This document shows positions 1-64,000 of a DNA stretch of 64,000 nt, piece after piece; position 1 is the first letter of the stretch, and each line of letters opens with the position of its first letter. The position numbers and the translations under genes were made by a program. The notes under the pieces are model-generated. The model was not told the DNA's origin, did not search any database, and was given only the letters and a program-made list of their open reading frames with translations. This DNA comes from Fervidobacterium gondwanense DSM 13020 (GTDB lineage: Bacteria > Thermotogota > Thermotogae > Thermotogales > Fervidobacteriaceae): contig NZ_FRDJ01000001.1 in NCBI RefSeq assembly GCF_900143265.1, forward strand, positions 310,001 to 374,000, written 5' to 3'.

Positions 1-1
1 A

Positions 2-283
2 GACTCAAGCTATTTCAAATCAAGATACGAAGGTCAAAAGATTCAAGAAACATCACAAGAAGACGATATTGCAGATTTGGCTGTTCTCAGGATGGCTTAC
101 CTTATAGAAAAAGATTTCATGGAATTCTATAAGAAAGCTGCTGATAATGAGAAAAATGAAAGTGTCAGGAAGGTGTTGGTGCTCTTGCAAGATTGGGAAG
201 AAGGTCATAAGAGAATTATAGAAGAGCAGATGAAGGCGATAATTGAAAGGAACAATCTTGAATTGGGATTTTATCCATTTTAG
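2..283 (+). CDS. Rubrerythrin/ferritin-like domain protein (3' part)
   Basis: The reading frame is open to the left edge, so only the C-terminal ~93 residues are present. It ends at TAG 281-283. The visible part is a helical segment with the pattern AYLIEKDFMEFYKKAA followed by a second helix with EEGHKRIIEEQ, that is, Glu...Glu and Glu-x2-His spaced as in the second half of a rubrerythrin/ferritin-like diiron four-helix bundle. Such proteins act in the cytosol in peroxide/oxygen detoxification in anaerobes. A methionine-like start could be read at TTG 77 but has no ribosome site and would cut the bundle, so I treat the gene as truncated by the window. Whether a rubredoxin domain exists upstream cannot be seen. 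It is followed by a clear terminator. Confidence 0.6.
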   Translation, partial: DSSYFKSRYEGQKIQETSQEDDIADLAVLRMAYLIEKDFMEFYKKAADNEKNESVRKVLVLLQDWEEGHKRIIEEQMKAIIERNNLELGFYPF

Positions 284-307
284 TTTAAAACTCAAAATTG
301 ATTTGTT

Positions 308-340
308 GGGCCGAGCAAAGTTGCTCGGTCCTTTTTATTT
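308..340 (+). terminator. Intrinsic terminator after rubrerythrin-like gene
   Basis: GGGCCGAGCA (308-317) pairs with TGCTCGGTCC (322-331) around a 4-nt loop, including one G-T pair, and is followed directly by a T-rich tract (332-342). It lies 25 nt after the stop codon. Confidence 0.85.
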
Positions 341-469
341 TTCTGAAATATATAACTTCCATGCAAATTCCAACATCTAAGACGTGTCTGAAACACACCT
401 ATTTTTACAGTTACTGACAACAAATGTAACTTGTCGTTTATCATTTCACAAAGTGCAATGAAAAAATAC

Positions 470-493
470 AATAGTCATTTATTCATGACTATT
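470..493. repeat. Perfect inverted repeat, operator candidate
   Basis: AATAGTCAT (470-478) and ATGACTATT (485-493) are perfect complements separated by 6 nt. There is no T-run on either side, so it is not a terminator. It lies about 130 bp upstream of the TATAAT box, so it may be an upstream activator or repressor site. Function is unproven. Confidence 0.45.
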
Positions 494-597
494 CGTGAAC
501 TCCCCTTCAAAACGAATGAATTTATGCTAAAAATACAAATAACTCATATATACGTCAAAAAACGTCTAAAACTACTTATAGATGTCAAAATACAGAC

Positions 598-628
598 TTT
601 CAAAAACCTTCCACGTTTGGTATATAAT
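598..628 (+). promoter_or_regulatory. Candidate promoter of the LIV operon
   Basis: TATAAT at 623-628 is a perfect -10 box. The best -35 match, TTTCAA at 598-603, is poor and 19 bp away, so the promoter may depend on an activator. The implied leader to the GTG start at 753 is about 120 nt. Confidence 0.4.
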
Positions 629-752
629 GTAAAAAAATATTCAGTAAGTTTAACAAAGGTAACACAGCACTATATTTTGCAAATGTTGTTTTTCACTCAT
701 TAAGTTTTTAGGATTGCTAAATCTTTCAACTCTTTCAAAGGGAGGGGTAGTT

Positions 753-1865
753 GTGAGGAAAGTTCTGCTGTTTGTATTGCTCATCTTAACGGTTTTCACG
801 TTCTCAGCCATCAGGATAGGTGTTTTTGAACCACTAACAGGTGCTTTTGCTGCCGGAGGTCAGCTCACGCTCAAAGGTATTAGACTCGCCAACGAGATGT
901 TCCCAACCGTACTCAACCAAAAGGTAGAGCTGATAGTCTTAGACAACAAGACCGACAAAGTGGAAGCAGCAAACGCTGTGACAAGGCTCATCCAAGTCTA
1001 CAACGTCAGTGCGATTATCGGAAGTTACGGAAGTTCATTAGCAATCCCAGGAAGCGAAGTTGCAAACAAGATGAAAGTTCCTATGATGGGTTGTTCACCA
1101 ACGAACCCACTCGTGACAAAAGATAAGGAATATGCATTCCGAGTTTGTTTCATTGACCCATTCCAAGGTACTGTGATGGCAAAATTCGCTGTTGAAACTC
1201 TCAAAGCAAAGACTGCTTACATCCTCCAAGACATCTCATCTGACTACTCTGTCGGACTTGCTCACTACTTCAGAAATGCATTCATACAATTTACTGGAAA
1301 TTCAAAGTCGATACTTGGAGTAGCTTCTTACCAAGGTGGAGACCAGGACTTCACAGCTCAGCTCACGTTAGCAAAAGCTAAGAATCCAGATGTTCTATTC
1401 ATACCAGCTGGTTCTTACGGAGATGCCGCACTTATAATGAAACAAGCAAGAGAAATGGGTATCAAGGCAACTTTCTTAGGTGGAGATACTTGGGAAGTTC
1501 CTGAAATCATCGAAGTTGGCGGAGACGCTGTCGAAGGCGCATATTTCAGCACGCACTTTGACGAAAAGGCTATGACAACAGAGATGACAAAGAAATTCGT
1601 TGAAGCTTACAGGAAGAAATACAACGAAGAACCAAGTGCGTTCGCAGCTCTTGGTTTTGATGCTTACCTCGTTATTCTTGACGCAATAACAAGAGCAAAA
1701 TCAGCAAAACCAGAAGATATTAAGAACGCATTAGCACAGACAAAGAACTTCCAAGGTGCAACTGGCTCTATAACGTTTGACGAAAACGGAGACGCAGTTA
1801 AAGACGCAATAGTTAAGAAGATAGAAAACGGTAAGTTCAAGTTGGTAAGTATTGTAAAACCATAA
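753..1865 (+). CDS. LIV-type ABC transporter substrate-binding protein 1
   Basis: Exported type-I periplasmic binding protein (Leu/Ile/Val-binding, Peripla_BP_6 class) of 370 residues. The GTG at 753 is chosen because GGAGG (741-745) lies 7 nt upstream and translation from it yields a textbook signal peptide (basic MRK then about 14 hydrophobic residues ending near FSA). Typical LIV features follow: IGVFEPLTGAFAAGGQ near the N-terminus, GSYGSSLAIPGSEVA, and FIDPFQGTVMAKFA. It is the first gene of a six-gene operon with matching permeases and ATPases. The next gene is a close paralog, so the transporter has two receptors. Substrate could be branched-chain amino acids, other amino acids or amides; the sequence does not decide. 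Confidence 0.9.
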   Translation: MRKVLLFVLLILTVFTFSAIRIGVFEPLTGAFAAGGQLTLKGIRLANEMFPTVLNQKVELIVLDNKTDKVEAANAVTRLIQVYNVSAIIGSYGSSLAIPGSEVANKMKVPMMGCSPTNPLVTKDKEYAFRVCFIDPFQGTVMAKFAVETLKAKTAYILQDISSDYSVGLAHYFRNAFIQFTGNSKSILGVASYQGGDQDFTAQLTLAKAKNPDVLFIPAGSYGDAALIMKQAREMGIKATFLGGDTWEVPEIIEVGGDAVEGAYFSTHFDEKAMTTEMTKKFVEAYRKKYNEEPSAFAALGFDAYLVILDAITRAKSAKPEDIKNALAQTKNFQGATGSITFDENGDAVKDAIVKKIENGKFKLVSIVKP

Positions 1866-1906
1866 TAATGCTATTTAAATCCCATACTGTATAAGAGGTG
1901 ATTGGC

Positions 1907-3028
1907 ATGAGAAAATATCTGCTTTTTATCATTATGATTTTGAGTTTATCTATAGCCTTTGCAGCAAATGAAATTGTGATAGGGGTAACGCAACCGCTAA
2001 CTGGGAACTACGCAATGGGTGGACAGCTTGGCATGAGGGGCATCGAGATGGCGTACGAAGAAGTCCCAACTGTTCTTGGAAGGCCTATAAAACTTGTCAC
2101 GCTTGATAATAAGAGTGACAAAATCGAAGCTGCTAACGTTGTTACGAGGCTCATTGAACAGTTCAAAGTTTCAGCAATTCTTGGTACCTATTCAAGTGCA
2201 CTCGGTATTCCCGGTGCAGAGATAGCCAACAAGAACAAAGTCGTTTACATCGCTCCATCGAACACAAACCCACTTGTCACAAAGGACAAACCATTTGCAT
2301 TCAGAGTCTGCTTTATTGACCCGTTCCAAGGCACAGTTATGGCGAAATTCGCTGTTCAAAACCTTAAGGCAAAGACCGCTGCGGTTATATACGACGTTTC
2401 AAACGACTATTCAGTCGGCCTTGCATATTACTTCCGCGATGCTTTCGTAAAGCTTACAGGCGATTCGAAAGCGGTCAAAGTCTACATAGCTTACCAAGGT
2501 GGAGACCAAGATTTCACAGCTCAACTTACAGCAATTAAGAAGGCCAATCCGGACGTTATCTTCGTTCCAGCCGGTATCGTTGGTGATGCTGCACTTATAG
2601 CGAAACAAGCACGCGAGCTTGGACTAAAGCAGCCATTACTCGGTGGAGACACGTGGGACTTACCACAATTGATAGAAATCGGTGGAAGTGCCGTTGAAGG
2701 TGCATACTACAGCACAATGTTCGATGCAAAGGCTGCACTATCTGACAAGACGAAACCATTTGTTGAAAAGTACAGAAAGAAATACAACGAAGACCCAGGC
2801 TACTTACCAGCACTTGCTTATGACGCTTACATGGTATTAATCGACGCAATAAAGAGGGCGGGTAGCGATGATCCAGAAAAGATTAGAAGAGCATTGTTAA
2901 CGACAGACTTTGTTGGTGTCTCTGGAAGAATAAGATTTGACCAAAACAGGGACGCAATTAAAGACGCAGTCATCAAAACGATAAAGAACGGAAAGTTCGA
3001 ATTCGTTACGGTAATAAAGGGCGATTGA
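1907..3028 (+). CDS. LIV-type ABC transporter substrate-binding protein 2
   Basis: Second exported LIV-type binding protein, 373 residues, very similar to its upstream neighbour along its whole length (shared RVCFIDPFQGTVMAKFAV, YQGGDQDFTAQLT and AYRKKYNE-type blocks), so it arose by tandem duplication. ATG 1907 is preferred over GTG 1898 because AGAGGTG (1894-1900) is placed correctly only for 1907. The signal peptide is MRKYLLFIIMILSLSIAFA. The two paralogs differ at scattered positions in the predicted ligand cleft, so they probably present different ligands to the same membrane complex (inference). A stem-loop follows before the permease genes. Confidence 0.9.
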   Translation: MRKYLLFIIMILSLSIAFAANEIVIGVTQPLTGNYAMGGQLGMRGIEMAYEEVPTVLGRPIKLVTLDNKSDKIEAANVVTRLIEQFKVSAILGTYSSALGIPGAEIANKNKVVYIAPSNTNPLVTKDKPFAFRVCFIDPFQGTVMAKFAVQNLKAKTAAVIYDVSNDYSVGLAYYFRDAFVKLTGDSKAVKVYIAYQGGDQDFTAQLTAIKKANPDVIFVPAGIVGDAALIAKQARELGLKQPLLGGDTWDLPQLIEIGGSAVEGAYYSTMFDAKAALSDKTKPFVEKYRKKYNEDPGYLPALAYDAYMVLIDAIKRAGSDDPEKIRRALLTTDFVGVSGRIRFDQNRDAIKDAVIKTIKNGKFEFVTVIKGD

Positions 3029-3048
3029 TTAGCCCACATTTTAAAGAT

Positions 3049-3076
3049 GGGAATGGCTTCTGCCATTCCCGTCTTT
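3049..3076 (+). terminator. Intra-operon stem-loop after the binding-protein genes
   Basis: GGGAATGGC (3049-3057) pairs perfectly with GCCATTCCC (3062-3070) around TTCT, followed by the short T-tract GTCTTTT. It sits between the two binding-protein genes and livH. The weak T-tract suggests partial termination or 3'-end protection, giving an excess of binding-protein mRNA over permease mRNA (inference). Confidence 0.6.
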
Positions 3077-3092
3077 TAGAATTATTAGATTT

Positions 3093-3113
3093 CTTTCAGA
3101 TTCTTTCAAAGGG
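3093..3113 (+). repeat. Tandem CTTTCA motif in front of livH, shared with the first gene
   Basis: CTTTCA occurs at 3093 and 3103, the second copy reading TCTTTCAAAGGG. The same arrangement (CTTTCA at 723 and 732, then TCTTTCAAAGGG) precedes the first binding-protein gene. Both lie just upstream of the ribosome site. Confidence 0.4.
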
Positions 3114-3127
3114 TTGGAGGTGTAGTG

Positions 3128-4021
3128 ATGGATTGGGGCCTGTTTTTGCAACATATGGTTAATGCTATCTCATTGGGGTTTGTTTTTGGGCTCGTCGCAG
3201 TAGGATATGCCCTTGTGTACGGTGTTGTTAAGCTTGTTAACTTTGCACACGGAGACGTCTTCATGATGGCGGCTTACTTCATGTTTTATACCTCTTTGAT
3301 ATTCGGCGCTCCTTGGCTCAGTGCGGTGATTCTCGGTATTGTCTTCACATCGCTTCTTGGCGTTGGTATTGAAAAAGTTGCATATAAACCTCTCAGAAAG
3401 TATCCAAGGATAAATTCCCTCGTGTCATCGATCGGTATGTCCTTCTTGCTCCAAAACTTCGCTGTTGTTGTTTTCGGTGGAATTCAAAGATCTTTCCCAG
3501 TTCCAGAACCGATGAAAAAAACTCTTATCTTCGGTGAAATACGAGTACAGGCTGTGTCGATTTATACGATAATTTTCTCGATAATTGTGGTGGTAATTCT
3601 CACTTTCATACTACAAAAAACAAAAATCGGTCTTGCCATGAGAATTCTCTCAAGAGACTTTGACACGGCAAGGCTTATGGGAATAAATGTAAACAGGACG
3701 ATATCTTTTACCTTTGCTCTCGGTTCTGCGCTTGCTGCTGTCAGTGCTGTTTTCTGGGCGCTCAGATACCCTCAGATATTCCCGTTCATGGGGCAGTATC
3801 CAGGCAGTAGGGCTTTCATAGCCGCTGTTGTGGGTGGTATCGGTAGTCTTAAAGGAGCGCTCATAGGTGGATTCGTTCTCGGCTTGCTGACCGTGTTAAT
3901 TCCTGCGATGTTCCCGGAATACTCAGGCTATCGTGAAGCGTTCATATTCTTACTCCTCGTGTTAGTCCTGATCTTCAAGCCGAATGGACTCTTCGGTCAG
4001 GAGGCAGGTGAAAAAGCATGA
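3128..4021 (+). CDS. livH: LIV-type ABC transporter permease LivH
   Basis: Inner-membrane permease of 297 residues with about eight hydrophobic segments. Family marks visible: GYALVYGVVKLVNFAHGD near residues 27-45 (typical LivH N-terminal signature) and a late GIGSLKGALIGGFVLGLL segment. ATG 3128 is chosen over GTG 3125 because GGAGG (3116-3120) is 7 nt from it. It forms the translocation pore with LivM. Its stop overlaps the livM start in an ATGA, so the two are translationally coupled. Confidence 0.92.
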   Translation: MDWGLFLQHMVNAISLGFVFGLVAVGYALVYGVVKLVNFAHGDVFMMAAYFMFYTSLIFGAPWLSAVILGIVFTSLLGVGIEKVAYKPLRKYPRINSLVSSIGMSFLLQNFAVVVFGGIQRSFPVPEPMKKTLIFGEIRVQAVSIYTIIFSIIVVVILTFILQKTKIGLAMRILSRDFDTARLMGINVNRTISFTFALGSALAAVSAVFWALRYPQIFPFMGQYPGSRAFIAAVVGGIGSLKGALIGGFVLGLLTVLIPAMFPEYSGYREAFIFLLLVLVLIFKPNGLFGQEAGEKA

Positions 4022-5061
4022 AACGTTCAACGAGAATTATGCTCAGCATAGTCTTTATAATAGTAATTTATATCTTTGTCTTTTTTGCTGAAAAGTACAT
4101 GGACCCGTTCATAAAGAGAGTTCTCAACACAGGCTTCATATACGTCATCCTCGCAGTTAGCTTGAACCTCATAAACGGTTTCACTGGTCAATTTTCTCTG
4201 GGGCATGCCGGATTTATGGCAATAGGTGCTTATACGTCTGCTCTTTTGTACATGTCGCCTGAGAACAAATTGTCGAACTTTTTCATGGAGCCTTTGATTT
4301 CTCCATTAGATCAAATACAAATTCCTTTCTTTTGGGCACTCATTGTCGGTGGTTTGATGGCTGCATTGATGGGATTCATCGTCGGTGCGCCGAGCCTTAG
4401 AGTGCGTGGAGACTACCTTGCAATAGTTACGTACGGTTTCTCAGAAATTATCAGATCTCTTTTCAACAACTTGCAAAATATTACGAACGGGCCTCTCGGT
4501 TTGAAGGGGTTACCTACTTACACGAACCTTTGGTGGACTGTAAGCTGGGCTATCGTTACAGTGATAGTTATCAGAAGAATAGTTGACAGTTCTTACGGTA
4601 GAGCATTGAAAGCGATAAGGGACGACGAAGTGGCTGCTGAAAACTTGGGTATAAATCTCTTCAAGCACAAAGTCCTCGCGTTCGTTGTTGGTGCGTTCTT
4701 CGCAGGCGTTGCGGGAGGTCTTTTAGGAAGCTTATTGATGACGATAGACCCCAATTCCTTCAGTATACTCTTCACGTATCAGATAATTACCATAATACTC
4801 CTCGGTGGGCTCGGAAATATCACAGGCAGTGTGATTGTCGGAATAGGTTTTGCTTTCTTGATGGAAGGGCTCAGGTTCGTCGAAATGCCTATGAATATAT
4901 TTGGCATAACGATACCGGGTATACTTGGTATGCGTATGCTGATATTCTCCATACTCCTTATGATAACCATCCTTTTCTTCAGACAGGGTCTCTTTGGACA
5001 GCGTGAATTCACTTGGGAAGGCTTTGTCAGGTTATTTACAAAAAGGAAGGTGAGCCAATGA
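4018..5061 (+). CDS. livM: LIV-type ABC transporter permease LivM
   Basis: Second inner-membrane permease, 347 residues, with about ten hydrophobic segments. LivM signatures: NLINGFTGQFSLGHAGFMAIGAY around residues 50-72 and LRGDYLAIVT-like RVRGDYLAIVTYGFSEI near 128-144. The coupling motif GRALKAIRDDEVAAENLGIN lies on a cytoplasmic loop and should contact the ATPases. Start and stop both overlap the neighbours by an ATGA, typical of a tightly coupled operon. Confidence 0.92.
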   Translation: MKRSTRIMLSIVFIIVIYIFVFFAEKYMDPFIKRVLNTGFIYVILAVSLNLINGFTGQFSLGHAGFMAIGAYTSALLYMSPENKLSNFFMEPLISPLDQIQIPFFWALIVGGLMAALMGFIVGAPSLRVRGDYLAIVTYGFSEIIRSLFNNLQNITNGPLGLKGLPTYTNLWWTVSWAIVTVIVIRRIVDSSYGRALKAIRDDEVAAENLGINLFKHKVLAFVVGAFFAGVAGGLLGSLLMTIDPNSFSILFTYQIITIILLGGLGNITGSVIVGIGFAFLMEGLRFVEMPMNIFGITIPGILGMRMLIFSILLMITILFFRQGLFGQREFTWEGFVRLFTKRKVSQ

Positions 5062-5882
5062 TGACAACGCAGATGACAGTCCCTTCAAAAGAAACGAAAG
5101 AAGTGAAAACGACTGTTTTAAAAATGGAGCACGTAACTAAAAAATTCGGTGGACTCGTTGCTGTCTCCGATTTTAACCTGGATCTAAAAGATGGCGAACT
5201 GCTCGGGTTGATAGGTCCAAACGGTGCAGGTAAGACAACGATATTCAACTTGATAACCCACGTCTTTCCTGCAACGGAAGGGAAGATAGAATTTCTCGGA
5301 AAAGATATAACAGATGAGAAAACTGATAGAATAATAAGACTTGGAATTGCGAGAACGTTTCAGAATATAAGGCTCTTTGGAAATATGACGGTACGTGAAA
5401 ATATAATGACAGCGTTCCACGCTCATTTGAAATCCGATTTGTTTTCTGCCGTTGCTTTCTTGCCAAATTACCAGAAAGAAGAAGAGTATATTCAGAGCAT
5501 GACAGAAGAACTTATGAAAGAACTTGGCATACACCACCTTGCAGATTATAAGTCAACGTCACTGCCTTATGGTCTTCAAAGAAAGCTTGAAATTGCAAGA
5601 GCACTGGCAACTCGGCCAAGACTATTACTTTTGGACGAACCGGCAGCAGGTATGAACCCTGATGAAACGCTTGAACTGAATGAACTGATTTTGAGAATCA
5701 GAGAGAAATTCAAATTGACAATCATAGTTATAGAGCACGATATGAAAGTTATTATGAACATCTGCGAAAGGATAGTGGTTTTAGATCACGGTGTCACAAT
5801 TGCAGAAGGGACCCCAGAAGAAATCCAGAAAAATCCACTTGTCATAAAAGCTTACTTAGGTGCAGGTGATGAAGATGCTTGA
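5058..5882 (+). CDS. livG: LIV-type ABC transporter ATP-binding protein LivG
   Basis: Cytoplasmic ATPase subunit, 274 residues. Walker A GPNGAGKTT begins at residue 53, Q-loop is TFQNIRLF, the signature has the LivG form LPYGLQRKLEIARAL, Walker B is RLLLLDEPAAGMNP, and the switch is VIEHDM. ATG 5058 is chosen because it overlaps the livM stop (ATGA) and AAGGAAGGTGA lies upstream. It has a hydrophilic N-terminal extension of about 20 residues before the usual LivG start, rich in Thr and Lys. Confidence 0.92.
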   Translation: MMTTQMTVPSKETKEVKTTVLKMEHVTKKFGGLVAVSDFNLDLKDGELLGLIGPNGAGKTTIFNLITHVFPATEGKIEFLGKDITDEKTDRIIRLGIARTFQNIRLFGNMTVRENIMTAFHAHLKSDLFSAVAFLPNYQKEEEYIQSMTEELMKELGIHHLADYKSTSLPYGLQRKLEIARALATRPRLLLLDEPAAGMNPDETLELNELILRIREKFKLTIIVIEHDMKVIMNICERIVVLDHGVTIAEGTPEEIQKNPLVIKAYLGAGDEDA

Positions 5883-6579
5883 GATTATGGACTTACATGT
5901 ACATTATGGTGGTATACACGCACTGAAGGGTATATCCATGAAAGTCGAAGAAGGACAGATAATATCACTTATAGGTGCAAACGGAGCTGGCAAGTCGACA
6001 ACGTTAAGAACAATATGCGGCTTGAAGGAAGCAACAAGAGGAAGTATTAAATACAAAGGGAAAGAACTTACGAAACTTGATACAAGCGAGATAGTGAAAA
6101 TGGGAATAACAATGGTTCCAGAAGGACGTAGAGTCTTTTCGAACTTAACAGTTTATGAAAATCTCTTGGCAGGTGCGTACTTGAGAAAGGATAAAGAAGA
6201 GATAAAGAAAGACATAGAATATGTCTTCGATTTGTTCCCAAGGCTACGCGAGAGAACGAATCAGAGGGCTGGTACGCTATCAGGTGGAGAACAGCAGATG
6301 CTCGCAATCGGTAGAGCTCTCATGTCAAGGCCAAAATTACTCCTCTTCGATGAGCCGTCACTCGGACTTGCACCTGTTATCGTTAAGGAAGTCTTCCAGA
6401 TGATCAAGAAAATTCACAGCGAAGGTGTCACGATATTCTTAGTCGAACAAAATGCGTACGAAGCCTTAAAACTGTCCGATTATGCGTACGTTCTGGAAAC
6501 TGGAAGGATAGTTCTTGAGGGAACAGGTAAAGACTTACTGGAAGACGAAAGAGTTAGAAAAGCATATCTTGGTGGATAA
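5875..6579 (+). CDS. livF: LIV-type ABC transporter ATP-binding protein LivF
   Basis: Second ATPase of the transporter, 234 residues. Walker A GANGAGKST starts at residue 34; MVPEGRRVFSNLTVYENL is the characteristic LivF Q-loop region; signature LSGGEQQMLAIGRAL; Walker B LLLFDEPSLGLAP; switch FLVEQN. ATG 5875 is chosen from four in-frame start codons because AGGTGA is 6 nt upstream; it overlaps the livG end. Last gene of the operon, followed by a strong terminator. Confidence 0.92.
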   Translation: MLEIMDLHVHYGGIHALKGISMKVEEGQIISLIGANGAGKSTTLRTICGLKEATRGSIKYKGKELTKLDTSEIVKMGITMVPEGRRVFSNLTVYENLLAGAYLRKDKEEIKKDIEYVFDLFPRLRERTNQRAGTLSGGEQQMLAIGRALMSRPKLLLFDEPSLGLAPVIVKEVFQMIKKIHSEGVTIFLVEQNAYEALKLSDYAYVLETGRIVLEGTGKDLLEDERVRKAYLGG

Positions 6580-6609
6580 CATAAAGATCAAGGGATGTAA
6601 ATCACTGAG

Positions 6610-6639
6610 GCGGAGGTTGTTCAGACCTCCGCTTTTTTA
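6610..6639 (+). terminator. Intrinsic terminator of the LIV operon
   Basis: GCGGAGGT (6610-6617) pairs with ACCTCCGC (6625-6632) around a 7-nt loop, followed by TTTTTT. It lies 30 nt after livF. Confidence 0.9.
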
Positions 6640-6698
6640 TGTTAAACTATATTACGGAGATGATAAAACACATAGAATCCTAGGGGAGGAAGTTATCA

Positions 6699-7358
6699 TT
6701 GAAGTTCACTGAGCTCTATGATGAACTAAAATCAATATACGGAGAACTTGGCAAATGGTGGCCTGGTGCAAGGGAGGAAATTATCGTATCGGCTGTCTTG
6801 ACACAAAACACGAACTGGCAAAATGTTGAGAAGGCACTTGTAAACATAAGAAAATACTGCCAAGGTGACATTTTACAGTGCTTAGGAAAATTGAGCGAGC
6901 AAGAGCTCTCAGAACTTATCAGACCGGCGGGATTTTTCAATATCAAAGCGAAAAGGTTGAAGAACTTGCTCCAGTGGATAGAAACGTACGGTTATGATCT
7001 TGATAAGATTTCAACTTTAGATACGGAAAATTTGAGAAAAGAACTTCTCTCAATCAACGGCATAGGCAAGGAAACCGCAGATTCGATAATACTCTATGCC
7101 TTCGAAAAACCGATATTTGTTGTCGATGCGTATACAAAGAGGATAGTAAGAAGGATTTTCGATATCGAGTACAAAGAATATGATGAATCCAGAAAGTTAT
7201 TTGAGGAAACATTCACAAAAGATGTGAAGCTATATCAAGAATTTCACGGTTTAATCGTTGAACATGCGAAAGCTCTTTGCAGAACTAAACCTCTTTGTGA
7301 GCAATGTCCAATAGCAGATTGCCTGTACAAAAGTCAAAAAAGCAAAAGCGGGGAATAA
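6699..7358 (+). CDS. Endonuclease III-like HhH-GPD DNA glycosylase (COG2231 / MagIII-like)
   Basis: Base-excision-repair glycosylase of 219 residues, cytoplasmic. TTG 6699 is chosen because GGGGAGG lies upstream. The helix-hairpin-helix reads INGIGKETADS (residues 119-129) and the conserved catalytic Asp is D143 in FVVDAYTKR. The lysine that makes endonuclease III a beta-lyase (K120 in E. coli Nth, GxGRKTA) is replaced by E125 here, so a monofunctional alkyl-base glycosylase is expected. The C-terminus has C194-x5-C200-x2-C203-x4-C208, a shortened [4Fe-4S] motif (Nth has x6, x2, x5). Length matches H. pylori MagIII. It stands alone between two terminators. Confidence 0.82.
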   Translation: MKFTELYDELKSIYGELGKWWPGAREEIIVSAVLTQNTNWQNVEKALVNIRKYCQGDILQCLGKLSEQELSELIRPAGFFNIKAKRLKNLLQWIETYGYDLDKISTLDTENLRKELLSINGIGKETADSIILYAFEKPIFVVDAYTKRIVRRIFDIEYKEYDESRKLFEETFTKDVKLYQEFHGLIVEHAKALCRTKPLCEQCPIADCLYKSQKSKSGE

Positions 7359-7369
7359 CCCCCGCTTTT
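7344..7369. terminator. Bidirectional terminator between convergent genes
   Basis: AAAAGCGGGG (7344-7353) pairs perfectly with CCCCGCTTTT (7360-7369) around 6 nt. The A-run on one side and T-run on the other let it stop transcription from both the glycosylase gene (its stop codon lies in the loop) and the convergent peptide-binding-protein gene. Confidence 0.85.
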
Positions 7370-7395
7370 GTAATTCCTTAGTTATTTTAATGTGC

Positions 7396-9243
7396 TTATT
7401 GTTGTTTGTAAAGTTCAAAGTAGTCGTTTCCAGGCCTCATCGGGTTCGGATACCAACCTTTGACCCACGTCCTCTGTGCTCTTACTCCGACTGGCTGATA
7501 TATCGGTACGCTGATGTAGTTATCTATCGCAAATTTCTGAATCTGGACATACAGTTTTGCACGTTCATCTGGATCAGAGGAGTTCCTCGCCATATCGATC
7601 AGCTCGTCTAAGCTCTTGCCACCGAGTTCCTTTCTTGGTGTACTAACGAATTTCTTAAAGTTGTCGCCTTGTCTTGGTGCGTATGTACCAGCAGAGTGGT
7701 AGAACGTGAATATGAAGTTGTCAGGATCCGGGAAGTCGGCAAGCCAGTTGAATATAGGCATGGGCAATTCGGCTTTTCTCATAGCATCGAGATAGCTCGG
7801 CCAGTTCAAAGACGCAACTTCAACCTTGATTTTTCCAGGGGCAATCATTTCGAGGTATGTCTTTATCATTTCAGCGATTCTCTGCCTCATCGCATTTCCT
7901 GTGTTGTACGCGACGGTGAACTTGATACCAACAGACAGCGCTTTACCACCCCAGGCTTGTTGCAATGCCTTTCGAGCTTCCGTAAGGTTGAACTTGTAAA
8001 GTGGAAGCGTTGGGTCAAACCCAAGCAATCCGTTTGGAAGCGCCGAAGGTATTCTGATACCGTAACCTTTAAGAACGTCCCTGATAACCGCATCGTAGTT
8101 TATTATATAAGAGACCGCTTTTCTGGCGTTTACATCACTGAAGAAATCTGGTGGCAATCCATTTCCGTCCCATTTTCCACTGCCTATGTATTTGCTGTTT
8201 GGTGAAACTGACCATGAAAATCCAACTACAACAACAGACATGGACGGAATGTTTTCAATAATTTGGATATCCTTGTTTCCTCTTATTTGATCGAGGTATT
8301 CAAGTACTATTGCAATGTCGTCAGCGTCTCCTTTTTCAAGCATCAGTTTTCTCGTACCCCATTCGCTCACAGTTGTTATAATAACTTTCTTGAGCTTAGG
8401 TTCGCCGCGCCAGTAATCTTTGTTCGCTTCCAAAACAACCTTTCTGTTCGTCCTATCCCATTCAACCAATTTGTATGGACCAGTTCCAATCGCCGTTGCG
8501 TAAAGTGGTGATTTTTCTTTGGCTATGTTCCTGTAATTCCACCAAGTATCCGGTTTCCCATCCCACAAGCCCATCTTTATAGACGTTTCCTTGTCAAGAA
8601 CAGCAGACCAGCCAACTGTATGAGCCATTATCGTTAAGAACGGACCGTACGGTCTTGCAAGTTTGAAAACCACGTTGTCACCATCTACTTCTATTGCTGG
8701 GTCTATTACTTTTTGGTACATTTCAACAAGTTTGTCTTTGTATTCGGGCAGTGGTTTTCCGTCTTTGAAAACTTCCGATGCAGGCTTTCCTACGTACTTC
8801 TCAACCATCTCATTTAGAGAATTCACAGCGAATATAGCATTCCAAAGCATCCACATTGGTCCACCTGTTGGATCATACAAAAGTCCGCGTTCAAATGAGT
8901 ATTCAACATCCTCAGGTGTCAGCGGATTACCGTTGTGGAATTTCACACCTTTTCTGATTGGAAAGACGTACGTCTTTCCACCATCTTTTATCAATCCGTT
9001 TTTCACGGTAGGAACTTGCGTTGAAAGCCTTGGTTCGAATTCTGTTAAGCTGCTGCCTTTGTAAGCTATAAGGCTCTCGTAGACGTTGTAGATTATCTCT
9101 CCGCTCACTGTGTCGTACGCTTGATGGATATCCAGAGTATCAGGTTCTCCAACACCAGCAGATACGTATGTCGTTGGATCAAACGCAAAAACAAATCCCG
9201 CGAGCAAAACTACCGTTACAAATACGTACTTCACATACCTCAC
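7396..9243 (-). CDS. ABC transporter substrate-binding protein, family 5 (oligopeptide/oligosaccharide type)
   Basis: Exported solute-binding protein of 615 residues (SBP_bac_5 family; peptides or, in Thermotogota, often oligosaccharides). GTG 9243 has AAAGGGGGG 6 nt upstream and gives a signal peptide ending at FVFAFDP. Family marks: an early AGVGEPDTLDIHQAYDT, YVFPIRKGVKFHNGNPLTPEDVEYS-like block around residues 90-112, and TGPYKLVEWDRTN further on. No permease or ATPase gene is adjacent, so it must share a transporter encoded elsewhere or act as an orphan receptor. It has its own promoter and terminator. Confidence 0.9.
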   Translation of the reverse strand: MRYVKYVFVTVVLLAGFVFAFDPTTYVSAGVGEPDTLDIHQAYDTVSGEIIYNVYESLIAYKGSSLTEFEPRLSTQVPTVKNGLIKDGGKTYVFPIRKGVKFHNGNPLTPEDVEYSFERGLLYDPTGGPMWMLWNAIFAVNSLNEMVEKYVGKPASEVFKDGKPLPEYKDKLVEMYQKVIDPAIEVDGDNVVFKLARPYGPFLTIMAHTVGWSAVLDKETSIKMGLWDGKPDTWWNYRNIAKEKSPLYATAIGTGPYKLVEWDRTNRKVVLEANKDYWRGEPKLKKVIITTVSEWGTRKLMLEKGDADDIAIVLEYLDQIRGNKDIQIIENIPSMSVVVVGFSWSVSPNSKYIGSGKWDGNGLPPDFFSDVNARKAVSYIINYDAVIRDVLKGYGIRIPSALPNGLLGFDPTLPLYKFNLTEARKALQQAWGGKALSVGIKFTVAYNTGNAMRQRIAEMIKTYLEMIAPGKIKVEVASLNWPSYLDAMRKAELPMPIFNWLADFPDPDNFIFTFYHSAGTYAPRQGDNFKKFVSTPRKELGGKSLDELIDMARNSSDPDERAKLYVQIQKFAIDNYISVPIYQPVGVRAQRTWVKGWYPNPMRPGNDYFELYKQQ

Positions 9244-9298
9244 ACCAATCCCCCCTTTCAGGATGAGTCGTTTTTAAAGTTAAATTAACTTGTATAAC

Positions 9299-9327
9299 AT
9301 TATACCACTTAAAAGTTAAAATTCCAA
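9299..9327 (-). promoter_or_regulatory. Promoter of the family-5 binding-protein gene
   Basis: On the minus strand TTGGAA (9327-9322) and TATAAT (9304-9299) are separated by exactly 17 bp. The start codon is 56 nt downstream of the -10 box. Confidence 0.6.
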
Positions 9328-9415
9328 ACATTTAGTGAACTTTGTTTGTACGTTCTCCTCCATGCTCATTGCTTGTTGCAAACTACAACTCTTTGTGGTT
9401 TACTTGTATCAACAT

Positions 9416-10198
9416 TCATAATTCCTGACTTCTTTTGAAAGCTTCATAAATCGCCGACATTATGGCACCCTTAACTCCATCTTTCTCTAATTCGTAGAGC
9501 CCACGTATTGTAACACCACCGGGTGATGAGACAAGGTACTTTAGTCTCGAAGGTTCGATGCTCATGTGTTCGAGTAACTTGACCGAACCTTCAAACGTTC
9601 TCAGCACTATATCACGCGCATAATCGGGGTTAACTCCGATATTAATCGCACCTTCTATGAAGCTTTCCAAAATGAATGCCACGAAAGCAGGTCCACTGCT
9701 GTTAAGTACGGTGAACGCATCGAACTTCTCTTCTTCAAGCTCCATAACTTCTCCAAGCGGAGAGAGAAGCTTTTCAAACTCGTGTCTTGTACTCGAATCG
9801 ACATGTTTGCTGCACGCAACAGCTGTTATCCCTATTGAAATTCTCGATGTTATCGTGGGCATTATTCTGATTACGTTCTTTTTTCCCGTTGACTGAGATA
9901 TCTCTTCAATCCTTTTGCCTGCAGCGGTGCTCACCAAAACACCATGTTCCTCATGAATTTCGAATAGAGTATCATACACTTGTTTGGTTTGTTGTGGTTT
10001 TACGCAAAGGAAAGTGCAGTCTGACTGCACGTAGACTTCCTTTACATTGCTGCATATCTTCACATTCTCAAATACTTCGTACTTTCTCACCCTTTCGATG
10101 GACCTGTTGTATATGTAAAACTCATGTTCTGCCTTATCGTTCAGCACTTCCAAAATCATACTTCCAATGTTACCAACACCGATTATGCCAACTCTCAC
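9416..10198 (-). CDS. proC: Pyrroline-5-carboxylate reductase ProC
   Basis: Last step of proline synthesis: P5C plus NAD(P)H to L-proline, cytosolic. 260 residues. N-terminal Rossmann motif GVGNIG (residues 6-11), then FLCVKPQQ, the RIMPTI block, and the C-terminal signature around SSPGGVTIRGLYELE. The GTG start at 10198 follows the proB stop by a single base and uses GAGGTGA upstream. Third gene of proA-proB-proC. Confidence 0.93.
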   Translation of the reverse strand: MRVGIIGVGNIGSMILEVLNDKAEHEFYIYNRSIERVRKYEVFENVKICSNVKEVYVQSDCTFLCVKPQQTKQVYDTLFEIHEEHGVLVSTAAGKRIEEISQSTGKKNVIRIMPTITSRISIGITAVACSKHVDSSTRHEFEKLLSPLGEVMELEEEKFDAFTVLNSSGPAFVAFILESFIEGAINIGVNPDYARDIVLRTFEGSVKLLEHMSIEPSRLKYLVSSPGGVTIRGLYELEKDGVKGAIMSAIYEAFKRSQEL

Positions 10199-10199
10199 A

Positions 10200-11279
10200 T
10201 CAATTCACCTCGCTGATTTCTAATATAATATTATCCGCATGAATCGCCTCATCGTAGGTGTATATCTCTTCTGAAATCTCTGAACTCTTTTTTCCCTTTA
10301 TTTGCCTTAACTCCTCGCTTCCGTAATTTGTAATACCTTTTCCGATGACTTTGGAATTGTACATTATTAGAACTACGTCACCTTTGGAAAATTCTCCTTC
10401 GATATCAGTTATACCAACAGGTAAGAGACTTTTTCTTTCTATCAACGCTTTGAACGCACCATCGTTGATGTAAACAGTACCTTTAGGTTTGCTAATATAT
10501 TTCACCCAAGATTCCTTTTTCGTAAGTCTTCTCTTTCCGGATACTGAGAAATGCGTTCCACATCGTTTTCCAGCAAGTACTTCTTTAACACATTCAAGAC
10601 GCCTTCCGTTAATTATGTAACTCTCCACACCACTTTCTGCAGCAATCTTTGCAGCATTGATCTTCGTTGCTATACCACCTGTTCCGTGCGATGTCTTTTC
10701 CAAATTTGCAAGGACAGGCTCTTTACTACCAATGTGATATTCGTCTAAGACTCTTCCATCTGAGCCAATTACACCGTCAACGGAGGTCATCAAAAATAGA
10801 TAATCCGCGTTCCAGCATACCGAGAACATAGCAGAGAGAGTATCGTTGTCTCCAAGTTTTATCTCATCGACTGAAACTGTATCGTTCTCGTTGACAATCG
10901 GAATCACTCCGACTTTTTCCAGTCCTATTAACGTATTTCTAAGATTCAAAAATCTCTGCCTGTTTGTGAAGTCGTCTCTCGTAACCAATATCTGGCCAAC
11001 TGTACGATTGTAAAACGAGAACGCCACCTGGTAAATTTCCATCAGTTTCGGTTGACCAACAGCGCAGAGAGCTTGTTTTGAAACTATATCCTTAACACTT
11101 TCAAGATTCGGAATCAGCACTCTACCTGCAGCTGCTGCACCGGAAGTTACGATTGCCACTTCATGCCCTGCGTTAAGTAAATCATTCGCCAGAGACGCGA
11201 TTGTTATAATATACGTCTTATCTATTTGTCCACCTTTCACAAGTAAGTTGCTTCCAAACTTCATGACTATCTTTGCCAT
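10200..11279 (-). CDS. proB: Glutamate 5-kinase ProB with C-terminal PUA domain
   Basis: Phosphorylates L-glutamate to gamma-glutamyl phosphate, the first and usually proline-inhibited step. 359 residues: an amino-acid-kinase domain (MKFGSNLLV at residues 6-14, TSGAAAAGR, NENDTVS, KLGDNDTLSA, and THGTGGIATKINAAKIA) of about 250 residues, then a PUA domain of about 90. The 21-nt gap after proA and the 1-nt gap before proC fit one transcript. Order proA-proB-proC differs from the more common proB-proA. Confidence 0.93.
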   Translation of the reverse strand: MAKIVMKFGSNLLVKGGQIDKTYIITIASLANDLLNAGHEVAIVTSGAAAAGRVLIPNLESVKDIVSKQALCAVGQPKLMEIYQVAFSFYNRTVGQILVTRDDFTNRQRFLNLRNTLIGLEKVGVIPIVNENDTVSVDEIKLGDNDTLSAMFSVCWNADYLFLMTSVDGVIGSDGRVLDEYHIGSKEPVLANLEKTSHGTGGIATKINAAKIAAESGVESYIINGRRLECVKEVLAGKRCGTHFSVSGKRRLTKKESWVKYISKPKGTVYINDGAFKALIERKSLLPVGITDIEGEFSKGDVVLIMYNSKVIGKGITNYGSEELRQIKGKKSSEISEEIYTYDEAIHADNIILEISEVN

Positions 11280-11300
11280 ATAGATTCCTCCGCTGTATCT

Positions 11301-12548
11301 TTATTTTCTAACGTTATAGTTACCAAAAACCACGAACTTGGTCGTAGTCAGTTCTCTAAGTCCGACAGGTCCTCTTGCATGGAATTTCTGCGTGCTTATA
11401 CCTATCTCCGCTCCCATACCAAATTGTCCGCCGTCTGTAAATCTTGTAGATGCATTTATATATACGGTCGATGAATCTACCGAATTCAAAAATTTCATCG
11501 CATTTGAATAGTTTTCTGTAAGGATAGCTTCTGAGTGCTTCGTAGAATATTTCTTGATATGTTCAATCGCATCGTCGAGCGATGAAACAACCTTTATAGA
11601 TATGATCAAATCCAAGTATTCAGTTGACCAATCTTCCTCGGTAGCTTCATTACAATCAATTATTTTTCTTGTCTCCTCACATCCGCGGATTTCAACCCTT
11701 TTCGTATCAAAGAGCTCTTTTAATTTCGGCAATAATTTAGAAGCGATATTCTTGTGAACCAAGAGCGTCTCGACTGCGTTACAAGTCCCTGGCCTTTGCG
11801 TTTTCGCATTATCGATAACAGAGATCGACTTATCTATATCGGCGCTCTCATCGACAAATATATGGCAAACACCGGCACCAGTTTCCAAAACCGGCATTCT
11901 TGAATTGCTCACAACATAATCGATCAAAGCTTTACCGCCTCTTGGTATGACAAGGTCAATGTACTCTCTCTGTTTAAGCATATAATCTACCACAGACCTA
12001 TCGGTATGTTCAACTAATTCAACAGCATTTCTTGGCAGACCCACGTCATCTAATGCTTCTTTTATAATCCCAACCAACGCCCTGTTAGAATTCAAAGCAT
12101 CGGAACCGCCTTTGAGTAGAATCGTGTTTCCGGATTTCAAAGCTAAGATAGCAGTCTCAATTGTCACATTTGGCCTTGATTCATAAATAATCGCTATAAC
12201 ACCTATTGGAACACGAATTTTGTAGATTTTAAGCCCGTCTTCACGCACAAATGAATCGACGACTTCACCAACCGGGTCTCGCAAGTTCTCAACGATGCGA
12301 CAACTTTCTATCATCTCATTTATCCTTTTGTCATTCAGTACCAGCCTATCTACCAACGACTCTTTGACCTTCAATTCTCGAGCTCTTTGAACATCTTTGT
12401 TGTTTTCACTTATAATGTAATCTCGGCTTTCATCGAGTCTCTGAGCGAGCTTTCTCAGGAATTTGTTCTTCTTTTCGGAATTCTCTCGACTTAGAATGTC
12501 AAATGCGTTTTTCAAATTCTCCAAAGAAATTTTCACATCTTCATACAT
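11301..12548 (-). CDS. proA: Gamma-glutamyl phosphate reductase ProA
   Basis: NADPH-dependent reduction of gamma-glutamyl phosphate to glutamate semialdehyde. 415 residues, normal family length. Visible: IYESRPNVT, LKSGNTILLKGGSDA (nucleotide-binding region), and the catalytic cysteine in RPGTCNAVETLLVHK. ATG 12548 has GGAGGG in front. It heads the proline operon; a -10 box and a small inverted repeat lie just upstream. Confidence 0.94.
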   Translation of the reverse strand: MYEDVKISLENLKNAFDILSRENSEKKNKFLRKLAQRLDESRDYIISENNKDVQRARELKVKESLVDRLVLNDKRINEMIESCRIVENLRDPVGEVVDSFVREDGLKIYKIRVPIGVIAIIYESRPNVTIETAILALKSGNTILLKGGSDALNSNRALVGIIKEALDDVGLPRNAVELVEHTDRSVVDYMLKQREYIDLVIPRGGKALIDYVVSNSRMPVLETGAGVCHIFVDESADIDKSISVIDNAKTQRPGTCNAVETLLVHKNIASKLLPKLKELFDTKRVEIRGCEETRKIIDCNEATEEDWSTEYLDLIISIKVVSSLDDAIEHIKKYSTKHSEAILTENYSNAMKFLNSVDSSTVYINASTRFTDGGQFGMGAEIGISTQKFHARGPVGLRELTTTKFVVFGNYNVRK

Positions 12549-12568
12549 CGTAACTCCCTCCTATCGTT

Positions 12569-12596
12569 TCCGAACTAAAACTTTTCGGATATTATA
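12569..12596 (-). promoter_or_regulatory. -10 box and operator-like repeat upstream of proA
   Basis: A minus-strand TATAAT (12596-12591) lies 43 nt before proA, with no good -35 box. Immediately downstream, TCCGAA (12569-12574) and TTCGGA (12584-12589) form an inverted repeat with a 9-bp spacer, placed where a repressor would cover the transcription start or where the leader RNA could fold. Confidence 0.4.
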
Positions 12597-12633
12597 ACAC
12601 AGATAAGCACAAAGTCATCCATTTCCGATAAAC

Positions 12634-12662
12634 TTGATTTTTTGCAAGGCTTGTGCTAAAAT
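12634..12662 (+). promoter_or_regulatory. Promoter of the tRNA-Pro gene
   Basis: TTGATT (12634-12639), 17-bp spacer, TAAAAT (12657-12662); the mature tRNA begins 20 nt downstream. Confidence 0.65.
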
Positions 12663-12681
12663 TGTTTTGCTGCACAAGAGT

Positions 12682-12758
12682 CGGGGTGTAGCGCAGGTGG
12701 CTAGCGCGCTTGCATGGGGCGCAAGAGGTCGCTGGTTCAAGTCCAGTCACCCCGACCA
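12682..12758 (+). tRNA. tRNA-Pro, anticodon GGG
   Basis: 77 nt with an encoded CCA (12756-12758). The acceptor stem CGGGGTG (12682-12688) pairs with CACCCCG (12748-12754), with the C1-G72 pair typical of bacterial tRNA-Pro. The anticodon arm is CTTGC-ATGGGGC-GCAAG, giving anticodon GGG; the T arm contains GGTTCAAGTCC. It reads proline codons CCC and CCT. Confidence 0.95.
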
Positions 12759-12771
12759 GTCTAATAAATTG

Positions 12772-12806
12772 AAAAGGGTACCAACAAGGTACCCTTTTTT
12801 GTTTTT
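12772..12806 (+). terminator. Terminator of the tRNA-Pro transcript
   Basis: AAAAGGGTACC (12772-12782) pairs with GGTACCCTTTT (12788-12798) around AACAA, followed by TTGTTTTT. Confidence 0.9.
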
Positions 12807-12826
12807 AAATATGTTTGTTGTATAAT
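12799..12826 (+). promoter_or_regulatory. Promoter of the pyrophosphatase gene
   Basis: TATAAT at 12821-12826 with a weak -35, TTGTTT (12799-12804), 16 bp upstream, overlapping the end of the preceding terminator. The start codon is 43 nt downstream. Confidence 0.5.
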
Positions 12827-12868
12827 AACGATAATTAATCCCCAAAATCTTCAAGGAGGTGAAAAAGT

Positions 12869-15013
12869 ATGTTATGGCTTTTGGTTGTCCCAATTGCTGC
12901 ACTACTTGTGGTTGTCTTCAACTTCAGATCTATGATAAGACAACCTGAGGGAAGCGAAAAGATGAGAGAGATTTCCCTGCGGATTAGGCAAGGAGCGGAT
13001 GCTTTTATAAACCACGAATACAGAGCTGTAGCAATTTACGTAGTTATCATCGCTTTTGCTTTGGCTTTTCTCACAGCTTGGTATGTTGGAATAGCTTTTG
13101 TTGTAGGTGCAACGATGAGTTCCTTAGCCGGATATTTCGGCATGAAAGCTGCAACAAGGGCTAACGTCCGTGTCTCTGAGGCAGCAAGGTCAACTAAGAA
13201 GCTGGGGACTGCATTGAAGATTGCATTCCAAGGTGGTTCAGTGATGGGACTTTCAGTCGGAGCCTTAGCACTCACCGGTTTGGTGATAGTTGCATACATT
13301 TTTAGAAGGCAACTGAACGTTGAGAACTTGATAATTTTTGAGAATCACATTGGTGTGAATTTCATACCATTTGCTATGACACTCTCCGGATATTCCTTAG
13401 GTTGTTCTATAGTTGCAATGTTCGACAGGGTCGGAGGTGGTGTTTACACGAAGGCAGCAGATATGGCCGCTGATTTGGTTGGTAAAACCGAGTTGAAATT
13501 GCCAGAAGATGACCCGAGGAATCCAGCAACGATCGCTGATAACGTTGGGGATAACGTAGGAGATGTGGCTGGTCTTGGCGCTGACCTTCTGGAAAGCTAT
13601 ATAGGTGCTATATTATCAGCTATTGTGTTAGCTGCATACAGTTATGTACTCTCTGGAAAATATTACGATACGGCTGTGAAACTCATCTTCTATCCTGTCG
13701 TCTTTGTAACTGTCGGTGTCGCCGCTTGTATAGTTGGCATTCTTTTCGTGGTCTTTAAGAAAGTCTCTGACAAGCCACATCAAGAGTTGAATTTAGCTCT
13801 AATCATCTCAGCTCTCCTCACAGGTCTTGGAAACGTTGTTTCTACAAATCTGATGTTAAACAATGTTCCCATAGAAGAACTACAAGCATACGGTTTCAGA
13901 TACGGCATTTTCTCTGCATACTACTCGGCAATAATAGGTATCGTTGCGGGGATAATTATAGGACTTTTGGCTGAGTACTACACATCTGATAATTTTACAC
14001 CTACCCGTAACTTGAGTTATAAATCTCTTCAAGGCACAGGAATGGTAATCAGCGGCGGACTCTCTTTGGGCATGAAAAGTGCTTTGTTACCGTCGTTTGT
14101 GTTGTTTCTTGCAATATTCCTTGCGGATCATTTCGCCGGTCTCTATGGAGTGGCGATGGGTGCAGTTGGAATGTTATCTTTTGTCGCAACTTCAGTAACG
14201 ATAGATTCATACGGCCCAATCGCAGACAATGCAGGTGGCATAAGCGAAATGGCTGAGCTTGAACCGGAAGTGAGGCATATAACTGACAGGTTGGATATGG
14301 TAGGAAATACGACAGCTGCGATAGGAAAAGGCTTTGCAATTGGTTCAGCCTCATTGGCTGCACTATCTCTCTTTGCCTCATACATCTACTCTCAAACCTC
14401 ACCAGGTGAATACGTTACGAGCGTAAAAGAACTGTTGAACTTGAACATAATCAATGCAAGAACGCTCGGAGGTGCTATACTCGGAGCTGCATTGCCGTAT
14501 TTCTTCAGCGGAATATTAATAGAAGCCGTTGTGAAATCTGCTTCTAAGATGGTAGACGAAATTAGAAGGCAAGTTAAAGAAAAGCCAGGAATATTGGATG
14601 GAAGTGAGTTGCCAGATTACGAAAGGTGTATCACGATAAGTGCTGATGGAGCTTTAAGAGAAATGGTCTTACCTGCAATGATTTCAATTGTAACACCTCT
14701 TATCTCAGGTTTTTTGCTCGGAGTGGATTTTGTTGGGGGATTACTCATAGGAACTACACTGAGTGGTATTATGTTAGCTTTATTCACAGCGAACGCAGGA
14801 GGGGCATGGGACAACGCTAAGAAGCATCTTGAACAAGGAAAGATAGAAGGGCTTTCAAAAGGCTCAATTGAGCACGCAGCATTGGTAATCGGAGACACCG
14901 TTGGAGATCCTTTAAAAGATACAGTGGGACCGAGTTTGGATATACTCATAAAAATCATGGCAGTTATATCACTAATATTCGCACCGCTTTTCGAAAAGTT
15001 TCATATTTTCTAA
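12869..15013 (+). CDS. hppA: Membrane-bound ion-translocating pyrophosphatase HppA
   Basis: Integral membrane enzyme of 714 residues that hydrolyses PPi and pumps Na+ and/or H+. Around 15-16 hydrophobic segments. The substrate loop has GGGVYTKAADMAADLVGK and DDPRNPATIADNVGDNVGD; a second acidic cluster near the C-terminus is NAGGAWDNAKKHLE and GDTVGDPLKDT. GNTTAAIGKG carries Ala rather than Lys, which marks the K+-dependent subfamily. T. maritima's relative pumps Na+, but the transported ion cannot be settled by eye. AAGGAGGTGA (12853-12862) precedes the ATG. Single-gene transcript with its own promoter and terminator. Confidence 0.95.
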   Translation: MLWLLVVPIAALLVVVFNFRSMIRQPEGSEKMREISLRIRQGADAFINHEYRAVAIYVVIIAFALAFLTAWYVGIAFVVGATMSSLAGYFGMKAATRANVRVSEAARSTKKLGTALKIAFQGGSVMGLSVGALALTGLVIVAYIFRRQLNVENLIIFENHIGVNFIPFAMTLSGYSLGCSIVAMFDRVGGGVYTKAADMAADLVGKTELKLPEDDPRNPATIADNVGDNVGDVAGLGADLLESYIGAILSAIVLAAYSYVLSGKYYDTAVKLIFYPVVFVTVGVAACIVGILFVVFKKVSDKPHQELNLALIISALLTGLGNVVSTNLMLNNVPIEELQAYGFRYGIFSAYYSAIIGIVAGIIIGLLAEYYTSDNFTPTRNLSYKSLQGTGMVISGGLSLGMKSALLPSFVLFLAIFLADHFAGLYGVAMGAVGMLSFVATSVTIDSYGPIADNAGGISEMAELEPEVRHITDRLDMVGNTTAAIGKGFAIGSASLAALSLFASYIYSQTSPGEYVTSVKELLNLNIINARTLGGAILGAALPYFFSGILIEAVVKSASKMVDEIRRQVKEKPGILDGSELPDYERCITISADGALREMVLPAMISIVTPLISGFLLGVDFVGGLLIGTTLSGIMLALFTANAGGAWDNAKKHLEQGKIEGLSKGSIEHAALVIGDTVGDPLKDTVGPSLDILIKIMAVISLIFAPLFEKFHIF

Positions 15014-15023
15014 AATTCTGCAA

Positions 15024-15053
15024 AAAAAATACTCCCTAACGGGAGTATTTTTT
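15024..15053. terminator. Bidirectional terminator between hppA and the ABC operon
   Basis: AAAAAATACTCCC (15024-15036) pairs with GGGAGTATTTTTT (15041-15053) around TAAC. The symmetrical A- and T-runs serve both convergent units. Confidence 0.9.
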
Positions 15054-15061
15054 AGATTATA

Positions 15062-16129
15062 TTATTCCTGAATTATCTTCGCAATTTCTGGAACAATATC
15101 AATATGGACCTCTTTACCTTCGCTGAGCGTAGTATCAAACGGTGGGAGAACTTTGACCATGACTTCCCCAAATTCTGTGTCTATATAGTACTCTGAGAAG
15201 TTACCAAGATATACTATCGTTTTGATAACACCTTTTACAGGACCTTTCGACGCTATCTTCAACCCTTCTGGTCTACACCCAAGTACATACTTTTCACTCT
15301 TAGAAGTTGGCAGCGAAGGTATCGTATAAACTTGACCATTTAACTTGATAACTGTTCTATCTTCCAGTCTTTCTACAATCTCAACCGGGAAGAAGTTGAT
15401 TTTACCCATGAATTCCGCTGCAAATTTGCTCACTGGCTTTTCGTAAATTTCTTCAGGCGAGCCTATTTGCTCTATTTTTCCACCCTTCATCAGTACTATC
15501 TTGTCTGAAAGCGTAAGTGCCTCTGTTCTGTCGTGTGTAACGTATATAGCCGTTATTCCTACTTCCTTTTGTATCCTCTTAATCTCGATTCTCATTTGTT
15601 CTCTCAGTAAAACGTCAAGGTTCGAAAGCGGTTCGTCGAATAGTAGAACGGAAGGTTCTACGACCAAAGCCCTTGCAAGCGCCACCCTTTGCTGCTGACC
15701 TCCAGATAAGCTCGAAGGTGGTCTATCACCATAGCCTTCCAGACCAACGACTTTCAGTATATTTTTTACCTTCTTTTCTATATCACTTGGAGGAACTTTT
15801 CTCATTTTCAGTCCATATGCTATGTTCTCCGCAACGTTCATGTGCGGGAAGAGTCCATAGCTTTGAAAAACCATCGCTGTATCTCTCTTCCAAGGTGGAA
15901 TCTCAACGACATTGACGTTGTTGATGAGAATCATCCCATCGGTTGGTTTCTCAAAACCGGCAATCATACGCAAAGTTGTCGTCTTGCCACAGCCCGATGG
16001 ACCGAGCAATGTGACGAACTCTCCCGGCTGAACGTCGAAACTGACATTATCAACCGCCCTCACTTCGTTACCTTTAAAGTCTTTAAATACTTTACTTACG
16101 TTTATCAACTTCAACGAAACTTGCTTCAC
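15062..16129 (-). CDS. ABC transporter ATP-binding protein (FbpC/PotA class, TOBE domain)
   Basis: ATPase of 355 residues for the transporter encoded just upstream. Walker A GPSGCGKTT near residue 39, AMVFQSYGLFPHM Q-loop, signature LSGGQQQRVALARAL, Walker B LLFDEPLSNLD, switch YVTHDR. The last ~110 residues form a TOBE-type regulatory domain (VLGCRPEGLKIA, GVIKTIVYLGNFSEYY). GTG 16129 is placed after GAGGGAT. This class serves Fe3+, thiamine, polyamine or aminoethylphosphonate uptake. Third gene of a binding protein-permease-ATPase operon. Confidence 0.9.
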   Translation of the reverse strand: MKQVSLKLINVSKVFKDFKGNEVRAVDNVSFDVQPGEFVTLLGPSGCGKTTTLRMIAGFEKPTDGMILINNVNVVEIPPWKRDTAMVFQSYGLFPHMNVAENIAYGLKMRKVPPSDIEKKVKNILKVVGLEGYGDRPPSSLSGGQQQRVALARALVVEPSVLLFDEPLSNLDVLLREQMRIEIKRIQKEVGITAIYVTHDRTEALTLSDKIVLMKGGKIEQIGSPEEIYEKPVSKFAAEFMGKINFFPVEIVERLEDRTVIKLNGQVYTIPSLPTSKSEKYVLGCRPEGLKIASKGPVKGVIKTIVYLGNFSEYYIDTEFGEVMVKVLPPFDTTLSEGKEVHIDIVPEIAKIIQE

Positions 16130-16144
16130 ACTTATCCCTCACTT

Positions 16145-18289
16145 TTATTGTTGAACGATATTCTTTTCTAAGTACTCACTCTTCCTAACTAGCAATCTCA
16201 AAAGGCCAAAGACAACTAAGATTATTATTATCAGAACGGATGATAACACACTTGCAAACCCGAAACGGAGATTTTCAGAGAAGTTGTATATCTGCATCGT
16301 GATATGGTACCACTTCGCCGATATCAAGAAGACAACAGCACTGACTGCGGTCATAGCCCTGACAAATGTGTAAGACAAGCTTGATATAAACGCCGGTCTT
16401 ATCAGAGGCAATATAATCGTCGAAAATACTGTCTGCGGATTTGCTCCAAGATTCTGAGCAGCTTCCTCTATCGATGGATCTATCTGCTTGAGCGTTGCAA
16501 TTCCACCTTCAACGCCAACTGGCAATTCTCTTATCACGTAGTTGATGACTATTATCGCGGCCGTACCAACTAAAATAAGCGGTGGTTTGTTAAACGCTAT
16601 GACATAGCTTATACCTATCAACGTTCCTGGAATCGCGAACGGCAACAAAACTGCACCTTGTAAAAGCTTCTTACCCGGGAATTTCTTTCTCGCGAAGAGA
16701 AACGCAACGATCATCGAGAAGACGCCGGCGATAGGCATAGCCACACCTGCAAGGAATGTAGTATCTGTAAGTGCCTTCCTGCCCCTCTGCAATGCTTCTA
16801 TAATGTTCGCCGTTGTGAAGGTATAATCGACACCCCAATTTTTCACAAAACAACCCATGAATATCGTTGAATAGAGACCTATGAGAAAGATTATCATAGC
16901 GTATACAAACACAGTTAAGACTCTCCGAGTGCCCGGGCTCACTATCTCGACAATCCTTCCACTTGGCTTACCTGTCACGGTAACGTACGATTTCCTGTTA
17001 ACTACGTACCTTTGGAGATAGAAAGCTGTTAGTGCTGGCAACAGCAGGAGTAAAGATAGGGCAGCACCCCTGTCAAGACGATTCATTCCAGTAACTTCAA
17101 GGTACGCTGTGACTGAGAGCACGTTGAACTTTCCACCGAGCATCAATGGATTGGCAAAATCCGCTATTGAATTTGTAAAGACCAAAAGCCATGAGCTGAG
17201 AAGACCTGGTAAAGAAAGAGATAAAGTAACTGTCGTAAAAACTTTCCATCTACTTGCACCAAGGTTCATAGATGCTTCTTCCAATGTGCTATCTATCGCT
17301 TCAAGTACCCCTACCATCGTCAAATAAGCTATCGGGAACATACCCATCGTCTGTGCAATAACCAATCCGTCGAGACCGTATATGTCCCAATTCAGTTTCA
17401 GCAATTGCTTGGTAATAAGTCCATTTGAGCCAAAAAGAAGGATTATCGAAAGAGTCAAAGAGAATGGTGGCGAAATTACCGGCAACGTTGCAAACGTGGA
17501 GATGAACTTCTTGCCCTTTATAGATGTCCTTGTCACTAAGAATGCGAAGATGAAACCTATAAATGTTGACACGGTAGCTGTTATGCTTCCGAGAAGGACG
17601 CTGTTCGCAAAGGCTTTCAGATAACCTTTTTCAGTCAGTATAACCTTCCAGACGTCAAAACTGAACGTGCCTGTTCTTACGAATGTCAATCGTACTGCTT
17701 CGTAGAGTGGATAGACTATAAAGACTATAACAATCGCAAAGGTTACTATTATTGCGTATGTCGTTACAGGGTCTATAGAAAAGGTCGCGACGCCAAATCC
17801 AACTGCGAAGAGGGCAAAAAGTATCAAGAACATGTTATCTAAAGTCCTGAGCAATTTTACGTAGTCTTGAGCACTATGTAGCTGGACCATTATGCCAACG
17901 ACTTGATAATCTTCAATAACAGGCGTGAAGACTACGTTGTAATCCTTTCCTTCGTACTTCACAGAATAAGATGAAATGTAAGTTTCTTCGTACAGAGCGT
18001 GTTCTTCCCCATATGCGAAGTCTTCTAATTCTCTTACCAAATCTTTCAAACCGCTTCCAGACTCGTATTCATTGCCATCAAAATCGTACTTGTAAATAAG
18101 GACATCTGGGAATTTTTCAGAAATTGCCACAGTATCTGTCATCGAGATGGAGTTTGACAACCTTAAAAGGTTCTCCCGCATCGAGCGGGAGAACTCATTT
18201 CTTACAGTTGTCCGTACCCAGAAAAGTAAACCTGCGATTACTGAAAGAATAACCAAATACTTTATTATTTTCCAATTTCTTTGTTCCAT
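16145..18289 (-). CDS. Fused two-domain ABC permease with extra N-terminal periplasmic domain
   Basis: 714 residues. Two BPD_transp_1 halves in one chain, each with an EAA loop: EAIDSTLEEASMNLGASRWK (from 330) and a second loop KQIDPSIEEAAQNLGANP (from 601), as in FbpB/ThiP-type permeases. Unusual is the first 170 residues: a membrane segment (8-25), a hydrophilic ~120-residue outside domain (26-148, with FPDVLIYKYDFDGNEYESG and VKYEGKDYNVVFTPVIEDYQVVG) and another membrane helix (about 152-170). That layout resembles a sensor ectodomain. ATG 18289 is chosen from GAGAGG upstream; it overlaps the binding-protein gene by 25 bp. Substrate unknown. Confidence 0.85.
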   Translation of the reverse strand: MEQRNWKIIKYLVILSVIAGLLFWVRTTVRNEFSRSMRENLLRLSNSISMTDTVAISEKFPDVLIYKYDFDGNEYESGSGLKDLVRELEDFAYGEEHALYEETYISSYSVKYEGKDYNVVFTPVIEDYQVVGIMVQLHSAQDYVKLLRTLDNMFLILFALFAVGFGVATFSIDPVTTYAIIVTFAIVIVFIVYPLYEAVRLTFVRTGTFSFDVWKVILTEKGYLKAFANSVLLGSITATVSTFIGFIFAFLVTRTSIKGKKFISTFATLPVISPPFSLTLSIILLFGSNGLITKQLLKLNWDIYGLDGLVIAQTMGMFPIAYLTMVGVLEAIDSTLEEASMNLGASRWKVFTTVTLSLSLPGLLSSWLLVFTNSIADFANPLMLGGKFNVLSVTAYLEVTGMNRLDRGAALSLLLLLPALTAFYLQRYVVNRKSYVTVTGKPSGRIVEIVSPGTRRVLTVFVYAMIIFLIGLYSTIFMGCFVKNWGVDYTFTTANIIEALQRGRKALTDTTFLAGVAMPIAGVFSMIVAFLFARKKFPGKKLLQGAVLLPFAIPGTLIGISYVIAFNKPPLILVGTAAIIVINYVIRELPVGVEGGIATLKQIDPSIEEAAQNLGANPQTVFSTIILPLIRPAFISSLSYTFVRAMTAVSAVVFLISAKWYHITMQIYNFSENLRFGFASVLSSVLIIIILVVFGLLRLLVRKSEYLEKNIVQQ

Positions 18290-19248
18290 CTGTCTATTAA
18301 CCTCTCTCTGTTCTGCGCTTCCCAAAGTAGGTCTTGCTGTATCAAGTTTATATCTTCAAGCTTGTAGACAACCTTATTTTTCGGAGCTTTTGGTGAAAGC
18401 GGAATGACATACCAGCTGGCTATTATACCTTGCGCTTTATCGCCGAGTATCCAGTTGTAGAGTTTCTTAGCCTCCAGTGGCTCTTTTCCGCCCTTGATAA
18501 GTGACATCGCTGCGATTTCGTAACCACTTCCGTCTGCTGGCAACGTAATTATTATAGGTGCTCCTTCTTTTTGAAGTTTTACAAGGTCGTGGAGATAGCC
18601 AATTGCTATCGTAGTTTCACCAATTGCACAATCTTTACCTGGTGCAGAACCAGATTTTGTATACATGTTTACGTTTGCGTCTAATTTCTTCAGATAATCA
18701 AATACCTTGTTTTCGTCTCTCTTGTAAATGTTAACCATCGTTGTAATAACGTTGTAAGCCGTACCAGATGTATTTGGATTTGCCATTCTTATAAGTCCCT
18801 TGTACTCTGGTTTTAGTAGATCAGCCCAGCTCTTTGGTGGGTTGATTCCGAGTTCCTTTGCCTTGTTCTTGTTCGTCGCAAATGCAAGAGGACCAACGTA
18901 AAGGCCTATCCAGTATCCGTCTGGGTCTTTGAATTTCGGGTCTATGAACTGACTGTATGGTGCTTTGTAGGGCGTTGTAAAGCCTTTGAGTTTCGCTTCT
19001 ACGTGGAACACGCCAACACCGCCGACCCAGATCGATGCCTGTGGGTTGTTTTTCTCCGCTTCAAGCCTTGCAAGGACCTCGCCAGTCGACAACCTGATCC
19101 AGTTAACTTTTATTCCTGTTTCCTTTTCGAACTCTGCAAAGAGGACCTTTGCAAGCGGTTCTTCAAGCGTAGTATAAGCATTAACGTAGTTCGCTGCAAA
19201 AGAAATACTCACAAAAACAAAAAGTACTAATACCATCAATTTTTTCAT
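18265..19248 (-). CDS. ABC transporter substrate-binding protein (FbpA/COG1840 class)
   Basis: Exported binding protein of 327 residues, first gene of its transporter operon. ATG 19248 has AGGAGGTGA 5 nt upstream and gives signal peptide MKKLMVLVLFVFVSISFAA. Family marks: VNAYTTLEEPLAKVLFAEFE, ISWARLS-like VNWIRLSTGEVLARLEAE, PKSWADLLKPEYKGLIRMANP, and SGTAYN. COG1840 proteins bind Fe3+, thiamine, phosphonates or polyamines. The two adjacent tyrosines typical of Fe3+-binding FbpA are not evident, so iron is not assured. Confidence 0.88.
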   Translation of the reverse strand: MKKLMVLVLFVFVSISFAANYVNAYTTLEEPLAKVLFAEFEKETGIKVNWIRLSTGEVLARLEAEKNNPQASIWVGGVGVFHVEAKLKGFTTPYKAPYSQFIDPKFKDPDGYWIGLYVGPLAFATNKNKAKELGINPPKSWADLLKPEYKGLIRMANPNTSGTAYNVITTMVNIYKRDENKVFDYLKKLDANVNMYTKSGSAPGKDCAIGETTIAIGYLHDLVKLQKEGAPIIITLPADGSGYEIAAMSLIKGGKEPLEAKKLYNWILGDKAQGIIASWYVIPLSPKAPKNKVVYKLEDINLIQQDLLWEAQNRERLIDRWNKEIGK

Positions 19249-19280
19249 GCTGCTCACCTCCTAGGATATAGTATAAGTGA

Positions 19281-19286
19281 ATTATA
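19281..19286 (-). promoter_or_regulatory. -10 box of the binding protein-permease-ATPase operon
   Basis: Minus-strand TATAAT (19286-19281) 33 nt before the start codon. No good -35 at 16-18 bp. Lies in the short gap after the epimerase gene. Confidence 0.45.
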
Positions 19287-19303
19287 ACACATTCTATTTA
19301 AAA

Positions 19304-20332
19304 TCAAACGTAATAATACGGAACGTCGACTTTGTACTTACCTCTGAACTGCGGTTCTTTCAGCATTAGCGGGCTATCCAAATCGTGGAAATCAAATGCG
19401 CCCGTTCCAAGTGCAAAGTGGACGCTCTGGTTAACGCCCAAGCTCGATTCAGCCATACAGCCAAGCATAAGCCTGAGGTTCGCAGCTCTCACCATCTCAA
19501 CAATCGCAAGTGCATCGCTGATGCCCGATTTCATAAGCTTTATGTTGATATAGTCAACTGCCTCTTCTTTGATAAGTCTCATAACATCGTACTTTGTTCT
19601 CGCACTTTCATCAGCCGCAACAGGAAACGGTGAATTCCAACGTACGTACTTCAAACCGTCTATATCATGCATTCCGACAGGTTGTTCAAACACAGAAATA
19701 TCAATTCCTGCCCGATAGATTTCGGTGACAAACTTCACAGCTTGTTTTGGAGTATAGCCTGTATTGGCGTCGACTATGTATTTACACCCTTTCGAGACTT
19801 CGTATATAGCCTTGATCGCTTCGATATCTTCTTCCAAATTCTCGCCTACCTTGATCTTTATGACTCTATGCCCCCGCTCAACAACACTCTTCGCATCTTC
19901 CACACGCTCTTCAAGAGTACCTATACTCACCGTATAATCAGTTTCAATTTTCGTCTTTGCTCCGCCGAGGATTTGATATACGGGCGTGCCGATTTCCTCG
20001 CTAAATGCATCGAGTACAGCGTACTGGACTGCCGCCTTTACACTCGGAGCTCCGAAGAGTTTGTCTGTCACATCGAATATCTGCCTGTAATTTCTCACAT
20101 CCATCCCGACTATCATCTCGTTGACAACACTCTCAAAACCCATAAGTGCGCTGACTTTTTCGCCATTCACCCTGAACGAAGGCGATGCCTCACCGTAGCC
20201 CTTTATCCCGTTGTCTAGTTCGACAACAACCTCGATATTCTGCGTATCGTACGATACGTTATTCGTAATGTGAAACGGTTTAACGTATTCGAACCTGTTC
20301 AAAATGAACTTAACGGATTTGATTTTGCCCAT
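19304..20332 (-). CDS. L-Ala-D/L-Glu (dipeptide) epimerase, enolase superfamily
   Basis: Epimerises L-Ala-D-Glu from murein peptides to L-Ala-L-Glu so it can be cleaved and reused; cytosolic. 342 residues, normal length. Catalytic residues visible: KIK at 159-161 (general base K161), metal ligands D188, E216 and D241, opposite base K265, and the DLDSPLML motif near the C-terminus whose DxD is the dipeptide-epimerase mark. Closest described relative by pattern is T. maritima TM0006. ATG 20332 is chosen over GTG 20341 because AAGGGG is placed for it. It follows the transglutaminase-like gene by 18 nt. Confidence 0.9.
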   Translation of the reverse strand: MGKIKSVKFILNRFEYVKPFHITNNVSYDTQNIEVVVELDNGIKGYGEASPSFRVNGEKVSALMGFESVVNEMIVGMDVRNYRQIFDVTDKLFGAPSVKAAVQYAVLDAFSEEIGTPVYQILGGAKTKIETDYTVSIGTLEERVEDAKSVVERGHRVIKIKVGENLEEDIEAIKAIYEVSKGCKYIVDANTGYTPKQAVKFVTEIYRAGIDISVFEQPVGMHDIDGLKYVRWNSPFPVAADESARTKYDVMRLIKEEAVDYINIKLMKSGISDALAIVEMVRAANLRLMLGCMAESSLGVNQSVHFALGTGAFDFHDLDSPLMLKEPQFRGKYKVDVPYYYV

Positions 20333-20350
20333 GTCATCCACCCCTTGTTC

Positions 20351-21685
20351 TCATAGTTCTTCGAACTTTAGAACCTCTATCTTGCTTTCCAAATCGATGA
20401 CGTATCCATCTTCCTCTTTGGCAATTATTTCCATCTCGCCTGTCTGGTTATCGTACGGATCAAGTCTCCAAGATTTCTTCGATGGATAAAATTCTCCTTG
20501 GAATTCCGTATTTGCGAACATCCTAAACCCATCAAGGTTGGTGAAGTAGAATATGCGCATTGGTTCCTGATCTCGCCTCGAACCGCCAAATGACAAATCA
20601 ACAGGAACCCATCCGTACTTTTCTAGGTAAACAAGCGCCCAGTCGTGAGAAGATGCACCGATTGGTGTAATGCTCCAGCCGGACTGCCATCTTGCTGGAA
20701 TACCAACAGCCCTACACAGAGTTATGAAAAGCAGCGCTTGGAATCCACAGTCTCCTTTGAACATAGTACCAACGTATTCAGGAATGTTATTATACATCGC
20801 GTACGGTAAGACATATGAGTAGTTGACGTTCAGCGTTACGAAATCGTATATCTTCCTTGCGATAGTTATATCATCAAGCTTCTTGTAATCCACATCGTGA
20901 AAGATAGACTCTACGAGGGATTTTATAAAAGGAGTGAAGACGATGTGAGGTGGCTTTTCTGAGGTATCTTCTTTTGTGGGTTTTTCTTTCCAAATACCTC
21001 TTGTCCCTATCCATTCACTCACTGTGTACTCGAACTCAACGCTGAAAGTATCAGAATCCTTACCTTCCATGTATACTGTTCTCTGCCCGACTGAATTATC
21101 AGCAATCTCATGTTCATGACTCGCATTTATCAGTTTAACATCTTCTTGCTGATATCCTTCTTTCGGAAACGGTAACCAAACCCGAACTTTTTCTTCTACA
21201 GGATTCTCGTGTTTCAGGCTTATCCTTGCTCTCACCCTGTACTTTTTCGGTTCACCGTACTTCAGAAGTCTTTCAACCGCTTTGTTAATCAATTCTCTTC
21301 TCTTCAAAACGTCCTTATCGACTCTTTGTTTTGCTTTATAATCCCTATCGTTAAAAGCAAGGTTTTTGTCGAATCTGCTTTCGTAGTACCTCTGACCGTC
21401 TATGTACATCCAGTCAAGTTTTCCCTGTTTTGTTAAAATCTCAAATTCCGGTTTCGTTGCACCTTTGAAGGTCTTTTTGAAAATTGAAAAAGCTTCTTTT
21501 TCGTTCCATTTGTAGGTTCTCCTTAAAAGCTTGATTCTAAACAGCTCAAACCTCAGTCTCTGCCTCATCTGCGGTGGTAATCGGTGTTCCAAAATCATCT
21601 GAATTTGCTCTTCTGCCTTTTTCAAAAAGCCCATATAGATATCCTTCTTCAATCCATCCGGAATTGGATAAGTCAAAAAGTCCAT
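20351..21685 (-). CDS. Transglutaminase-like (papain-fold) protein
   Basis: 444 residues, no signal peptide or membrane segment, so cytosolic. The C-terminal half is a transglutaminase-core domain with an intact triad: C313 in FKGDCGFQALLF, H347 in ASSHDWALVYLE, D363 in VPVDLSFG. The N-terminal ~150 residues are basic and helical, and residues about 145-225 form a beta-rich region. The gene is coupled to a murein dipeptide epimerase, which suggests a cysteine peptidase or amidase acting on muropeptide-derived peptides (inference). ATG 21685 has GGGGGTG upstream. No promoter I would defend. Confidence 0.8.
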   Translation of the reverse strand: MDFLTYPIPDGLKKDIYMGFLKKAEEQIQMILEHRLPPQMRQRLRFELFRIKLLRRTYKWNEKEAFSIFKKTFKGATKPEFEILTKQGKLDWMYIDGQRYYESRFDKNLAFNDRDYKAKQRVDKDVLKRRELINKAVERLLKYGEPKKYRVRARISLKHENPVEEKVRVWLPFPKEGYQQEDVKLINASHEHEIADNSVGQRTVYMEGKDSDTFSVEFEYTVSEWIGTRGIWKEKPTKEDTSEKPPHIVFTPFIKSLVESIFHDVDYKKLDDITIARKIYDFVTLNVNYSYVLPYAMYNNIPEYVGTMFKGDCGFQALLFITLCRAVGIPARWQSGWSITPIGASSHDWALVYLEKYGWVPVDLSFGGSRRDQEPMRIFYFTNLDGFRMFANTEFQGEFYPSKKSWRLDPYDNQTGEMEIIAKEEDGYVIDLESKIEVLKFEEL

Positions 21686-21840
21686 CCCTACACCCCCGAT
21701 GTCAAACGATACTTTTCACTACAATTTTACAGCAAATATCGAGAAATTGAAAATCGAGAAACAGGGTGAAAAGTGTTGATAAGACTCTATATCGTTACCC
21801 AAAACTTATCAACTGATTAATATGAAATCAAAACAATATA

Positions 21841-21860
21841 GGGTAGCCTCTCGGCTACCC
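21841..21860 (-). terminator. Stem-loop after the alkaline phosphatase gene
   Basis: GGGTAGCC (21841-21848) pairs with GGCTACCC (21853-21860) around TCTC. On the minus strand it is followed by TATATTGTTTT. It is 26 nt after the phosphatase stop. Confidence 0.65.
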
Positions 21861-21886
21861 TACGGTTAGTTATATTGTATAAAATC

Positions 21887-23200
21887 TCAATTTCCAGCAG
21901 CTGAGACTACAGGGAATTTTATAGTAGATAATCCTGTGAGCTTTAATATAAGTTTTGGGATATCTGTGTTATCCATGAAACCGACAAAATATTGTGCACC
22001 TGGGCCGAACGCATAAACTGGAACTGGCGCAGCGGTGTGGTCCCATGTTGTCCAGCCAAATCCTACCTTTTCGCTGACAAATCTTGCAAGTTCCCTTCTC
22101 AGGTTGCTTGATGACACTTTTCTAAGAGTTTCGTATTCTGCATCCGATATCGAAATTCCATACCAATCTTTGATTCCCTGCACGAATTTCTCTTTGTCTG
22201 AAATGTTGTACTGGCTCAGGAACATCTGTGTCGTTCCCTTGGCCTTTCTTGCAAGTTCAACATTTATAGAGTATCCACCTTTTGAAAGTGACAACCCACC
22301 TGTTTCGTGGTCCCCAGTTACTATTACCAGCGTGTTTCCATCTTTCTTAGCAAATTCAAGCGCAACCTTTACAGCATTATCAAATTCAACAGTTTCTTTC
22401 CACACACCGTAGAAATCGTTAGAATGTGCTTCCCAGTCTATCTGTGAACCTTCTACCATTAGCATGAATGGTTCACCACTTTTCGAAAGAATTTCAAGCG
22501 CCTTTGTAGTCATCAAATCGAGAGTTGGTTGAGATGAAGGTCTACTGCTTACAGGTTCCAAATGACTTGCTGCGAATAAACCTAACACCTTATCTGATGA
22601 TGCAGACTTCAACCCATCGATTGAATTTACATACTCATAACCCTTCTGCTTCATTAATTCAATTAAATTCATTCCATCCGTTCTTCTCCCACCGTTTGCT
22701 GTTGGAAGGAACCACTGCCACCCGCCACCAAATACAACGTCAACCGTTCCGGATTCAGCCAATTGTTTTGCAAGAGTAAGCTCGTCGTCTCTATTGCTGA
22801 CATGCCCATACACCGAAGCAGGCGTTGCATGAGTTACTCTACACGTAACTGCTAAGCCTATCTTATATCCCCCGTTCTTCGCAATTTCAAAGATAGACGT
22901 TATAGGTTCTCCGTTCGGAAAGACACCAATCGCCCTGTTGAGTGTCTTAAAACCACTGAATAGTGCAGTTCCAGCCGGTGCCGAATCTGTGACCCATGAA
23001 TCGTATGAATAAGTTGTTGTAATCGCCGTGTATGGCAACGTCATCGTTGTTAGAACTCTACCTTCGAGAATACTTGCAAGCAAGAGCTGGTTGAACGACA
23101 TCCCATCTCCGACTAAGTAAATGATGTTAAGCGAAAGTGCTACAACGGAAAGGAAAATGACTAAGAGAATACTCAAGAACTTAGCTCTTACTCCAAACAT
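21887..23200 (-). CDS. Alkaline phosphatase, PhoA superfamily (thermophilic H/W type)
   Basis: Exported phosphomonoesterase, 437 residues, with a hydrophobic signal segment (about 9-24). Active-site residues by alignment to E. coli PhoA: nucleophile S73 in VTDSAPAGTA (S102), D32 (D51), T126 (T155), R137 (R166), E250 (E322), D255 and H259 (D327, H331), D297-H298 (D369, H370) and H388 (H412). The metal-site modulators D153 and K328 of E. coli are H124 and W256 here, the pair known in T. maritima phosphatase. AGGAGGTG precedes ATG 23200. It lies beside nuclease and OB-fold exoprotein genes, so nucleotides are plausible substrates. Confidence 0.93.
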   Translation of the reverse strand: MFGVRAKFLSILLVIFLSVVALSLNIIYLVGDGMSFNQLLLASILEGRVLTTMTLPYTAITTTYSYDSWVTDSAPAGTALFSGFKTLNRAIGVFPNGEPITSIFEIAKNGGYKIGLAVTCRVTHATPASVYGHVSNRDDELTLAKQLAESGTVDVVFGGGWQWFLPTANGGRRTDGMNLIELMKQKGYEYVNSIDGLKSASSDKVLGLFAASHLEPVSSRPSSQPTLDLMTTKALEILSKSGEPFMLMVEGSQIDWEAHSNDFYGVWKETVEFDNAVKVALEFAKKDGNTLVIVTGDHETGGLSLSKGGYSINVELARKAKGTTQMFLSQYNISDKEKFVQGIKDWYGISISDAEYETLRKVSSSNLRRELARFVSEKVGFGWTTWDHTAAPVPVYAFGPGAQYFVGFMDNTDIPKLILKLTGLSTIKFPVVSAAGN

Positions 23201-23328
23201 GCCCTACACCTCCTCTTATAGAATAAACCTCTGGCATCTGAAAAAATCTATGCCTGAACTTTACATTCTACAGTATAACTTCATTTTCTTAAAATACGAT
23301 TACTCAAAATTAAGATTTGTGAAGATAA

Positions 23329-23357
23329 GAATCCGGCTGCTTTTCACAGCCGGATTC
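23329..23357 (-). terminator. Terminator of the barrel-nuclease-OB operon
   Basis: GAATCCGGCTG (23329-23339) pairs perfectly with CAGCCGGATTC (23347-23357) around 7 nt. On the minus strand it is followed by TTATCTTC, a modest T-tract. It lies 25 nt after the two-OB gene. Confidence 0.7.
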
Positions 23358-23382
23358 AAAAATCGCACAGTTTTATCAAATT

Positions 23383-23964
23383 TCAGAATTTCTTTATATC
23401 TTCTGGTGTTCTTGGAAGAATTTCGTACATGCCTTTGTATAAGTACATAACACCAGTTACCGAAACTTTATCGCCTACTTTTAGTGTGCTGACATTAAAC
23501 GGTACTTCTTTTCTTATATAAATCAAAATTTCAAACTTATCAGTCTTTACAGTAAACTGATATTTTTCAACCGATTTCACAGTACCTACAACGTTTACAA
23601 GATTTGAAAGATATTTCTTAAAATCTCCGTCTTTAAGTTCAACCGCTGTCGGTGTTGCTGTCCCAATTATTTCGACTTTGTCAGGTATGATCTCTAGAAT
23701 ATCATAGTAAATCTTTGTTTTGCCGACAACTTTAATCACTTGTCCAACTTTTAAATCAGCTGGTAAGCGGTTCCCGTAGAGCATGATACCTGCAGTTTCA
23801 TCTTGTATGTAAGTTGTCAACGTTCCGAGAACACCAACAGGTGCGAGCACAATACCTGTTGCCTCTACCGTTTCCCCTTCTTTAACCTTGTAGATATCCG
23901 CAATCTTCGCTGCAAAGAATGCAACACTGAGTAGAAGCAGAAGTGCGACTACGAACTTTCTCAT
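23383..23964 (-). CDS. Exported protein of two OB-fold domains (YhcR-OB type)
   Basis: 193 residues: signal peptide (MRKFVVALLLLLSVAFFAA) and then two OB-like repeats. Repeat 1 (about 35-105) has ATGIVLAPVGVLG, TTYIQDETAGIMLYG and LKVGQVIKVVGKT; repeat 2 (about 118-190) has VGTVKSVEKYQFTV and LKVGDKVSVTGVMYLYKGMYEI. The whole region is clearly homologous to the C-terminal ~165 residues of the barrel protein two genes upstream. OB-folds of this type accompany the nuclease domain in B. subtilis YhcR. Likely role: extracytoplasmic nucleic-acid binding (inference). Its leader shares sequence with that of the large lipoprotein gene. Confidence 0.8.
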   Translation of the reverse strand: MRKFVVALLLLLSVAFFAAKIADIYKVKEGETVEATGIVLAPVGVLGTLTTYIQDETAGIMLYGNRLPADLKVGQVIKVVGKTKIYYDILEIIPDKVEIIGTATPTAVELKDGDFKKYLSNLVNVVGTVKSVEKYQFTVKTDKFEILIYIRKEVPFNVSTLKVGDKVSVTGVMYLYKGMYEILPRTPEDIKKF

Positions 23965-23994
23965 AAACCTTCACCCTCCCTGTAAAATATGACG

Positions 23995-24004
23995 AACTGA
24001 TTAA
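23995..24004 (-). repeat. TTAATCAGTT leader motif, copy before the two-OB gene
   Basis: Read on the minus strand as TTAATCAGTT, 30 nt before the start codon and overlapping the nuclease stop. The same 10-mer is found at the same distance before the lipoprotein gene (28846-28855), and both leaders continue to TTACAGGG before the ribosome site. Confidence 0.45.
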
Positions 24005-24771
24005 TTGACTATCTTAATTTCGAATGGTGCGCGGAGCATGATCATGTATTTACTTGTACTCGTATCTGTCCACAGTTCTCCATAAAAGCGCACCTTTCTA
24101 CCCTTTAAACCGTACAGGTTGTAACTCTCAAAAAGGTGCTTGTATTCTTCGTATCTGATTTTGACAAGTGCAAAATCGGATTCTATGTAGTAAGTGTAAT
24201 TAGAGTATCTCACGTTAGAAACATCCATCTCAAGCCATATAATCTTTCCCACATACGAATTCGTAATATTTGCTCTTGTTACAACCGGTGCGGTGTCGTA
24301 TTTTGAGAATATACCTTTTCTATTCTCGTACGCTCTTTTGTACGCATCGACTATCTGTTTTGTATAATTAGGTACAGATGTGTCGTCATACATTAACGGC
24401 CTTGCATATCCTATTTCAGTGACGGATGCTTCGTACAGATACTTCTTATCTCCATCGACGGCAAAAAGATAAACTAACTTTCTCCCATAACTATCTGTAC
24501 CTTTTTGCTCATAAGTAAGTTCAAAATTGTTGGCAAACCAGATTAGGTAGTTCTTTGCATCAGTACCGTACTCTCCGACTGGTTTATCACCAGAGTGAAT
24601 CTCCGGTGTATCAATACCTATTAGTCTGTACGACTGGCCATAGACTTTGACTGTGTCACCATCCACAACTTCGACATTCTTTAATATCTCTTGCTGCGGT
24701 GCGCAGGAAGAGAGGTAAAGTACTAATACAATGATTATGAATATTGGAAAGCTGCTGAGAATTCTTTTCAC
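24001..24771 (-). CDS. Staphylococcal-nuclease-like lipoprotein (thermonuclease)
   Basis: 256 residues, exported and lipid-anchored: the signal peptide ends in LSSC, with Cys at 23. The SNase domain (about 30-175) keeps every catalytic residue: D37 and D54 for Ca2+, R49 and E57 in RLIGIDTPE, and R97 in DSYGRKLVY, matching D21, D40, R35, E43 and R87 of the S. aureus enzyme. It should cut DNA and RNA. The last ~75 residues (VGKIIWLEMDV to FEIKIVN) look like an extra OB-type beta domain. GTG 24771 is chosen because AAAGGAG lies 8 nt upstream; the in-frame ATG 24789 has no ribosome site. Confidence 0.88.
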   Translation of the reverse strand: MKRILSSFPIFIIIVLVLYLSSCAPQQEILKNVEVVDGDTVKVYGQSYRLIGIDTPEIHSGDKPVGEYGTDAKNYLIWFANNFELTYEQKGTDSYGRKLVYLFAVDGDKKYLYEASVTEIGYARPLMYDDTSVPNYTKQIVDAYKRAYENRKGIFSKYDTAPVVTRANITNSYVGKIIWLEMDVSNVRYSNYTYYIESDFALVKIRYEEYKHLFESYNLYGLKGRKVRFYGELWTDTSTSKYMIMLRAPFEIKIVN

Positions 24772-24822
24772 TTTGGAATCTCCTTTCATCGAATCAGTTA
24801 ATCGAACAAAATGTAATACAGA

Positions 24823-26463
24823 TTACATCGTTTCAATGTCAACTTGTGAAATTGGTTGTATCTCGTATTCTCCCTTGAAGAGTGTGAGTATACCTGTTAC
24901 TTTAACCTTCTTACCCTCGGCTATACCTGTTAAGCTAATCCCTGTAGCTGACTTGATGTAGATTTTCACTTTCAAATTACCGGTATTAACTATGAAATTG
25001 TCCTTTGCTACATTCTCAACAGTTCCAACAACATACACCATGTTTGACATGTAAGCATCAGAAAGCTCTTTCAGTTCCACAGGCTGAACCTTAGCACTTC
25101 CAACAACCGTTACACTGTCCACGACTATTTCAAGTATGCCATTGTAGACTTTTGTTGAACCGCTGACGCTCACGACATCTCCAACCTTGAGTGTTGCAGG
25201 AATAGATCTTCCATACAACATTATAGCCCCTGTCTTGTCTTGAATGTACGTGGTTGAACCGCTCAAAAGTCCAACAGGAGCAAGGACTGTACCTGTAACG
25301 GTAACTTTTGAACCTTCAGGCATTTTGTATAGCTCTGCAATCGAAATTGTTTGTTCTTTTCCACCAGGCACAGAGGCGGTTTTTGGCATGAACTGCATTA
25401 CAGCAGCCTGTACACCAGCAAGGAAATCTATGCTCGCTTGGTAGTTGTATGTTACTCTCAAGAGTACCGACTGGGTTCCGGTCATAGATGATGAAACGTA
25501 CAAGTCACCATTAGCAAGGGATAAAGAAAAGTCCCCGGACGTTATCTTAACACCGTAGAGTGGCAACCAACCGCTTTCTGCCCATATGCTGTTGTATTTT
25601 GCAAACAACCCAACGTAGAAATTAGACAGGTTGTAGCCTATCTCGCCCATAACGTTCCAAGTGTTTGGCTGGTTCGGATTTGAAGGTTCTCCTGTTGCAA
25701 AGCTCACATCGTACTTATTGCCACCTATCCAAGCGAATTGACCTGCTGCAAATACAGGACCAGAACTAAGAGTTGCACCTATCAGGAAACTTGGCTCGTT
25801 GATAGTATTTGTCGCTGCACCGATGCCAGCCCAGTATTTCAAAGTTCCAAATGGTAAATTCTGCGTGTTTTGATAGTTCAATGAAAGTTGGTAGTACCTT
25901 GTTTCGTAATATGCCCCAAACTGTCCGAAATCGGTTCTGAGAGAACCGTACAGTGCGTAATTATTGAGCTCTAAACTGTACGCACCACCAAGTTCGTATG
26001 AATAATTTCCGAGCTTACCGGAGATGTATCCAACAATACCTCCAGGACCGATTTCTGTTGCTGAAGTTCTGTACGTATCGTACTTCAACCCACCAATCTG
26101 AACTCCCTCGTAATTGTTTGTAAGGCTACGTGATAACCTCATTCGCCCAATCGCTAAATACAATGTGTTTACGTAGTTATTATCCATTTTGAATCTTGAA
26201 TCGACAAAGTAATATCTCGGAACTATGAAATTCATACCAAAAAGATTAGATGTCGTATGTGAATATGTGAGGTAATCGGTTAACTTTAACGCGAAAGAAT
26301 CAAATGGACTTGGTAAAGTAAACGTCCAGTATCCTATAGGAAAATTGTCTATAGCTCCGGAATTAAGGTCGTACGTTAAATACCCCCTGAGCTGGAAATC
26401 GAGTTTGAAAGCCATAGATAGAACAGTTAAAATGACAAGCAAAGTAGCAAGGTATTTCCTCAC
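24823..26463 (-). CDS. Envelope beta-barrel-like protein with C-terminal two-OB module
   Basis: 546 residues. A signal peptide (ending near LSMAF) is followed by about 350 residues of alternating, aromatic-rich strands (LDFQLRGYLTYDLNSG, NYSYELGGAYSLELNNYALYG, TRYYQLSLNYQNT, ATLSSGPVFAAGQFAW), the look of an outer-membrane/toga beta-barrel. After a short linker (about 366-376) comes a module homologous to the exported two-OB protein: VTVTGTVLAPVGLLSG, TTYIQDKTGAIMLYG, LKVGDVVSVSG, and VKVTGILTLFKGEYEIQP. GTG 26463 has GGGAGGG upstream. First of three genes before the terminator at 23329. Barrel plus nucleic-acid-type OB domains suggests a surface DNA/RNA-binding pore (inference). Confidence 0.75.
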   Translation of the reverse strand: MRKYLATLLVILTVLSMAFKLDFQLRGYLTYDLNSGAIDNFPIGYWTFTLPSPFDSFALKLTDYLTYSHTTSNLFGMNFIVPRYYFVDSRFKMDNNYVNTLYLAIGRMRLSRSLTNNYEGVQIGGLKYDTYRTSATEIGPGGIVGYISGKLGNYSYELGGAYSLELNNYALYGSLRTDFGQFGAYYETRYYQLSLNYQNTQNLPFGTLKYWAGIGAATNTINEPSFLIGATLSSGPVFAAGQFAWIGGNKYDVSFATGEPSNPNQPNTWNVMGEIGYNLSNFYVGLFAKYNSIWAESGWLPLYGVKITSGDFSLSLANGDLYVSSSMTGTQSVLLRVTYNYQASIDFLAGVQAAVMQFMPKTASVPGGKEQTISIAELYKMPEGSKVTVTGTVLAPVGLLSGSTTYIQDKTGAIMLYGRSIPATLKVGDVVSVSGSTKVYNGILEIVVDSVTVVGSAKVQPVELKELSDAYMSNMVYVVGTVENVAKDNFIVNTGNLKVKIYIKSATGISLTGIAEGKKVKVTGILTLFKGEYEIQPISQVDIETM

Positions 26464-26512
26464 AACAATCCCTCCCGAGATTCAATAAGATTTGATTATC
26501 CGTTATTTGTCT

Positions 26513-26544
26513 AAATAACCCGGGACAAACCGCCCGGGTTATTT
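26513..26544 (-). terminator. Terminator between the lipoprotein and barrel genes
   Basis: AAATAACCCGGG (26513-26524) pairs perfectly with CCCGGGTTATTT (26533-26544) around 8 nt. It lies 43 nt after the lipoprotein stop; the T-rich side is short. Confidence 0.7.
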
Positions 26545-26586
26545 CTATCCGCAAACATTAAATCATGTTTCACTTACGAAAAATTA

Positions 26587-28815
26587 TCAAAATTCCCACT
26601 TTAGTCTTGGATAGTCATTGCCTTCGTCGATTTTCCAAATATTCGTGAAGTCCCAATCCACAAACGTTGTTTGCTGTTTCATCTCAGCCGTTGTCTTTCC
26701 GATTTGGAGAGAGCTACTTGCTGAGCCAGTTGTTGTTCCAGAAACCGTTGTATCAAAGTAGTTTTTGCCACTGTCAGCCGTAACTGATACACTTGCACCA
26801 CCTATAAACCCTCTCCAGTTTGTACTTGAACCATTTGGTGCAACCGCTGCGTAGGAACTCACAATTTTAATCTGACCATTGTTAGAAACAGAAGCTAACC
26901 CAATCAGACCACCGATGTTGGATGCACCATTTACAAATGTAAGAGTACCAGTAGCATAGCAGTTTTCAATTATACCGACAACATTAGTTCCCGTGCTGAA
27001 AAATCTTCCAACCAAAACACCAGTACGGCTATTTGAAAAGTTCGAAGTAACGGTAACATTGCTCGCAAAGGATTCTCTCAAAATCATCGGCTGTGTTGTT
27101 GAATCTGTAGTCACATCACCAATCAGCCCACCAGCATATGGGTAGCTGGTACCTGTTGAATATGTTGAAGTTATGCTTGAGTTTCTTACACCGACTCTTA
27201 TAACGCTCGAATTTTTCGCTGCCCCAGCAAGAGCACCCACATATTGCTTTGCGGTTATATTAAAGTTTTCCAATATCAAATTCTTAACTGTTGAGCTTAA
27301 GAGATATCCGAACAATCCTGCGTTTGACCTATTGCTGTCATTATAGGCGAGGTTCTTAATCTTCTTGTTATTACCATCAAACACACCTTTGAATGCTGTA
27401 TTATCCAAGTCGGTGCTGCTGAAAGTCCCAATCGGTGTCCAAGCAACTCCATTAAGATCTAAGTCTTCTAAGAGCTTAAAATAATAGCTCTTTGCTCTGT
27501 AGTTATCATCGCCCAAAAGTTTCAGCTGATTCACGGTGCCTATCAAGTATGGATCGCTTTCCGTACCATTTCCGCCTGCAAATGTGTAACCAATCTCAGC
27601 TTTTTCAACTTCCTCCTTTGGACCCTCTTCTCCGTCGACCACAGGTGCAACAGCAATAGCTTTGACGTTGTCATATTCAGATGTAGTTAAACCAAATGAG
27701 TAACTTTTATCAGACGTCGTTCCTACCAATTCATAAGCTCCGGAAACTTTCTTGTAAATCTTGAACTCCGTAGCAGAACCATGCGACCAGCTGAGGTACA
27801 TTTTTCCATTGTAATCATCGTATTTTGCATTCAAATCTGTTACTGGGTCTACTGATACGATTTGAATTTCACTAATCGTCAAAACTTTACTCTTTGAAAC
27901 TCCCTTAACAACCTGAATTCCTACCGATGTTGGGGTTGCTTCAACAGGCAACACAACATTTGTGAGTGTCGTCGTGGTTGCAAGAACCGTTCTAGTAGCT
28001 CCTTCGAGTGTTAAGTACACGTTGAATGATGCACCATTAACTTCAGAACTCCAACCGAGCGTTACGGTCTTTGAGTTCGGATTGTACTTAGCGCTAACAC
28101 CTGTAACCTGAGGCAATTCCATTTCAACTTTGTCAGGGAATACGACAAACTCCCAAACATCGTTGTAGTATTTTGTATAACCCACGAGCGTTGCTGGAGT
28201 AGTCGTTGTCGGCTTATATATTGCATCTATATCAGCACTTTTGAAAACACTTATTGTAGCATATTCTCCATCATTTACCGGATATTTAAATTCGTAAGTG
28301 TTTGTCAATTGTCCGTTATTTCCTGTGAACTCGCCGTAGACATATGCATACCTTATGTCCCAGAGAGCTCTTGTTTCTTTTTCATTATCTAGGCTCTTAT
28401 CAAGAAGTACCGGTTCGATGATGGTATCATCATTACTAAGTTCTTTTGTTCCGCTGGTAAGGTCTATTTCCAAAAACTTTGAATATGTCTTGCCTATAGT
28501 ATTTCTTACGGTAAGTTTTTTTCCAAGGTCTGTCTCAGAGAGATTTGCCTTGTAAACATAGATAGCAGTAGTTGCATCAGATATTATCGCATTAGTACCT
28601 GAGACGTAAATAACTTTTCCGGAAATTTCCGGAATCGTTATTCCGGTGTCTGGATTTACTGAGTTCAATATATCGAGTTTCCATCCGTATATGTCCTTTT
28701 TTACCGTTCCGCCACCGCCGTTGCCTCCACCACCTTGGTTCTGAGGAACACATGAGAAAACCAATAGGAGAGTTGTCAAAACCGCAAGAAAAATGAAAAA
28801 CTTGCTTCTACTCAT
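26587..28815 (-). CDS. Large surface lipoprotein: OB-like, Fn3-like and GLUG-like regions
   Basis: 742 residues. A signal peptide with lipobox VFSC (Cys 22) and a Gly/Asn linker (NQGGGGNGGGG) precede four regions: about 55-235, beta-rich with ISGKVIYVSGTNAIISD and AIYVYKANLSETDLGKKLTV, an OB-like pattern; 240-330 and 335-410, two fibronectin-III-like units (VTGVSAKYNPNSKTVTLGWS, VTDLNAKYDDYNGKMYLSWS); and 415-742, beginning AGGNGTESDPYLIGTVNQLK and containing repeated GALAG, GGLIG units like GLUG motifs of adhesins. Likely surface anchored and adhesive; the ligand is unknown. GGGGGTG precedes ATG 28815. Separate promoter and terminator, but same strand as the nuclease operon. Confidence 0.75.
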   Translation of the reverse strand: MSRSKFFIFLAVLTTLLLVFSCVPQNQGGGGNGGGGTVKKDIYGWKLDILNSVNPDTGITIPEISGKVIYVSGTNAIISDATTAIYVYKANLSETDLGKKLTVRNTIGKTYSKFLEIDLTSGTKELSNDDTIIEPVLLDKSLDNEKETRALWDIRYAYVYGEFTGNNGQLTNTYEFKYPVNDGEYATISVFKSADIDAIYKPTTTTPATLVGYTKYYNDVWEFVVFPDKVEMELPQVTGVSAKYNPNSKTVTLGWSSEVNGASFNVYLTLEGATRTVLATTTTLTNVVLPVEATPTSVGIQVVKGVSKSKVLTISEIQIVSVDPVTDLNAKYDDYNGKMYLSWSHGSATEFKIYKKVSGAYELVGTTSDKSYSFGLTTSEYDNVKAIAVAPVVDGEEGPKEEVEKAEIGYTFAGGNGTESDPYLIGTVNQLKLLGDDNYRAKSYYFKLLEDLDLNGVAWTPIGTFSSTDLDNTAFKGVFDGNNKKIKNLAYNDSNRSNAGLFGYLLSSTVKNLILENFNITAKQYVGALAGAAKNSSVIRVGVRNSSITSTYSTGTSYPYAGGLIGDVTTDSTTQPMILRESFASNVTVTSNFSNSRTGVLVGRFFSTGTNVVGIIENCYATGTLTFVNGASNIGGLIGLASVSNNGQIKIVSSYAAVAPNGSSTNWRGFIGGASVSVTADSGKNYFDTTVSGTTTGSASSSLQIGKTTAEMKQQTTFVDWDFTNIWKIDEGNDYPRLKWEF

Positions 28816-28845
28816 GAATATACACCCCCTGTAAGTAATGTGGAT

Positions 28846-28855
28846 AACTGATTAA
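28846..28855 (-). repeat. TTAATCAGTT leader motif, copy before the lipoprotein gene
   Basis: Minus-strand TTAATCAGTT 30 nt before the lipoprotein start, matching the copy at 23995-24004. A further copy in the same orientation lies at 21811-21820 and a reverse-oriented one at 24792-24801. Confidence 0.45.
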
Positions 28856-28877
28856 CTAACTATTGTTTTAGCTGATT

Positions 28878-28886
28878 ATTATATCA
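28878..28886 (-). promoter_or_regulatory. Extended -10 promoter of the lipoprotein gene
   Basis: Minus strand TGATATAAT (28886-28878), a perfect TATAAT with the TGn extension. The -35 position is poor. The start codon is 62 nt downstream. Confidence 0.55.
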
Positions 28887-29084
28887 CAAAACGTATCTTA
28901 CTTGTACCTTCTAAGTAATAAATATGAACATTTACATTAAAATTATCGCCAACTACATTTTAAAATCTCTTCTTATCTTTGATTTTCTTTGCAATTTAAT
29001 ACTAAACCTCTTCTATTTTATTATAGCATTAACTTTCAGAAATTAATGTAGTTCAGCTAAGTTCCATTAATTGGCATCTTAATA
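28887..29084. other. AT-rich spacer without recognised gene
   Basis: About 200 very AT-rich bases between the lipoprotein promoter and the rocA terminator. I see no open frame with a ribosome site and no structured RNA. Confidence 0.5.
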
Positions 29085-29122
29085 AAGAACAAAAAGCTCT
29101 GGCTGACTTTACGTCAGCCAGA
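29085..29122 (-). terminator. Terminator of the ornithine/rocA operon
   Basis: TCTGGCTGAC (29098-29107) pairs perfectly with GTCAGCCAGA (29113-29122) around TTTAC. On the minus strand it is followed by GCTTTTTGTTCTTT. A second small palindrome (29127-29143, TTTTGAG and CTCAAAA) lies between it and the gene end. Confidence 0.85.
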
Positions 29123-29169
29123 ACATTTTTGAGATTCTCAAAATTATATCGTTTAGAACGTTTAAATCG

Positions 29170-30744
29170 CTAAATCCTCTCGCTTATCGCCTTCGCTTGT
29201 AAGAACAATCCAAGGTAGTCCCTTCCGCCCGCTTTACTGTCTGTTCCTGACATGTTGAATCCACCAAATGGGTGCACGCCGACGAGTGCTCCGGTCGATT
29301 TTCTGTTGAAGTAAAGGTTACCTACGTGGAATTCTTCTTTTGCTCGTTCTATCCTACTTCTATCCCTTGAATAAAGTGAACCAGTCAAACCGTATTCTGT
29401 TGCGTTCGCTATTCTTAGTGCGTCGTCAAAATCTTCGGCTTTGATAATCGCAAGCACTGGTCCGAAGATTTCCTCCTGAGCTATGCGTGCGTCCCACGCT
29501 ACGTCTTTGAATATAGTCGGCTCAATGAAGTATCCGCCGAGGTCTTCACGTGCGTTTCCACCAAATATCAGCTGTCCTTCTTTCTTGCCTATCTCTATAT
29601 ATGCCATTATCTTTTCCATCGAGCTCTTGTTGACAACTGGACCGAGCCAGTTTTCCTTGTACCTCACATCACCTATCGTTATCTTCTTTGCCCTTTCGAT
29701 TACTTTTTCAACAAGTGTATCGTAAACATCTTTTACTATCACAGCACGGCTACCTGCACTGCATTTTTGACCTTGGAAACCGAATGCGCTGACGATGATG
29801 CCTTCCGCCGCCGCATCAAGGTCCGCTGTCTCGTCAACAACTACAGCATCTTTTCCGCCCATTTCAAGTACCGTTCTCTTAATCCATATCTGTCCCGGCT
29901 GAGGTTTTGCAGCGAGTTCGTGGATGCGCAATCCAACATCTTTTGAACCCGTGAAGCTTATGAACCTCGTCTTTGGGTGCTTGACTAAGAATTCTCCCGC
30001 AAGAGCTCCGCTTCCTGTCAAAAAGTTGACAACTCCATCGGGCAAGCCCACTTCTTGCAATACTTCGAAGAATTTCGCAGCTATTATAGGGCTGTCGCTT
30101 GCCGGTTTTAAAACTACTGTGTTACCCGTTACAATCGCAGCACTCGTCATTCCAACGAGTATCGCAAGTGGGAAGTTCCATGGTGGAATGACTATGCCAA
30201 CGCCGAGTGGTATATACCTGAGTTCGTTGTATTCGCCTGGAATCCTGACAACCGGCTGTTCTGAAGCGTACCTTAGCATTTCCCTTGCGTAGAATTCCAA
30301 GAAATCTATCGCTTCAGATGTGTCAGCATCTGCTTCACCCCAGTTCTTGCCAACTTCGTAGACCATAACTGCGTCGAATTCGAATTTTCTCTCTTTGATT
30401 CTTTTCGCCGCTTTGAGCAGGTACTCTGCTCGTACGTGTGCTGGTGTTCTGCTCCATGTCTTGAACGCTTCCCATGCAGCTTCGAGCGCTTTTTCTGCAA
30501 GCTCTTCGTTTGCGCTGTTCGCAATTCCGACGATTTCTTCCGGCTTGCTCGGGTTAATTGATTTGATCTTTTTTTCCGTCTTGTACGCTTTTCCTCCGAT
30601 GACGATGTCGTACTCTTTTCCGAACTCCCTGTAGACTTTTTCGAGAGCTTCTTTCATCTTCGCTTCGTTTTCTGGTTTTGAAAAGTCAGTCACAGGTTCG
30701 TTTTTGAATGGTGGTATGATCGTCCAATCCGTAGCCTCGTACAT
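29170..30744 (-). CDS. rocA: L-glutamate gamma-semialdehyde (P5C) dehydrogenase
   Basis: NAD(P)-dependent oxidation of glutamate semialdehyde (from P5C) to glutamate, cytosolic. 524 residues, the length of RocA/PruA single-domain enzymes. Visible: [29 protein letters not shown], catalytic Glu in [11 protein letters not shown], catalytic Cys in GQKCSAGSR, and [11 protein letters not shown]. It follows oraE by 59 nt on the same strand and precedes the terminator, so it is probably the last gene of the ornithine operon. That would let ornithine or proline carbon enter glutamate. Confidence 0.92.
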
Positions 30745-30803
30745 CCCTGTCCCCCCTTGAATTTTTGTAAGTACCTCAAGAATGTTTTAATTTAAGTAGC
30801 ACA

Positions 30804-33002
30804 TTAATTTCCTTCTTTCTCTTTCAATCTTTTGACTATGAATGATGCAACGTGTATACCTTTTGTGCCCCTTCCGAATCCTGCATCTACGCCGTTCTCT
30901 ATCGCTAAGTCGTTGTTTATCTGCGTTCCACCGACGATGATGAGCACTTTGTCCCTAATACCTTTTTCTATCGCAAGTTCGTTCAACCTGCGCATGTTTC
31001 GAATGTGGACGTCGTTATGAGTGATTATCATAGATGCGAGTATCGCATCAGCGCCAGTCTCAATTGCCGCGTCTATAAGTTTTTCAGGTGGTACGCTCGT
31101 GCCAAGGTATGTGTATTTAATACCGTATTTTTCTATACCACCGTGTTTTATGTCGAGGACTTCTCTCAATCCAACCGAGTGTTCGTCTTCTCCAACTGTT
31201 GCAGCAACTACCTTGATTGGCCTTTTTTCAACGTAGCTGAAGAGCTCTTCTTCTGGAAGTGTTTCTGGTTTCTTCGGAAGCTCAAGCTCGTCTACCTTAA
31301 TTTCGAATGGAACCTTTGCTTTGAGTTCGATGTACGTTCCTTCAACTGGGTGGAGAACGGTCTTCGCAATTATCGTTGGCTCTTCAAGCCCAAGTTTTTC
31401 ACACACGGCTAACGCAGCGGCTTCTGCGTATTCTTCTGGCAGTGAGAATGTCATGTCAAGCTGTATCCAGCCGTCTGCAAACCATTCAACCTCTGGCTTG
31501 ATTACGTTCCTTGACCTCATGTCTTTTATCTTTTGTAGCCTGAGGTTGACGTTATCAGTCTCGTCGAGCTCATCTATGAATTGTATCTTCTCCGGTTTGT
31601 GGAACGTACAGCCTCCTATCAAGTCACAAGGCTTTTCGATACCTTCCGGCAAATTGTTGTAGCCGAAGTGTTCACATACCGGTGCCATGTAGTCGTGGTC
31701 TCTCGGAACGACCGTACCTGCCGCAAGTTCTCCGTCTTTCTTTCGAGCGATTCCATCGCCGAATCTTTCGGGATAGTATCCGTTGTCAACGAACATACCA
31801 GCTTCAAGTGCCTCGAAGTACCCACCCATTTCGATTATCTCTTCAAGCATCAGGATAGCTCTCATCTTCAATTCTCTGACCTTTTCTCTAATCGCTTCTT
31901 GGTCTATCTTGACGTATTTCTTTATCCCGTCGAGTGCAAGGAGTGTGTGCTTTGCAGTTTCAACACCTCTTATTGAGTTTATGTGCCATGGAACGTTTCT
32001 TCCTTCGTCGGGGGTTATAGTTGACTGCAAGTCCGCACTTGTAAGTCTCGAAAGCATTGCATTTATAACGTGCGCCCTTGTTGCGTCGAACAAGTCTGAT
32101 TCGATGTATCTTGTGTTCATCTGTGCCCTAAACCTGTATCCTTGGAAGAGTTCTCTCAGTGCAACGGCGTATGGCAAGTCTATTCTCATTTCCGGAAGTG
32201 GTGCAATCACTGGTGGAACGGTTGACAGAGCTATGTTTTCCTTCGGCATTCCTACTTTTACAGAATACATACAGTTTATACCGTGCTGTACGAGTAGTTC
32301 GGGCATGACTGTCCATGCAAGTTTTGCGGAGGCGTTTGCGTTGTGCGCTCCGTCTATCTGCAACATATTCGCCCAAGCCATTATTTTCTTTGCAACCGCT
32401 GCATCAACAAATGACCTTACTGGGTTGACGCCCCTGTAAAGAACGTTGTACTGCGGGTCTTGGTGAGCTCCGTTCACACCTTCTTCGGCAAATAGGACAG
32501 CTATCTCTGGACCGGCAACACCGGAAACATAACTGTGGAAGTTGATAGGTCTTCCAACTTCGTCTTCTATTAAATCGAGCGCCTTTCTTGTTGCACGCAC
32601 TTGCTTTCTTGTTATCGGTATACCGCCGACACCTTCTGGCGTTCCTTCAATAAGCCCGTCGAAGTGCGATTGTCCGAGCGTTCTGATAACCATTATATGA
32701 TCCGCACCGTGCCATGCAGCCATGCGCATGCGCCTTATGTCGTCTTCGAATCTACCAGAGGCTATTTCACTTGTGATAACGACATCCGGCTGCGGGTCGA
32801 TGTTGTTGAAGTAGTGTGCTGCTGGTAATGGAATACTCTTTTTCAGTGGTTCGCTTACCTGATAGTATTCATATCTGTCTATTTTTGTACCCTCTGGCAA
32901 TTTCTTTCTCCAAGTCCAGCCTCTTCTTCTTGGGCGGTATTTATCCAAATCCTTCAATATTTCTTCAACATCGATTGGTTTCATGGGCTCGAGTTTATCC
33001 AT
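30804..33002 (-). CDS. oraE: D-ornithine 4,5-aminomutase, large subunit OraE
   Basis: Adenosylcobalamin- and PLP-dependent mutase subunit, 732 residues: moves the amino group of D-ornithine from C5 to C4, giving 2,4-diaminopentanoate. A TIM-barrel part (about 60-400) is followed by a C-terminal B12-binding Rossmann domain (about 595-730). The cobalt-ligand motif DxHxxG is D606-E-H608-S-V-G611, and the PLP lysine is K619 in LDIKHGG, exactly 11 residues after the His as in the clostridial enzyme. Start overlaps the oraS stop by 8 bp. Acts as a complex with OraS. Mechanism-inactivated enzyme may need a GlmL-type chaperone. Confidence 0.95.
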   Translation of the reverse strand: MDKLEPMKPIDVEEILKDLDKYRPRRRGWTWRKKLPEGTKIDRYEYYQVSEPLKKSIPLPAAHYFNNIDPQPDVVITSEIASGRFEDDIRRMRMAAWHGADHIMVIRTLGQSHFDGLIEGTPEGVGGIPITRKQVRATRKALDLIEDEVGRPINFHSYVSGVAGPEIAVLFAEEGVNGAHQDPQYNVLYRGVNPVRSFVDAAVAKKIMAWANMLQIDGAHNANASAKLAWTVMPELLVQHGINCMYSVKVGMPKENIALSTVPPVIAPLPEMRIDLPYAVALRELFQGYRFRAQMNTRYIESDLFDATRAHVINAMLSRLTSADLQSTITPDEGRNVPWHINSIRGVETAKHTLLALDGIKKYVKIDQEAIREKVRELKMRAILMLEEIIEMGGYFEALEAGMFVDNGYYPERFGDGIARKKDGELAAGTVVPRDHDYMAPVCEHFGYNNLPEGIEKPCDLIGGCTFHKPEKIQFIDELDETDNVNLRLQKIKDMRSRNVIKPEVEWFADGWIQLDMTFSLPEEYAEAAALAVCEKLGLEEPTIIAKTVLHPVEGTYIELKAKVPFEIKVDELELPKKPETLPEEELFSYVEKRPIKVVAATVGEDEHSVGLREVLDIKHGGIEKYGIKYTYLGTSVPPEKLIDAAIETGADAILASMIITHNDVHIRNMRRLNELAIEKGIRDKVLIIVGGTQINNDLAIENGVDAGFGRGTKGIHVASFIVKRLKEKEGN

Positions 33003-33369
33003 TGTGCTTCACCCCTTTGAAGATCCTGTCTACTTCGTCCCAGTACTGCCCGTTTATCATTCTTCTTCCTGCCTCTATGTAGTCAATATTGTGCTCTTTT
33101 GCAATGCGCCAGACAATGTGACCTGCTCCTTTTCCAAGCAAGCCTCTTTCGAAAATCATATCCACAAGTTTTTTAGCTTCAAGACTGTTGAATCCCATCC
33201 TAAGCAGGACAGAGCGCTCAATTGAAGGACTCGTGTGCGTCCTTGCAAGCTCTACAAGTGGATCTACAACTTTCTCGACAAGTTGCCAAAAGTAAGCGTT
33301 GAGCTCTTCGTCAGTCATATTCTGAAGGTGCTTTGACCTTTCCTGGAAGTCATCTGGTCTTGGTCTCAT
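32995..33369 (-). CDS. oraS: D-ornithine 4,5-aminomutase, small subunit OraS
   Basis: 124 residues, the usual size of the helical small subunit that partners OraE. Recognisable blocks: RPDDFQERSKHLQNMTDEEL, ELARTHTSPSIERSVLLRMGF and VWRIAKEHNIDYIEAGRRM. ATG 33369 is chosen because it overlaps the ortB stop in an ATGA and GGAGGGAA precedes it; a longer in-frame start at 33399 is less likely. Confidence 0.93.
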   Translation of the reverse strand: MRPRPDDFQERSKHLQNMTDEELNAYFWQLVEKVVDPLVELARTHTSPSIERSVLLRMGFNSLEAKKLVDMIFERGLLGKGAGHIVWRIAKEHNIDYIEAGRRMINGQYWDEVDRIFKGVKHNG

Positions 33370-34796
33370 CTTATTCCCTCCCCAACCTCTTCTATCCATT
33401 TAAGAATTTCTTCTCTACTTGCTCTCAAATCTTCTTCAAGGAATTTCAATTCTGTTTCGTTGAATTCTTTTCTGTTTTCGCGTTTGATCAGCTCTTTAAG
33501 ATAGCTCTTTTTCATCTCTTCAACAGGATATTCGATTACACCTATCTGTGCGGGGTGTTCTGGTATTGCGATAACTTTTCCAGGCTTATCTTCTTTTATT
33601 GGATCGCCTCGTTTAACAATCATCCCCATCTTTTTTGCAAATGTGAGCTGTGCGGAAGGTAATTTTCCAGCGCCCGTGTATTCGGTTTCGTTTACAACGA
33701 TAGTCTTGTCTTCGTCCATCTCAAGTGCGAGTGCTATCGCAGCCGTCAAAGATGTATTACCTGCAGGTCCTCTCTGCAAGCCTTCCAAGTGTGCAAGCAT
33801 CTCTGTTACGTAGAAGACTTCTCCTTGAGTTACAAGGACGTATCTGTCCATATACCTGAGAGGTCTTGCCGCGTTCTTTGGCACGTCTGATCTATCAGGA
33901 AATACGGCGAATGGGATTCCGAAGCCCGTATGGCCTGTTGTGAAGTACTTTTTATTGAAATCGTTGTCGCTCGCCATGTGAAGACCTCTTAAGTCCACGC
34001 TTGCGCCTATTATCTTTGTTTCAGTTGCACCTGCTTTTTTCAAACCGCGTGCGGTTCCTGTGATAAGTCCACCACCTGCGTGTGTAACAACAACCGCATC
34101 AGGATACTTGCCCGTCAATTCTTTCATCTGCTGAGCGATTTCGTATCCGAGCGTCTCTATCCCTGCTATGGCGTACGGTGAGTAAAGCGAAGCGTTGAAA
34201 TATCCTGTTTCTTCAAGCAATCTCAGAGTGTAATAGAAAAGCTCTGGTCCGACGGTAAGTTGGACAACCTCCGCGCCATATGCTTCACAAGCTCTGCCTT
34301 TTTCGAGGATCTCGGGCTGTCCTCTCCACTGGCTGTCGTAGCATTCCTGAACGATGATACATTTTAAACCTCTTTTTGCAGCTTGAGATGCAACCGCTGC
34401 ACCATAGTTACCACTCGTTGCTGCAATGACACCTTTGTAACCGAGTTTTTGAGCATGATAAACACTGACAGCTGCTCTTCTGTCTTTAAAACTCCCTGAC
34501 GGGTTTGTCGCTTCGTCTTTTAAAAATATCCTCGCGCCTTTGCCTTTTGGAGCTATCTTCTTAATCAATCTATTTATATTCTTCAATTCGACAAGCGGCG
34601 TGTTACCCACACAAGTTTCAGCCTGTATTTCCCGGACTTCTTCTATCGAATATCCGACTTCTTTCATCATTTTTTCATAATCGAACGCTATTCCGTTGAT
34701 GATGAATTTTTCGTAATCTATCCCGACAGCTTTCTTCATTATCTCGGCGCGTCTTGCCATAACTGCGCTATAGGATATGTCGAGGTTATTTGCCAT
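33366..34796 (-). CDS. ortB: 2-amino-4-oxopentanoate thiolase, beta subunit OrtB
   Basis: PLP enzyme of fold type II (threonine-synthase-like), 476 residues. With OrtA it cleaves 2-amino-4-oxopentanoate with CoA to acetyl-CoA and alanine. The PLP lysine is in NPSGSFKDRRAAVS; the cofactor-binding glycine loop is AGGGLITG. ATG 34796 is chosen because GGTGGTGAG lies upstream; it overlaps the ortA end by 11 bp. Overlaps on both sides indicate translational coupling. Confidence 0.94.
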   Translation of the reverse strand: MANNLDISYSAVMARRAEIMKKAVGIDYEKFIINGIAFDYEKMMKEVGYSIEEVREIQAETCVGNTPLVELKNINRLIKKIAPKGKGARIFLKDEATNPSGSFKDRRAAVSVYHAQKLGYKGVIAATSGNYGAAVASQAAKRGLKCIIVQECYDSQWRGQPEILEKGRACEAYGAEVVQLTVGPELFYYTLRLLEETGYFNASLYSPYAIAGIETLGYEIAQQMKELTGKYPDAVVVTHAGGGLITGTARGLKKAGATETKIIGASVDLRGLHMASDNDFNKKYFTTGHTGFGIPFAVFPDRSDVPKNAARPLRYMDRYVLVTQGEVFYVTEMLAHLEGLQRGPAGNTSLTAAIALALEMDEDKTIVVNETEYTGAGKLPSAQLTFAKKMGMIVKRGDPIKEDKPGKVIAIPEHPAQIGVIEYPVEEMKKSYLKELIKRENRKEFNETELKFLEEDLRASREEILKWIEEVGEGIR

Positions 34797-35124
34797 TTTT
34801 CTCACCACCTGAATGCTCATCACTTTCTAAGAATTCTCGTAATTCCATGCCTATGGTGATGAGCTCCGGCACTGGCTCGCCAAAGTCATGCTCATACTTT
34901 GGATTGACAGCAACCAATGTACCGGAAACAATCCTACCCGTTGGTGTTTTTATGTTCACGGTATTTCCAATTTCGGCTTTTTCATCTATCAGAAAACCTT
35001 TGACACGCATTTCAAGAGGGACTTTCTTCGTATCGTCAGGTACTTGCGGCGCTCGTTCAGTTGGTTGCAAAATCCTCACTTGAACTTGCACCCAATCGCC
35101 CTTTTTAGCAACATTTGGGAGCAT
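34786..35124 (-). CDS. ortA: 2-amino-4-oxopentanoate thiolase, alpha subunit OrtA
   Basis: 112 residues, beta-rich small subunit. Typical start KKGDWVQVQVRILQPTERAPQVPDDTK and C-terminal GEPVPELITIG. Assigned from its own pattern and from its place between ord and ortB, as in clostridial ornithine clusters. GGAGGTGAG precedes ATG 35124. Confidence 0.92.
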   Translation of the reverse strand: MLPNVAKKGDWVQVQVRILQPTERAPQVPDDTKKVPLEMRVKGFLIDEKAEIGNTVNIKTPTGRIVSGTLVAVNPKYEHDFGEPVPELITIGMELREFLESDEHSGGEKNGK

Positions 35125-35154
35125 TCGCTCACCTCCAGAATTTAGAAGTCAAGC

Positions 35155-36165
35155 TCATTTTGTGAATGAAAGTATTGACCTTGGAACCGGCAAATCTGCC
35201 ATGCATTTCAGCCCCGGCTGAGCACCGATAACTATCGGTATCATGTTCGTTGCAATCGCTATCGTTGCCTTTCCTCCGGGTATCTCCGGTTTTATCGAAA
35301 GGTTTATATTTATGTCCCCGTATATCTCTATGTAATCTCCAGTATCGACACCTTCAAGGTGCGGATGAATCTGTTGCGGATGGTAGAGCTCAATCACGCA
35401 TTTGTCTCCAACGTATGCCTTAGCTGAATGATTACACCCCGCAACCATGCCCGGTTGTACTTTAACGACGGGCGTTTCTCTGTATACGTTAGAAATTATC
35501 GGTTTTCGTTCTTCTTCAACTTTTGATATGTTCCATCCCAACGCTCTTGAAATCATAGCGATGCTCTGCGGGAAACCTATGTGTCCAACGATAGTACCTT
35601 TCTTCAAACCTTCTTCGAATTGCTCTGGCGTTGTTCCGACGCCTTGAGTTTCCATAACCGTCTTCCCAAACGGAGATAAATCGTTTATTCTTTTCGCTAT
35701 TATCTTATCAACTCTTGTGCAAACACCAGTTAACGCTATTATGAGAGTGTCGAGCACAAAACCGGGGTTAACACCTGTTCCGAGAATCGTAACGCCATAC
35801 CTTTTTGCAAGGCTGTCCATATAGAGCGATTCCTCTGGATGTGAATCAAATGGGAATGCCATCTCTTCTGCAATAGTTATTACGTTTGCATGATTCTTAA
35901 CTGCGTATTCGATTTGAGGAAGCACGTCTTTTACGAAAGAGCTTGTAGCTATCACAACGAGGTCTGGATTTGTTTCCTCAATAACGTCGATTGAATCTCT
36001 AACGCGCACGCCGTAGTTTCCCAAGCCAAGAAGTTCACCCACATCTTTGCCTATAAACTCTGGGTTCTTATCGATAACTCCGACGAGTTTCATGAATTTG
36101 CTCTCAATAATATTCTTTGCGATACCCCTTCCCATCGCTCCAAATCCCCAAGTGACTATTCTCAT
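35155..36165 (-). CDS. ord: 2,4-diaminopentanoate dehydrogenase Ord
   Basis: NAD(P)+-dependent oxidative deamination of 2,4-diaminopentanoate to 2-amino-4-oxopentanoate. 336 residues; N-terminal Rossmann motif [12 protein letters not shown] (7-18) and a dihydrodipicolinate-reductase-like layout with GVNPGFVLD in the middle. ATG 36165 has AGGAGGG upstream. First gene of ord-ortA-ortB-oraS-oraE. No ornithine racemase gene lies in the window, so D-ornithine must be made by a product encoded elsewhere. Confidence 0.93.
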
Positions 36166-36207
36166 ATACTTTCCCTCCTATATTCGTTATTCGAAGAATA
36201 CAAAACT

Positions 36208-36237
36208 ATTTTACAGAAAATTGACCATATACATCAA
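36208..36237 (-). promoter_or_regulatory. Promoter of the ornithine operon
   Basis: Minus strand TTGATG (36237-36232), 18 bp, TAAAAT (36213-36208), 42 nt before ord. Confidence 0.55.
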
Positions 36238-36450
36238 CTTGACCTTTTCGTATGCTTTTATTGCTAAGTATTGAGATGCTAATCTAATCTTAATATACTC
36301 TTTTTCTCTTTCTTTTGCTTTCGTATACTTGTGCATGCAACGTGTTTTCAGAAAACGAACACAATGCTGAGCAATTCTACAATTGTTTTTCGGAGCTATT
36401 TCTCGTATTAGTTAATCTCTTGTTAACATACTTTTTTCACTAATTGCTCA
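36238..36450. other. Divergent intergenic region, no gene recognised
   Basis: AT-rich spacer between the divergent ord operon and the Thr/Glu-repeat gene. The only local structure I see is GTTTTC-A-GAAAAC (36344-36356), a 13-bp palindrome that could be a protein site. Confidence 0.45.
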
Positions 36451-36478
36451 TTGAAAGTTACATTTAAAATGGTATAAT
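36451..36478 (+). promoter_or_regulatory. Strong promoter of the Thr/Glu-repeat protein gene
   Basis: TTGAAA (36451-36456), 16-bp spacer, extended -10 TGGTATAAT (36470-36478). This is one of the best promoters in the window. Start codon 48 nt downstream. Confidence 0.75.
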
Positions 36479-36526
36479 CGCTCTTGAAAGCTGGTTTTTC
36501 AACAACTCACAAAGGAGGTTGGAGCT

Positions 36527-36811
36527 ATGGCATCCAAGAAAGGTCTTACGGTAACACTTATCGTTATAGCTATCATTGTGGTAGCTATCATCTGGGCAGT
36601 AGCAGCAAACAAGAGCAAAGCAGCTGAAGCAACAACAGAAGAAGCAACAACAACAGAAGAAGTAACAACGGAAGAAACAACAACGGAAGAACTCCCAGCT
36701 GAAGAAGTAACAACAGAAGAAACAACAACAGAAGAAGCAACAGAAGCAACAACAGAGGAAATTCCAGTTGAAGAAACAACAACAGAAGAAGCAACAGAAG
36801 CAACATTCTAA
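36527..36811 (+). CDS. Small membrane-anchored Thr/Glu-repeat protein
   Basis: 94 residues, not a family I recognise. Residues 1-6 are basic (MASKKG), 7-27 form one hydrophobic helix, then NKSKAAEA, and the last ~60 residues are almost only T, E, A and V in TTEE-type repeats (TTEEATTTEEVTTEETTTEE and further). The N-terminal helix without a cleavage site suggests an anchored protein with a long acidic tail outside the cytoplasm. It is real: a near-consensus promoter, AAAGGAGG (36511-36518) 8 nt before the ATG, and a terminator right after it. The antisense frame (poly-Leu) is only a shadow of the repeat. Copy number of the repeat may vary between strains. Confidence 0.75.
   Translation: MASKKGLTVTLIVIAIIVVAIIWAVAANKSKAAEATTEEATTTEEVTTEETTTEELPAEEVTTEETTTEEATEATTEEIPVEETTTEEATEATF
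36627..36808 (+). repeat. Coding low-complexity repeat (ACA/GAA-rich)
   Basis: Degenerate tandem units of the form gaa-gaa-(gta/gca)-aca-aca encode the TTEE repeat. Almost no cytosine-rich or thymine-rich codon is used, so the strand is strongly purine/A-rich and prone to slippage. Confidence 0.7.
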
Positions 36812-36825
36812 TATTGAAAACTAAT

Positions 36826-36855
36826 AAAAGCGGGCTTTTGAAAGCCCGCTTTTTT
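36826..36855. terminator. Bidirectional terminator between the repeat protein gene and purB
   Basis: AAAAGCGGGCTT (36826-36837) pairs with AAGCCCGCTTTT (36842-36853) around TTGA, followed by more T on the plus strand and, reading minus, by TTTTATTAG. Serves both convergent genes. Confidence 0.88.
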
Positions 36856-38146
36856 ATTTTTCAAACCTTTTGAATATTTCTTCAACATTTCTTAGATAGT
36901 AATCAGGTTCGAATAAGCTATCAAGTTTTTCTTTGGAAATATATTCTGAAATTCTTTCATCGCTTTGAATCTTTTCTTTAAACGATTCTCCACTTTCCCA
37001 ACATTCAAGGGCATATTTCTGAACAACTTTGTACGCCTCTTCCCTGCTCATTCCAGACTCAACAAGTGCAAGCAGTATTCTCTGTGAGTAAACCAATCCG
37101 TTTGTAAGTTCTAAGTTCCTTCTGACGTTGTTTTCAAAAACTCTCAAATTTTCAACTAGATATCTTGTTTTCTCAAGCATGTAGTATATTGTCATCGTTG
37201 AATCTGGCAAGATGTACCTTTCAGCCGATGAGTGCGATATGTCACGTTCATGCCATAGAGCCATGTTCTCAAACCCAACTTGTGCGTAGCTTCTCATGAG
37301 CCTTGCCATACCCGTCAGCCTTTCACAAAGAATTGGGTTCTTTTTGTGAGGCATAGCCGATGAGCCTCTTTGCCCTTCTCTAAATGGTTCCATCGCTTCG
37401 AGAACTTCTGTTCTTTGAAGATGTCTTATTTCAATAGCTATACGTTCTATCAGTCCAGCTGTAATTGCAAAAACGGAAAGAATGTGAGCAATGTAGTCTC
37501 TGCTGACAACCTGGGTGGCCACAGGAGTTGGCTTTAAACCGAGCTTTTCGAGTGCAATTTTTTCTACAACAGGCTCAATGTTTGCATAATTGCCAACCGC
37601 TCCACTCAGTTTCCCAACGGATATCTCTTCTATCGCATCGTTTAATCTTCGAATATCTCTCATAAGTTCAGCATACCAAGAGAGGAATTTCAACCCAAAT
37701 GATGTTGGTTCTGCATGCACGCCATGTGTTCTTCCTATTGTTGGCAAATTCTTGTATTCAACGGCCTTTTTGTACAAGACGTCAGCAAGTTTGTTCATCG
37801 AGTCAAGGATATGTCTTGATGCTCTAACAAGTGCAAGTGAGTTGGCTGTGTCGACGATATCCGATGAGGTAAGCCCGTAGTGGAAATAACGCGCTTCATC
37901 TCCCATGTTCTTCGTAACAGATTTTATAAACGCTATAACGTCGTGATCAACAACTTTCTCAATCTCTAAGATATCTTCAACGTCGATAACAGCTTTCTTC
38001 CGTATCTCTTCTGATGTTCCTCTCGGTGCAATGCCAAGCTCTTCATACGCTTCAACAACGGCGAGTTCTACTTCTAGCCACCTTTCGTACTGAGCTTTTA
38101 AGGTCCATAAGCTCTTTAATGGCTCTAATGCATACCTTTCTACCAC
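36854..38146 (-). CDS. purB: Adenylosuccinate lyase PurB
   Basis: Cleaves SAICAR to AICAR and adenylosuccinate to AMP, in purine synthesis. 430 residues, normal length. Family signature GSSAMPHKKNPI (with the catalytic Ser loop), plus TSSDIVDTA and GRTHGVHAEPT. GTG 38146 is chosen because GGGGGGTG is upstream and it follows the methyltransferase stop by 4 nt; a longer start at 38176 would overlap that gene. It is the distal gene of a flagellar operon, an odd partner for a housekeeping enzyme. Confidence 0.93.
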   Translation of the reverse strand: MVERYALEPLKSLWTLKAQYERWLEVELAVVEAYEELGIAPRGTSEEIRKKAVIDVEDILEIEKVVDHDVIAFIKSVTKNMGDEARYFHYGLTSSDIVDTANSLALVRASRHILDSMNKLADVLYKKAVEYKNLPTIGRTHGVHAEPTSFGLKFLSWYAELMRDIRRLNDAIEEISVGKLSGAVGNYANIEPVVEKIALEKLGLKPTPVATQVVSRDYIAHILSVFAITAGLIERIAIEIRHLQRTEVLEAMEPFREGQRGSSAMPHKKNPILCERLTGMARLMRSYAQVGFENMALWHERDISHSSAERYILPDSTMTIYYMLEKTRYLVENLRVFENNVRRNLELTNGLVYSQRILLALVESGMSREEAYKVVQKYALECWESGESFKEKIQSDERISEYISKEKLDSLFEPDYYLRNVEEIFKRFEK

Positions 38147-38150
38147 AAAA

Positions 38151-38822
38151 CTACACCCCCCACTGCGGTGGGTCAACTATCAAATGTTTCCCACCGTTCT
38201 TTTTTCCTCTAACTACAACTAATTTCGCTTCTTTTTCAGGTGTTCCGTGCAAAAAACACATTCTTTGAACTATCAACCTCTGCTTTTCTAACAAAGTGAT
38301 CATTTCCACGAGTATCTTCGGCGAGAATGCGAAAACGAATGTGCCTTTGTTTCTAATCAGGTAAGAAGCTCCATGAATAAAATCCTTTAGTAAATCGTAG
38401 TCAGCATTTCTTGAGATTTTTCTTATCTTATTCGGGCTTTCTTTACCTATATGGAACGGTAGATTCGAAACAACCATGTCAAACGTTTCCGTATTGTAGT
38501 TAGACCTTATATCTCGAACATCAATGTTTCTAAAAACAACTTTATCCTCTAAACCGTTTATCTTTATTCCATCAACCGCAAGGTCAAACAACTCTTTTTG
38601 TACTTCTATCCCCTCCACGTACAGATTATACAACTTCGCAAGTGCAAACGCAACAATCCCTGTTCCACTACCCAATTCCACAACACGCTTGACATCAGCG
38701 GTTGGTTTGCTGTACCATACTAAAAAAGCCGACGCGTGCGTCGGCCTGTGTGTAGGTAAATCTATTGTCTCTATTCCTCTTAAAATTTCTGATGAGAATC
38801 TTCTAGTCAGGAACTCGTTCAT
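38151..38822 (-). CDS. SAM-dependent methyltransferase, TrmN6/YfiC-like
   Basis: 223 residues, class-I Rossmann methyltransferase. Motif I is VVELGSGTGIVAFALA, the acidic end of strand 2 is GIEVQKELFDLA, and the catalytic-loop motif is SNLPFHIG, a variant of the NPP(Y/F) motif of N6-adenine methyltransferases (Leu replaces the first Pro). TrmN6 methylates A37 of tRNA1(Val); that exact target is uncertain here. ATG 38822 follows the flgL stop by 4 nt with GGTGG in front. Between flgL and purB in the operon. Confidence 0.75.
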   Translation of the reverse strand: MNEFLTRRFSSEILRGIETIDLPTHRPTHASAFLVWYSKPTADVKRVVELGSGTGIVAFALAKLYNLYVEGIEVQKELFDLAVDGIKINGLEDKVVFRNIDVRDIRSNYNTETFDMVVSNLPFHIGKESPNKIRKISRNADYDLLKDFIHGASYLIRNKGTFVFAFSPKILVEMITLLEKQRLIVQRMCFLHGTPEKEAKLVVVRGKKNGGKHLIVDPPQWGV

Positions 38823-38826
38823 ACGA

Positions 38827-39720
38827 TTATCCACCGACAAAATCGACAAGCGATTTCTGGATAGCCATTGCAGCAGATTTTAGAGCTGCTTGCAGCACTG
38901 ATTGCTGCATGTTGAGGTCTGTGAGTACTTTTGTAAGGTCTGCATCTTGTTCTTTTGATAAGTATTCAGTATTGAACATTTTTAAATCTTCTATTCTCGA
39001 AGACACCATCTCAACCATGCGAGCAGTTGAACCGACTGTTGCGAAATGCTCCATCACAGACCTTTCGAGTATTCCAATTTCTTTCAACGATATTTCAGAA
39101 AGTTTCTTTTCGTTTCCCTCATAAAGAGCTTTTATCGCATCGTCTATTGTTGAAAAAACAGTTTTGCCGTTCTCCAAAGTGAATACGTCGTACACAGTTA
39201 CGCCGTATTCTATGCTGTAACCTAACGCATTTACTTTTCTCTTGACGTTCGCTTCCACAGGTGTAACGATGTTACCATTTTCATCGACCGGGCTCAGTTC
39301 AGACCTTGCACCACCAAAGATGTATTCATCACCAACGCGAGTGTTAGCAACTTCTATAAGATGCTCCTTTAAAGCCTTAAGTTCGGATGCTATAGCATTT
39401 CTTTCGTCAACTGTATTTGTACCGTTTGCACCCCTCACCATCAATTCCCTAACTCGATGGTATAGATCTGAAAGTTCCTGGAGTGTTGTATCATATGATT
39501 GTATAAAGTTATTGACATGGTCAACGTTACGCTTGAATTGTTCAAGCTCTCTCAACCTGCTTGATATATTCGATGCTCTTGTTGCAATAACAGCATCATC
39601 ACTCGGATATTGAACTTCCTTTCCTGAAGAAAGTTTATCGTGCATCTTTGCTATCCTGTACAAGTTTTGCTGTATGTTGAATAGAGACCTGTCATTTATC
39701 ATGTTATTTGTTATTCGCAT
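38827..39720 (-). CDS. flgL: Flagellar hook-associated protein 3 FlgL
   Basis: Hook-filament junction protein, exported by the flagellar secretion system. 297 residues with flagellin-like ends: N-terminal MRITNNMINDRSLFNIQQNL, KLSSGKEVQYPSDDAVIATR, and C-terminal heptad region ending in QQSVLQAALKSAAMAIQKSL. ATG 39720 has GGAGGTGA 5 nt upstream. Follows flgK by 47 nt. Confidence 0.92.
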   Translation of the reverse strand: MRITNNMINDRSLFNIQQNLYRIAKMHDKLSSGKEVQYPSDDAVIATRASNISSRLRELEQFKRNVDHVNNFIQSYDTTLQELSDLYHRVRELMVRGANGTNTVDERNAIASELKALKEHLIEVANTRVGDEYIFGGARSELSPVDENGNIVTPVEANVKRKVNALGYSIEYGVTVYDVFTLENGKTVFSTIDDAIKALYEGNEKKLSEISLKEIGILERSVMEHFATVGSTARMVEMVSSRIEDLKMFNTEYLSKEQDADLTKVLTDLNMQQSVLQAALKSAAMAIQKSLVDFVGG

Positions 39721-39767
39721 CAAAGTCACCTCCGCATGGTACTAAATGGTGCTGATTCATTCCAAGA

Positions 39768-42311
39768 CTATCTACCGACTAATCCGAGTTTATCGATAAC
39801 CCTCGAAATCATATCATCCACAGCGGTCATTACCCTTGCAGCCGCGTTGAAAGCTTGTTGGTACTTAATCATGTTTGCCATCTCTTCGTCGAGAGATACA
39901 CCCTTCACACGTTCCCTTTCGCCATCGATTTCTTTTTTCATAAGGTCCGTGTTGCTTTTGATCTTCATGGCGGTTTCACTTTCCACACCAAGTTCGGCAA
40001 CCACACCACCAAGATATTCATTGAATGATTCAAGCCCATCATTCAATACCTTTTTATATTTTAGCGCAGATAATAGTTCAACTATTCCTGTATTTGCCCT
40101 TCCTGAAGGCTTGAAAACCTTTGCATCCCAGTTTGGGTTTTCCTCTGTATAACCAATATCCACAGCTATTGTTTCAGGGTTGCTCTTTATAGTTGAGTTC
40201 ACTGCAAGTTTTTCGACAAATCTGTACGGCTCTTTTGGCAACTGTTTATCTATGAACAACGCATCGGCTTTTATGTATCTCATTCTCTGGTCCTGCGGCT
40301 TTTCGAACGGATTGACAAAGACAAACCCTTCATCCCAGTCGTTGAGAGGATCTCCATCAGAATCTATAAAACCAAGAGCACTCCAAAGCGCTTCAGGACC
40401 TTGGATAACCTTTTTCAGTTCAAATCCCAAAGACCTTGAACCACGCAAGACGAATTTTCCATGAGGTGTGACTTCTGCAATAATCCCAGTGTTCGCGTCG
40501 TTTATCATTTTTGCAAGGTCTTTCATGGTGTGCTTTGTTGGGTCTATCCTTATTTCTGTCGCACCTATGCGTATAGAGAAAGCTTGAGACCTGTTCAATA
40601 TGTTTTCAAGTGTCTCCTTGCCCGTATCGAGTGCTTTATACGTCTCTTTGTGGATATTTGCTTGTGTAAAGAGTCCACCAGAATCTGAGAGTTTTAGGCG
40701 ATTCAAATCGAATTCGTTTGCCTTCGTTGGTATTATCAGGAGCTTGTCATCATGCACATATGCTCTTATGTCGTTCCCAAAGTGAGTGTTGAGTTGGTTG
40801 GCTAAATCCTCAAGTGTTGTCGTTGCTGTAATACTCAGGATCTCTTCCTTTCCATTAATCGCAATTTTATATGACCCTTCAGAAACTTTGAAATCGTTTC
40901 TATTCACGACAAAAACATCGACGTTTTTCGTGGCAAATCCCATCGTGTTGAACATGTTACCGTTGAAATCAAGTGCAAGGGTGTTTCTTAAATTGCTATT
41001 CGCTTCAAAGTACAACCTGTAACCACCGTCACCGTGAGCACCAAGTTTTAAGTCGAACCATTTGTCAGTAATTGTCGACAAAGTGTTTTGAAAATCTTCG
41101 ACCGTATCGTATGGATTGACTCTCGCTGAAAAGACTTTGTCAGTACCATCGAAAAAGACTATTGCGCCCTTTTCGATAAACGGCTTAGTTGTAATATCGG
41201 CAAAATCTTTTCTGTCGCTCATTCCTGAGATATATTTGATAGGACCATTCTCAACCCTTTTCGCACCTGCTAATCTGTAAAGTATCGAATCTTCTATCCT
41301 CTCAGCAGATATATCGTTGAAGAATTTTAAACCGGTAACGCTCCCATCTCCGTTGAATCCATCTTGGTGAACAAGGTTGAACTCATCAGTAAGTGAGAGC
41401 ACAAATTCATCTAATCTGTTCATATATTTGACTAATGTCGAATCACGCAAATCAAAAAGACTTCTTAACTTTCCGTCATTTATGGAAACCATTGAATTCC
41501 CAGCGAATATTTCCTTAAAACCTTTACCGTAGGGTTTGTCAAGTGCCCTTAGTTCAACGACATCTTGACCGGTAAGGACGATTTGATTACCAAATCTCAG
41601 TGTTATCTGGCCAGCTTGGTCTTCATAATAATATATATCAGCAAGTTCAGAAAGCTCATCTAGAATTCTGTCTCGTTCATCAAGGAGGTCGTTGGGCGTA
41701 TATTTTAAACTAACAGCTGTTCTCACCTTGGCATTTATGTCTGCCAATCTCTTCACCATTGCATTTATCTGCTGAGTTCTTTGCGCAATTTCGTTATCTA
41801 TATCAACTCGCAATTGTTCGAGCCTCGTGTACAAATCTTGTATGTGTTCAACAAGTTCCTCCGCCCTACTCACAAGTCCTCTTTTTGCAGCTGTGTTCGT
41901 TGGGTCAGTAATCACTTCTTCTAACCCTGACCAGAAAGAATCGAAAAGATACCTGATTCCAGCCTCCGAAGGTTCTGCAAAGAGCTGTTCTACAAAATGC
42001 AAGTTTGCAGTCATTGTATCCCAGTAATTGTACTTGTTGTTCGTCTGCCTGAACTGTATGTCTAAGAACTCATCCCTTACACGCTTTATATCTCTAACGT
42101 AAACACCCGTACCTATCTGAAGTGGTATACTTGGTTGGGTTAACGATGTTAAAGGAATGGGGGGCATTGTAAGAAGTTCGGGCCTTTGACGTGAAAATCC
42201 CGGCGTATTCGCGTTCGATATATTATGTGCAACAACATTCATTGCCAACTTGCTTGCGTAAATTCCAAGTAATCCTGTGTTTAGCGTTCCGAATAGGCTT
42301 ATGTCTGGCAA
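39768..42311 (-). CDS. flgK: Flagellar hook-associated protein 1 FlgK
   Basis: First junction protein between hook and filament, 847 residues, longer than the ~550 of E. coli because of a large variable central region. The N-terminus has LNTGLLGIYASKLAMNVVAHNISNANTPGFSRQR (split here only by its own sequence), and the C-terminus has VSLDEEMANMIKYQQAFNAAARV, both typical of rod-hook proteins. TTG 42311 is chosen because AAAGGAG lies 8 nt upstream; the GTG 42320 overlaps that ribosome site. Confidence 0.93.
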   Translation of the reverse strand: MPDISLFGTLNTGLLGIYASKLAMNVVAHNISNANTPGFSRQRPELLTMPPIPLTSLTQPSIPLQIGTGVYVRDIKRVRDEFLDIQFRQTNNKYNYWDTMTANLHFVEQLFAEPSEAGIRYLFDSFWSGLEEVITDPTNTAAKRGLVSRAEELVEHIQDLYTRLEQLRVDIDNEIAQRTQQINAMVKRLADINAKVRTAVSLKYTPNDLLDERDRILDELSELADIYYYEDQAGQITLRFGNQIVLTGQDVVELRALDKPYGKGFKEIFAGNSMVSINDGKLRSLFDLRDSTLVKYMNRLDEFVLSLTDEFNLVHQDGFNGDGSVTGLKFFNDISAERIEDSILYRLAGAKRVENGPIKYISGMSDRKDFADITTKPFIEKGAIVFFDGTDKVFSARVNPYDTVEDFQNTLSTITDKWFDLKLGAHGDGGYRLYFEANSNLRNTLALDFNGNMFNTMGFATKNVDVFVVNRNDFKVSEGSYKIAINGKEEILSITATTTLEDLANQLNTHFGNDIRAYVHDDKLLIIPTKANEFDLNRLKLSDSGGLFTQANIHKETYKALDTGKETLENILNRSQAFSIRIGATEIRIDPTKHTMKDLAKMINDANTGIIAEVTPHGKFVLRGSRSLGFELKKVIQGPEALWSALGFIDSDGDPLNDWDEGFVFVNPFEKPQDQRMRYIKADALFIDKQLPKEPYRFVEKLAVNSTIKSNPETIAVDIGYTEENPNWDAKVFKPSGRANTGIVELLSALKYKKVLNDGLESFNEYLGGVVAELGVESETAMKIKSNTDLMKKEIDGERERVKGVSLDEEMANMIKYQQAFNAAARVMTAVDDMISRVIDKLGLVGR

Positions 42312-42411
42312 TGCGATCACTCCTTTTGAGTCGCATGAATCTGTCCAATTTTTCGAAAGCTTTTAAAATAAATAGAAAGGCTTCTCTCAGTTACTCTCTA
42401 AAAATCGAAAA

Positions 42412-42885
42412 TCACTTAAATCTATCGTACTTCGAGTCGTATGCAGAAGATTGAAATGTACCACTTTTTCCGTATCCAGAAGCAGAATAGGTCGGTTGTG
42501 TCGATGAACCCCTGACGAGATGGTTAAGAAGCTCAAAGTAACGGTCGTTAAATTCCATAATCTGCCTGATCGCATCCATTACTATGGAGAGCTCGTTGAG
42601 CTTCTCAACAATCTCGGCGGTCATGAGTGAGATTTCCCGCCTTTCATCAGAATTATCTTTTTCAATATATTCAACAAGTGTTGAATATCCCAGCTTTTTC
42701 AAAAATTCATCTCTCTGGGATTCTAAAAGTGATATTTCTAATGATAACTCCTCAATAGAAACCGAATATTTTGAAAGCATGTCCATTTTTCTATTCAAAA
42801 CAGCACTTTCAAGCCCTCTAAAGGCTTGTATCATGCTTTCCAGTGTCCTTATTTCACTTTTAAGGTTTTCTTTTAACGTATTCAT
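42412..42885 (-). CDS. flgN: FlgN-type export chaperone
   Basis: 157 residues, mostly two long amphipathic helices (about 1-60 and 75-125) with a Ser/Gly/Tyr-rich tail. FlgN proteins bind the C-termini of FlgK and FlgL before export. Sequence similarity in this family is low, but size, coiled-coil character and position between flgM and flgK make the call firm. Its start overlaps the flgM stop by 4 bp. Confidence 0.85.
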   Translation of the reverse strand: MNTLKENLKSEIRTLESMIQAFRGLESAVLNRKMDMLSKYSVSIEELSLEISLLESQRDEFLKKLGYSTLVEYIEKDNSDERREISLMTAEIVEKLNELSIVMDAIRQIMEFNDRYFELLNHLVRGSSTQPTYSASGYGKSGTFQSSAYDSKYDRFK

Positions 42886-43169
42886 CCCTCCAGTATTTTT
42901 TTGGCTATCTTTTCAACATCAACTTTGAAAGTGCCATCCTCTATAGCCTTTTTGATCTGTTCAACCAATTCTGTCCTTACTTCCGAAGAAGTTTTGGCCA
43001 TTTCAATGTACTCAGCTACCCTTTTACCCTCTTCTACTATGAGCTGGTCACTTACTTTCAAATCTTCTTTTCTCACTTTTGATTTTTCTACGTCCTTCTC
43101 AGTTTTTCCTTTGACTTCCTGCAAGTTTTGCATTCCCTGAACCCCGAGCTTGTTTATTTTGTCAATCAT
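42882..43169 (-). CDS. flgM: Anti-sigma-28 factor FlgM
   Basis: 95 residues, small and highly charged. The C-terminal sigma-binding half has KVSDQLIVEEGKRVAEYIEMA and VEQIKKAIEDGTFKVDVEKIAKKIL, the usual FlgM pattern; the N-terminal half is unstructured-looking. It holds sigma-28 inactive until the hook is complete. First gene of the flgM-flgN-flgK-flgL operon behind a sigma-28-like promoter, so it is probably under its own feedback. Confidence 0.92.
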   Translation of the reverse strand: MIDKINKLGVQGMQNLQEVKGKTEKDVEKSKVRKEDLKVSDQLIVEEGKRVAEYIEMAKTSSEVRTELVEQIKKAIEDGTFKVDVEKIAKKILEG

Positions 43170-43210
43170 ACGTCTTCACCACCCTTCTTTTATGCTTTTA
43201 TCTATTTGTT

Positions 43211-43236
43211 TTATCGGAAAAACTACACTCTTCTTA
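43211..43236 (-). promoter_or_regulatory. Sigma-28 (FliA)-type promoter of the flgM operon
   Basis: Minus strand TAAG (43236-43233), 14 bp, TCCGATAA (43218-43211), against the sigma-28/sigma-D consensus TAAA-N14-16-GCCGATA(A/T). It lies in the 71-bp gap between rlmH and flgM, 42 nt before the flgM start. Confidence 0.65.
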
Positions 43237-43240
43237 AGTC

Positions 43241-43702
43241 TTAGTAGTGATACTTCTCGTTCCTCAAAATCTTAAAACCCCTGAATATCTGCTCGAGCAA
43301 GATAACAAGACACATCTCATGAGTGAATGTCATCTTTGAAAAAGAAATCCTCTCGGCTGCTTTTTTTCTAAGTTCTTCATCAACACCGAGAGGTCCACCT
43401 ATAACGAACACTATTTCAGATGATATTTGAAAATTCCTATCTATAAGACTCGAAAATTCTTCACTTGTTAACTGTTTCCCCCACAAGTCTATTAAAATGT
43501 ATCTTCTGTCTTTTAGTTTTTTGAAAATCGCTTCCGCTTCTTTGCCGAGTATCACCTTTGGATTCTCGGTGTTAACATCACCACCGAGTGGTACAAATTC
43601 CACGTTGACATCGGCAAACCTTGAAATTTTTTCCAGATAATAATTTTCTGCATCGAGTAAGTGTTTCGAAATCTTTCCCGGGACCAAAATCTCGATTCTC
43701 AT
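43241..43702 (-). CDS. rlmH: 23S rRNA pseudouridine-1915 N3-methyltransferase RlmH
   Basis: SPOUT-class methyltransferase, 153 residues, that methylates pseudouridine in helix 69 of 23S rRNA. Signature blocks: [17 protein letters not shown] (SAM-binding knot) and [20 protein letters not shown] followed by R-rich end and C-terminal KYHY. Start overlaps the NYN-LOTUS gene stop (ATGA), so it is coupled to it. Confidence 0.95.
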
Positions 43703-45018
43703 AATGGTGAATAGAAGTACACGCCCCCAATCTCAGTGATCTCTCCACTGGTTATGAGAAAATTCAGGACCTTTTCAAAAAGTTTCTCATCGTTAGAAAA
43801 GACAAGTTCTTTTATGTATTCTATCTCGTGTTTAAATACAAATGTCTGAGACAAGATTCGTTTTACATAGTATGCAAAAGAACTGACTATGAAAGCCTCC
43901 AGATTACATACAACTTTCGCTGGAGTTGAGTATGAAATATAGTCACTCTCGTCCATCCCTTTAAGGCAACCGCTTCTTTTCACGGCTTCAACGTACGACT
44001 TAAATTCCGAGCTCGTTAATCTGAACTCGCTCTGTAACAACTGATTGAGCGCTTTAACTCTACCGTTTAAGAAGGCTTTATATGTCTTTTCAAGAAACTC
44101 CATGAAGTGTTGAGTTAAGATCGGATATTTTTCCAACAATACGGCAAAAAACGCCTTGTTTCTATTTAATTCGTAAACTCCATCGTTTATTTTCAGCACA
44201 TCGTCGTGCAACAACATATCTAATGCTAACTTTAAGTCATCAATAGCTATTTTATGTCTTTGCGAGTACTCTGGAAGTGTCTTTTCAGAAAGTGATTCGT
44301 AAAGTATCCCTCTAATGAGTAGGAGTTTAGTATTCTTTAGCCTTTCCGGTTTTTGCACTTTGCGTTCATATATCTCTTCGGCTAGCTCCGTTATATTGTT
44401 GTAACCATATTTTGATGGGTTTATGTTAAAAGACGCGAGAAATCTTGAGAGGTTCTCTATTGTGAAGTTCTTTCCAGACCTTTTAAGGAAAATATCCATC
44501 TCCTCTCCAAGTCTGTCAATTGGGTCCGTGAGATTCTCGTTTTTCACAATATCTTCGTAGGGAATGAATTTATCAACAGCTGAGACAAGCTCATAACTCG
44601 TTGACTTCGTCCTCGCAACAGCAATTACCTGTTTACCGTAAGACTTCAGCTTGTATACTAAAGCCGTGAAGTCTGCATCTCCTGTCACAAGAAAGAAAGT
44701 GTCTATCACATCATTTTTTAGAGCTTGTTCAATACAATCTACCGCAAGCCTTATATCATTTCCCTTCTTGTTTGGTAAGAATTCTGCCTCTGGTATCTCA
44801 ATGAGCTCTATACCGTAGTTGTAGAGTGCAAAAGCAGGCATTTTGTGCTTAGACCAAGAACCGTAGGCTTTGCCTCCAACTATCCTTCCATACTTTTGAG
44901 CTTCTCTGTACACCAACTGCACATCTACTGGTTGATTTTGAAAATCAAAAAGCAAGAATATGTTTAAGTGTGCGGAAGATTGAAGAAACCGGGATTCGTT
45001 AAGATTTGTAAGATTCAT
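43699..45018 (-). CDS. NYN (PIN-like RNase) domain protein with LOTUS-like region
   Basis: 439 residues, cytosolic. The NYN domain (about 18-155) retains the acidic site: D25 in LFDFQNQ, D88 and D94 in [11 protein letters not shown]114 and D116 in [11 protein letters not shown], the pattern of LabA/DUF88-type nucleases. Residues about 175-222 ([17 protein letters not shown] then [13 protein letters not shown]) resemble an OST-HTH/LOTUS RNA-binding domain. The last ~210 residues are helical winged-helix-like and unassigned. ATG 45018 has AGGGGGGAT upstream. Operon with rlmH, DUF501 and prmA suggests ribosomal RNA or tRNA processing or decay (inference). Confidence 0.78.
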
Positions 45019-45085
45019 AATATCCCCCCTACGAGAGATGAAAAATGTGGAATGAAAAGACTCCCCCAGAAAGAAAAAAGCACAA

Positions 45086-45595
45086 TCACAATTTACAACA
45101 GTAGCATTCTCCACATTCCTTCTTCTCTATCTGATTGTAAACAAGTTCGCCTATTGGGTTATCTATTCCAGCAAGGTAGTCTGCCAAGTGCAAGTGTAAG
45201 CATTTTAAAGTTTTCCAATTTCTTATCCCGCCAGTACCAGAAGAGGCGAGAACTGCGTCCCATTCAGAATCCTCAGGTTTGAGGAGAGACATTCGTTTTT
45301 TAATAACATCTTTGTGAGCTTGTTCTAAACGCGAGAAAAATCGTATATTATCTTCGATTAATCTCTCATACTTCTTTACGTAACCTTGCTCCTCTAACTT
45401 CGAAACCTCTTTTACTAAGTGTGGACAAGTTAAATAGTGGATAGTTGGAAAGGGCTTGCCGTTTCTTACGGGATAGCTCAAAATAACAACAGGAAAACCG
45501 AAAGAACAGTATCTTTCAACGCTTAGCACATTTTCTACGTTCCTGTCAAGCTGTTTCGCAATAATGTTTAAATCTTTATCACTAACGCGTTCCAC
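45086..45595 (-). CDS. DUF501 family protein
   Basis: 169 residues, no assigned biochemical function. DUF501 hallmarks: FGFPVVILSYPVRNGKPFPT, HYLTCPHLVKEVSKLEEQG, SSGTGGIRNWKTLKCLHLHLADYLAG, and a C-terminal CGECYCC cluster. The conserved Cys of LTCPHL, the His residues of LHLHLA and the Cys cluster could bind a metal. GTG 45595 overlaps the prmA end by 28 bp. In many bacteria DUF501 genes sit near housekeeping genes such as enolase or ppx; that is family background, not seen here. Confidence 0.85.
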   Translation of the reverse strand: MERVSDKDLNIIAKQLDRNVENVLSVERYCSFGFPVVILSYPVRNGKPFPTIHYLTCPHLVKEVSKLEEQGYVKKYERLIEDNIRFFSRLEQAHKDVIKKRMSLLKPEDSEWDAVLASSGTGGIRNWKTLKCLHLHLADYLAGIDNPIGELVYNQIEKKECGECYCCKL

Positions 45596-46365
45596 TCATC
45601 CATCACCATTTTCTCTATAACGTTGTATTGGTCAAAGAGGTTCGATTTTTGAGTTATTATACCTGAAAGTATCAAAATCCCATCATCTTTTAAATGATTT
45701 TTTGCCTGTTTGAGCATCTCAACGAGTATCTCTGCTATTATATTCGACACAATAATATCGAACTTTCCTTCAACATTTGAGAACAAATCAGACCATTTCA
45801 CATCTATATCTACACGGTTTCTTACTGCGTTTTCTTGCGCCACTTCAACAGCAAGTGGATCATTGTCGACAGCAACTACTCTATTTGCTCCAAGCTTCTT
45901 TGCCAAGATACCTAATATACCGCTCCCGCAACCCAAATCAAGTACGTCCATTCCGGGCTTAAGGTATTTTTTTAAATACATAGCAGACATCTTCGTTGTT
46001 TGATGTAAACCTGTTCCAAAAGCTAACCCCTGTGGTATTTTCAAAATTATATTTCCCTGCTCTTCCAAATTGTGATCCATTGGGTCGATTACAACACCTT
46101 CTATCATCTCGAAAGGTTCAGTGATGATGTTTTTAACCCAATCTTCCGGTCTTGTTTCTCGCATGCCAATATATTTTAATCCAATCTCGGTAAGTTTCTC
46201 CTTGACTTCATCTAATTGTTCCGGATAAAACGAAACAACAGCGAGGAATTTCCCCTCGCTGCTATCTATCGTGTAATAATCGTATTCACCGTAAAGTAAA
46301 TCATCGATCTCTTCTTGCTTGCTTTCATCAAAATTAAAGACTATTTCTTTGAATACCTTGCTCAA
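45568..46365 (-). CDS. prmA: Ribosomal protein L11 methyltransferase PrmA
   Basis: Methylates amino groups of ribosomal protein L11. 265 residues: an N-terminal substrate-recognition domain (about 1-80) and a Rossmann methyltransferase domain with GLAFGTGLHQTT, motif I VLDLGCGSGILGI, VAVDNDPLAVEVAQENA, and motif IV IVSNIIAEIL. The TTG start at 46365 follows the M23 peptidase stop by one base; no clear separate ribosome site, so translation is likely coupled. Confidence 0.92.
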   Translation of the reverse strand: MSKVFKEIVFNFDESKQEEIDDLLYGEYDYYTIDSSEGKFLAVVSFYPEQLDEVKEKLTEIGLKYIGMRETRPEDWVKNIITEPFEMIEGVVIDPMDHNLEEQGNIILKIPQGLAFGTGLHQTTKMSAMYLKKYLKPGMDVLDLGCGSGILGILAKKLGANRVVAVDNDPLAVEVAQENAVRNRVDIDVKWSDLFSNVEGKFDIIVSNIIAEILVEMLKQAKNHLKDDGILILSGIITQKSNLFDQYNVIEKMVMDEWNALVIKI

Positions 46366-46366
46366 T

Positions 46367-47167
46367 TCACTCAGAGAGAACCCTCCTCATAACGTAAGTG
46401 TTTGTTCTCGGTAGATATGCTACAGGATCGTTTGTTTGGTCGTTTTTCCTAACTTCAAAGTGGAGATTCGGTCCTGTCGATGTTCCAGTACTACCAACGC
46501 GTGCAATGAAATCTCCTTTTTCAACGTACAGCCCAACGTAAACATTTATTTTCGACAAGTGGGCATAGTAAGTTTCTATCCCGTTTCCGTGGTCGATAAT
46601 TATGAGATTGCCATATCCAGATTTCCAGCCTGCATACTTAACTTTTCCAGATCTTGATGCAAAGACCGGCGTTCCTGTATCTGCTTTTATATCAATCCCC
46701 GTATGGAACATATTCTTGTTATATATCGGATGTATTCTCCAGCCGAATTCCGAACTGATGCTTCCGTAAACGGGCCAAATGAAATCAGCAAGTTGAGTGA
46801 AGGACGTATTTACCTTCCCAACCGGAACAAAGACTTCTTTTCCTGCCGAAATAGTGCTTCCTATAGAAGGATTGACAGCCAAAATCTCTTCCGGATCAAC
46901 AAAGAACAACTTCGACAAAGTTGACAAAGCTATAGTCTTAACTGGTTTATACATTATGCCTGGAACAAATGGTATCTTCAATTTCTGCCCAATCTTTAAG
47001 TTCGAAATCGAAACGTCTGGATTCCAATCAAGAAGCACAGGTATTGGAATACCGAATCCCTTAGAGATAGAGTAAATAGTATCCCCACTCTGCACCTGAT
47101 AGTTTATATAAAATGAAAATACCATTCCTACCATCGCTATCATCACAAGAGCAAGTATTCTTCGCAT
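46367..47167 (-). CDS. LysM-M23 family murein peptidase-like protein
   Basis: 266 residues, exported (signal peptide to about 19). LysM 1 at about 22-67 (YQVQSGDTIYSISKGFGIPIP), a degenerate LysM 2 at about 72-116, and an M23 domain at 130-240. Zn ligands H155 and D159 (HTGID) and H236 are present, and H203 in YYAHLS. The first His of the usual HxH (GPHLHFE) is N234 (GPNLHFE), so the catalytic general base is lost. It may be a weak enzyme or a regulator of other murein hydrolases. It heads the prmA operon behind a consensus promoter. Confidence 0.88.
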   Translation of the reverse strand: MRRILALVMIAMVGMVFSFYINYQVQSGDTIYSISKGFGIPIPVLLDWNPDVSISNLKIGQKLKIPFVPGIMYKPVKTIALSTLSKLFFVDPEEILAVNPSIGSTISAGKEVFVPVGKVNTSFTQLADFIWPVYGSISSEFGWRIHPIYNKNMFHTGIDIKADTGTPVFASRSGKVKYAGWKSGYGNLIIIDHGNGIETYYAHLSKINVYVGLYVEKGDFIARVGSTGTSTGPNLHFEVRKNDQTNDPVAYLPRTNTYVMRRVLSE

Positions 47168-47211
47168 TCTTAGACCCCCTTATTATATTTGTTACAAAAA
47201 ATTCCTGTTAT

Positions 47212-47239
47212 ATTTTACCATAAAAGTTCAGTATGTCAA
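47212..47239 (-). promoter_or_regulatory. Promoter of the M23-prmA-DUF501-NYN-rlmH operon
   Basis: Minus strand consensus TTGACA (47239-47234), 16 bp, extended -10 TGGTAAAAT (47220-47212). Start codon 44 nt downstream. Confidence 0.75.
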
Positions 47240-47287
47240 AATCTCCCCCTTGGTATACTTTTTATCGCCACCGTGTCCCGAAAATCT

Positions 47288-49174
47288 TCATTTTTTCTTG
47301 ATATAGGTCAATAAAGCCAAAATATCTGCAGGCGTAACACCGGCTATCCGCATAGCCTGCCCAATTGACAAAGGTCTTATTTTTTCAAGCTTTTCACGCG
47401 CTTCAGTTGATAAATTCGGCACATCTGTAAATTTTATGTTGCCAATTTGTAAATTTTCGTATTCCTCAAAGACTCGAACTTGATCAAGCATCGACTTTAT
47501 GTAGCCTTCATACTTGAGCTGAATTTCTATCTGGCTTATAATTTCTTTGTCAAGAATAGGTTCTGGATCAAGCTCTTTTATAGCCTCATAGCTCACTTCT
47601 GGTCTTCTAAGCAGTTTTGCCAATCTTGTGCCTTCGGTTAATGGTGTGGTTCCAAGTCTTGTCAATATATCATTGACTTGCGTAGATAATGGAACCTTAA
47701 CGTTCTCTAATCTTTCAAGCTGTTTTTGGATTTCATTTTCCAAATTCACAACACGTTCGTAGAACCACTTCGGAATCAACCCTACTTGGTATCCGTACTT
47801 AGACAACCTCATGTGTGCGTTGTCGTGCCTCAGCAAAAGCCTGTACTCTGCACGAGAAGATAGCAATCTGTATGGTTCGTCTGTTCCTTTCGTTACAAGA
47901 TCATCGATCATGACACCGATATAACTTTCTGATCTTTTCAAAACAATTTGTTGCCCACCTAACAATTTCATCGCCGCGTTTATGCCCGCAACTAATCCTT
48001 GGGCAGCCGCTTCTTCGTATCCGCTCGTTCCGTTTATTTGTCCTGCAAAGTAGAGGTTTTCAATAATTTTCGACTCTAAGGTTGGATAAAGTTGTGTGGG
48101 GTCTATATAGTCGTATTCCACAGCATACGCTGGTCTAACAATCACAACGTTCTCCAAACCCGGAATCGTCCTGAGCATCTTTATTTGCGCCGCGTATGGA
48201 AGACTTGTCGATAGGCCGTTGAGATAGTACTCTTCCGTATCCCTACCCTCTGGTTCGACAAAAACTTGGTGGCTTTCCCTATCAAATTTCACAACTTTGT
48301 CTTCAATAGAAGGGCAATAACGAGGTCCCTTCGCTTGAATCAACTTGACCTCTCCGTAAAGTGGTGAGAAAATCAGGTAGTCTCTTATTATCTTGTGAGT
48401 TTCCGGCACGGTATGTGTCAACCAGCAAGGGTAGTCTTTGTCCAATACTTTTGGCTCGTTGAAATGAGAAAACACCCAAGGAACATCGTCCGTGTCTTGC
48501 CTTGTCATTTTAGAAAAGTCTATGCTCTTCTTAAGAACACGTGCTGGCGTCCCTGTTTTAAATCGTCCAACTGTGAAGCCCAATTTGATGAGTGATTCGG
48601 TAAGCCCGTGAGCTGAGAAATCACCCATACGTCCTGCTTCCATCGTATCTCTGCCGATGAAAATCTTTCCTCTAAGGAACGTTCCTGTTGTCAGGATAAC
48701 AGCTCTCGCTCTGTAATCGATACCAAAAGAGTCGACGATACCCGAAACCTTACCATCTTCCACAAGCAGTTCTTTCACAATTCCATATCTTAGCAACAAG
48801 TTGTCCTGCATTTCGAGCTTTCTTTTCATTGTTCGTGAGTAAGAATATTTGTCAATCTGCGCACGAAGTGCCTGAACAGCCGGCCCTTTGCTGGTGTTGA
48901 GCATCCTTACGTTTATCATCGTTTCATCTGTTGTCTTCGCCATCTCACCACCGAGTGCATCTATTTCACGCACAACAACGCCTTTAGCTGAGCCACCTAT
49001 TGCCGGATTGCAGGAGGCCCAACCAACATTATCAGGGTTTCCGGTTATAAGCATTGTTTTCAAGCCAAGTCGAGCACATGCAAGTGAAGCTTCTATACCA
49101 GCATGACCACCGCCAACAACTATAACGTCAAACATGTAATCATCGTCAGGTCTTGAAAAGTAATTAATCTTCAC
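47288..49174 (-). CDS. mnmG: tRNA uridine-5-carboxymethylaminomethyl(34) synthesis enzyme MnmG
   Basis: FAD- and NADH-dependent partner of MnmE, modifying the wobble uridine of several tRNAs. 628 residues. FAD motif [12 protein letters not shown] (20-31), signature [11 protein letters not shown], and the second GidA signature [17 protein letters not shown] 49174 has AGGAGGT 8 nt upstream, giving 12 residues before the usual FDVIVVGGG start. Co-directional with the amidohydrolase (6-nt gap) and pfkA. I found no clear terminator. Confidence 0.95.
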
Positions 49175-49180
49175 TTATGG

Positions 49181-50476
49181 TTACCTCCTTAGAACCTCTT
49201 GCCCGTTTACAAAAATTCCGACTGGATCTCTTTCAAATGGATCTCCATCATACAAACAAAAGTCGGCGCAATACCCTATTTCTATTTTTCCACATTTAAG
49301 TCCAATAATCTTAGATCCATTTTCCGTATATAATTTTATTGCATCCTCACGCGTAAAGCCCATTTTCAGAGCAGCTTCCATAACGTACTTTGGATCAGCA
49401 GGAGACACGGGTGAGTCTGTAGAGAATGCGATATCAAGACCTGCTCTGTACATTTCCAAAAATGGGTAACCCATTTCAAATGACACATTTTCCAGTAGCG
49501 GTATGTCTTCAAAATAAAAGTGCGGTTGAATTGATAGATAATATTTCTTCAACCTTTCAAAATCCTGCCTTTTGATGAATTGCAGATGTATCAATCTATG
49601 CTTTAACCTCACTCCATTTCTTTCGAATCTTTCAAGAACTTCGTGGAGTGCTCTATCACCAATCGTGTGAACACATACTTGGAGGTTGTTATTCTCTGCA
49701 TATTTTATGATATCATCGAAATTTCCAGGAAGCGTAAATACTCCATAGCCTCCTGTATCTTTATATTCTTGGAACATGTAAGCGGTCTTACCGCCAAGCG
49801 AACCATCGGCAAATACCTTTATTCCACCAATCTTCGATATTCCGAACTCACTAAATTCGTACTCCCACGGCTCTGTCGTATACAGCTTCTCGAAAATCCG
49901 AATCCTGCTTTTAGATAAGAGTACTTTTAGTTTCCCAAATGAGAGCCCATGAAAATCGTCTGAATGAACTTGAGTGACACCGTATCTCAAGAATTCATTT
50001 TCACCAGTTTCAAAAGCCATTTCATAAAAATCATCACCAAGTATGGACCAAACTTTTTCGATCTGACCTTCGTATATCAAGTTTTCTTGAAAATTTAATT
50101 TTGCCTTCAGATAATCATTTATCCATGCCACATGTCCACATTTCCTTATCAGTATAACCGGTTTAGCCATTTCATTCATTTTATTAATAAGAAGATTATC
50201 TGGCAGTTCTTCCCATCCGCGTGCGATAATGATCTCCTCAGCATCACTTTTCAAAATATCCAGAAGATTTTCTTTTGCTAAATCATGCGTCAGTAATTTC
50301 ATTCCAGTACCTATTACATGCGCGTGCGAATCCACCCAGCCGGGCATTACAAATAGACCTGTGGCATCAACCACAGGTCCAGATTCTGTGAATTTAACAA
50401 ATTCTCCATTTTCTACATAAAGGTCTCTCTTTTCAAACACTAATCCATTCCAAACATAGCCATTTTTTATTATCAT
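49181..50476 (-). CDS. Amidohydrolase family protein (YtcJ-like)
   Basis: 431 residues, metal-dependent hydrolase of the amidohydrolase_3 type; substrate unknown. Metal ligands HAH in MPGWVDSHAHVIGTG, the strand-8 aspartate in AFSTDSPVSP, and histidines in VCVHTIGDRAL and HRLIHLQF. The C-terminal composite beta domain ends GYCADFCLYDGDPFE. I start at ATG 50476, just before the usual IIKNGYV opening; an upstream ATG at 50518 overlaps the pfkA stop (TAATG) and could extend it by 14 residues. Operon with pfkA and mnmG. Confidence 0.85.
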   Translation of the reverse strand: MIIKNGYVWNGLVFEKRDLYVENGEFVKFTESGPVVDATGLFVMPGWVDSHAHVIGTGMKLLTHDLAKENLLDILKSDAEEIIIARGWEELPDNLLINKMNEMAKPVILIRKCGHVAWINDYLKAKLNFQENLIYEGQIEKVWSILGDDFYEMAFETGENEFLRYGVTQVHSDDFHGLSFGKLKVLLSKSRIRIFEKLYTTEPWEYEFSEFGISKIGGIKVFADGSLGGKTAYMFQEYKDTGGYGVFTLPGNFDDIIKYAENNNLQVCVHTIGDRALHEVLERFERNGVRLKHRLIHLQFIKRQDFERLKKYYLSIQPHFYFEDIPLLENVSFEMGYPFLEMYRAGLDIAFSTDSPVSPADPKYVMEAALKMGFTREDAIKLYTENGSKIIGLKCGKIEIGYCADFCLYDGDPFERDPVGIFVNGQEVLRR

Positions 50477-50517
50477 CGATATCCGCTTCCCACCATGCAG
50501 AATACTCAAAAATGGCA

Positions 50518-51477
50518 TTAGGATAATATTCCAGCGAGCCTCACGAGTTCCATGTCGAGTCTCTTCTTCTCTTTCAAAACCTCATCAAGCCTTACGGTCA
50601 CTATCTTTCCACCCTGAAGTGCGGTCATGACATAACTTTCTCCTCTTAGCAGTGCATCGACTGCGGCAACTCCCATTCTTGAGGCTAACAACCTATCGAA
50701 CGCCGTTGGTGAACCACCGCGTTGGATGTGACCAAGGATAGTTATCCTTGTCTCATAACCTATTCTATGTTCAAGGTGTCTCGCAACTGTGTAAGCACTC
50801 GCTGCGCCTTCTGCAACAACAACTATACAGTTGATCTTTCCTCTTTCTCTTTCCTCAAGCAGCTTATTCCCAAGTTCTTCGTAATTCACCGGTACTTCTG
50901 GGATTATCACGGCCTCTGCACCGGTAACCAATCCACTGACGGTTGCTATGTAACCCGAGCTTCTTCCCATAACTTCGATGATGAACGCTCTTTCGTGTGA
51001 ACTTGCGGTGTCTTTAAGTTTTTGAATTGCATCAACAACCGTATTGAGACACGTATCAACACCTATGCTCATGTCGGTCATCGCGATATCGTTGTCTATA
51101 GTGCCGGGCAACCCTACCACAGGGATTTTCTGCTCTTCTTCCAAGAACATCGCACCATGCAAACTACCTTCACCACCGATAACAACAAGGCCGTCTATAC
51201 CGTGCTTCTTAAGTATCTTTGCTGCCTCAGCTCTCGTTTCTTTTCTAACAAACTCAGGACAGCGGCTTGATCTCAGGATCGTTCCTCCGCGCTCCATTAT
51301 TCCACCAACGGAGGCAAATGTCATAGGCTCAATATCTTCATCAAGCAGACCAGCGTAACCTCTCTTAATGCCGTAGACTTCTAAACCGGACTTGATACCA
51401 TATCTAACAACTGCACGAATAGCGGCATTCATACCTGGTGAATCTCCACCGCTCGTCATAACGGCTATCCTTTTCAA
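50518..51477 (-). CDS. pfkA: ATP-dependent 6-phosphofructokinase PfkA
   Basis: Glycolytic fructose 6-phosphate kinase, 319 residues as in other bacterial Pfk[13 protein letters not shown] (ATP site), catalytic GTIDNDI, allosteric/substrate region GRSSGYIA and [11 protein letters not shown]-like [14 protein letters not shown]. The residue after the glycine pair in the ATP loop (GGEGSLHGA) is the ATP- rather than PPi-type. TTG 51477 has GGAGG about 9 nt upstream. First gene of pfkA-amidohydrolase-mnmG. Confidence 0.95.
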
Positions 51478-51524
51478 TCCAATCGCCTCCTCGCATCAGC
51501 ATTTCAAACAAAAAAGCATTTTAA

Positions 51525-51533
51525 ATTATATCA
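51525..51533 (-). promoter_or_regulatory. Extended -10 promoter of pfkA
   Basis: Minus strand TGATATAAT (51533-51525), perfect -10 with TGn; no good -35. 48 nt before the pfkA start. Confidence 0.55.
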
Positions 51534-51584
51534 TAACGGTAATGATTAGTCTACAAGTTATTGCTACTTGTTGCACTTTTTTTC

Positions 51585-53960
51585 TTATTTATGCTCTCTT
51601 TTCTTTCTTACTCTACTTGTCTTCCCTTCAGCCATATCGTGCGAGCGTTTCAGTGCCTGTACGACATGATAATTCACAGTGCCGCGTGGATATTCGTAGT
51701 TTTTTGTCATCACACCAGCAGGTTTGTCAGTCATCAATTCTATAGCTTCATCTACGTCATCTGCTGTCCATATGTGGAATTGTCCTGCTTTTATCGCTTC
51801 AATTATTTCATCACTCAGAACAAGGTTCCTTATATTCGCCCTTGGGATGATTACTCCTTGATTACCTGTAAGTCCCTTAAGTTTACATATCCTGTAGAAA
51901 CCTTCAACCTTTTCGGTGACTCCACCCACTGGCTGAATGTGTCCGTGCTGATTGATAGAACCTGTAACTGCTATGCTCTGTTTTAAAGGTATTTTCGATA
52001 TGGCTGAAATTATCGCAAGAACCTCTGCCAAAGAAGCACTGTCACCTTCCACATAACCATAAACTTGTTCAAAGGATATTGAAACACCTATTGAGAAAGG
52101 AACCTTTCGAGCATACTTACTGCCCAGATAACCTGTTAAAATCATTACTGCCTTGCTGTGTATCTGCCCGCTCAAATCAGCTTCCCTCTGAATATCCAAA
52201 ATTCCAGAACTGCCGAGGTAAGTTTTTGCGGTGATTCTAACCGGAAGTCCGAATTCGAAATCACCGAAATTAACTACTGTAAGACCGTTGACTTGTCCAA
52301 CTACCTTACCGCTAACATCTATTATTAAATCTTCTTTTCTGAACATATCATCGTACTTTTCAACGATAAGTTTTAACCGATCTTCTCTTTCAGTTAGTGC
52401 CTGATGTACATCCGTATACTCTATAAATTTTGAATTCCTTTTTTGAGCAAAGAAGTTCGCCTCCTCTAACAGATCAATAATAGAACCGAGCTTCATGGAA
52501 AGCTTCGTTCTATCTCCGGAAAGCCTCATCGAGTACCATAAAACTTTATTAAGCGCACTCTTTTTGGCGGGCAGGATTTCATTTTCTTTTGTGTAGTCTG
52601 CTATAAAAGAAATAAGATCTTTAACGTTTTCAACGGTCGTGTCAAGTTCCCAGTCAAGTTCAACTTTAATCTTAAACAGCTTTTCAAAATCTGGATCATA
52701 TTCGTACAGAAGTTCATATATTTCAGGAGTTCCAACCAATATAACTTTTAATTTCAGGGGAACTGGTTCTGTCTTGAGAGTCGCTATCGTAGAATAGCCA
52801 TACGCAGTGTCAATATTCTCAACCTCAATCTGACCTGAGAAAAGCACCTTCTTAAGTCTGTCCCAAACAAAAGGATGCACTAATAGTTCACGTGCATCGA
52901 GGATCAAATAACCACCATTTGCTTTGTGAATGCTCCCTGGACGTATCATCGTGAAATCTGTATAGAGCATCCCTTCTCGTTCAATGTATTCAATCTTGCC
53001 GAAAAGGTTGTGATAAGTCGGTGTGTCTTCAAAGACAACCGGCGCTGTGTTCAAACCGGAGTTATCAACAATCAAGTTAACACTGTAAGCTCTTCTAAAG
53101 TAGTACTCCAGTTCTTGCAACTTCTTTGTCGATGTCACCTTGTCGATAATATCTTCTTTAATTTTATGGATATACTCTTTCACATCACTGTATGGATATT
53201 TATTCTCTATCGCTGAGAAGAACTCTTCTGTTGCGAAGAGAAGCGCATACCTATTTAAATCCCGCACGCGTTCTTTATAGACACTCTCGAGTTTTCTGAC
53301 GTTTTCAACTGCTGCATCTATGAGAAGCTGAACTTTTCTCTCGTTTTCTTCATAAAACTTCTTTTCCTCGTCGCTCAGGTTAATGTATTCCTCTTCCTTT
53401 ATGACTTTTCCATCTTTCAGTGGGTAATAATTGACACCTGTTGCGGTTAGCTTTATAAGATAACCGAGTTTCTGTGCTTTCTCAATTAGCTCTCTTGTAT
53501 ATCTTTCCTGTTCAGCTTCAAATTCCTCATCTATTTCTTTTCTTCGGACTTTGTAATCTTCACCCTCAAAGACTTTCGAAATCTTTTCCGTTAAGTTTTC
53601 GACAAGTTTTTCCATATCCTTTTTAAAATCGATACCTCTTCCAGAAGGCAGGAAGATTACCTTTGCGCGTTGCGGATCTTCGAAATCCATAACATAAGCA
53701 ACATCTGAAGGCACCGGCTTTTTTTGAGAATACTCACTAACAAAGTGTTTGACAAAGGTTTTTCTACCAGTTCCGGAAAGCCCAACAACAAAGATATTGT
53801 ATCCACTCTTTTCCATATCAAGCCCAAAAATCAATGACCTGACTGCACGTTTACGCCCAATGAAAGATTGTGTCTCCTCAATCTCTCCTATCGAGTCTAT
53901 ATCAGGTAGCAGTTTGCTTTCAACCACAAGTTCCTCATCCTTCAATTTCATCAAAGGCAT
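51585..53960 (-). CDS. Lon-family (S16) protease of the AAA_32/LonC-like type
   Basis: 791 residues, cytosolic. The C-terminal protease domain has the Ser-Lys dyad: Ser in EGDSASLAEVLA and Lys in GGVTEKVEGFYR. The N-terminal ATPase-like region has VVGLSGTGRKTFV, in which Arg occupies the Walker A Lys place, and a long coiled-coil insertion (about 130-270). In Thermus the related LonC works without ATP. No classic Lon N-domain and no LonB membrane anchor. ATG 53960 has GGGAGTGG in front and overlaps the ispE stop by 26 bp. Last gene of the GlmL-Nudix-ispE-lon string. Confidence 0.87.
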   Translation of the reverse strand: MPLMKLKDEELVVESKLLPDIDSIGEIEETQSFIGRKRAVRSLIFGLDMEKSGYNIFVVGLSGTGRKTFVKHFVSEYSQKKPVPSDVAYVMDFEDPQRAKVIFLPSGRGIDFKKDMEKLVENLTEKISKVFEGEDYKVRRKEIDEEFEAEQERYTRELIEKAQKLGYLIKLTATGVNYYPLKDGKVIKEEEYINLSDEEKKFYEENERKVQLLIDAAVENVRKLESVYKERVRDLNRYALLFATEEFFSAIENKYPYSDVKEYIHKIKEDIIDKVTSTKKLQELEYYFRRAYSVNLIVDNSGLNTAPVVFEDTPTYHNLFGKIEYIEREGMLYTDFTMIRPGSIHKANGGYLILDARELLVHPFVWDRLKKVLFSGQIEVENIDTAYGYSTIATLKTEPVPLKLKVILVGTPEIYELLYEYDPDFEKLFKIKVELDWELDTTVENVKDLISFIADYTKENEILPAKKSALNKVLWYSMRLSGDRTKLSMKLGSIIDLLEEANFFAQKRNSKFIEYTDVHQALTEREDRLKLIVEKYDDMFRKEDLIIDVSGKVVGQVNGLTVVNFGDFEFGLPVRITAKTYLGSSGILDIQREADLSGQIHSKAVMILTGYLGSKYARKVPFSIGVSISFEQVYGYVEGDSASLAEVLAIISAISKIPLKQSIAVTGSINQHGHIQPVGGVTEKVEGFYRICKLKGLTGNQGVIIPRANIRNLVLSDEIIEAIKAGQFHIWTADDVDEAIELMTDKPAGVMTKNYEYPRGTVNYHVVQALKRSHDMAEGKTSRVRKKREHK

Positions 53961-54750
53961 CTATTTCCACTCCCTTCTGTGTGAAGTGGTATTTCCCGTT
54001 ACTGCTTATACAAAAATACGCACTACCGGAGCCTGTCAACGCAGCGGGGAATTCCAGTTTCAGTTTCTCTATTTTGCTCAGCAGATCGTTAGGAATTACT
54101 CTCTCAAAAATATTGTAAGTTCCTTTCTTTATCTTCTCACAATCGTTCTCTAAATATGCTCTGTAAAGTTCTAAAGGACCCATAGGTGCTAAATTAAACC
54201 ATTCACTCCTGAGGTTGCCATACGCTTCTTTTGTTGAAATTGAGTACCCCGGATAGAAAATATCTATCTTGAAACTTGGTAATGGCTCTAATGGTTCTAT
54301 TATCTCGCCGCGACCCGCAACGTTCGCCGTTCCACCGTACAAAAAGAATGGAACATCGCTTCCAACGGCTTTTGCAAGTTGGTAAGCATCATCTTTTGTA
54401 ATTACTCCTACATATTCGAGAGCTTTCAAGAAACCTGCCGCGTTACTGCTCCCGCCACCGAGTCCAGCACCCATTGGAATTTTCTTTTCAAGTCTCACTT
54501 TAACATCGTGATCCTTATCACCCAAAAGTCTCCAAATTTTGTATAATATATTGTCTTCAATGTGCATGTTTGAATCTATCTGTATATTTCCATCGCCATT
54601 TGAAATAATTATCTCCATCTTATCAGCTAAGGATATGTTTTGGAAGAGCGACGATATCTCGTGATAACCGTTGCTTCTCTTTCTAATTATGTCAAGGCAG
54701 AGGTTCACCTTTGCGTAAGTTCTAAGTAATAAGCGACAAGTCTTGCCCAT
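53935..54750 (-). CDS. ispE: 4-diphosphocytidyl-2-C-methyl-D-erythritol kinase IspE
   Basis: GHMP kinase of the non-mevalonate isoprenoid pathway. 271 residues. LRTYAKVNLCLDI (substrate Lys and Asp region), RKRSNGYHEISSLFQ, and the ATP loop PMGAGLGGGSSNAA; C-terminal LTGSGSAYFCI. ATG 54750 is the only usable start, has GGAG upstream and overlaps the Nudix-like gene by 46 bp. Confidence 0.95.
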   Translation of the reverse strand: MGKTCRLLLRTYAKVNLCLDIIRKRSNGYHEISSLFQNISLADKMEIIISNGDGNIQIDSNMHIEDNILYKIWRLLGDKDHDVKVRLEKKIPMGAGLGGGSSNAAGFLKALEYVGVITKDDAYQLAKAVGSDVPFFLYGGTANVAGRGEIIEPLEPLPSFKIDIFYPGYSISTKEAYGNLRSEWFNLAPMGPLELYRAYLENDCEKIKKGTYNIFERVIPNDLLSKIEKLKLEFPAALTGSGSAYFCISSNGKYHFTQKGVEIDAFDEIEG

Positions 54751-55295
54751 CCTTCCATCTCCCCAATGTAATTAGACAAATCTTTTGCTCTTAGTTCGAT
54801 GAAATTTTCTTTTTCAACAACACCTTTGTAGTTGACATGTGCAATGTACAGAACACCGATATGGACCCTACTAACCGGATTTTCCATATCGTTTATCAAA
54901 CCGACATATTCCATAGAAAGAAGTTCAACATCTACTTCTTCCTTCAGCTCTCTCCATAAACCTTTCTGAAGGCATTCCTTAGGTTCGTTCGAATCTTCAG
55001 TGTTCAGGTGACCACCAACGCCAAGGGTAATCAAATTATGCAATCTCTTCTCAGTTTGGTTTGATGTCCGCTTAAAGAAGATATATTCATCTCCATCTTT
55101 AAGCACGATATAGGGAATTATCTGCCGAATTGATTCATCGTACTCAGCTTTCGCCCTTTCAACAAAAAACCCCGTTTCTAAAACTTTCTCGAATTCTTTG
55201 TACGGAACTTCTACAACTCCTATTTTGCCATTGCATAACCTTTCGATGTCTGATGTTCGAACAACGAGTACTTTTTCCTGCATTGGATTTTCCAT
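54705..55295 (-). CDS. Nudix-fold hydrolase-like protein
   Basis: 196 residues, cytosolic. A Nudix helix is present (LQKGLWRELKEEVDV, with RExxEE), preceded by LGVGGHLNTEDSNEP and followed by VGLINDMENPVSRVHIGVLY. The Gly that should be 6 residues before the first box Glu is displaced by a short insertion, so the box is not canonical. Residues 1-70 form a separate N-terminal region. ATG 55295 has GGAGG 6 nt upstream. Substrate unknown; sits between the GlmL-like ATPase and ispE. Confidence 0.75.
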   Translation of the reverse strand: MENPMQEKVLVVRTSDIERLCNGKIGVVEVPYKEFEKVLETGFFVERAKAEYDESIRQIIPYIVLKDGDEYIFFKRTSNQTEKRLHNLITLGVGGHLNTEDSNEPKECLQKGLWRELKEEVDVELLSMEYVGLINDMENPVSRVHIGVLYIAHVNYKGVVEKENFIELRAKDLSNYIGEMEGWARLVAYYLELTQR

Positions 55296-55338
55296 AATAT
55301 ACCTCCGTTCTTTATTTATCAATATTTATCTGTGGTTA

Positions 55339-56694
55339 TCAGTATTCTTCGATATCTATTTCAAGTAATTGCTTTGCTATGTCTTTATCAAGCTTACTTG
55401 CGATAAGTCCAATCGCTGCGAAGATGTAATGTTTATCTCTAAGGAATTTTATACCTTCTTGAGGCAACAGCTCCATTGGGTGGATTTTGTGCAGATGTGT
55501 CAAACTTTCGAGTGCTTCTTTTGCGTATTTGGACCTCGATAAGAATCCACCGGTCCCAAAAATAGTCTTTACCGCTGTGAGGTCCTTTCCTTCAGCTATC
55601 GTCTTGCGACCCGTTGGCGTGTAAAGGTGCTTCTTATTTCCCGCGTGTCTTCTAACGCTCTGCTGTACACAGAACGTTGCGAGCTTGCTTATAAAGTACT
55701 CATCACGGTCAGAAATAGGATAAGGGCTTATCCTGGTTAAAAGCTCGTCATAATCTTCAAACTGGTTTCTTAAACTCTCTTCGCCCATCATATTAATAAC
55801 GTTATGTGCGTTAACGTACAATCCAAGGTCACCCTCGACTGTTCTTTTCGCAAACGGTTCTGGAGAAACGAGCATCTCTTGTACTTCTGGCGAACCTTCA
55901 GTGACTGAATCCACATCAGTTGTAGCACCACCGATGTCTATTGTCAAACAATCGCCGAAAATTTCATACGCAAGCTCGGTCGTTGTCATAACAGCGGCTG
56001 GGGTTGGAATTATCTCGTAATCGACCATATCTTTAATCTTCTCCATTCCCGGAGCTTTCACAATGTGTTCAGCGAAAACTTCCTTGATAACATTTCTCGT
56101 AGGTTCAACGTTAAGGTAATCTATCCTCGGATAAACGTTTTCTGTTACGTACACTTTCTTGCCCGCATTCGTAAGTATGTATTCGACATGCTCAGCTGCG
56201 GCTATATTTCCAGCGTATACTATCGGTACGTCAAGCTGCAGTTTTGCGAGCATTTTTGCGTTATGTATAACAGTTTCAGTTTCCCCATAATCAACGCCAC
56301 CAGCTAATAGTATCAACTTCGGTTGGATAGACATAACCTTTTGTAGGTGGAATTCGTCCATTTTGCCTGCTGTAACGTACTTAATAACTGCACCAGCTCC
56401 GAGAGCTGCTTCACGAGCTGCTCGAACGGTCATGTCATAAACAAGCCCGTGTACAGTCATCTTCAACCCACCAGCTGCACTGCTCGTTGCTGCAAACTTC
56501 TCCCATTTTATGTCTTCACCAAGAATTTCTTTCATCTTACTAAGCGCTCTCTCAATACCGATAGTTACATCTCCTTCGTTCACAGTCGTCCAATGCTCAG
56601 CTTGTGCTATTATCTTTGATTTCAAACCGAAATGGAATGCGGTCAAAACTGTCGTCGTGGATCCAATCTCTGCGAAGAGTAAATCGATTTTCAT
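55339..56694 (-). CDS. GlmL/MutL-family ASKHA ATPase (B12-mutase accessory type)
   Basis: 451 residues, cytosolic. ATP-binding motifs of the actin/Hsp70/hexokinase fold: AEIGSTTTVLTAF at 8-20 and LTIDIGGATTDVDSVT further on, with FGTGGFLSR near the end. The family is named from genes next to B12 mutases (glutamate mutase glmL, also ornithine-aminomutase clusters) and is thought to reactivate or load those enzymes. In this window the matching mutase OraSE lies 20 kb away, so partnership is an inference. First gene of a string with the Nudix-like gene, ispE and lon. Confidence 0.85.
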   Translation of the reverse strand: MKIDLLFAEIGSTTTVLTAFHFGLKSKIIAQAEHWTTVNEGDVTIGIERALSKMKEILGEDIKWEKFAATSSAAGGLKMTVHGLVYDMTVRAAREAALGAGAVIKYVTAGKMDEFHLQKVMSIQPKLILLAGGVDYGETETVIHNAKMLAKLQLDVPIVYAGNIAAAEHVEYILTNAGKKVYVTENVYPRIDYLNVEPTRNVIKEVFAEHIVKAPGMEKIKDMVDYEIIPTPAAVMTTTELAYEIFGDCLTIDIGGATTDVDSVTEGSPEVQEMLVSPEPFAKRTVEGDLGLYVNAHNVINMMGEESLRNQFEDYDELLTRISPYPISDRDEYFISKLATFCVQQSVRRHAGNKKHLYTPTGRKTIAEGKDLTAVKTIFGTGGFLSRSKYAKEALESLTHLHKIHPMELLPQEGIKFLRDKHYIFAAIGLIASKLDKDIAKQLLEIDIEEY

Positions 56695-56782
56695 TTCAGA
56701 ACCCCCCCTTTATCTTCCTGATTTCGTTTCATCTTCTACGAATAAGAATCTTGCACTCTAAAGTGTTCTCAAACTTAATTCT

Positions 56783-56788
56783 ATTATA
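56783..56788 (-). promoter_or_regulatory. -10 box upstream of the GlmL-like gene
   Basis: Minus strand TATAAT (56788-56783), 89 nt before the start codon, without a good -35 box. Confidence 0.35.
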
Positions 56789-56956
56789 CTACATGAAAAT
56801 CCACAAAATAAGAATCTTATTACTTGAACACAAGTAATTATCTATACATGTCGTAAACATACATTCCAAGCAAATTTCGACACGTCACAGCAAAAAAATG
56901 AAGATAATCGAAGAAAACCTGAGAAAAAGTGAAAATTGTTTCAATAACCCTATTTT
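56789..56956. other. Divergent intergenic region, no gene recognised
   Basis: AT-rich spacer between the divergent GlmL-like and sugar-transporter operons. No open frame with a ribosome site. Confidence 0.45.
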
Positions 56957-56979
56957 TTTCTTTCTGAAAGAAATATAAT
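56957..56979 (+). promoter_or_regulatory. Promoter and operator-like palindrome of the CUT2 operon
   Basis: TATAAT (56974-56979) is preceded immediately by the perfect palindrome TTTCTTTC-T-GAAAGAAA (56957-56973), which fills the space between -35 and -10. A repressor bound there would block RNA polymerase. The ROK regulator at the end of the operon is the natural candidate (inference). No good -35 box. Confidence 0.5.
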
Positions 56980-57083
56980 AAAGAGCTGATAGATTATGTT
57001 AAAGAGGCAAGATGTGTTATATTTTTGCCAAGGGGGTTAAAACCCTAAATTCTGAGAATTCATCCAAAGAGGAGGGAAAGTGT

Positions 57084-58163
57084 ATGAAGAAGCTTTTACT
57101 CTTAGGAACTTTTTTTGTGCTTCTTATTTCTGCGGTAGTTAACTTCGCGCTTGACGTTGGTGTCGTACTCCCAACAAACGCTGAACCAAGATGGGTCCAG
57201 GATGAAACAAGATTTAGAGACGCTCTTAAAAACACAAAGTACTCAGTTGAAATTCTCTTCAGCCAAGGACTTCCAGCAAAGGAAAGAGAAAACGTTGAAG
57301 CTCTTATAGCAAAAGGTATAAAGGTTCTTATCATATGTCCACACGACGCAGTCGCAGCAGCGGCAGCGGCAGAAGCAGCAAAGAAAGCAGGAGTATACGT
57401 TATTTCTTATGACAGATTAATTATGGGAACAGATGCGGTTGATTACTATGTCACATTTGACAGTGTCGAAGTTGGTAGGGCAATGGGTAGATACCTTGTC
57501 CAGAACGTCAAAGCTGGAACAAAGAACAACCCACTTTACCTCTACGCAGGTGCACTTTCTGACAACAACTCGTTCCTCTTCTTCCAAGGTGCTTGGGAAA
57601 TCCTCCAGCCAAAGATTGCAGACGGAACGTTCAGAATTATAAACTCATCCGAAGCAGAAAAAGTTAAGAACAAAAAGGATTTGACAAGAGACGAAATGGC
57701 AAAGATAATTGGACAAGTAACAACAAACTGGGACTTCAACGTTGCAAAAAGAAAAGCAGAAGATGACCTCACAAGAGCAAAAGCAGCGGACAAAGGAACA
57801 GTATACATACTTGCTCCAAACGACGGTACAGCAAGAGCTATAGCAGATGCTTTCAGAGCAGATAAGGACGTCAAAGCTTACTACATAACAGGTCAAGACG
57901 CAGAAAAAGCATCAGTACAATACATTATCGACGGTAAACAATCAATGACAGTATTCAAAGATGTAAGGCTTCTCGTCAAAGACGCAATAAACGCAGCACA
58001 GTTGTTGATTGAAGGTAAGAAACCAACGACGACAGCTACATACGACAACGGAAAGAAGAAAGTACCAGCAATTCAATCCCAGATACAGACAGTAACGAAG
58101 GATAACGTGAAAAAGATACTCATCGACTCTGGCTACTACTCAGAAAAGGACTTCAAGTGGTAA
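57084..58163 (+). CDS. Sugar ABC transporter substrate-binding protein (CUT2, XylF/ChvE-like)
   Basis: Exported type-I periplasmic sugar-binding protein, 359 residues. ATG 57084 has AGGAGGG 7 nt upstream and gives a signal peptide ending near VVNFA. Marks of the xylose/ChvE group: VGVVLPTNAEPRWVQDE at the start of the mature chain, ALIAKGIKVLIICPHDA, VISYDRLI, and TGQDAEKASVQYI. Gene order binding protein-ATPase-permease-ROK regulator resembles the T. maritima xylose locus (TM0114-TM0110 region), so xylose or a related pentose/glucose is likely but not proven. Confidence 0.9.
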   Translation: MKKLLLLGTFFVLLISAVVNFALDVGVVLPTNAEPRWVQDETRFRDALKNTKYSVEILFSQGLPAKERENVEALIAKGIKVLIICPHDAVAAAAAAEAAKKAGVYVISYDRLIMGTDAVDYYVTFDSVEVGRAMGRYLVQNVKAGTKNNPLYLYAGALSDNNSFLFFQGAWEILQPKIADGTFRIINSSEAEKVKNKKDLTRDEMAKIIGQVTTNWDFNVAKRKAEDDLTRAKAADKGTVYILAPNDGTARAIADAFRADKDVKAYYITGQDAEKASVQYIIDGKQSMTVFKDVRLLVKDAINAAQLLIEGKKPTTTATYDNGKKKVPAIQSQIQTVTKDNVKKILIDSGYYSEKDFKW

Positions 58164-58197
58164 TTAGTTCTGCTGTAATTAATTCATGAACAACAAA

Positions 58198-58230
58198 CTG
58201 GGTGGTGTGAAATATCACCACCCGGTTTTT
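58198..58230 (+). terminator. Intra-operon stem-loop after the sugar-binding-protein gene
   Basis: CTGGGTGGTG (58198-58207) pairs with CACCACCCGG (58216-58225, one G-T pair) around 8 nt and is followed by TTTTT. It should partly terminate, giving more binding protein than ATPase and permease, as at 3049 in the other transporter. Confidence 0.75.
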
Positions 58231-58239
58231 AGAATATAC

Positions 58240-58254
58240 AATATACTGTATATT
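58240..58254. repeat. Palindrome before the CUT2 ATPase gene
   Basis: AATATAC-T-GTATATT, perfect 7-bp arms, 33 nt before the ATPase start and just after the stem-loop. Could be an operator for an internal promoter; unproven. Confidence 0.35.
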
Positions 58255-58287
58255 TGAAAACAAGATATGTCAACAAGGGGTGATTCG

Positions 58288-59814
58288 ATGACGGACGATT
58301 TCATACTCGAGATGAGAGGTATAACTAAAGATTTTCCAGGAGTAAGGGCGTTGGACAATGTTGATTTCAAGGTAAGAAGAGGGGAGATTCACTGTTTAGT
58401 TGGAGAAAACGGCTCTGGAAAATCGACGATGATGAAAATACTGAGTGGTTTTTATCCATATGGAGAGTATGAAGGAACTATTATATTTGACGGAAAAGAA
58501 CAGAGATTCAGAAATATCCATGACAGTGAGAGTGTGGGTATTGTAACAATATACCAAGAACTTGCACTGATTCCGGAACTCACAGTTTACGAAAATATCT
58601 TCCTCGGTCATGAAATAAAACGCGGAAGATTCATAGACTGGAACGAAACGATAAAGAAGGCAAAAGATATGCTCCTACACTTAAAACCTGACCTTGACCC
58701 TTCGAGAAAGGTTAAAGACCTCGGCGTAGGTCACCAACAGATAGTTGAGATTGCGAAAGCTTTGAGTAAAAACGTCAAATTGCTTATCCTTGACGAGCCA
58801 ACGTCGTCGCTCAACGAAGATGACAGCGAAAATTTGCTTCGGATAATTAGGGAGCTAAAAAAGAAAGGTATAACCTCTATATTGATTTCACACAAGTTGA
58901 AGGAAGTAGTGGAAGTTGCAGATACCATCACCGTGTTAAGAGATGGCAAGATGGTCGGAAGGCTTGAGAAAAGGGAGGAATTCACAGAGGCTAACATCGT
59001 CAAGTACATGGTTGGAAGAGAAATAGAAGATATATACCCAAAACGCAAAAAGAGAGAATTTGGTGAAAAGATTTTCGAGGTTAAGAATTGGAAAGCGTAT
59101 GATACGAGTCTCAACAGATATGTTGTTAAAGATGCTAATTTCTATGTTCGAAGAGGCGAAATCGTAGGAATTGCCGGATTGATGGGTGCGGGCAGGACAG
59201 AGCTCGCTTTAAGCCTTTTCGGAAATGCCAAAGATTATATAGTAGAAGGCGAGATGTACTTTGATGGTCAGAGGTGCAATTTTAGATCACCTTCCGAGGC
59301 TATAAAAGCAGGATTTGCATATCTCTCGGAAGATAGAAAAGTGACAGGGCTGATTCTCGATTTTGATGTGAGAACTAACATTACTCTGGCTGGATTAAAG
59401 CAGCTGAAGAAAGGATTATTCGTTAATGACAACGAAGAAATCATAGTTGCTGAGAGATTTAAAGAATCTTTGCGTATCAAAACTCCGTCAATCGAGCAAA
59501 AGGTCATGAACCTTAGCGGTGGAAACCAGCAGAAAGTTTCGATAGGCAAATGGCTATTTGTAAAACCAAAGTTGCTTATCTTGGACGAGCCGACAAGAGG
59601 CATAGATGTAGGCGCAAAGTACGAGATATATACGCTTATGAACAGATTAGTAGAGGAAGAGGGAATGAGTATCATAATGATCTCTTCCGAACTTCCCGAA
59701 GTTCTCGGTATGAGCGACAGAGTTTACGTCATGGCTGGTGGAAAGATTGTTGGTGAGTTAAGTAGGGAAGAAGCAACGCAAGAGAAGATAATGCATATGG
59801 CAGTGGATTATTAA
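58288..59814 (+). CDS. Sugar ABC transporter ATPase with two ABC domains (XylG/GguA-like)
   Basis: Cytoplasmic fused ATPase, 508 residues. Domain 1: Walker A GENGSGKST, signature-like region LGVGHQQIVEIAKAL, Walker B LLILDEPTSSL. Domain 2: degenerate Walker A GLMGAGRTE, signature LSGGNQQKVSIGKWL, Walker B LLILDEPTRGIDVG. The two half-sites and the NQQK signature are the norm for CUT2 monosaccharide transporters. ATG 58288 has AAGGGGTGA upstream. Confidence 0.94.
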   Translation: MTDDFILEMRGITKDFPGVRALDNVDFKVRRGEIHCLVGENGSGKSTMMKILSGFYPYGEYEGTIIFDGKEQRFRNIHDSESVGIVTIYQELALIPELTVYENIFLGHEIKRGRFIDWNETIKKAKDMLLHLKPDLDPSRKVKDLGVGHQQIVEIAKALSKNVKLLILDEPTSSLNEDDSENLLRIIRELKKKGITSILISHKLKEVVEVADTITVLRDGKMVGRLEKREEFTEANIVKYMVGREIEDIYPKRKKREFGEKIFEVKNWKAYDTSLNRYVVKDANFYVRRGEIVGIAGLMGAGRTELALSLFGNAKDYIVEGEMYFDGQRCNFRSPSEAIKAGFAYLSEDRKVTGLILDFDVRTNITLAGLKQLKKGLFVNDNEEIIVAERFKESLRIKTPSIEQKVMNLSGGNQQKVSIGKWLFVKPKLLILDEPTRGIDVGAKYEIYTLMNRLVEEEGMSIIMISSELPEVLGMSDRVYVMAGGKIVGELSREEATQEKIMHMAVDY

Positions 59815-59839
59815 TAAATATTACAAGGGAGGGTACGAG

Positions 59840-61012
59840 ATGAATTTTCTACAAGAACTTGGAGTGCTTCTTAAAAAGAACATACGTGAGTACGGTATGT
59901 ACATCGCACTTGGTGCAATTATGATTATATTCACCATTCTTACAGACGGGCTTTTCTTCTCTTCAAGGAATATTAGCAATCTTTTTAATCAGATGGGGTA
60001 TATTGCTGTGCTCGCCGTCGGTATGACACTCGTTATAGTTATAAGGCACATCGATTTGTCTGTAGGATTCATGGCTGGTTTCCTTGGCGCGATTGCGGCA
60101 AGGATGCTGAGAGAAGGCATGCCAGTAATACCAACGATACTAATTGTAATAGCGCTCGGTACAGTGTTTGGTCTTGTCAACGGATTTTGGGTTGCGAAAG
60201 TTGGACTGCCTGCGTTCGTAGCAACCTTGGCAGGAATGCTTATCTTCAGAGGTGCTCTACTGCTCTTTACACAGAGTACAGGTACTATTATAGTTATGAA
60301 CGATTCATTCAATCAGATCGGTAATGGATTCATTCCTGATATATTCCACAATGAAAATGTACACATCTTGACCCTCATAATTGGACTTGCGATAATCGGA
60401 TTATACATTTACAGTGAAATCAAAACGCGTAACAACAAGCTCCGCTACAATTTCGAAGTCCTTTCGATGCGCATGTTCATTCTAAAACTCCTTTTTATAA
60501 GCGCTATCATATTCTACATCTTTTGGACATTAGCTTCTTACAACGGACTTTCATGGACATTTGTAATAACACTCATTATAACCTTTGTATACCATGTCTT
60601 GACAACAAAAACAGTACTTGGTAGACATATATACGCAGTCGGTGGTAATCCGGAAGCTGCAAGGCTAAGTGGTATAGATGTCAAGAAGATCACTCTTTTC
60701 GTATTCGGATCAATGGGATTTTTAACAGCAATATCCGGTATTCTCTACACTTCAAGGCTGCAATCGGCTACACCAGATGCGGGTACCCTCTTTGAACTTG
60801 ACGCGATAGCTGCTGCTTATGTTGGTGGTGTTTCGGCAGCTGGCGGAGTCGGTAAAGTAGCAAACTCACTTATAGGTGCTCTTGTTATGGCATCACTTAT
60901 AAACGGTATGAACCTTCTTGGCGTCGGTATATCTCTGCAATACGTTATAAGAGGTGCGGTCTTAATTGCAGCAGTTGTTTTCGATATCAAGACAAGAAGC
61001 AAGGTAAGGTAA
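59840..61012 (+). CDS. Sugar ABC transporter permease (CUT2, XylH/GguB-like)
   Basis: Inner-membrane permease, 390 residues with about ten membrane segments. CUT2 marks: GMTLVIVIRHIDLSVG near residue 57 and, towards the C-terminus, GRHIYAVGGNPEAARLSGI followed by DAIAAAYVGGVSAAGGVG. The size and inserted central segment (about 185-245) are typical for the XylH/GguB subgroup rather than RbsC. AAGGGAGGG precedes the ATG, 25 nt after the ATPase gene. Confidence 0.93.
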   Translation: MNFLQELGVLLKKNIREYGMYIALGAIMIIFTILTDGLFFSSRNISNLFNQMGYIAVLAVGMTLVIVIRHIDLSVGFMAGFLGAIAARMLREGMPVIPTILIVIALGTVFGLVNGFWVAKVGLPAFVATLAGMLIFRGALLLFTQSTGTIIVMNDSFNQIGNGFIPDIFHNENVHILTLIIGLAIIGLYIYSEIKTRNNKLRYNFEVLSMRMFILKLLFISAIIFYIFWTLASYNGLSWTFVITLIITFVYHVLTTKTVLGRHIYAVGGNPEAARLSGIDVKKITLFVFGSMGFLTAISGILYTSRLQSATPDAGTLFELDAIAAAYVGGVSAAGGVGKVANSLIGALVMASLINGMNLLGVGISLQYVIRGAVLIAAVVFDIKTRSKVR

Positions 61013-61089
61013 TCTCAAGTGAATCAACCGTTAATGCCGTTTTAGTTTCTAAGGTTCAATCATTTCTTAACACTTGGGAGGAGCGTTCG

Positions 61090-62214
61090 TTGAAAAAAAT
61101 CCTACACTCGACAATGAAAGAAAACAATTACCTGTTAATTCTAAGGACGATATTCCACGAAGGTACGATAGAGAGGGTTAGCCTCGTAAAAAAGACATTG
61201 CTTTCTCCAAGTACAGTGACTCGATGTATAACTGACTTAAACAACGCCGGTTATATATTAGAAATAGGGCCTGCAGAACAGGAAGGCAACGGTAAACTTG
61301 GCAGGAAAGCGATATCCCTGAAGATTAACCCAAGATCTTTTCAGGTGTTAGTCGTTGATATTGGAGCAGTGAGGACGAATTACGCCATTGGAAATGCGGA
61401 TGGCACGCTCGAGAAGCTTGAATCGTCGTCTACACCTGATACTTTCGAAGAGATTTTGGAAGAGGTCAACGATATTTTACAAAATTACAAAGACGTTGAA
61501 GTTGTGGCATTTTCAGTGCCCGGAATGGTGGATGTGGAAAACGACACGATTCTTTTCGTTCCGAGTAAGGGCTGGAAAAACATAAAGATCAACGTTGAAG
61601 GCAAAGTTGTATACGCCGACAATGAAGCAAACTTGGCGATGATCGCCGAAGCCTTTCAGCGTGAAGAGGTAAGGAAGTCAAAATGCTCGGTCTTTGTGAC
61701 TGTAAGGGAAGGATTTGGAACGGGTCTGTGGATTAATGGCGAACTATTCCGTGGTCCTTCTTTCAGCGCCGGAGAATTTGGACACACAATCTTGAACATG
61801 CAAAGCAGTAATTTGTGTCGCTGTGGGAATTACGGGTGCCTTGAAACTTATACGTCTATTTCGAGAGTTTTCGGAAAAGGACTTAAGGATGCTCAAAGCC
61901 ATCTAAATAAACTTTTCAGAAAAAAAGCAGCGGAATTTCTTGAGTATATAGAAACATTATCTGTTGCATTGACCAACATCGTTAATGCAATAAACCCAGA
62001 ATATCTAATCCTCGGCGGAGAACTTTCAGGTCTTGACGTGGAATTTTATGAATTGCTCGAGAAAAAGATAAAGGGCAGAGCTTTGGAAAATTCTGGAAAG
62101 ATATTAAAAGTATTACCGCCAACGTTCACCCATGATACTTACCTGTATGGCGCGCTTTACGCAGTTATAGAGGAATATTTCATACCAAATGTGATCTCAA
62201 AAGTAGCCAGATAA
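61090..62214 (+). CDS. ROK-family transcriptional regulator (XylR-like)
   Basis: 374 residues. N-terminal winged HTH (about 1-75: RVSLVKKTLLSPSTVTRCITDLNNAGYI) and a ROK domain. The sugar-binding/Zn part is intact: ExGH as SAGEFGHTIL, and CRCGNYGCLETYTS with the CxCx4C zinc motif. The ATP loop DIGAVRTNYAIG lacks the DxGGT of ROK kinases, so it is a regulator. TTG 61090 follows GGGAGGAG. Placed last in the transporter operon, it probably controls the promoter at 56957 in response to the transported sugar. Confidence 0.9.
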   Translation: MKKILHSTMKENNYLLILRTIFHEGTIERVSLVKKTLLSPSTVTRCITDLNNAGYILEIGPAEQEGNGKLGRKAISLKINPRSFQVLVVDIGAVRTNYAIGNADGTLEKLESSSTPDTFEEILEEVNDILQNYKDVEVVAFSVPGMVDVENDTILFVPSKGWKNIKINVEGKVVYADNEANLAMIAEAFQREEVRKSKCSVFVTVREGFGTGLWINGELFRGPSFSAGEFGHTILNMQSSNLCRCGNYGCLETYTSISRVFGKGLKDAQSHLNKLFRKKAAEFLEYIETLSVALTNIVNAINPEYLILGGELSGLDVEFYELLEKKIKGRALENSGKILKVLPPTFTHDTYLYGALYAVIEEYFIPNVISKVAR

Positions 62215-62218
62215 TAAT

Positions 62219-62250
62219 AAAAGCCCAGTTTCTAAGAACTGGGCTTTTAT
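62219..62250. terminator. Bidirectional terminator between the ROK regulator and lemA
   Basis: AAAAGCCCAGTT (62219-62230) pairs perfectly with AACTGGGCTTTT (62237-62248) around TCTAAG, with T-rich flank on the plus strand and TTATTATT on the minus side. Confidence 0.9.
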
Positions 62251-62266
62251 TTTCCATTTGAAAACC

Positions 62267-62830
62267 TTAGAAATTTACTTTCGGTGCTTCTTGGGCTTCC
62301 GGCTTTGCTTCGAAGAATTGCTTTTCTGTGAATCCAAACCTACTTGCGATCAACACATACGGGAATCTTTTAATCAATGTGTTGTATTCTTTCACAGCTT
62401 CGTTGTAATCTTTTCGCGCAACCGCTATCCTATTCTCCGTACCGGCAAGTTCATCCATCAGCTGTCTAAAGTTGGCATCGGCTTTCAAATTTGGGTAGTT
62501 TTCGACTATGACAAGCAACCTACTGAGTGCTGATGTTAATTCTGCGTCAGCCGTGGCTTGTTCATCTGGTGTCTTTGCTCCGGCAAGTTTCGCTCTCGCG
62601 TTGGCAAGCGCTTCGAATATCTCCTTTTCGTGAGCTGCGTAACCTTTAACCGTCTCAACTAAGTTTGGAATCAAGTCGAGCCTTCTTTGGAGTTGATTCT
62701 GGATCTGGCTGTAAGTTTCTTTAACGTTTTGGTCTAAAGCTACCATCTTGTTGTACGCACCAATTAGCCAGAAGATAATTCCAAGTGCGACAACACCGAT
62801 AATAATTAACGCAATGACCCATCCTTTCAA
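62267..62830 (-). CDS. LemA family protein
   Basis: 187 residues, anchored by one N-terminal membrane helix (about 4-26). LemA marks: YNKMVALDQNVKETYSQIQNQLQRRLDLIPNLVETVKGYA (shown by its own split: RRLDLIPNLVETV and AAHEKEIFEALANAR), NYPNLKADANFRQL, ELAGTENRIAVARKDYN, and YNTLIKRFP. The fold is a long helical bundle; the biochemical role is unknown. TTG 62830 is preferred to GTG 62839 because GGAGG is 7 nt from it. Downstream of purM on the same strand, 34 nt away. Confidence 0.9.
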   Translation of the reverse strand: MKGWVIALIIIGVVALGIIFWLIGAYNKMVALDQNVKETYSQIQNQLQRRLDLIPNLVETVKGYAAHEKEIFEALANARAKLAGAKTPDEQATADAELTSALSRLLVIVENYPNLKADANFRQLMDELAGTENRIAVARKDYNEAVKEYNTLIKRFPYVLIASRFGFTEKQFFEAKPEAQEAPKVNF

Positions 62831-62864
62831 ATCGTTCACCTCCGTTTTATTCCACTGGATATCT

Positions 62865-63800
62865 TTATTGTATCACAATGTTAGTGTTTTGGCTTACTTT
62901 ACCGATAACTTCTCCGTTCGTAATTTTTAGAACAGATTCAACGTCCTTTTCTGCAATGACCAATATCATTCCGTACCCCATGTTGAATGTCTTAATCGCC
63001 TCAGGTATTTCAACGTATTTTAGAATCCATTCTATGTAGGGTTTCAACGTTATACTTATTTCGTAACCTTTATCACCTAACACCCGTCTCAGCGCTCTGA
63101 GTATCCCTCCACCAGTAACATGCGCTATGCCTTTGATCAATTCAAAAACTTCGGTAACTTCTTTGTATATCTTCGTGCCGGCGAGTAAGTCGAAGGAAAG
63201 CTCTTCGATGCTGATGTTCTCGCTCTCAATTATCTTCCTTATCAAAGACCAGCCGTTCGAGTGGAATCCACTCGCTGGAAGACCTATAATAAAGTCACCA
63301 TATTCTATCGTCTCTATTGGTATTCGTTTTTCAAGTGTGCCAATGCAGAAACCGGCCGCATCCCAATCGTTTTCAGTATAGATTGATGGTATCTCCGCAG
63401 TTTCTCCGGCAACTAATGCCATATCATATTCGTCAAGCTTTCTAACAAGAGCTTCTATGAATTCATAGTGCTGCCTGTCTATTTGGTGAACGCCAAGGTA
63501 ATCGACAAATGCTCGCGGCTTGCCTCCAACACAGACGATATCGTTGTAGTTCATCGCTATTAAATCTTGCGCGGCATCTGACCAGCTTCTGTACTTTATA
63601 TGCAACAGCAATTTCGAACCTATGCCGTCAGCTGTTAAGACAATCTTAGGCGTTGTGAAATTCAAAATCGTTGCATAACCCGTCGGCTCTTTCAGTACCC
63701 AATCCGGAACTTTGATGACGTTTTTTATATGATCCGTAAAATCATCGTTTCTAAAGACATCAACACCTGAACCTGAATAAGTGTATTTTTCACTACCCAT
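62865..63800 (-). CDS. purM: Phosphoribosylformylglycinamidine cyclo-ligase PurM
   Basis: AIR synthetase of purine synthesis: FGAM plus ATP to AIR. 311 residues, somewhat shorter than the ~345 of E. coli PurM. Visible: YSGSGVDVFRN at the N-terminus, LTADGIGSKLLLHI, DLIAMNYNDIVCVGGKP, LVAGETAEIPSIY, and HVTGGGILRAL. AAAGGAGGAAA precedes ATG 63800. Follows purD by 45 nt. Confidence 0.94.
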   Translation of the reverse strand: MGSEKYTYSGSGVDVFRNDDFTDHIKNVIKVPDWVLKEPTGYATILNFTTPKIVLTADGIGSKLLLHIKYRSWSDAAQDLIAMNYNDIVCVGGKPRAFVDYLGVHQIDRQHYEFIEALVRKLDEYDMALVAGETAEIPSIYTENDWDAAGFCIGTLEKRIPIETIEYGDFIIGLPASGFHSNGWSLIRKIIESENISIEELSFDLLAGTKIYKEVTEVFELIKGIAHVTGGGILRALRRVLGDKGYEISITLKPYIEWILKYVEIPEAIKTFNMGYGMILVIAEKDVESVLKITNGEVIGKVSQNTNIVIQ

Positions 63801-63845
63801 AAATTTCCTCCTTTTTCAACCTAACCAATTAAATATGATTAGATT

Positions 63846-64000
63846 TTAGATTTGAGCAATATCCTCTCTGTAGAACATTCCCTCGAACTTTACATTCTTT
63901 ATATTCTCATACGCTTTTCGTCTGGCGATCTCAAGTTCTTTCGCAATGCCCATCGAATGGAGAACCCTTCCACCTGAAACTAAAAGTTTCCCTTCTTTTT
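63846..64000 (-). CDS. purD: Phosphoribosylamine-glycine ligase PurD (3' end)
   Basis: Only the last ~50 codons are inside the window. The translation KLLVSGGRVLHSMGIAKE, then ARRKAYENIKNVKFEGMFYREDIA, matches the PurD C-terminus (GGRVL..., AY..., F..M.YR.DI). Stop TAA at 63848-63846. Runs off the right edge. With purM it forms part of a purine operon read leftwards. Confidence 0.85.
   Translation of the reverse strand, partial: KEGKLLVSGGRVLHSMGIAKELEIARRKAYENIKNVKFEGMFYREDIAQI

Follow-up and report, generated by a model that had tools for sequence, protein, structure and literature searches.

A conserved core of three components, namely an OB-fold lipoprotein, a predicted outer-membrane porin and an SNase lipoprotein with its own OB domain, lies within the 64,000-nucleotide stretch of the Fervidobacterium gondwanense DSM 13020 genome analyzed here (the window). 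The linkage between nuclease and OB modules is genuinely conserved across the heat-loving Thermotogota, and we consider it on balance probable that the locus is a cell-envelope nucleic-acid scavenging system that combines capture, cleavage and import through a porin. A preliminary description had seen a five-gene "split YhcR" system, in which the functions of Bacillus subtilis YhcR are spread over separate surface proteins including an alkaline phosphatase; the conserved system is instead the three-component core.

Gene content, domains, active-site residues, conserved linkage, and the fold and topology of the porin were computed directly. Five consecutive minus-strand ORFs at 21887-28815 each code for an exported protein, as originally described. 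The features of the locus are as follows:

21887..23200, minus strand: alkaline phosphatase, a neighbor judged to lie outside the core system
23329..23357, minus strand: terminator-like 12-bp hairpin with a weak T tail, closing the four-gene unit before the phosphatase gene
23383..23964, minus strand: 193-aa exported tandem-OB protein (ORF; PF01336)
24001..24789, minus strand: 262-aa SNase lipoprotein, active site complete, OB domain at the C-terminus (Pfam, lipobox, homologue alignment)
24823..26463, minus strand: 546-aa exported protein, a predicted outer-membrane porin fused to a tandem OB pair (AlphaFold, Foldseek, VIA-align)
26587..28815, minus strand: 742-aa lipoprotein (ORF; lipobox LVFSC; hhalign; weak GLUG, M26_N and DUF7015 matches)
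29096..29124, minus strand: terminator-like hairpin upstream of the unit, separating it from an aldehyde dehydrogenase gene

Across the whole window the only RNA element is one tRNA.

The 262-aa lipoprotein matches the thermonuclease family PF00565 (Pfam E 1.2e-11; 45.4 bits against a cut-off of 21) and carries the lipobox LSSC. Its residues D45, R55, D60, T61, E63 and R103 correspond to D21, R35, D40, T41, E43 and R87 of staphylococcal nuclease, so that the earlier claim of a complete SNase site is borne out. All 11 homologues keep D45, R55, D60, E63, R103 and the lipobox SC, and T61 is replaced by A in some. The protein is a predicted nuclease. What had been overlooked is an OB domain at the C-terminus (residues about 176-262), of the same type as the OB modules elsewhere in the locus.

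The 546-aa protein, previously called barrel-like, combines a porin (residues about 19-347) with a tandem OB pair (about 372-546). Its AlphaFold model (me4d16dac77db), built on five sequences, is of moderate confidence, with a mean pLDDT of 60 and values below 50 for residues 1-146. Foldseek relates the barrel to OprD/Occ (E 3e-7) and the OB pair to HIN-200 (E 1.5e-4), and VIA-align scores the predicted barrel at Z 16-18 to MOMP, chitoporin and Occ. The likeness is one of fold only: the search against Pfam gave no porin-family match, and the sequence search of the PDB gave no match. Two-residue turns alternate with longer loops, a pattern kept across 23 barrels. From the models, the assignment as an outer-membrane porin is well supported; the first reading overlooked that a channel in the outer membrane is central to the system. 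The strand topology predicts that the fused OB pair lies in the periplasm, and for this reason the claim that all proteins are at the surface is doubtful, although all five are exported. Homology of the porin to the neighboring Thermosipho barrels c14 and c15 found no support in hhalign (under 6 %).

Nucleic-acid-binding OB families had been expected among the OB modules, and profile searches agree. PF01336 (tRNA_anti-codon) matches at the curated cut-off in both the 193-aa and the 546-aa protein, and RPA and ExeM/NucH models also match OB domains of the locus. RPA and the tandem-OB HIN-200 domain are the closest folds of the OB pair, which aligns to the archaeal RPA structure 3e0e with Z 12.9 and rmsd 2.0 at 26 % identity over 82 residues (VIA-align). 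Judged from these alignments and models, the RPA-like pair may bind ssDNA or RNA; OB folds are also able to bind oligosaccharides or proteins. The 193-aa protein is a paralogue of the porin's OB pair, with 49 % identity between the two, and is restricted to part of family f1. In the 742-aa lipoprotein, the N-terminal OB region (about residues 40-235) matches a Thermosipho OB lipoprotein family (hhalign 98.8 %) and is followed by two Fn3-like segments and a GLUG-type C-terminal half. In the earlier portrait this was a large OB/Fn3/GLUG lipoprotein; the GLUG matches are weak. We regard the protein as the core OB lipoprotein in a form expanded in Fervidobacterium. Elsewhere in Thermotogota there are proteins that join relatives of the OB pair to SNase (L128) or to a PLD nuclease (L145), and an SNase-OB fusion also occurs in L084.

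A gene-neighborhood survey covered 103 Thermotogota genomes. Wherever the porin and SNase-OB genes share a contig, as they do in 24 genomes, they lie no more than two genes apart, and an OB lipoprotein adjoins the pair in nearly all of these genomes. These genomes span four families; a fifth is added by a 25th genome (G086, f3), in which the same porin/SNase linkage appears across two contig ends. The order is OB-porin-SNase in f1, OB-SNase-porin in f8 and porin-SNase-OB in f9, with SNase divergent from porin-OB in f10. Since gene order varies by family, the linkage has outlived rearrangement. In one Fervidobacterium genome (G005) the porin and the SNase gene both fall with Thermosipho (support 0.995 and 0.96) and may have been transferred together. 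The porin and SNase distance matrices correlate with r 0.89 (0 of 5000 shuffles), which mostly reflects shared species history. Barrels without SNase occur in G027-G031, G058 and G101, and SNase-OB proteins without a barrel in f9 genus g27, f10 genus g34 and the f3 genomes G097 and G098. A scan of genome contigs found only four Thermotogota MAG contigs and two OB-only proteins from Patescibacteria-type genomes. Nuclease and OB modules are linked in relatives across the phylum; the phosphatase gene adjoins them only in four close relatives.

Several known systems share parts of this build. B. subtilis recovers phosphate from DNA by means of YhcR and NucA/NucB (PMC11458576). YhcR and the locus have in common SNase catalysis beside OB folds, export, and the probable use of extracellular DNA. 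They differ in that YhcR is one sortase-anchored wall protein with a 5'-nucleotidase, whereas here OB folds and SNase are divided between lipoproteins and a porin encoded by separate genes, lipobox signal sequences stand in place of wall anchoring, and the conserved block lacks a nucleotidase. ExeM/NucH proteins (Shewanella, and Vibrio Xds) have EEP catalytic and LTD domains, where the locus has SNase and neither of these, and we know of no porin partner for them. The shared element is a tandem OB region, without which the nuclease activity of ExeM is nearly abolished (PMC6085458). The NCBIfam ExeM/NucH model matches the 193-aa protein in its OB part only, at 17.9 bits against a cut-off of 300. 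OprD/Occ, chitoporin ChiP and MOMP resemble the porin in predicted barrel fold and turn/loop pattern, but identity is only about 8-15 %, and the Thermotogota barrel bears the fused OB pair. Archaeal RPA and HIN-200 share the fold of that pair but are intracellular DNA-binding proteins, unlike the exported protein seen here. In Bacteroidota, polysaccharide-utilization loci of the SusCD type follow the logic of a binding lipoprotein, a surface hydrolase and an outer-membrane channel. The Thermotogota locus shares this logic but differs in having a porin-sized barrel, no SusC or SusD homologue seen, and nucleic acid as its predicted substrate.

From these features we infer complex formation, transport, the membrane side of the lipoproteins and a nutritional role. 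OB-fold lipoproteins would bind extracellular or periplasmic DNA or RNA, and the SNase lipoprotein would grip the substrate through its own OB domain and cut it to small oligo- and mononucleotides. The porin could then pass the cleavage products across the outer membrane, where the tandem RPA-like OB pair at its periplasmic end would accept the strand as it arrives. Nucleosides and phosphate may finally be freed by general phosphatases and nucleotidases coded elsewhere. More tentatively, we propose a dedicated outer-membrane nucleic-acid import module found Thermotogota-wide, in which OB lipoproteins for capture and an SNase-OB lipoprotein are coupled to a porin with a periplasmic RPA/HIN-like tandem OB receiver: a "nucleic-acid utilization locus" built like a polysaccharide-utilization locus.

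The phosphatase raises the question of whether the locus is a five-gene surface system that shares out the YhcR functions (OB folds, SNase, nucleotidase), with phosphate removed by this enzyme, which would act on the 3'-nucleotide products of SNase. The complete active site claimed for it is confirmed (Pfam E 3.7e-89, 300 bits; alignment to 3a52), with the PhoA-type motifs GDG, TDS, EGSQIDWEAH, GDHETGG and DHT. The gene adjoins the core in G000, G001, G002 and G004, and in G003 it lies 120 bp from another SNase paralogue on the same strand. The four genomes in which it adjoins the core, however, are close relatives that represent one syntenic block; the phosphatase is unlinked to the core in all other genomes and was not found in the core-bearing G005, G016, G017 and G086. 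At the locus itself it lies 182 bp from the 193-aa OB gene, beyond the hairpin (23357-23329), and the 5'-nucleotidases of this genome are coded in three places, none linked to the locus. Because of the terminator-like hairpin, the gap, the patchy linkage and these absences, we place it outside the core system, probably as a separate unit behind the hairpin. A five-gene operon was rejected on hairpin, gap and linkage, and a five-gene system is unlikely; of the YhcR comparison, capture and cutting by OB folds and SNase remain the best reading, without the phosphatase.

Slightly less unlikely, though still improbable, is a protective or biofilm role, in which the surface nuclease clears extracellular DNA or incoming phage or plasmid DNA and the porin is a mere anchor. 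In other bacteria, extracellular nucleases with OB domains do attack biofilm DNA (PMC6085458, PMC11458576), and one PADLOC candidate model (SNc+LTD) matches the SNase domain (E 4.9e-10). That match is limited to this domain, the other proteins giving none, and a defense system was rejected accordingly; nor would such a role require a porin that is conserved and bears an OB pair. DNA uptake for natural transformation, with porin and OB pair delivering strands to ComEC and the nuclease trimming them, would suit the predicted periplasmic OB pair, the envelope nuclease and the ComEC of this genome. ComEC, however, is present in 98 of the 103 genomes, with or without the locus, and therefore shows no association with it, on which ground competence was rejected. 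Although natural competence is established for Thermotoga sp. RQ7 (PMC4029938), genus g13, which we take to be Thermotoga, has no SNase-OB model match, and its one listed member has no porin model match. A non-specific SNase beside the channel would moreover destroy donor DNA, and we give the transformation reading little credence. Just as improbable is a reading in which glycans or envelope proteins are the ligands of the OB modules and the locus either contributes structurally to the toga or serves glycan uptake, with the nuclease as a passenger. The affinity of some OB folds for oligosaccharides, the adhesin-like GLUG half of the 742-aa lipoprotein and a CBM48 (glycan) barrel cluster adjoining the locus in Thermosipho would fit this; RPA and HIN-200 as closest folds, the occurrence of OB fusions mostly with nucleases and the same OB type on SNase itself speak against it.

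Nucleic-acid scavenging thus remains our preferred reading. The Thermotogota nuclease-porin-OB cluster is apparently undescribed: we found no account of it in the open-access papers searched, subscription papers being outside the scope, and within these bounds the earlier statement to this effect holds. Nucleic acids are a large source of phosphorus and nitrogen in hot sediments and oil reservoirs, and to our knowledge it is poorly known how diderm bacteria bring them through the outer membrane for food. A phylum-wide nuclease and porin with predicted DNA-binding domains offer a concrete, testable candidate for such an import route and assign a likely substrate class to a hitherto uncharacterized family of barrels in the outer sheath of Thermotogota. 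If the import module proposed above is real, we know of no earlier case in which a substrate-specific porin for oligonucleotides is coupled to a nuclease of its own.

The five minus-strand ORFs claimed in the preliminary description are all present, and terminator-like hairpins lie around and between them:

29124-29096, terminator-like hairpin of 12 pairs, upstream of the 742-aa gene
28815-26587, minus strand, 742-aa lipoprotein, first in transcription order
26463-24823, minus strand, 546-aa exported protein (porin plus OB pair), second
24789-24001, minus strand, 262-aa SNase lipoprotein, third
23964-23383, minus strand, 193-aa exported protein, fourth
23357-23329, terminator-like hairpin of 12 pairs with a weak T tail, between the 193-aa gene and AlkP
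23200-21887, minus strand, alkaline phosphatase (AlkP), fifth

The intergenic gaps are 123, 33, 36 and 182 bp in transcription order, the last one before AlkP, and a third terminator-like hairpin (11 pairs) follows AlkP. The two 12-pair hairpins therefore probably delimit a natural unit of four genes (23383-28815), and AlkP is probably on a separate transcript. The neighbouring ornithine-type degradation genes (window 29170-36165) include L-glutamate semialdehyde dehydrogenase and 2,4-diaminopentanoate dehydrogenase (NCBIfam).

The main addition to the earlier account is a conserved porin. Sequence-family searches with residues 1-350 of the 546-aa protein gave no match. Its AlphaFold model, of moderate quality, matches OprD/Occ (Foldseek E 3e-7) and aligns with MOMP, chitoporin and Occ at Z 16-18 across 270-296 residues. 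Two-residue turns alternate with loops of 4-21 residues, a pattern kept in 23 barrels from five families, and in relatives that lack the OB pair the final residue is mostly W or F, as is typical of outer-membrane proteins. The last barrel strand begins at a long (outer) loop and crosses to the opposite side, which would place the attached OB pair in the periplasm, as far as a model of limited confidence and what is generally known of these barrels allow; the proposal that all products lie on the surface is thus doubtful for this pair. The pair resembles 3e0e, a domain of archaeal RPA (Z 12.9, rmsd 2.0 Å, 26 % identity across 82 residues), and the tandem OB domains of HIN-200 (Foldseek E 1.5e-4), and weak NCBIfam matches link the module with replication factor A and the OB segment of ExeM/NucH nucleases.

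The SNase domain of the 262-aa lipoprotein (Pfam E 1.2e-11) carries D45, R55, D60, T61, E63 and R103, equivalent to D21, R35, D40, T41, E43 and R87 of staphylococcal nuclease; all except T61 are invariant, together with the lipobox SC, in 11 relatives. The predicted fold, with a mean pLDDT of 72, agrees with known structures of staphylococcal nuclease. The C-terminal 87 residues are an additional OB domain: profile comparison matches them at 92 % to the second of the porin's two OB domains, and their predicted strand order fits the fold. A tandem OB also makes up the 193-aa protein, which shares 49 % identity with the pair at the C-terminus of the 546-aa protein. The N-terminal OB region of the 742-aa lipoprotein is homologous to a Thermosipho OB lipoprotein (98.8 %, profile comparison) and is followed by Fn3-like and GLUG-like parts with weak matches only. 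The tandem OB pair recurs, at about 32 % identity, in exported proteins of Patescibacteria/Woesebacteria (L104:5198-7213, L105:6513-8675), where no nuclease domain was seen.

We searched 103 Thermotogota genomes with profiles of the porin/OB and SNase-OB proteins and read the neighbourhoods; f1-f11 are working family labels, and the taxon names attached to them are inferred except for four titled contigs. Twenty-four genomes from four families carry porin and SNase on the same contig (f1, 12; f8, 3; f9, 2; f10, 7), always at most two genes apart. Of the 22 single-contig pairs measured, 21 have a gap between -4 and 158 bp and the remaining pair one of 1,620 bp. A 25th case, G086 (f3), reads SNase, OB lipoprotein, contig end, porin/OB. 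An OB lipoprotein adjoins porin/SNase in nearly all of these genomes. Gene order and orientation vary by family, so the linkage goes beyond a single block of frozen synteny. In the Fervidobacterium MAG G005, both genes group with Thermosipho and the genomic context differs, which suggests transfer as a unit. Decayed copies in G003, G009 and G012 (L082:8400-9473, G009:C76:24430-25227 and G012:C6:151777-152337), with a truncated SNase and an intact OB protein or a broken porin beside an intact SNase, show that the locus is lost too. Among the 103 genomes, barrels occur without SNase in G027-G031, G058 and G101, and SNase-OB proteins without barrel in f9 genus g27, f10 genus g34 and f3 G097/G098.

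In Thermosipho (L089-L096) the locus lies directly 3' of a glycerol kinase/FAD dehydrogenase/GlpP-like cluster on the same strand. Beside it, L091:2662-8468, L093 and L096 hold a second envelope cluster, which looks like a glycan counterpart: a possible barrel bearing fused CBM48 repeats, another possible barrel, and lipoproteins of which one has an OB pair.

OB domains and nucleases are also joined, independently, in other arrangements:

L128 (f11), SNase, OB pair and DUF4350/GIFT in a single protein
L145 (f8), PLD-family nuclease fused to OB domains
L084, SNase-OB with an N-terminal extension
L081:6212-8488 (G002) and L084:9789-12068 (G004), large OB/GLUG lipoprotein with a degenerate SNase-OB domain

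The degenerate domains have lost the D21, R35 and E43 equivalents and are probably binding-only. Deletion of the two-OB region of ExeM nearly abolishes activity (PMC6085458). In Thermosipho L077 and L078 the GIFT/DUF4350-like domain of L128 is joined to an OB pair, and a lipoprotein of this kind ('FDNAHSQTAGNADWT') belongs to the cluster in several of the f10 loci L136-L139, L178, L187 and L188. At L097:8575-14226, on contig C5 of the F. gondwanense genome, and in L068, L069 and L098, a second, membrane-anchored SNase directly precedes a DUF3798 protein and the ATPase and two permeases of an ABC importer; this is possibly a nucleoside/nucleotide uptake operon.

The preliminary description counted AlkP as a component, which the hairpin, the 182 bp gap and its distribution argue against. 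Homologues occur in 66 of the 103 genomes, and only four of these (G000, G001, G002 and G004) have the gene next to the block, all four with common flanking genes to the left and right; in G005, G016, G017 and G086, where the core is present, the AlkP search found no match. In G003 (L083:7723-9858) it lies 120 bp from another, membrane-anchored SNase paralogue on the same strand, a weak hint of a common role. Three loci elsewhere in the F. gondwanense genome encode 5'-nucleotidase domains, and in a Kosmotoga-like genome (L130) a 5'-nucleotidase lies 2-3 kb downstream of the block.

Nuclease plus OB capture, the central idea of that description, is upheld by the conserved porin/SNase-OB linkage and the OB-nuclease fusions. 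The locus is neither YhcR nor ExeM, whose defining features we checked for and did not find here, and we found no earlier description of it in the open-access papers that we searched. A role in competence is disfavoured because ComEC, present in 98 of the 103 genomes, occurs with or without the locus. Most likely, the OB lipoproteins would bind DNA or RNA, the SNase lipoprotein would cut it, outside the cell or in the periplasm, small products would move through the porin and reach the OB pair on its periplasmic side, and phosphatases and nucleotidases encoded elsewhere would complete the breakdown. The nearest physiological precedent for such a system is B. subtilis, where YhcR, NucA and NucB recover phosphate from extracellular DNA (PMC11458576).
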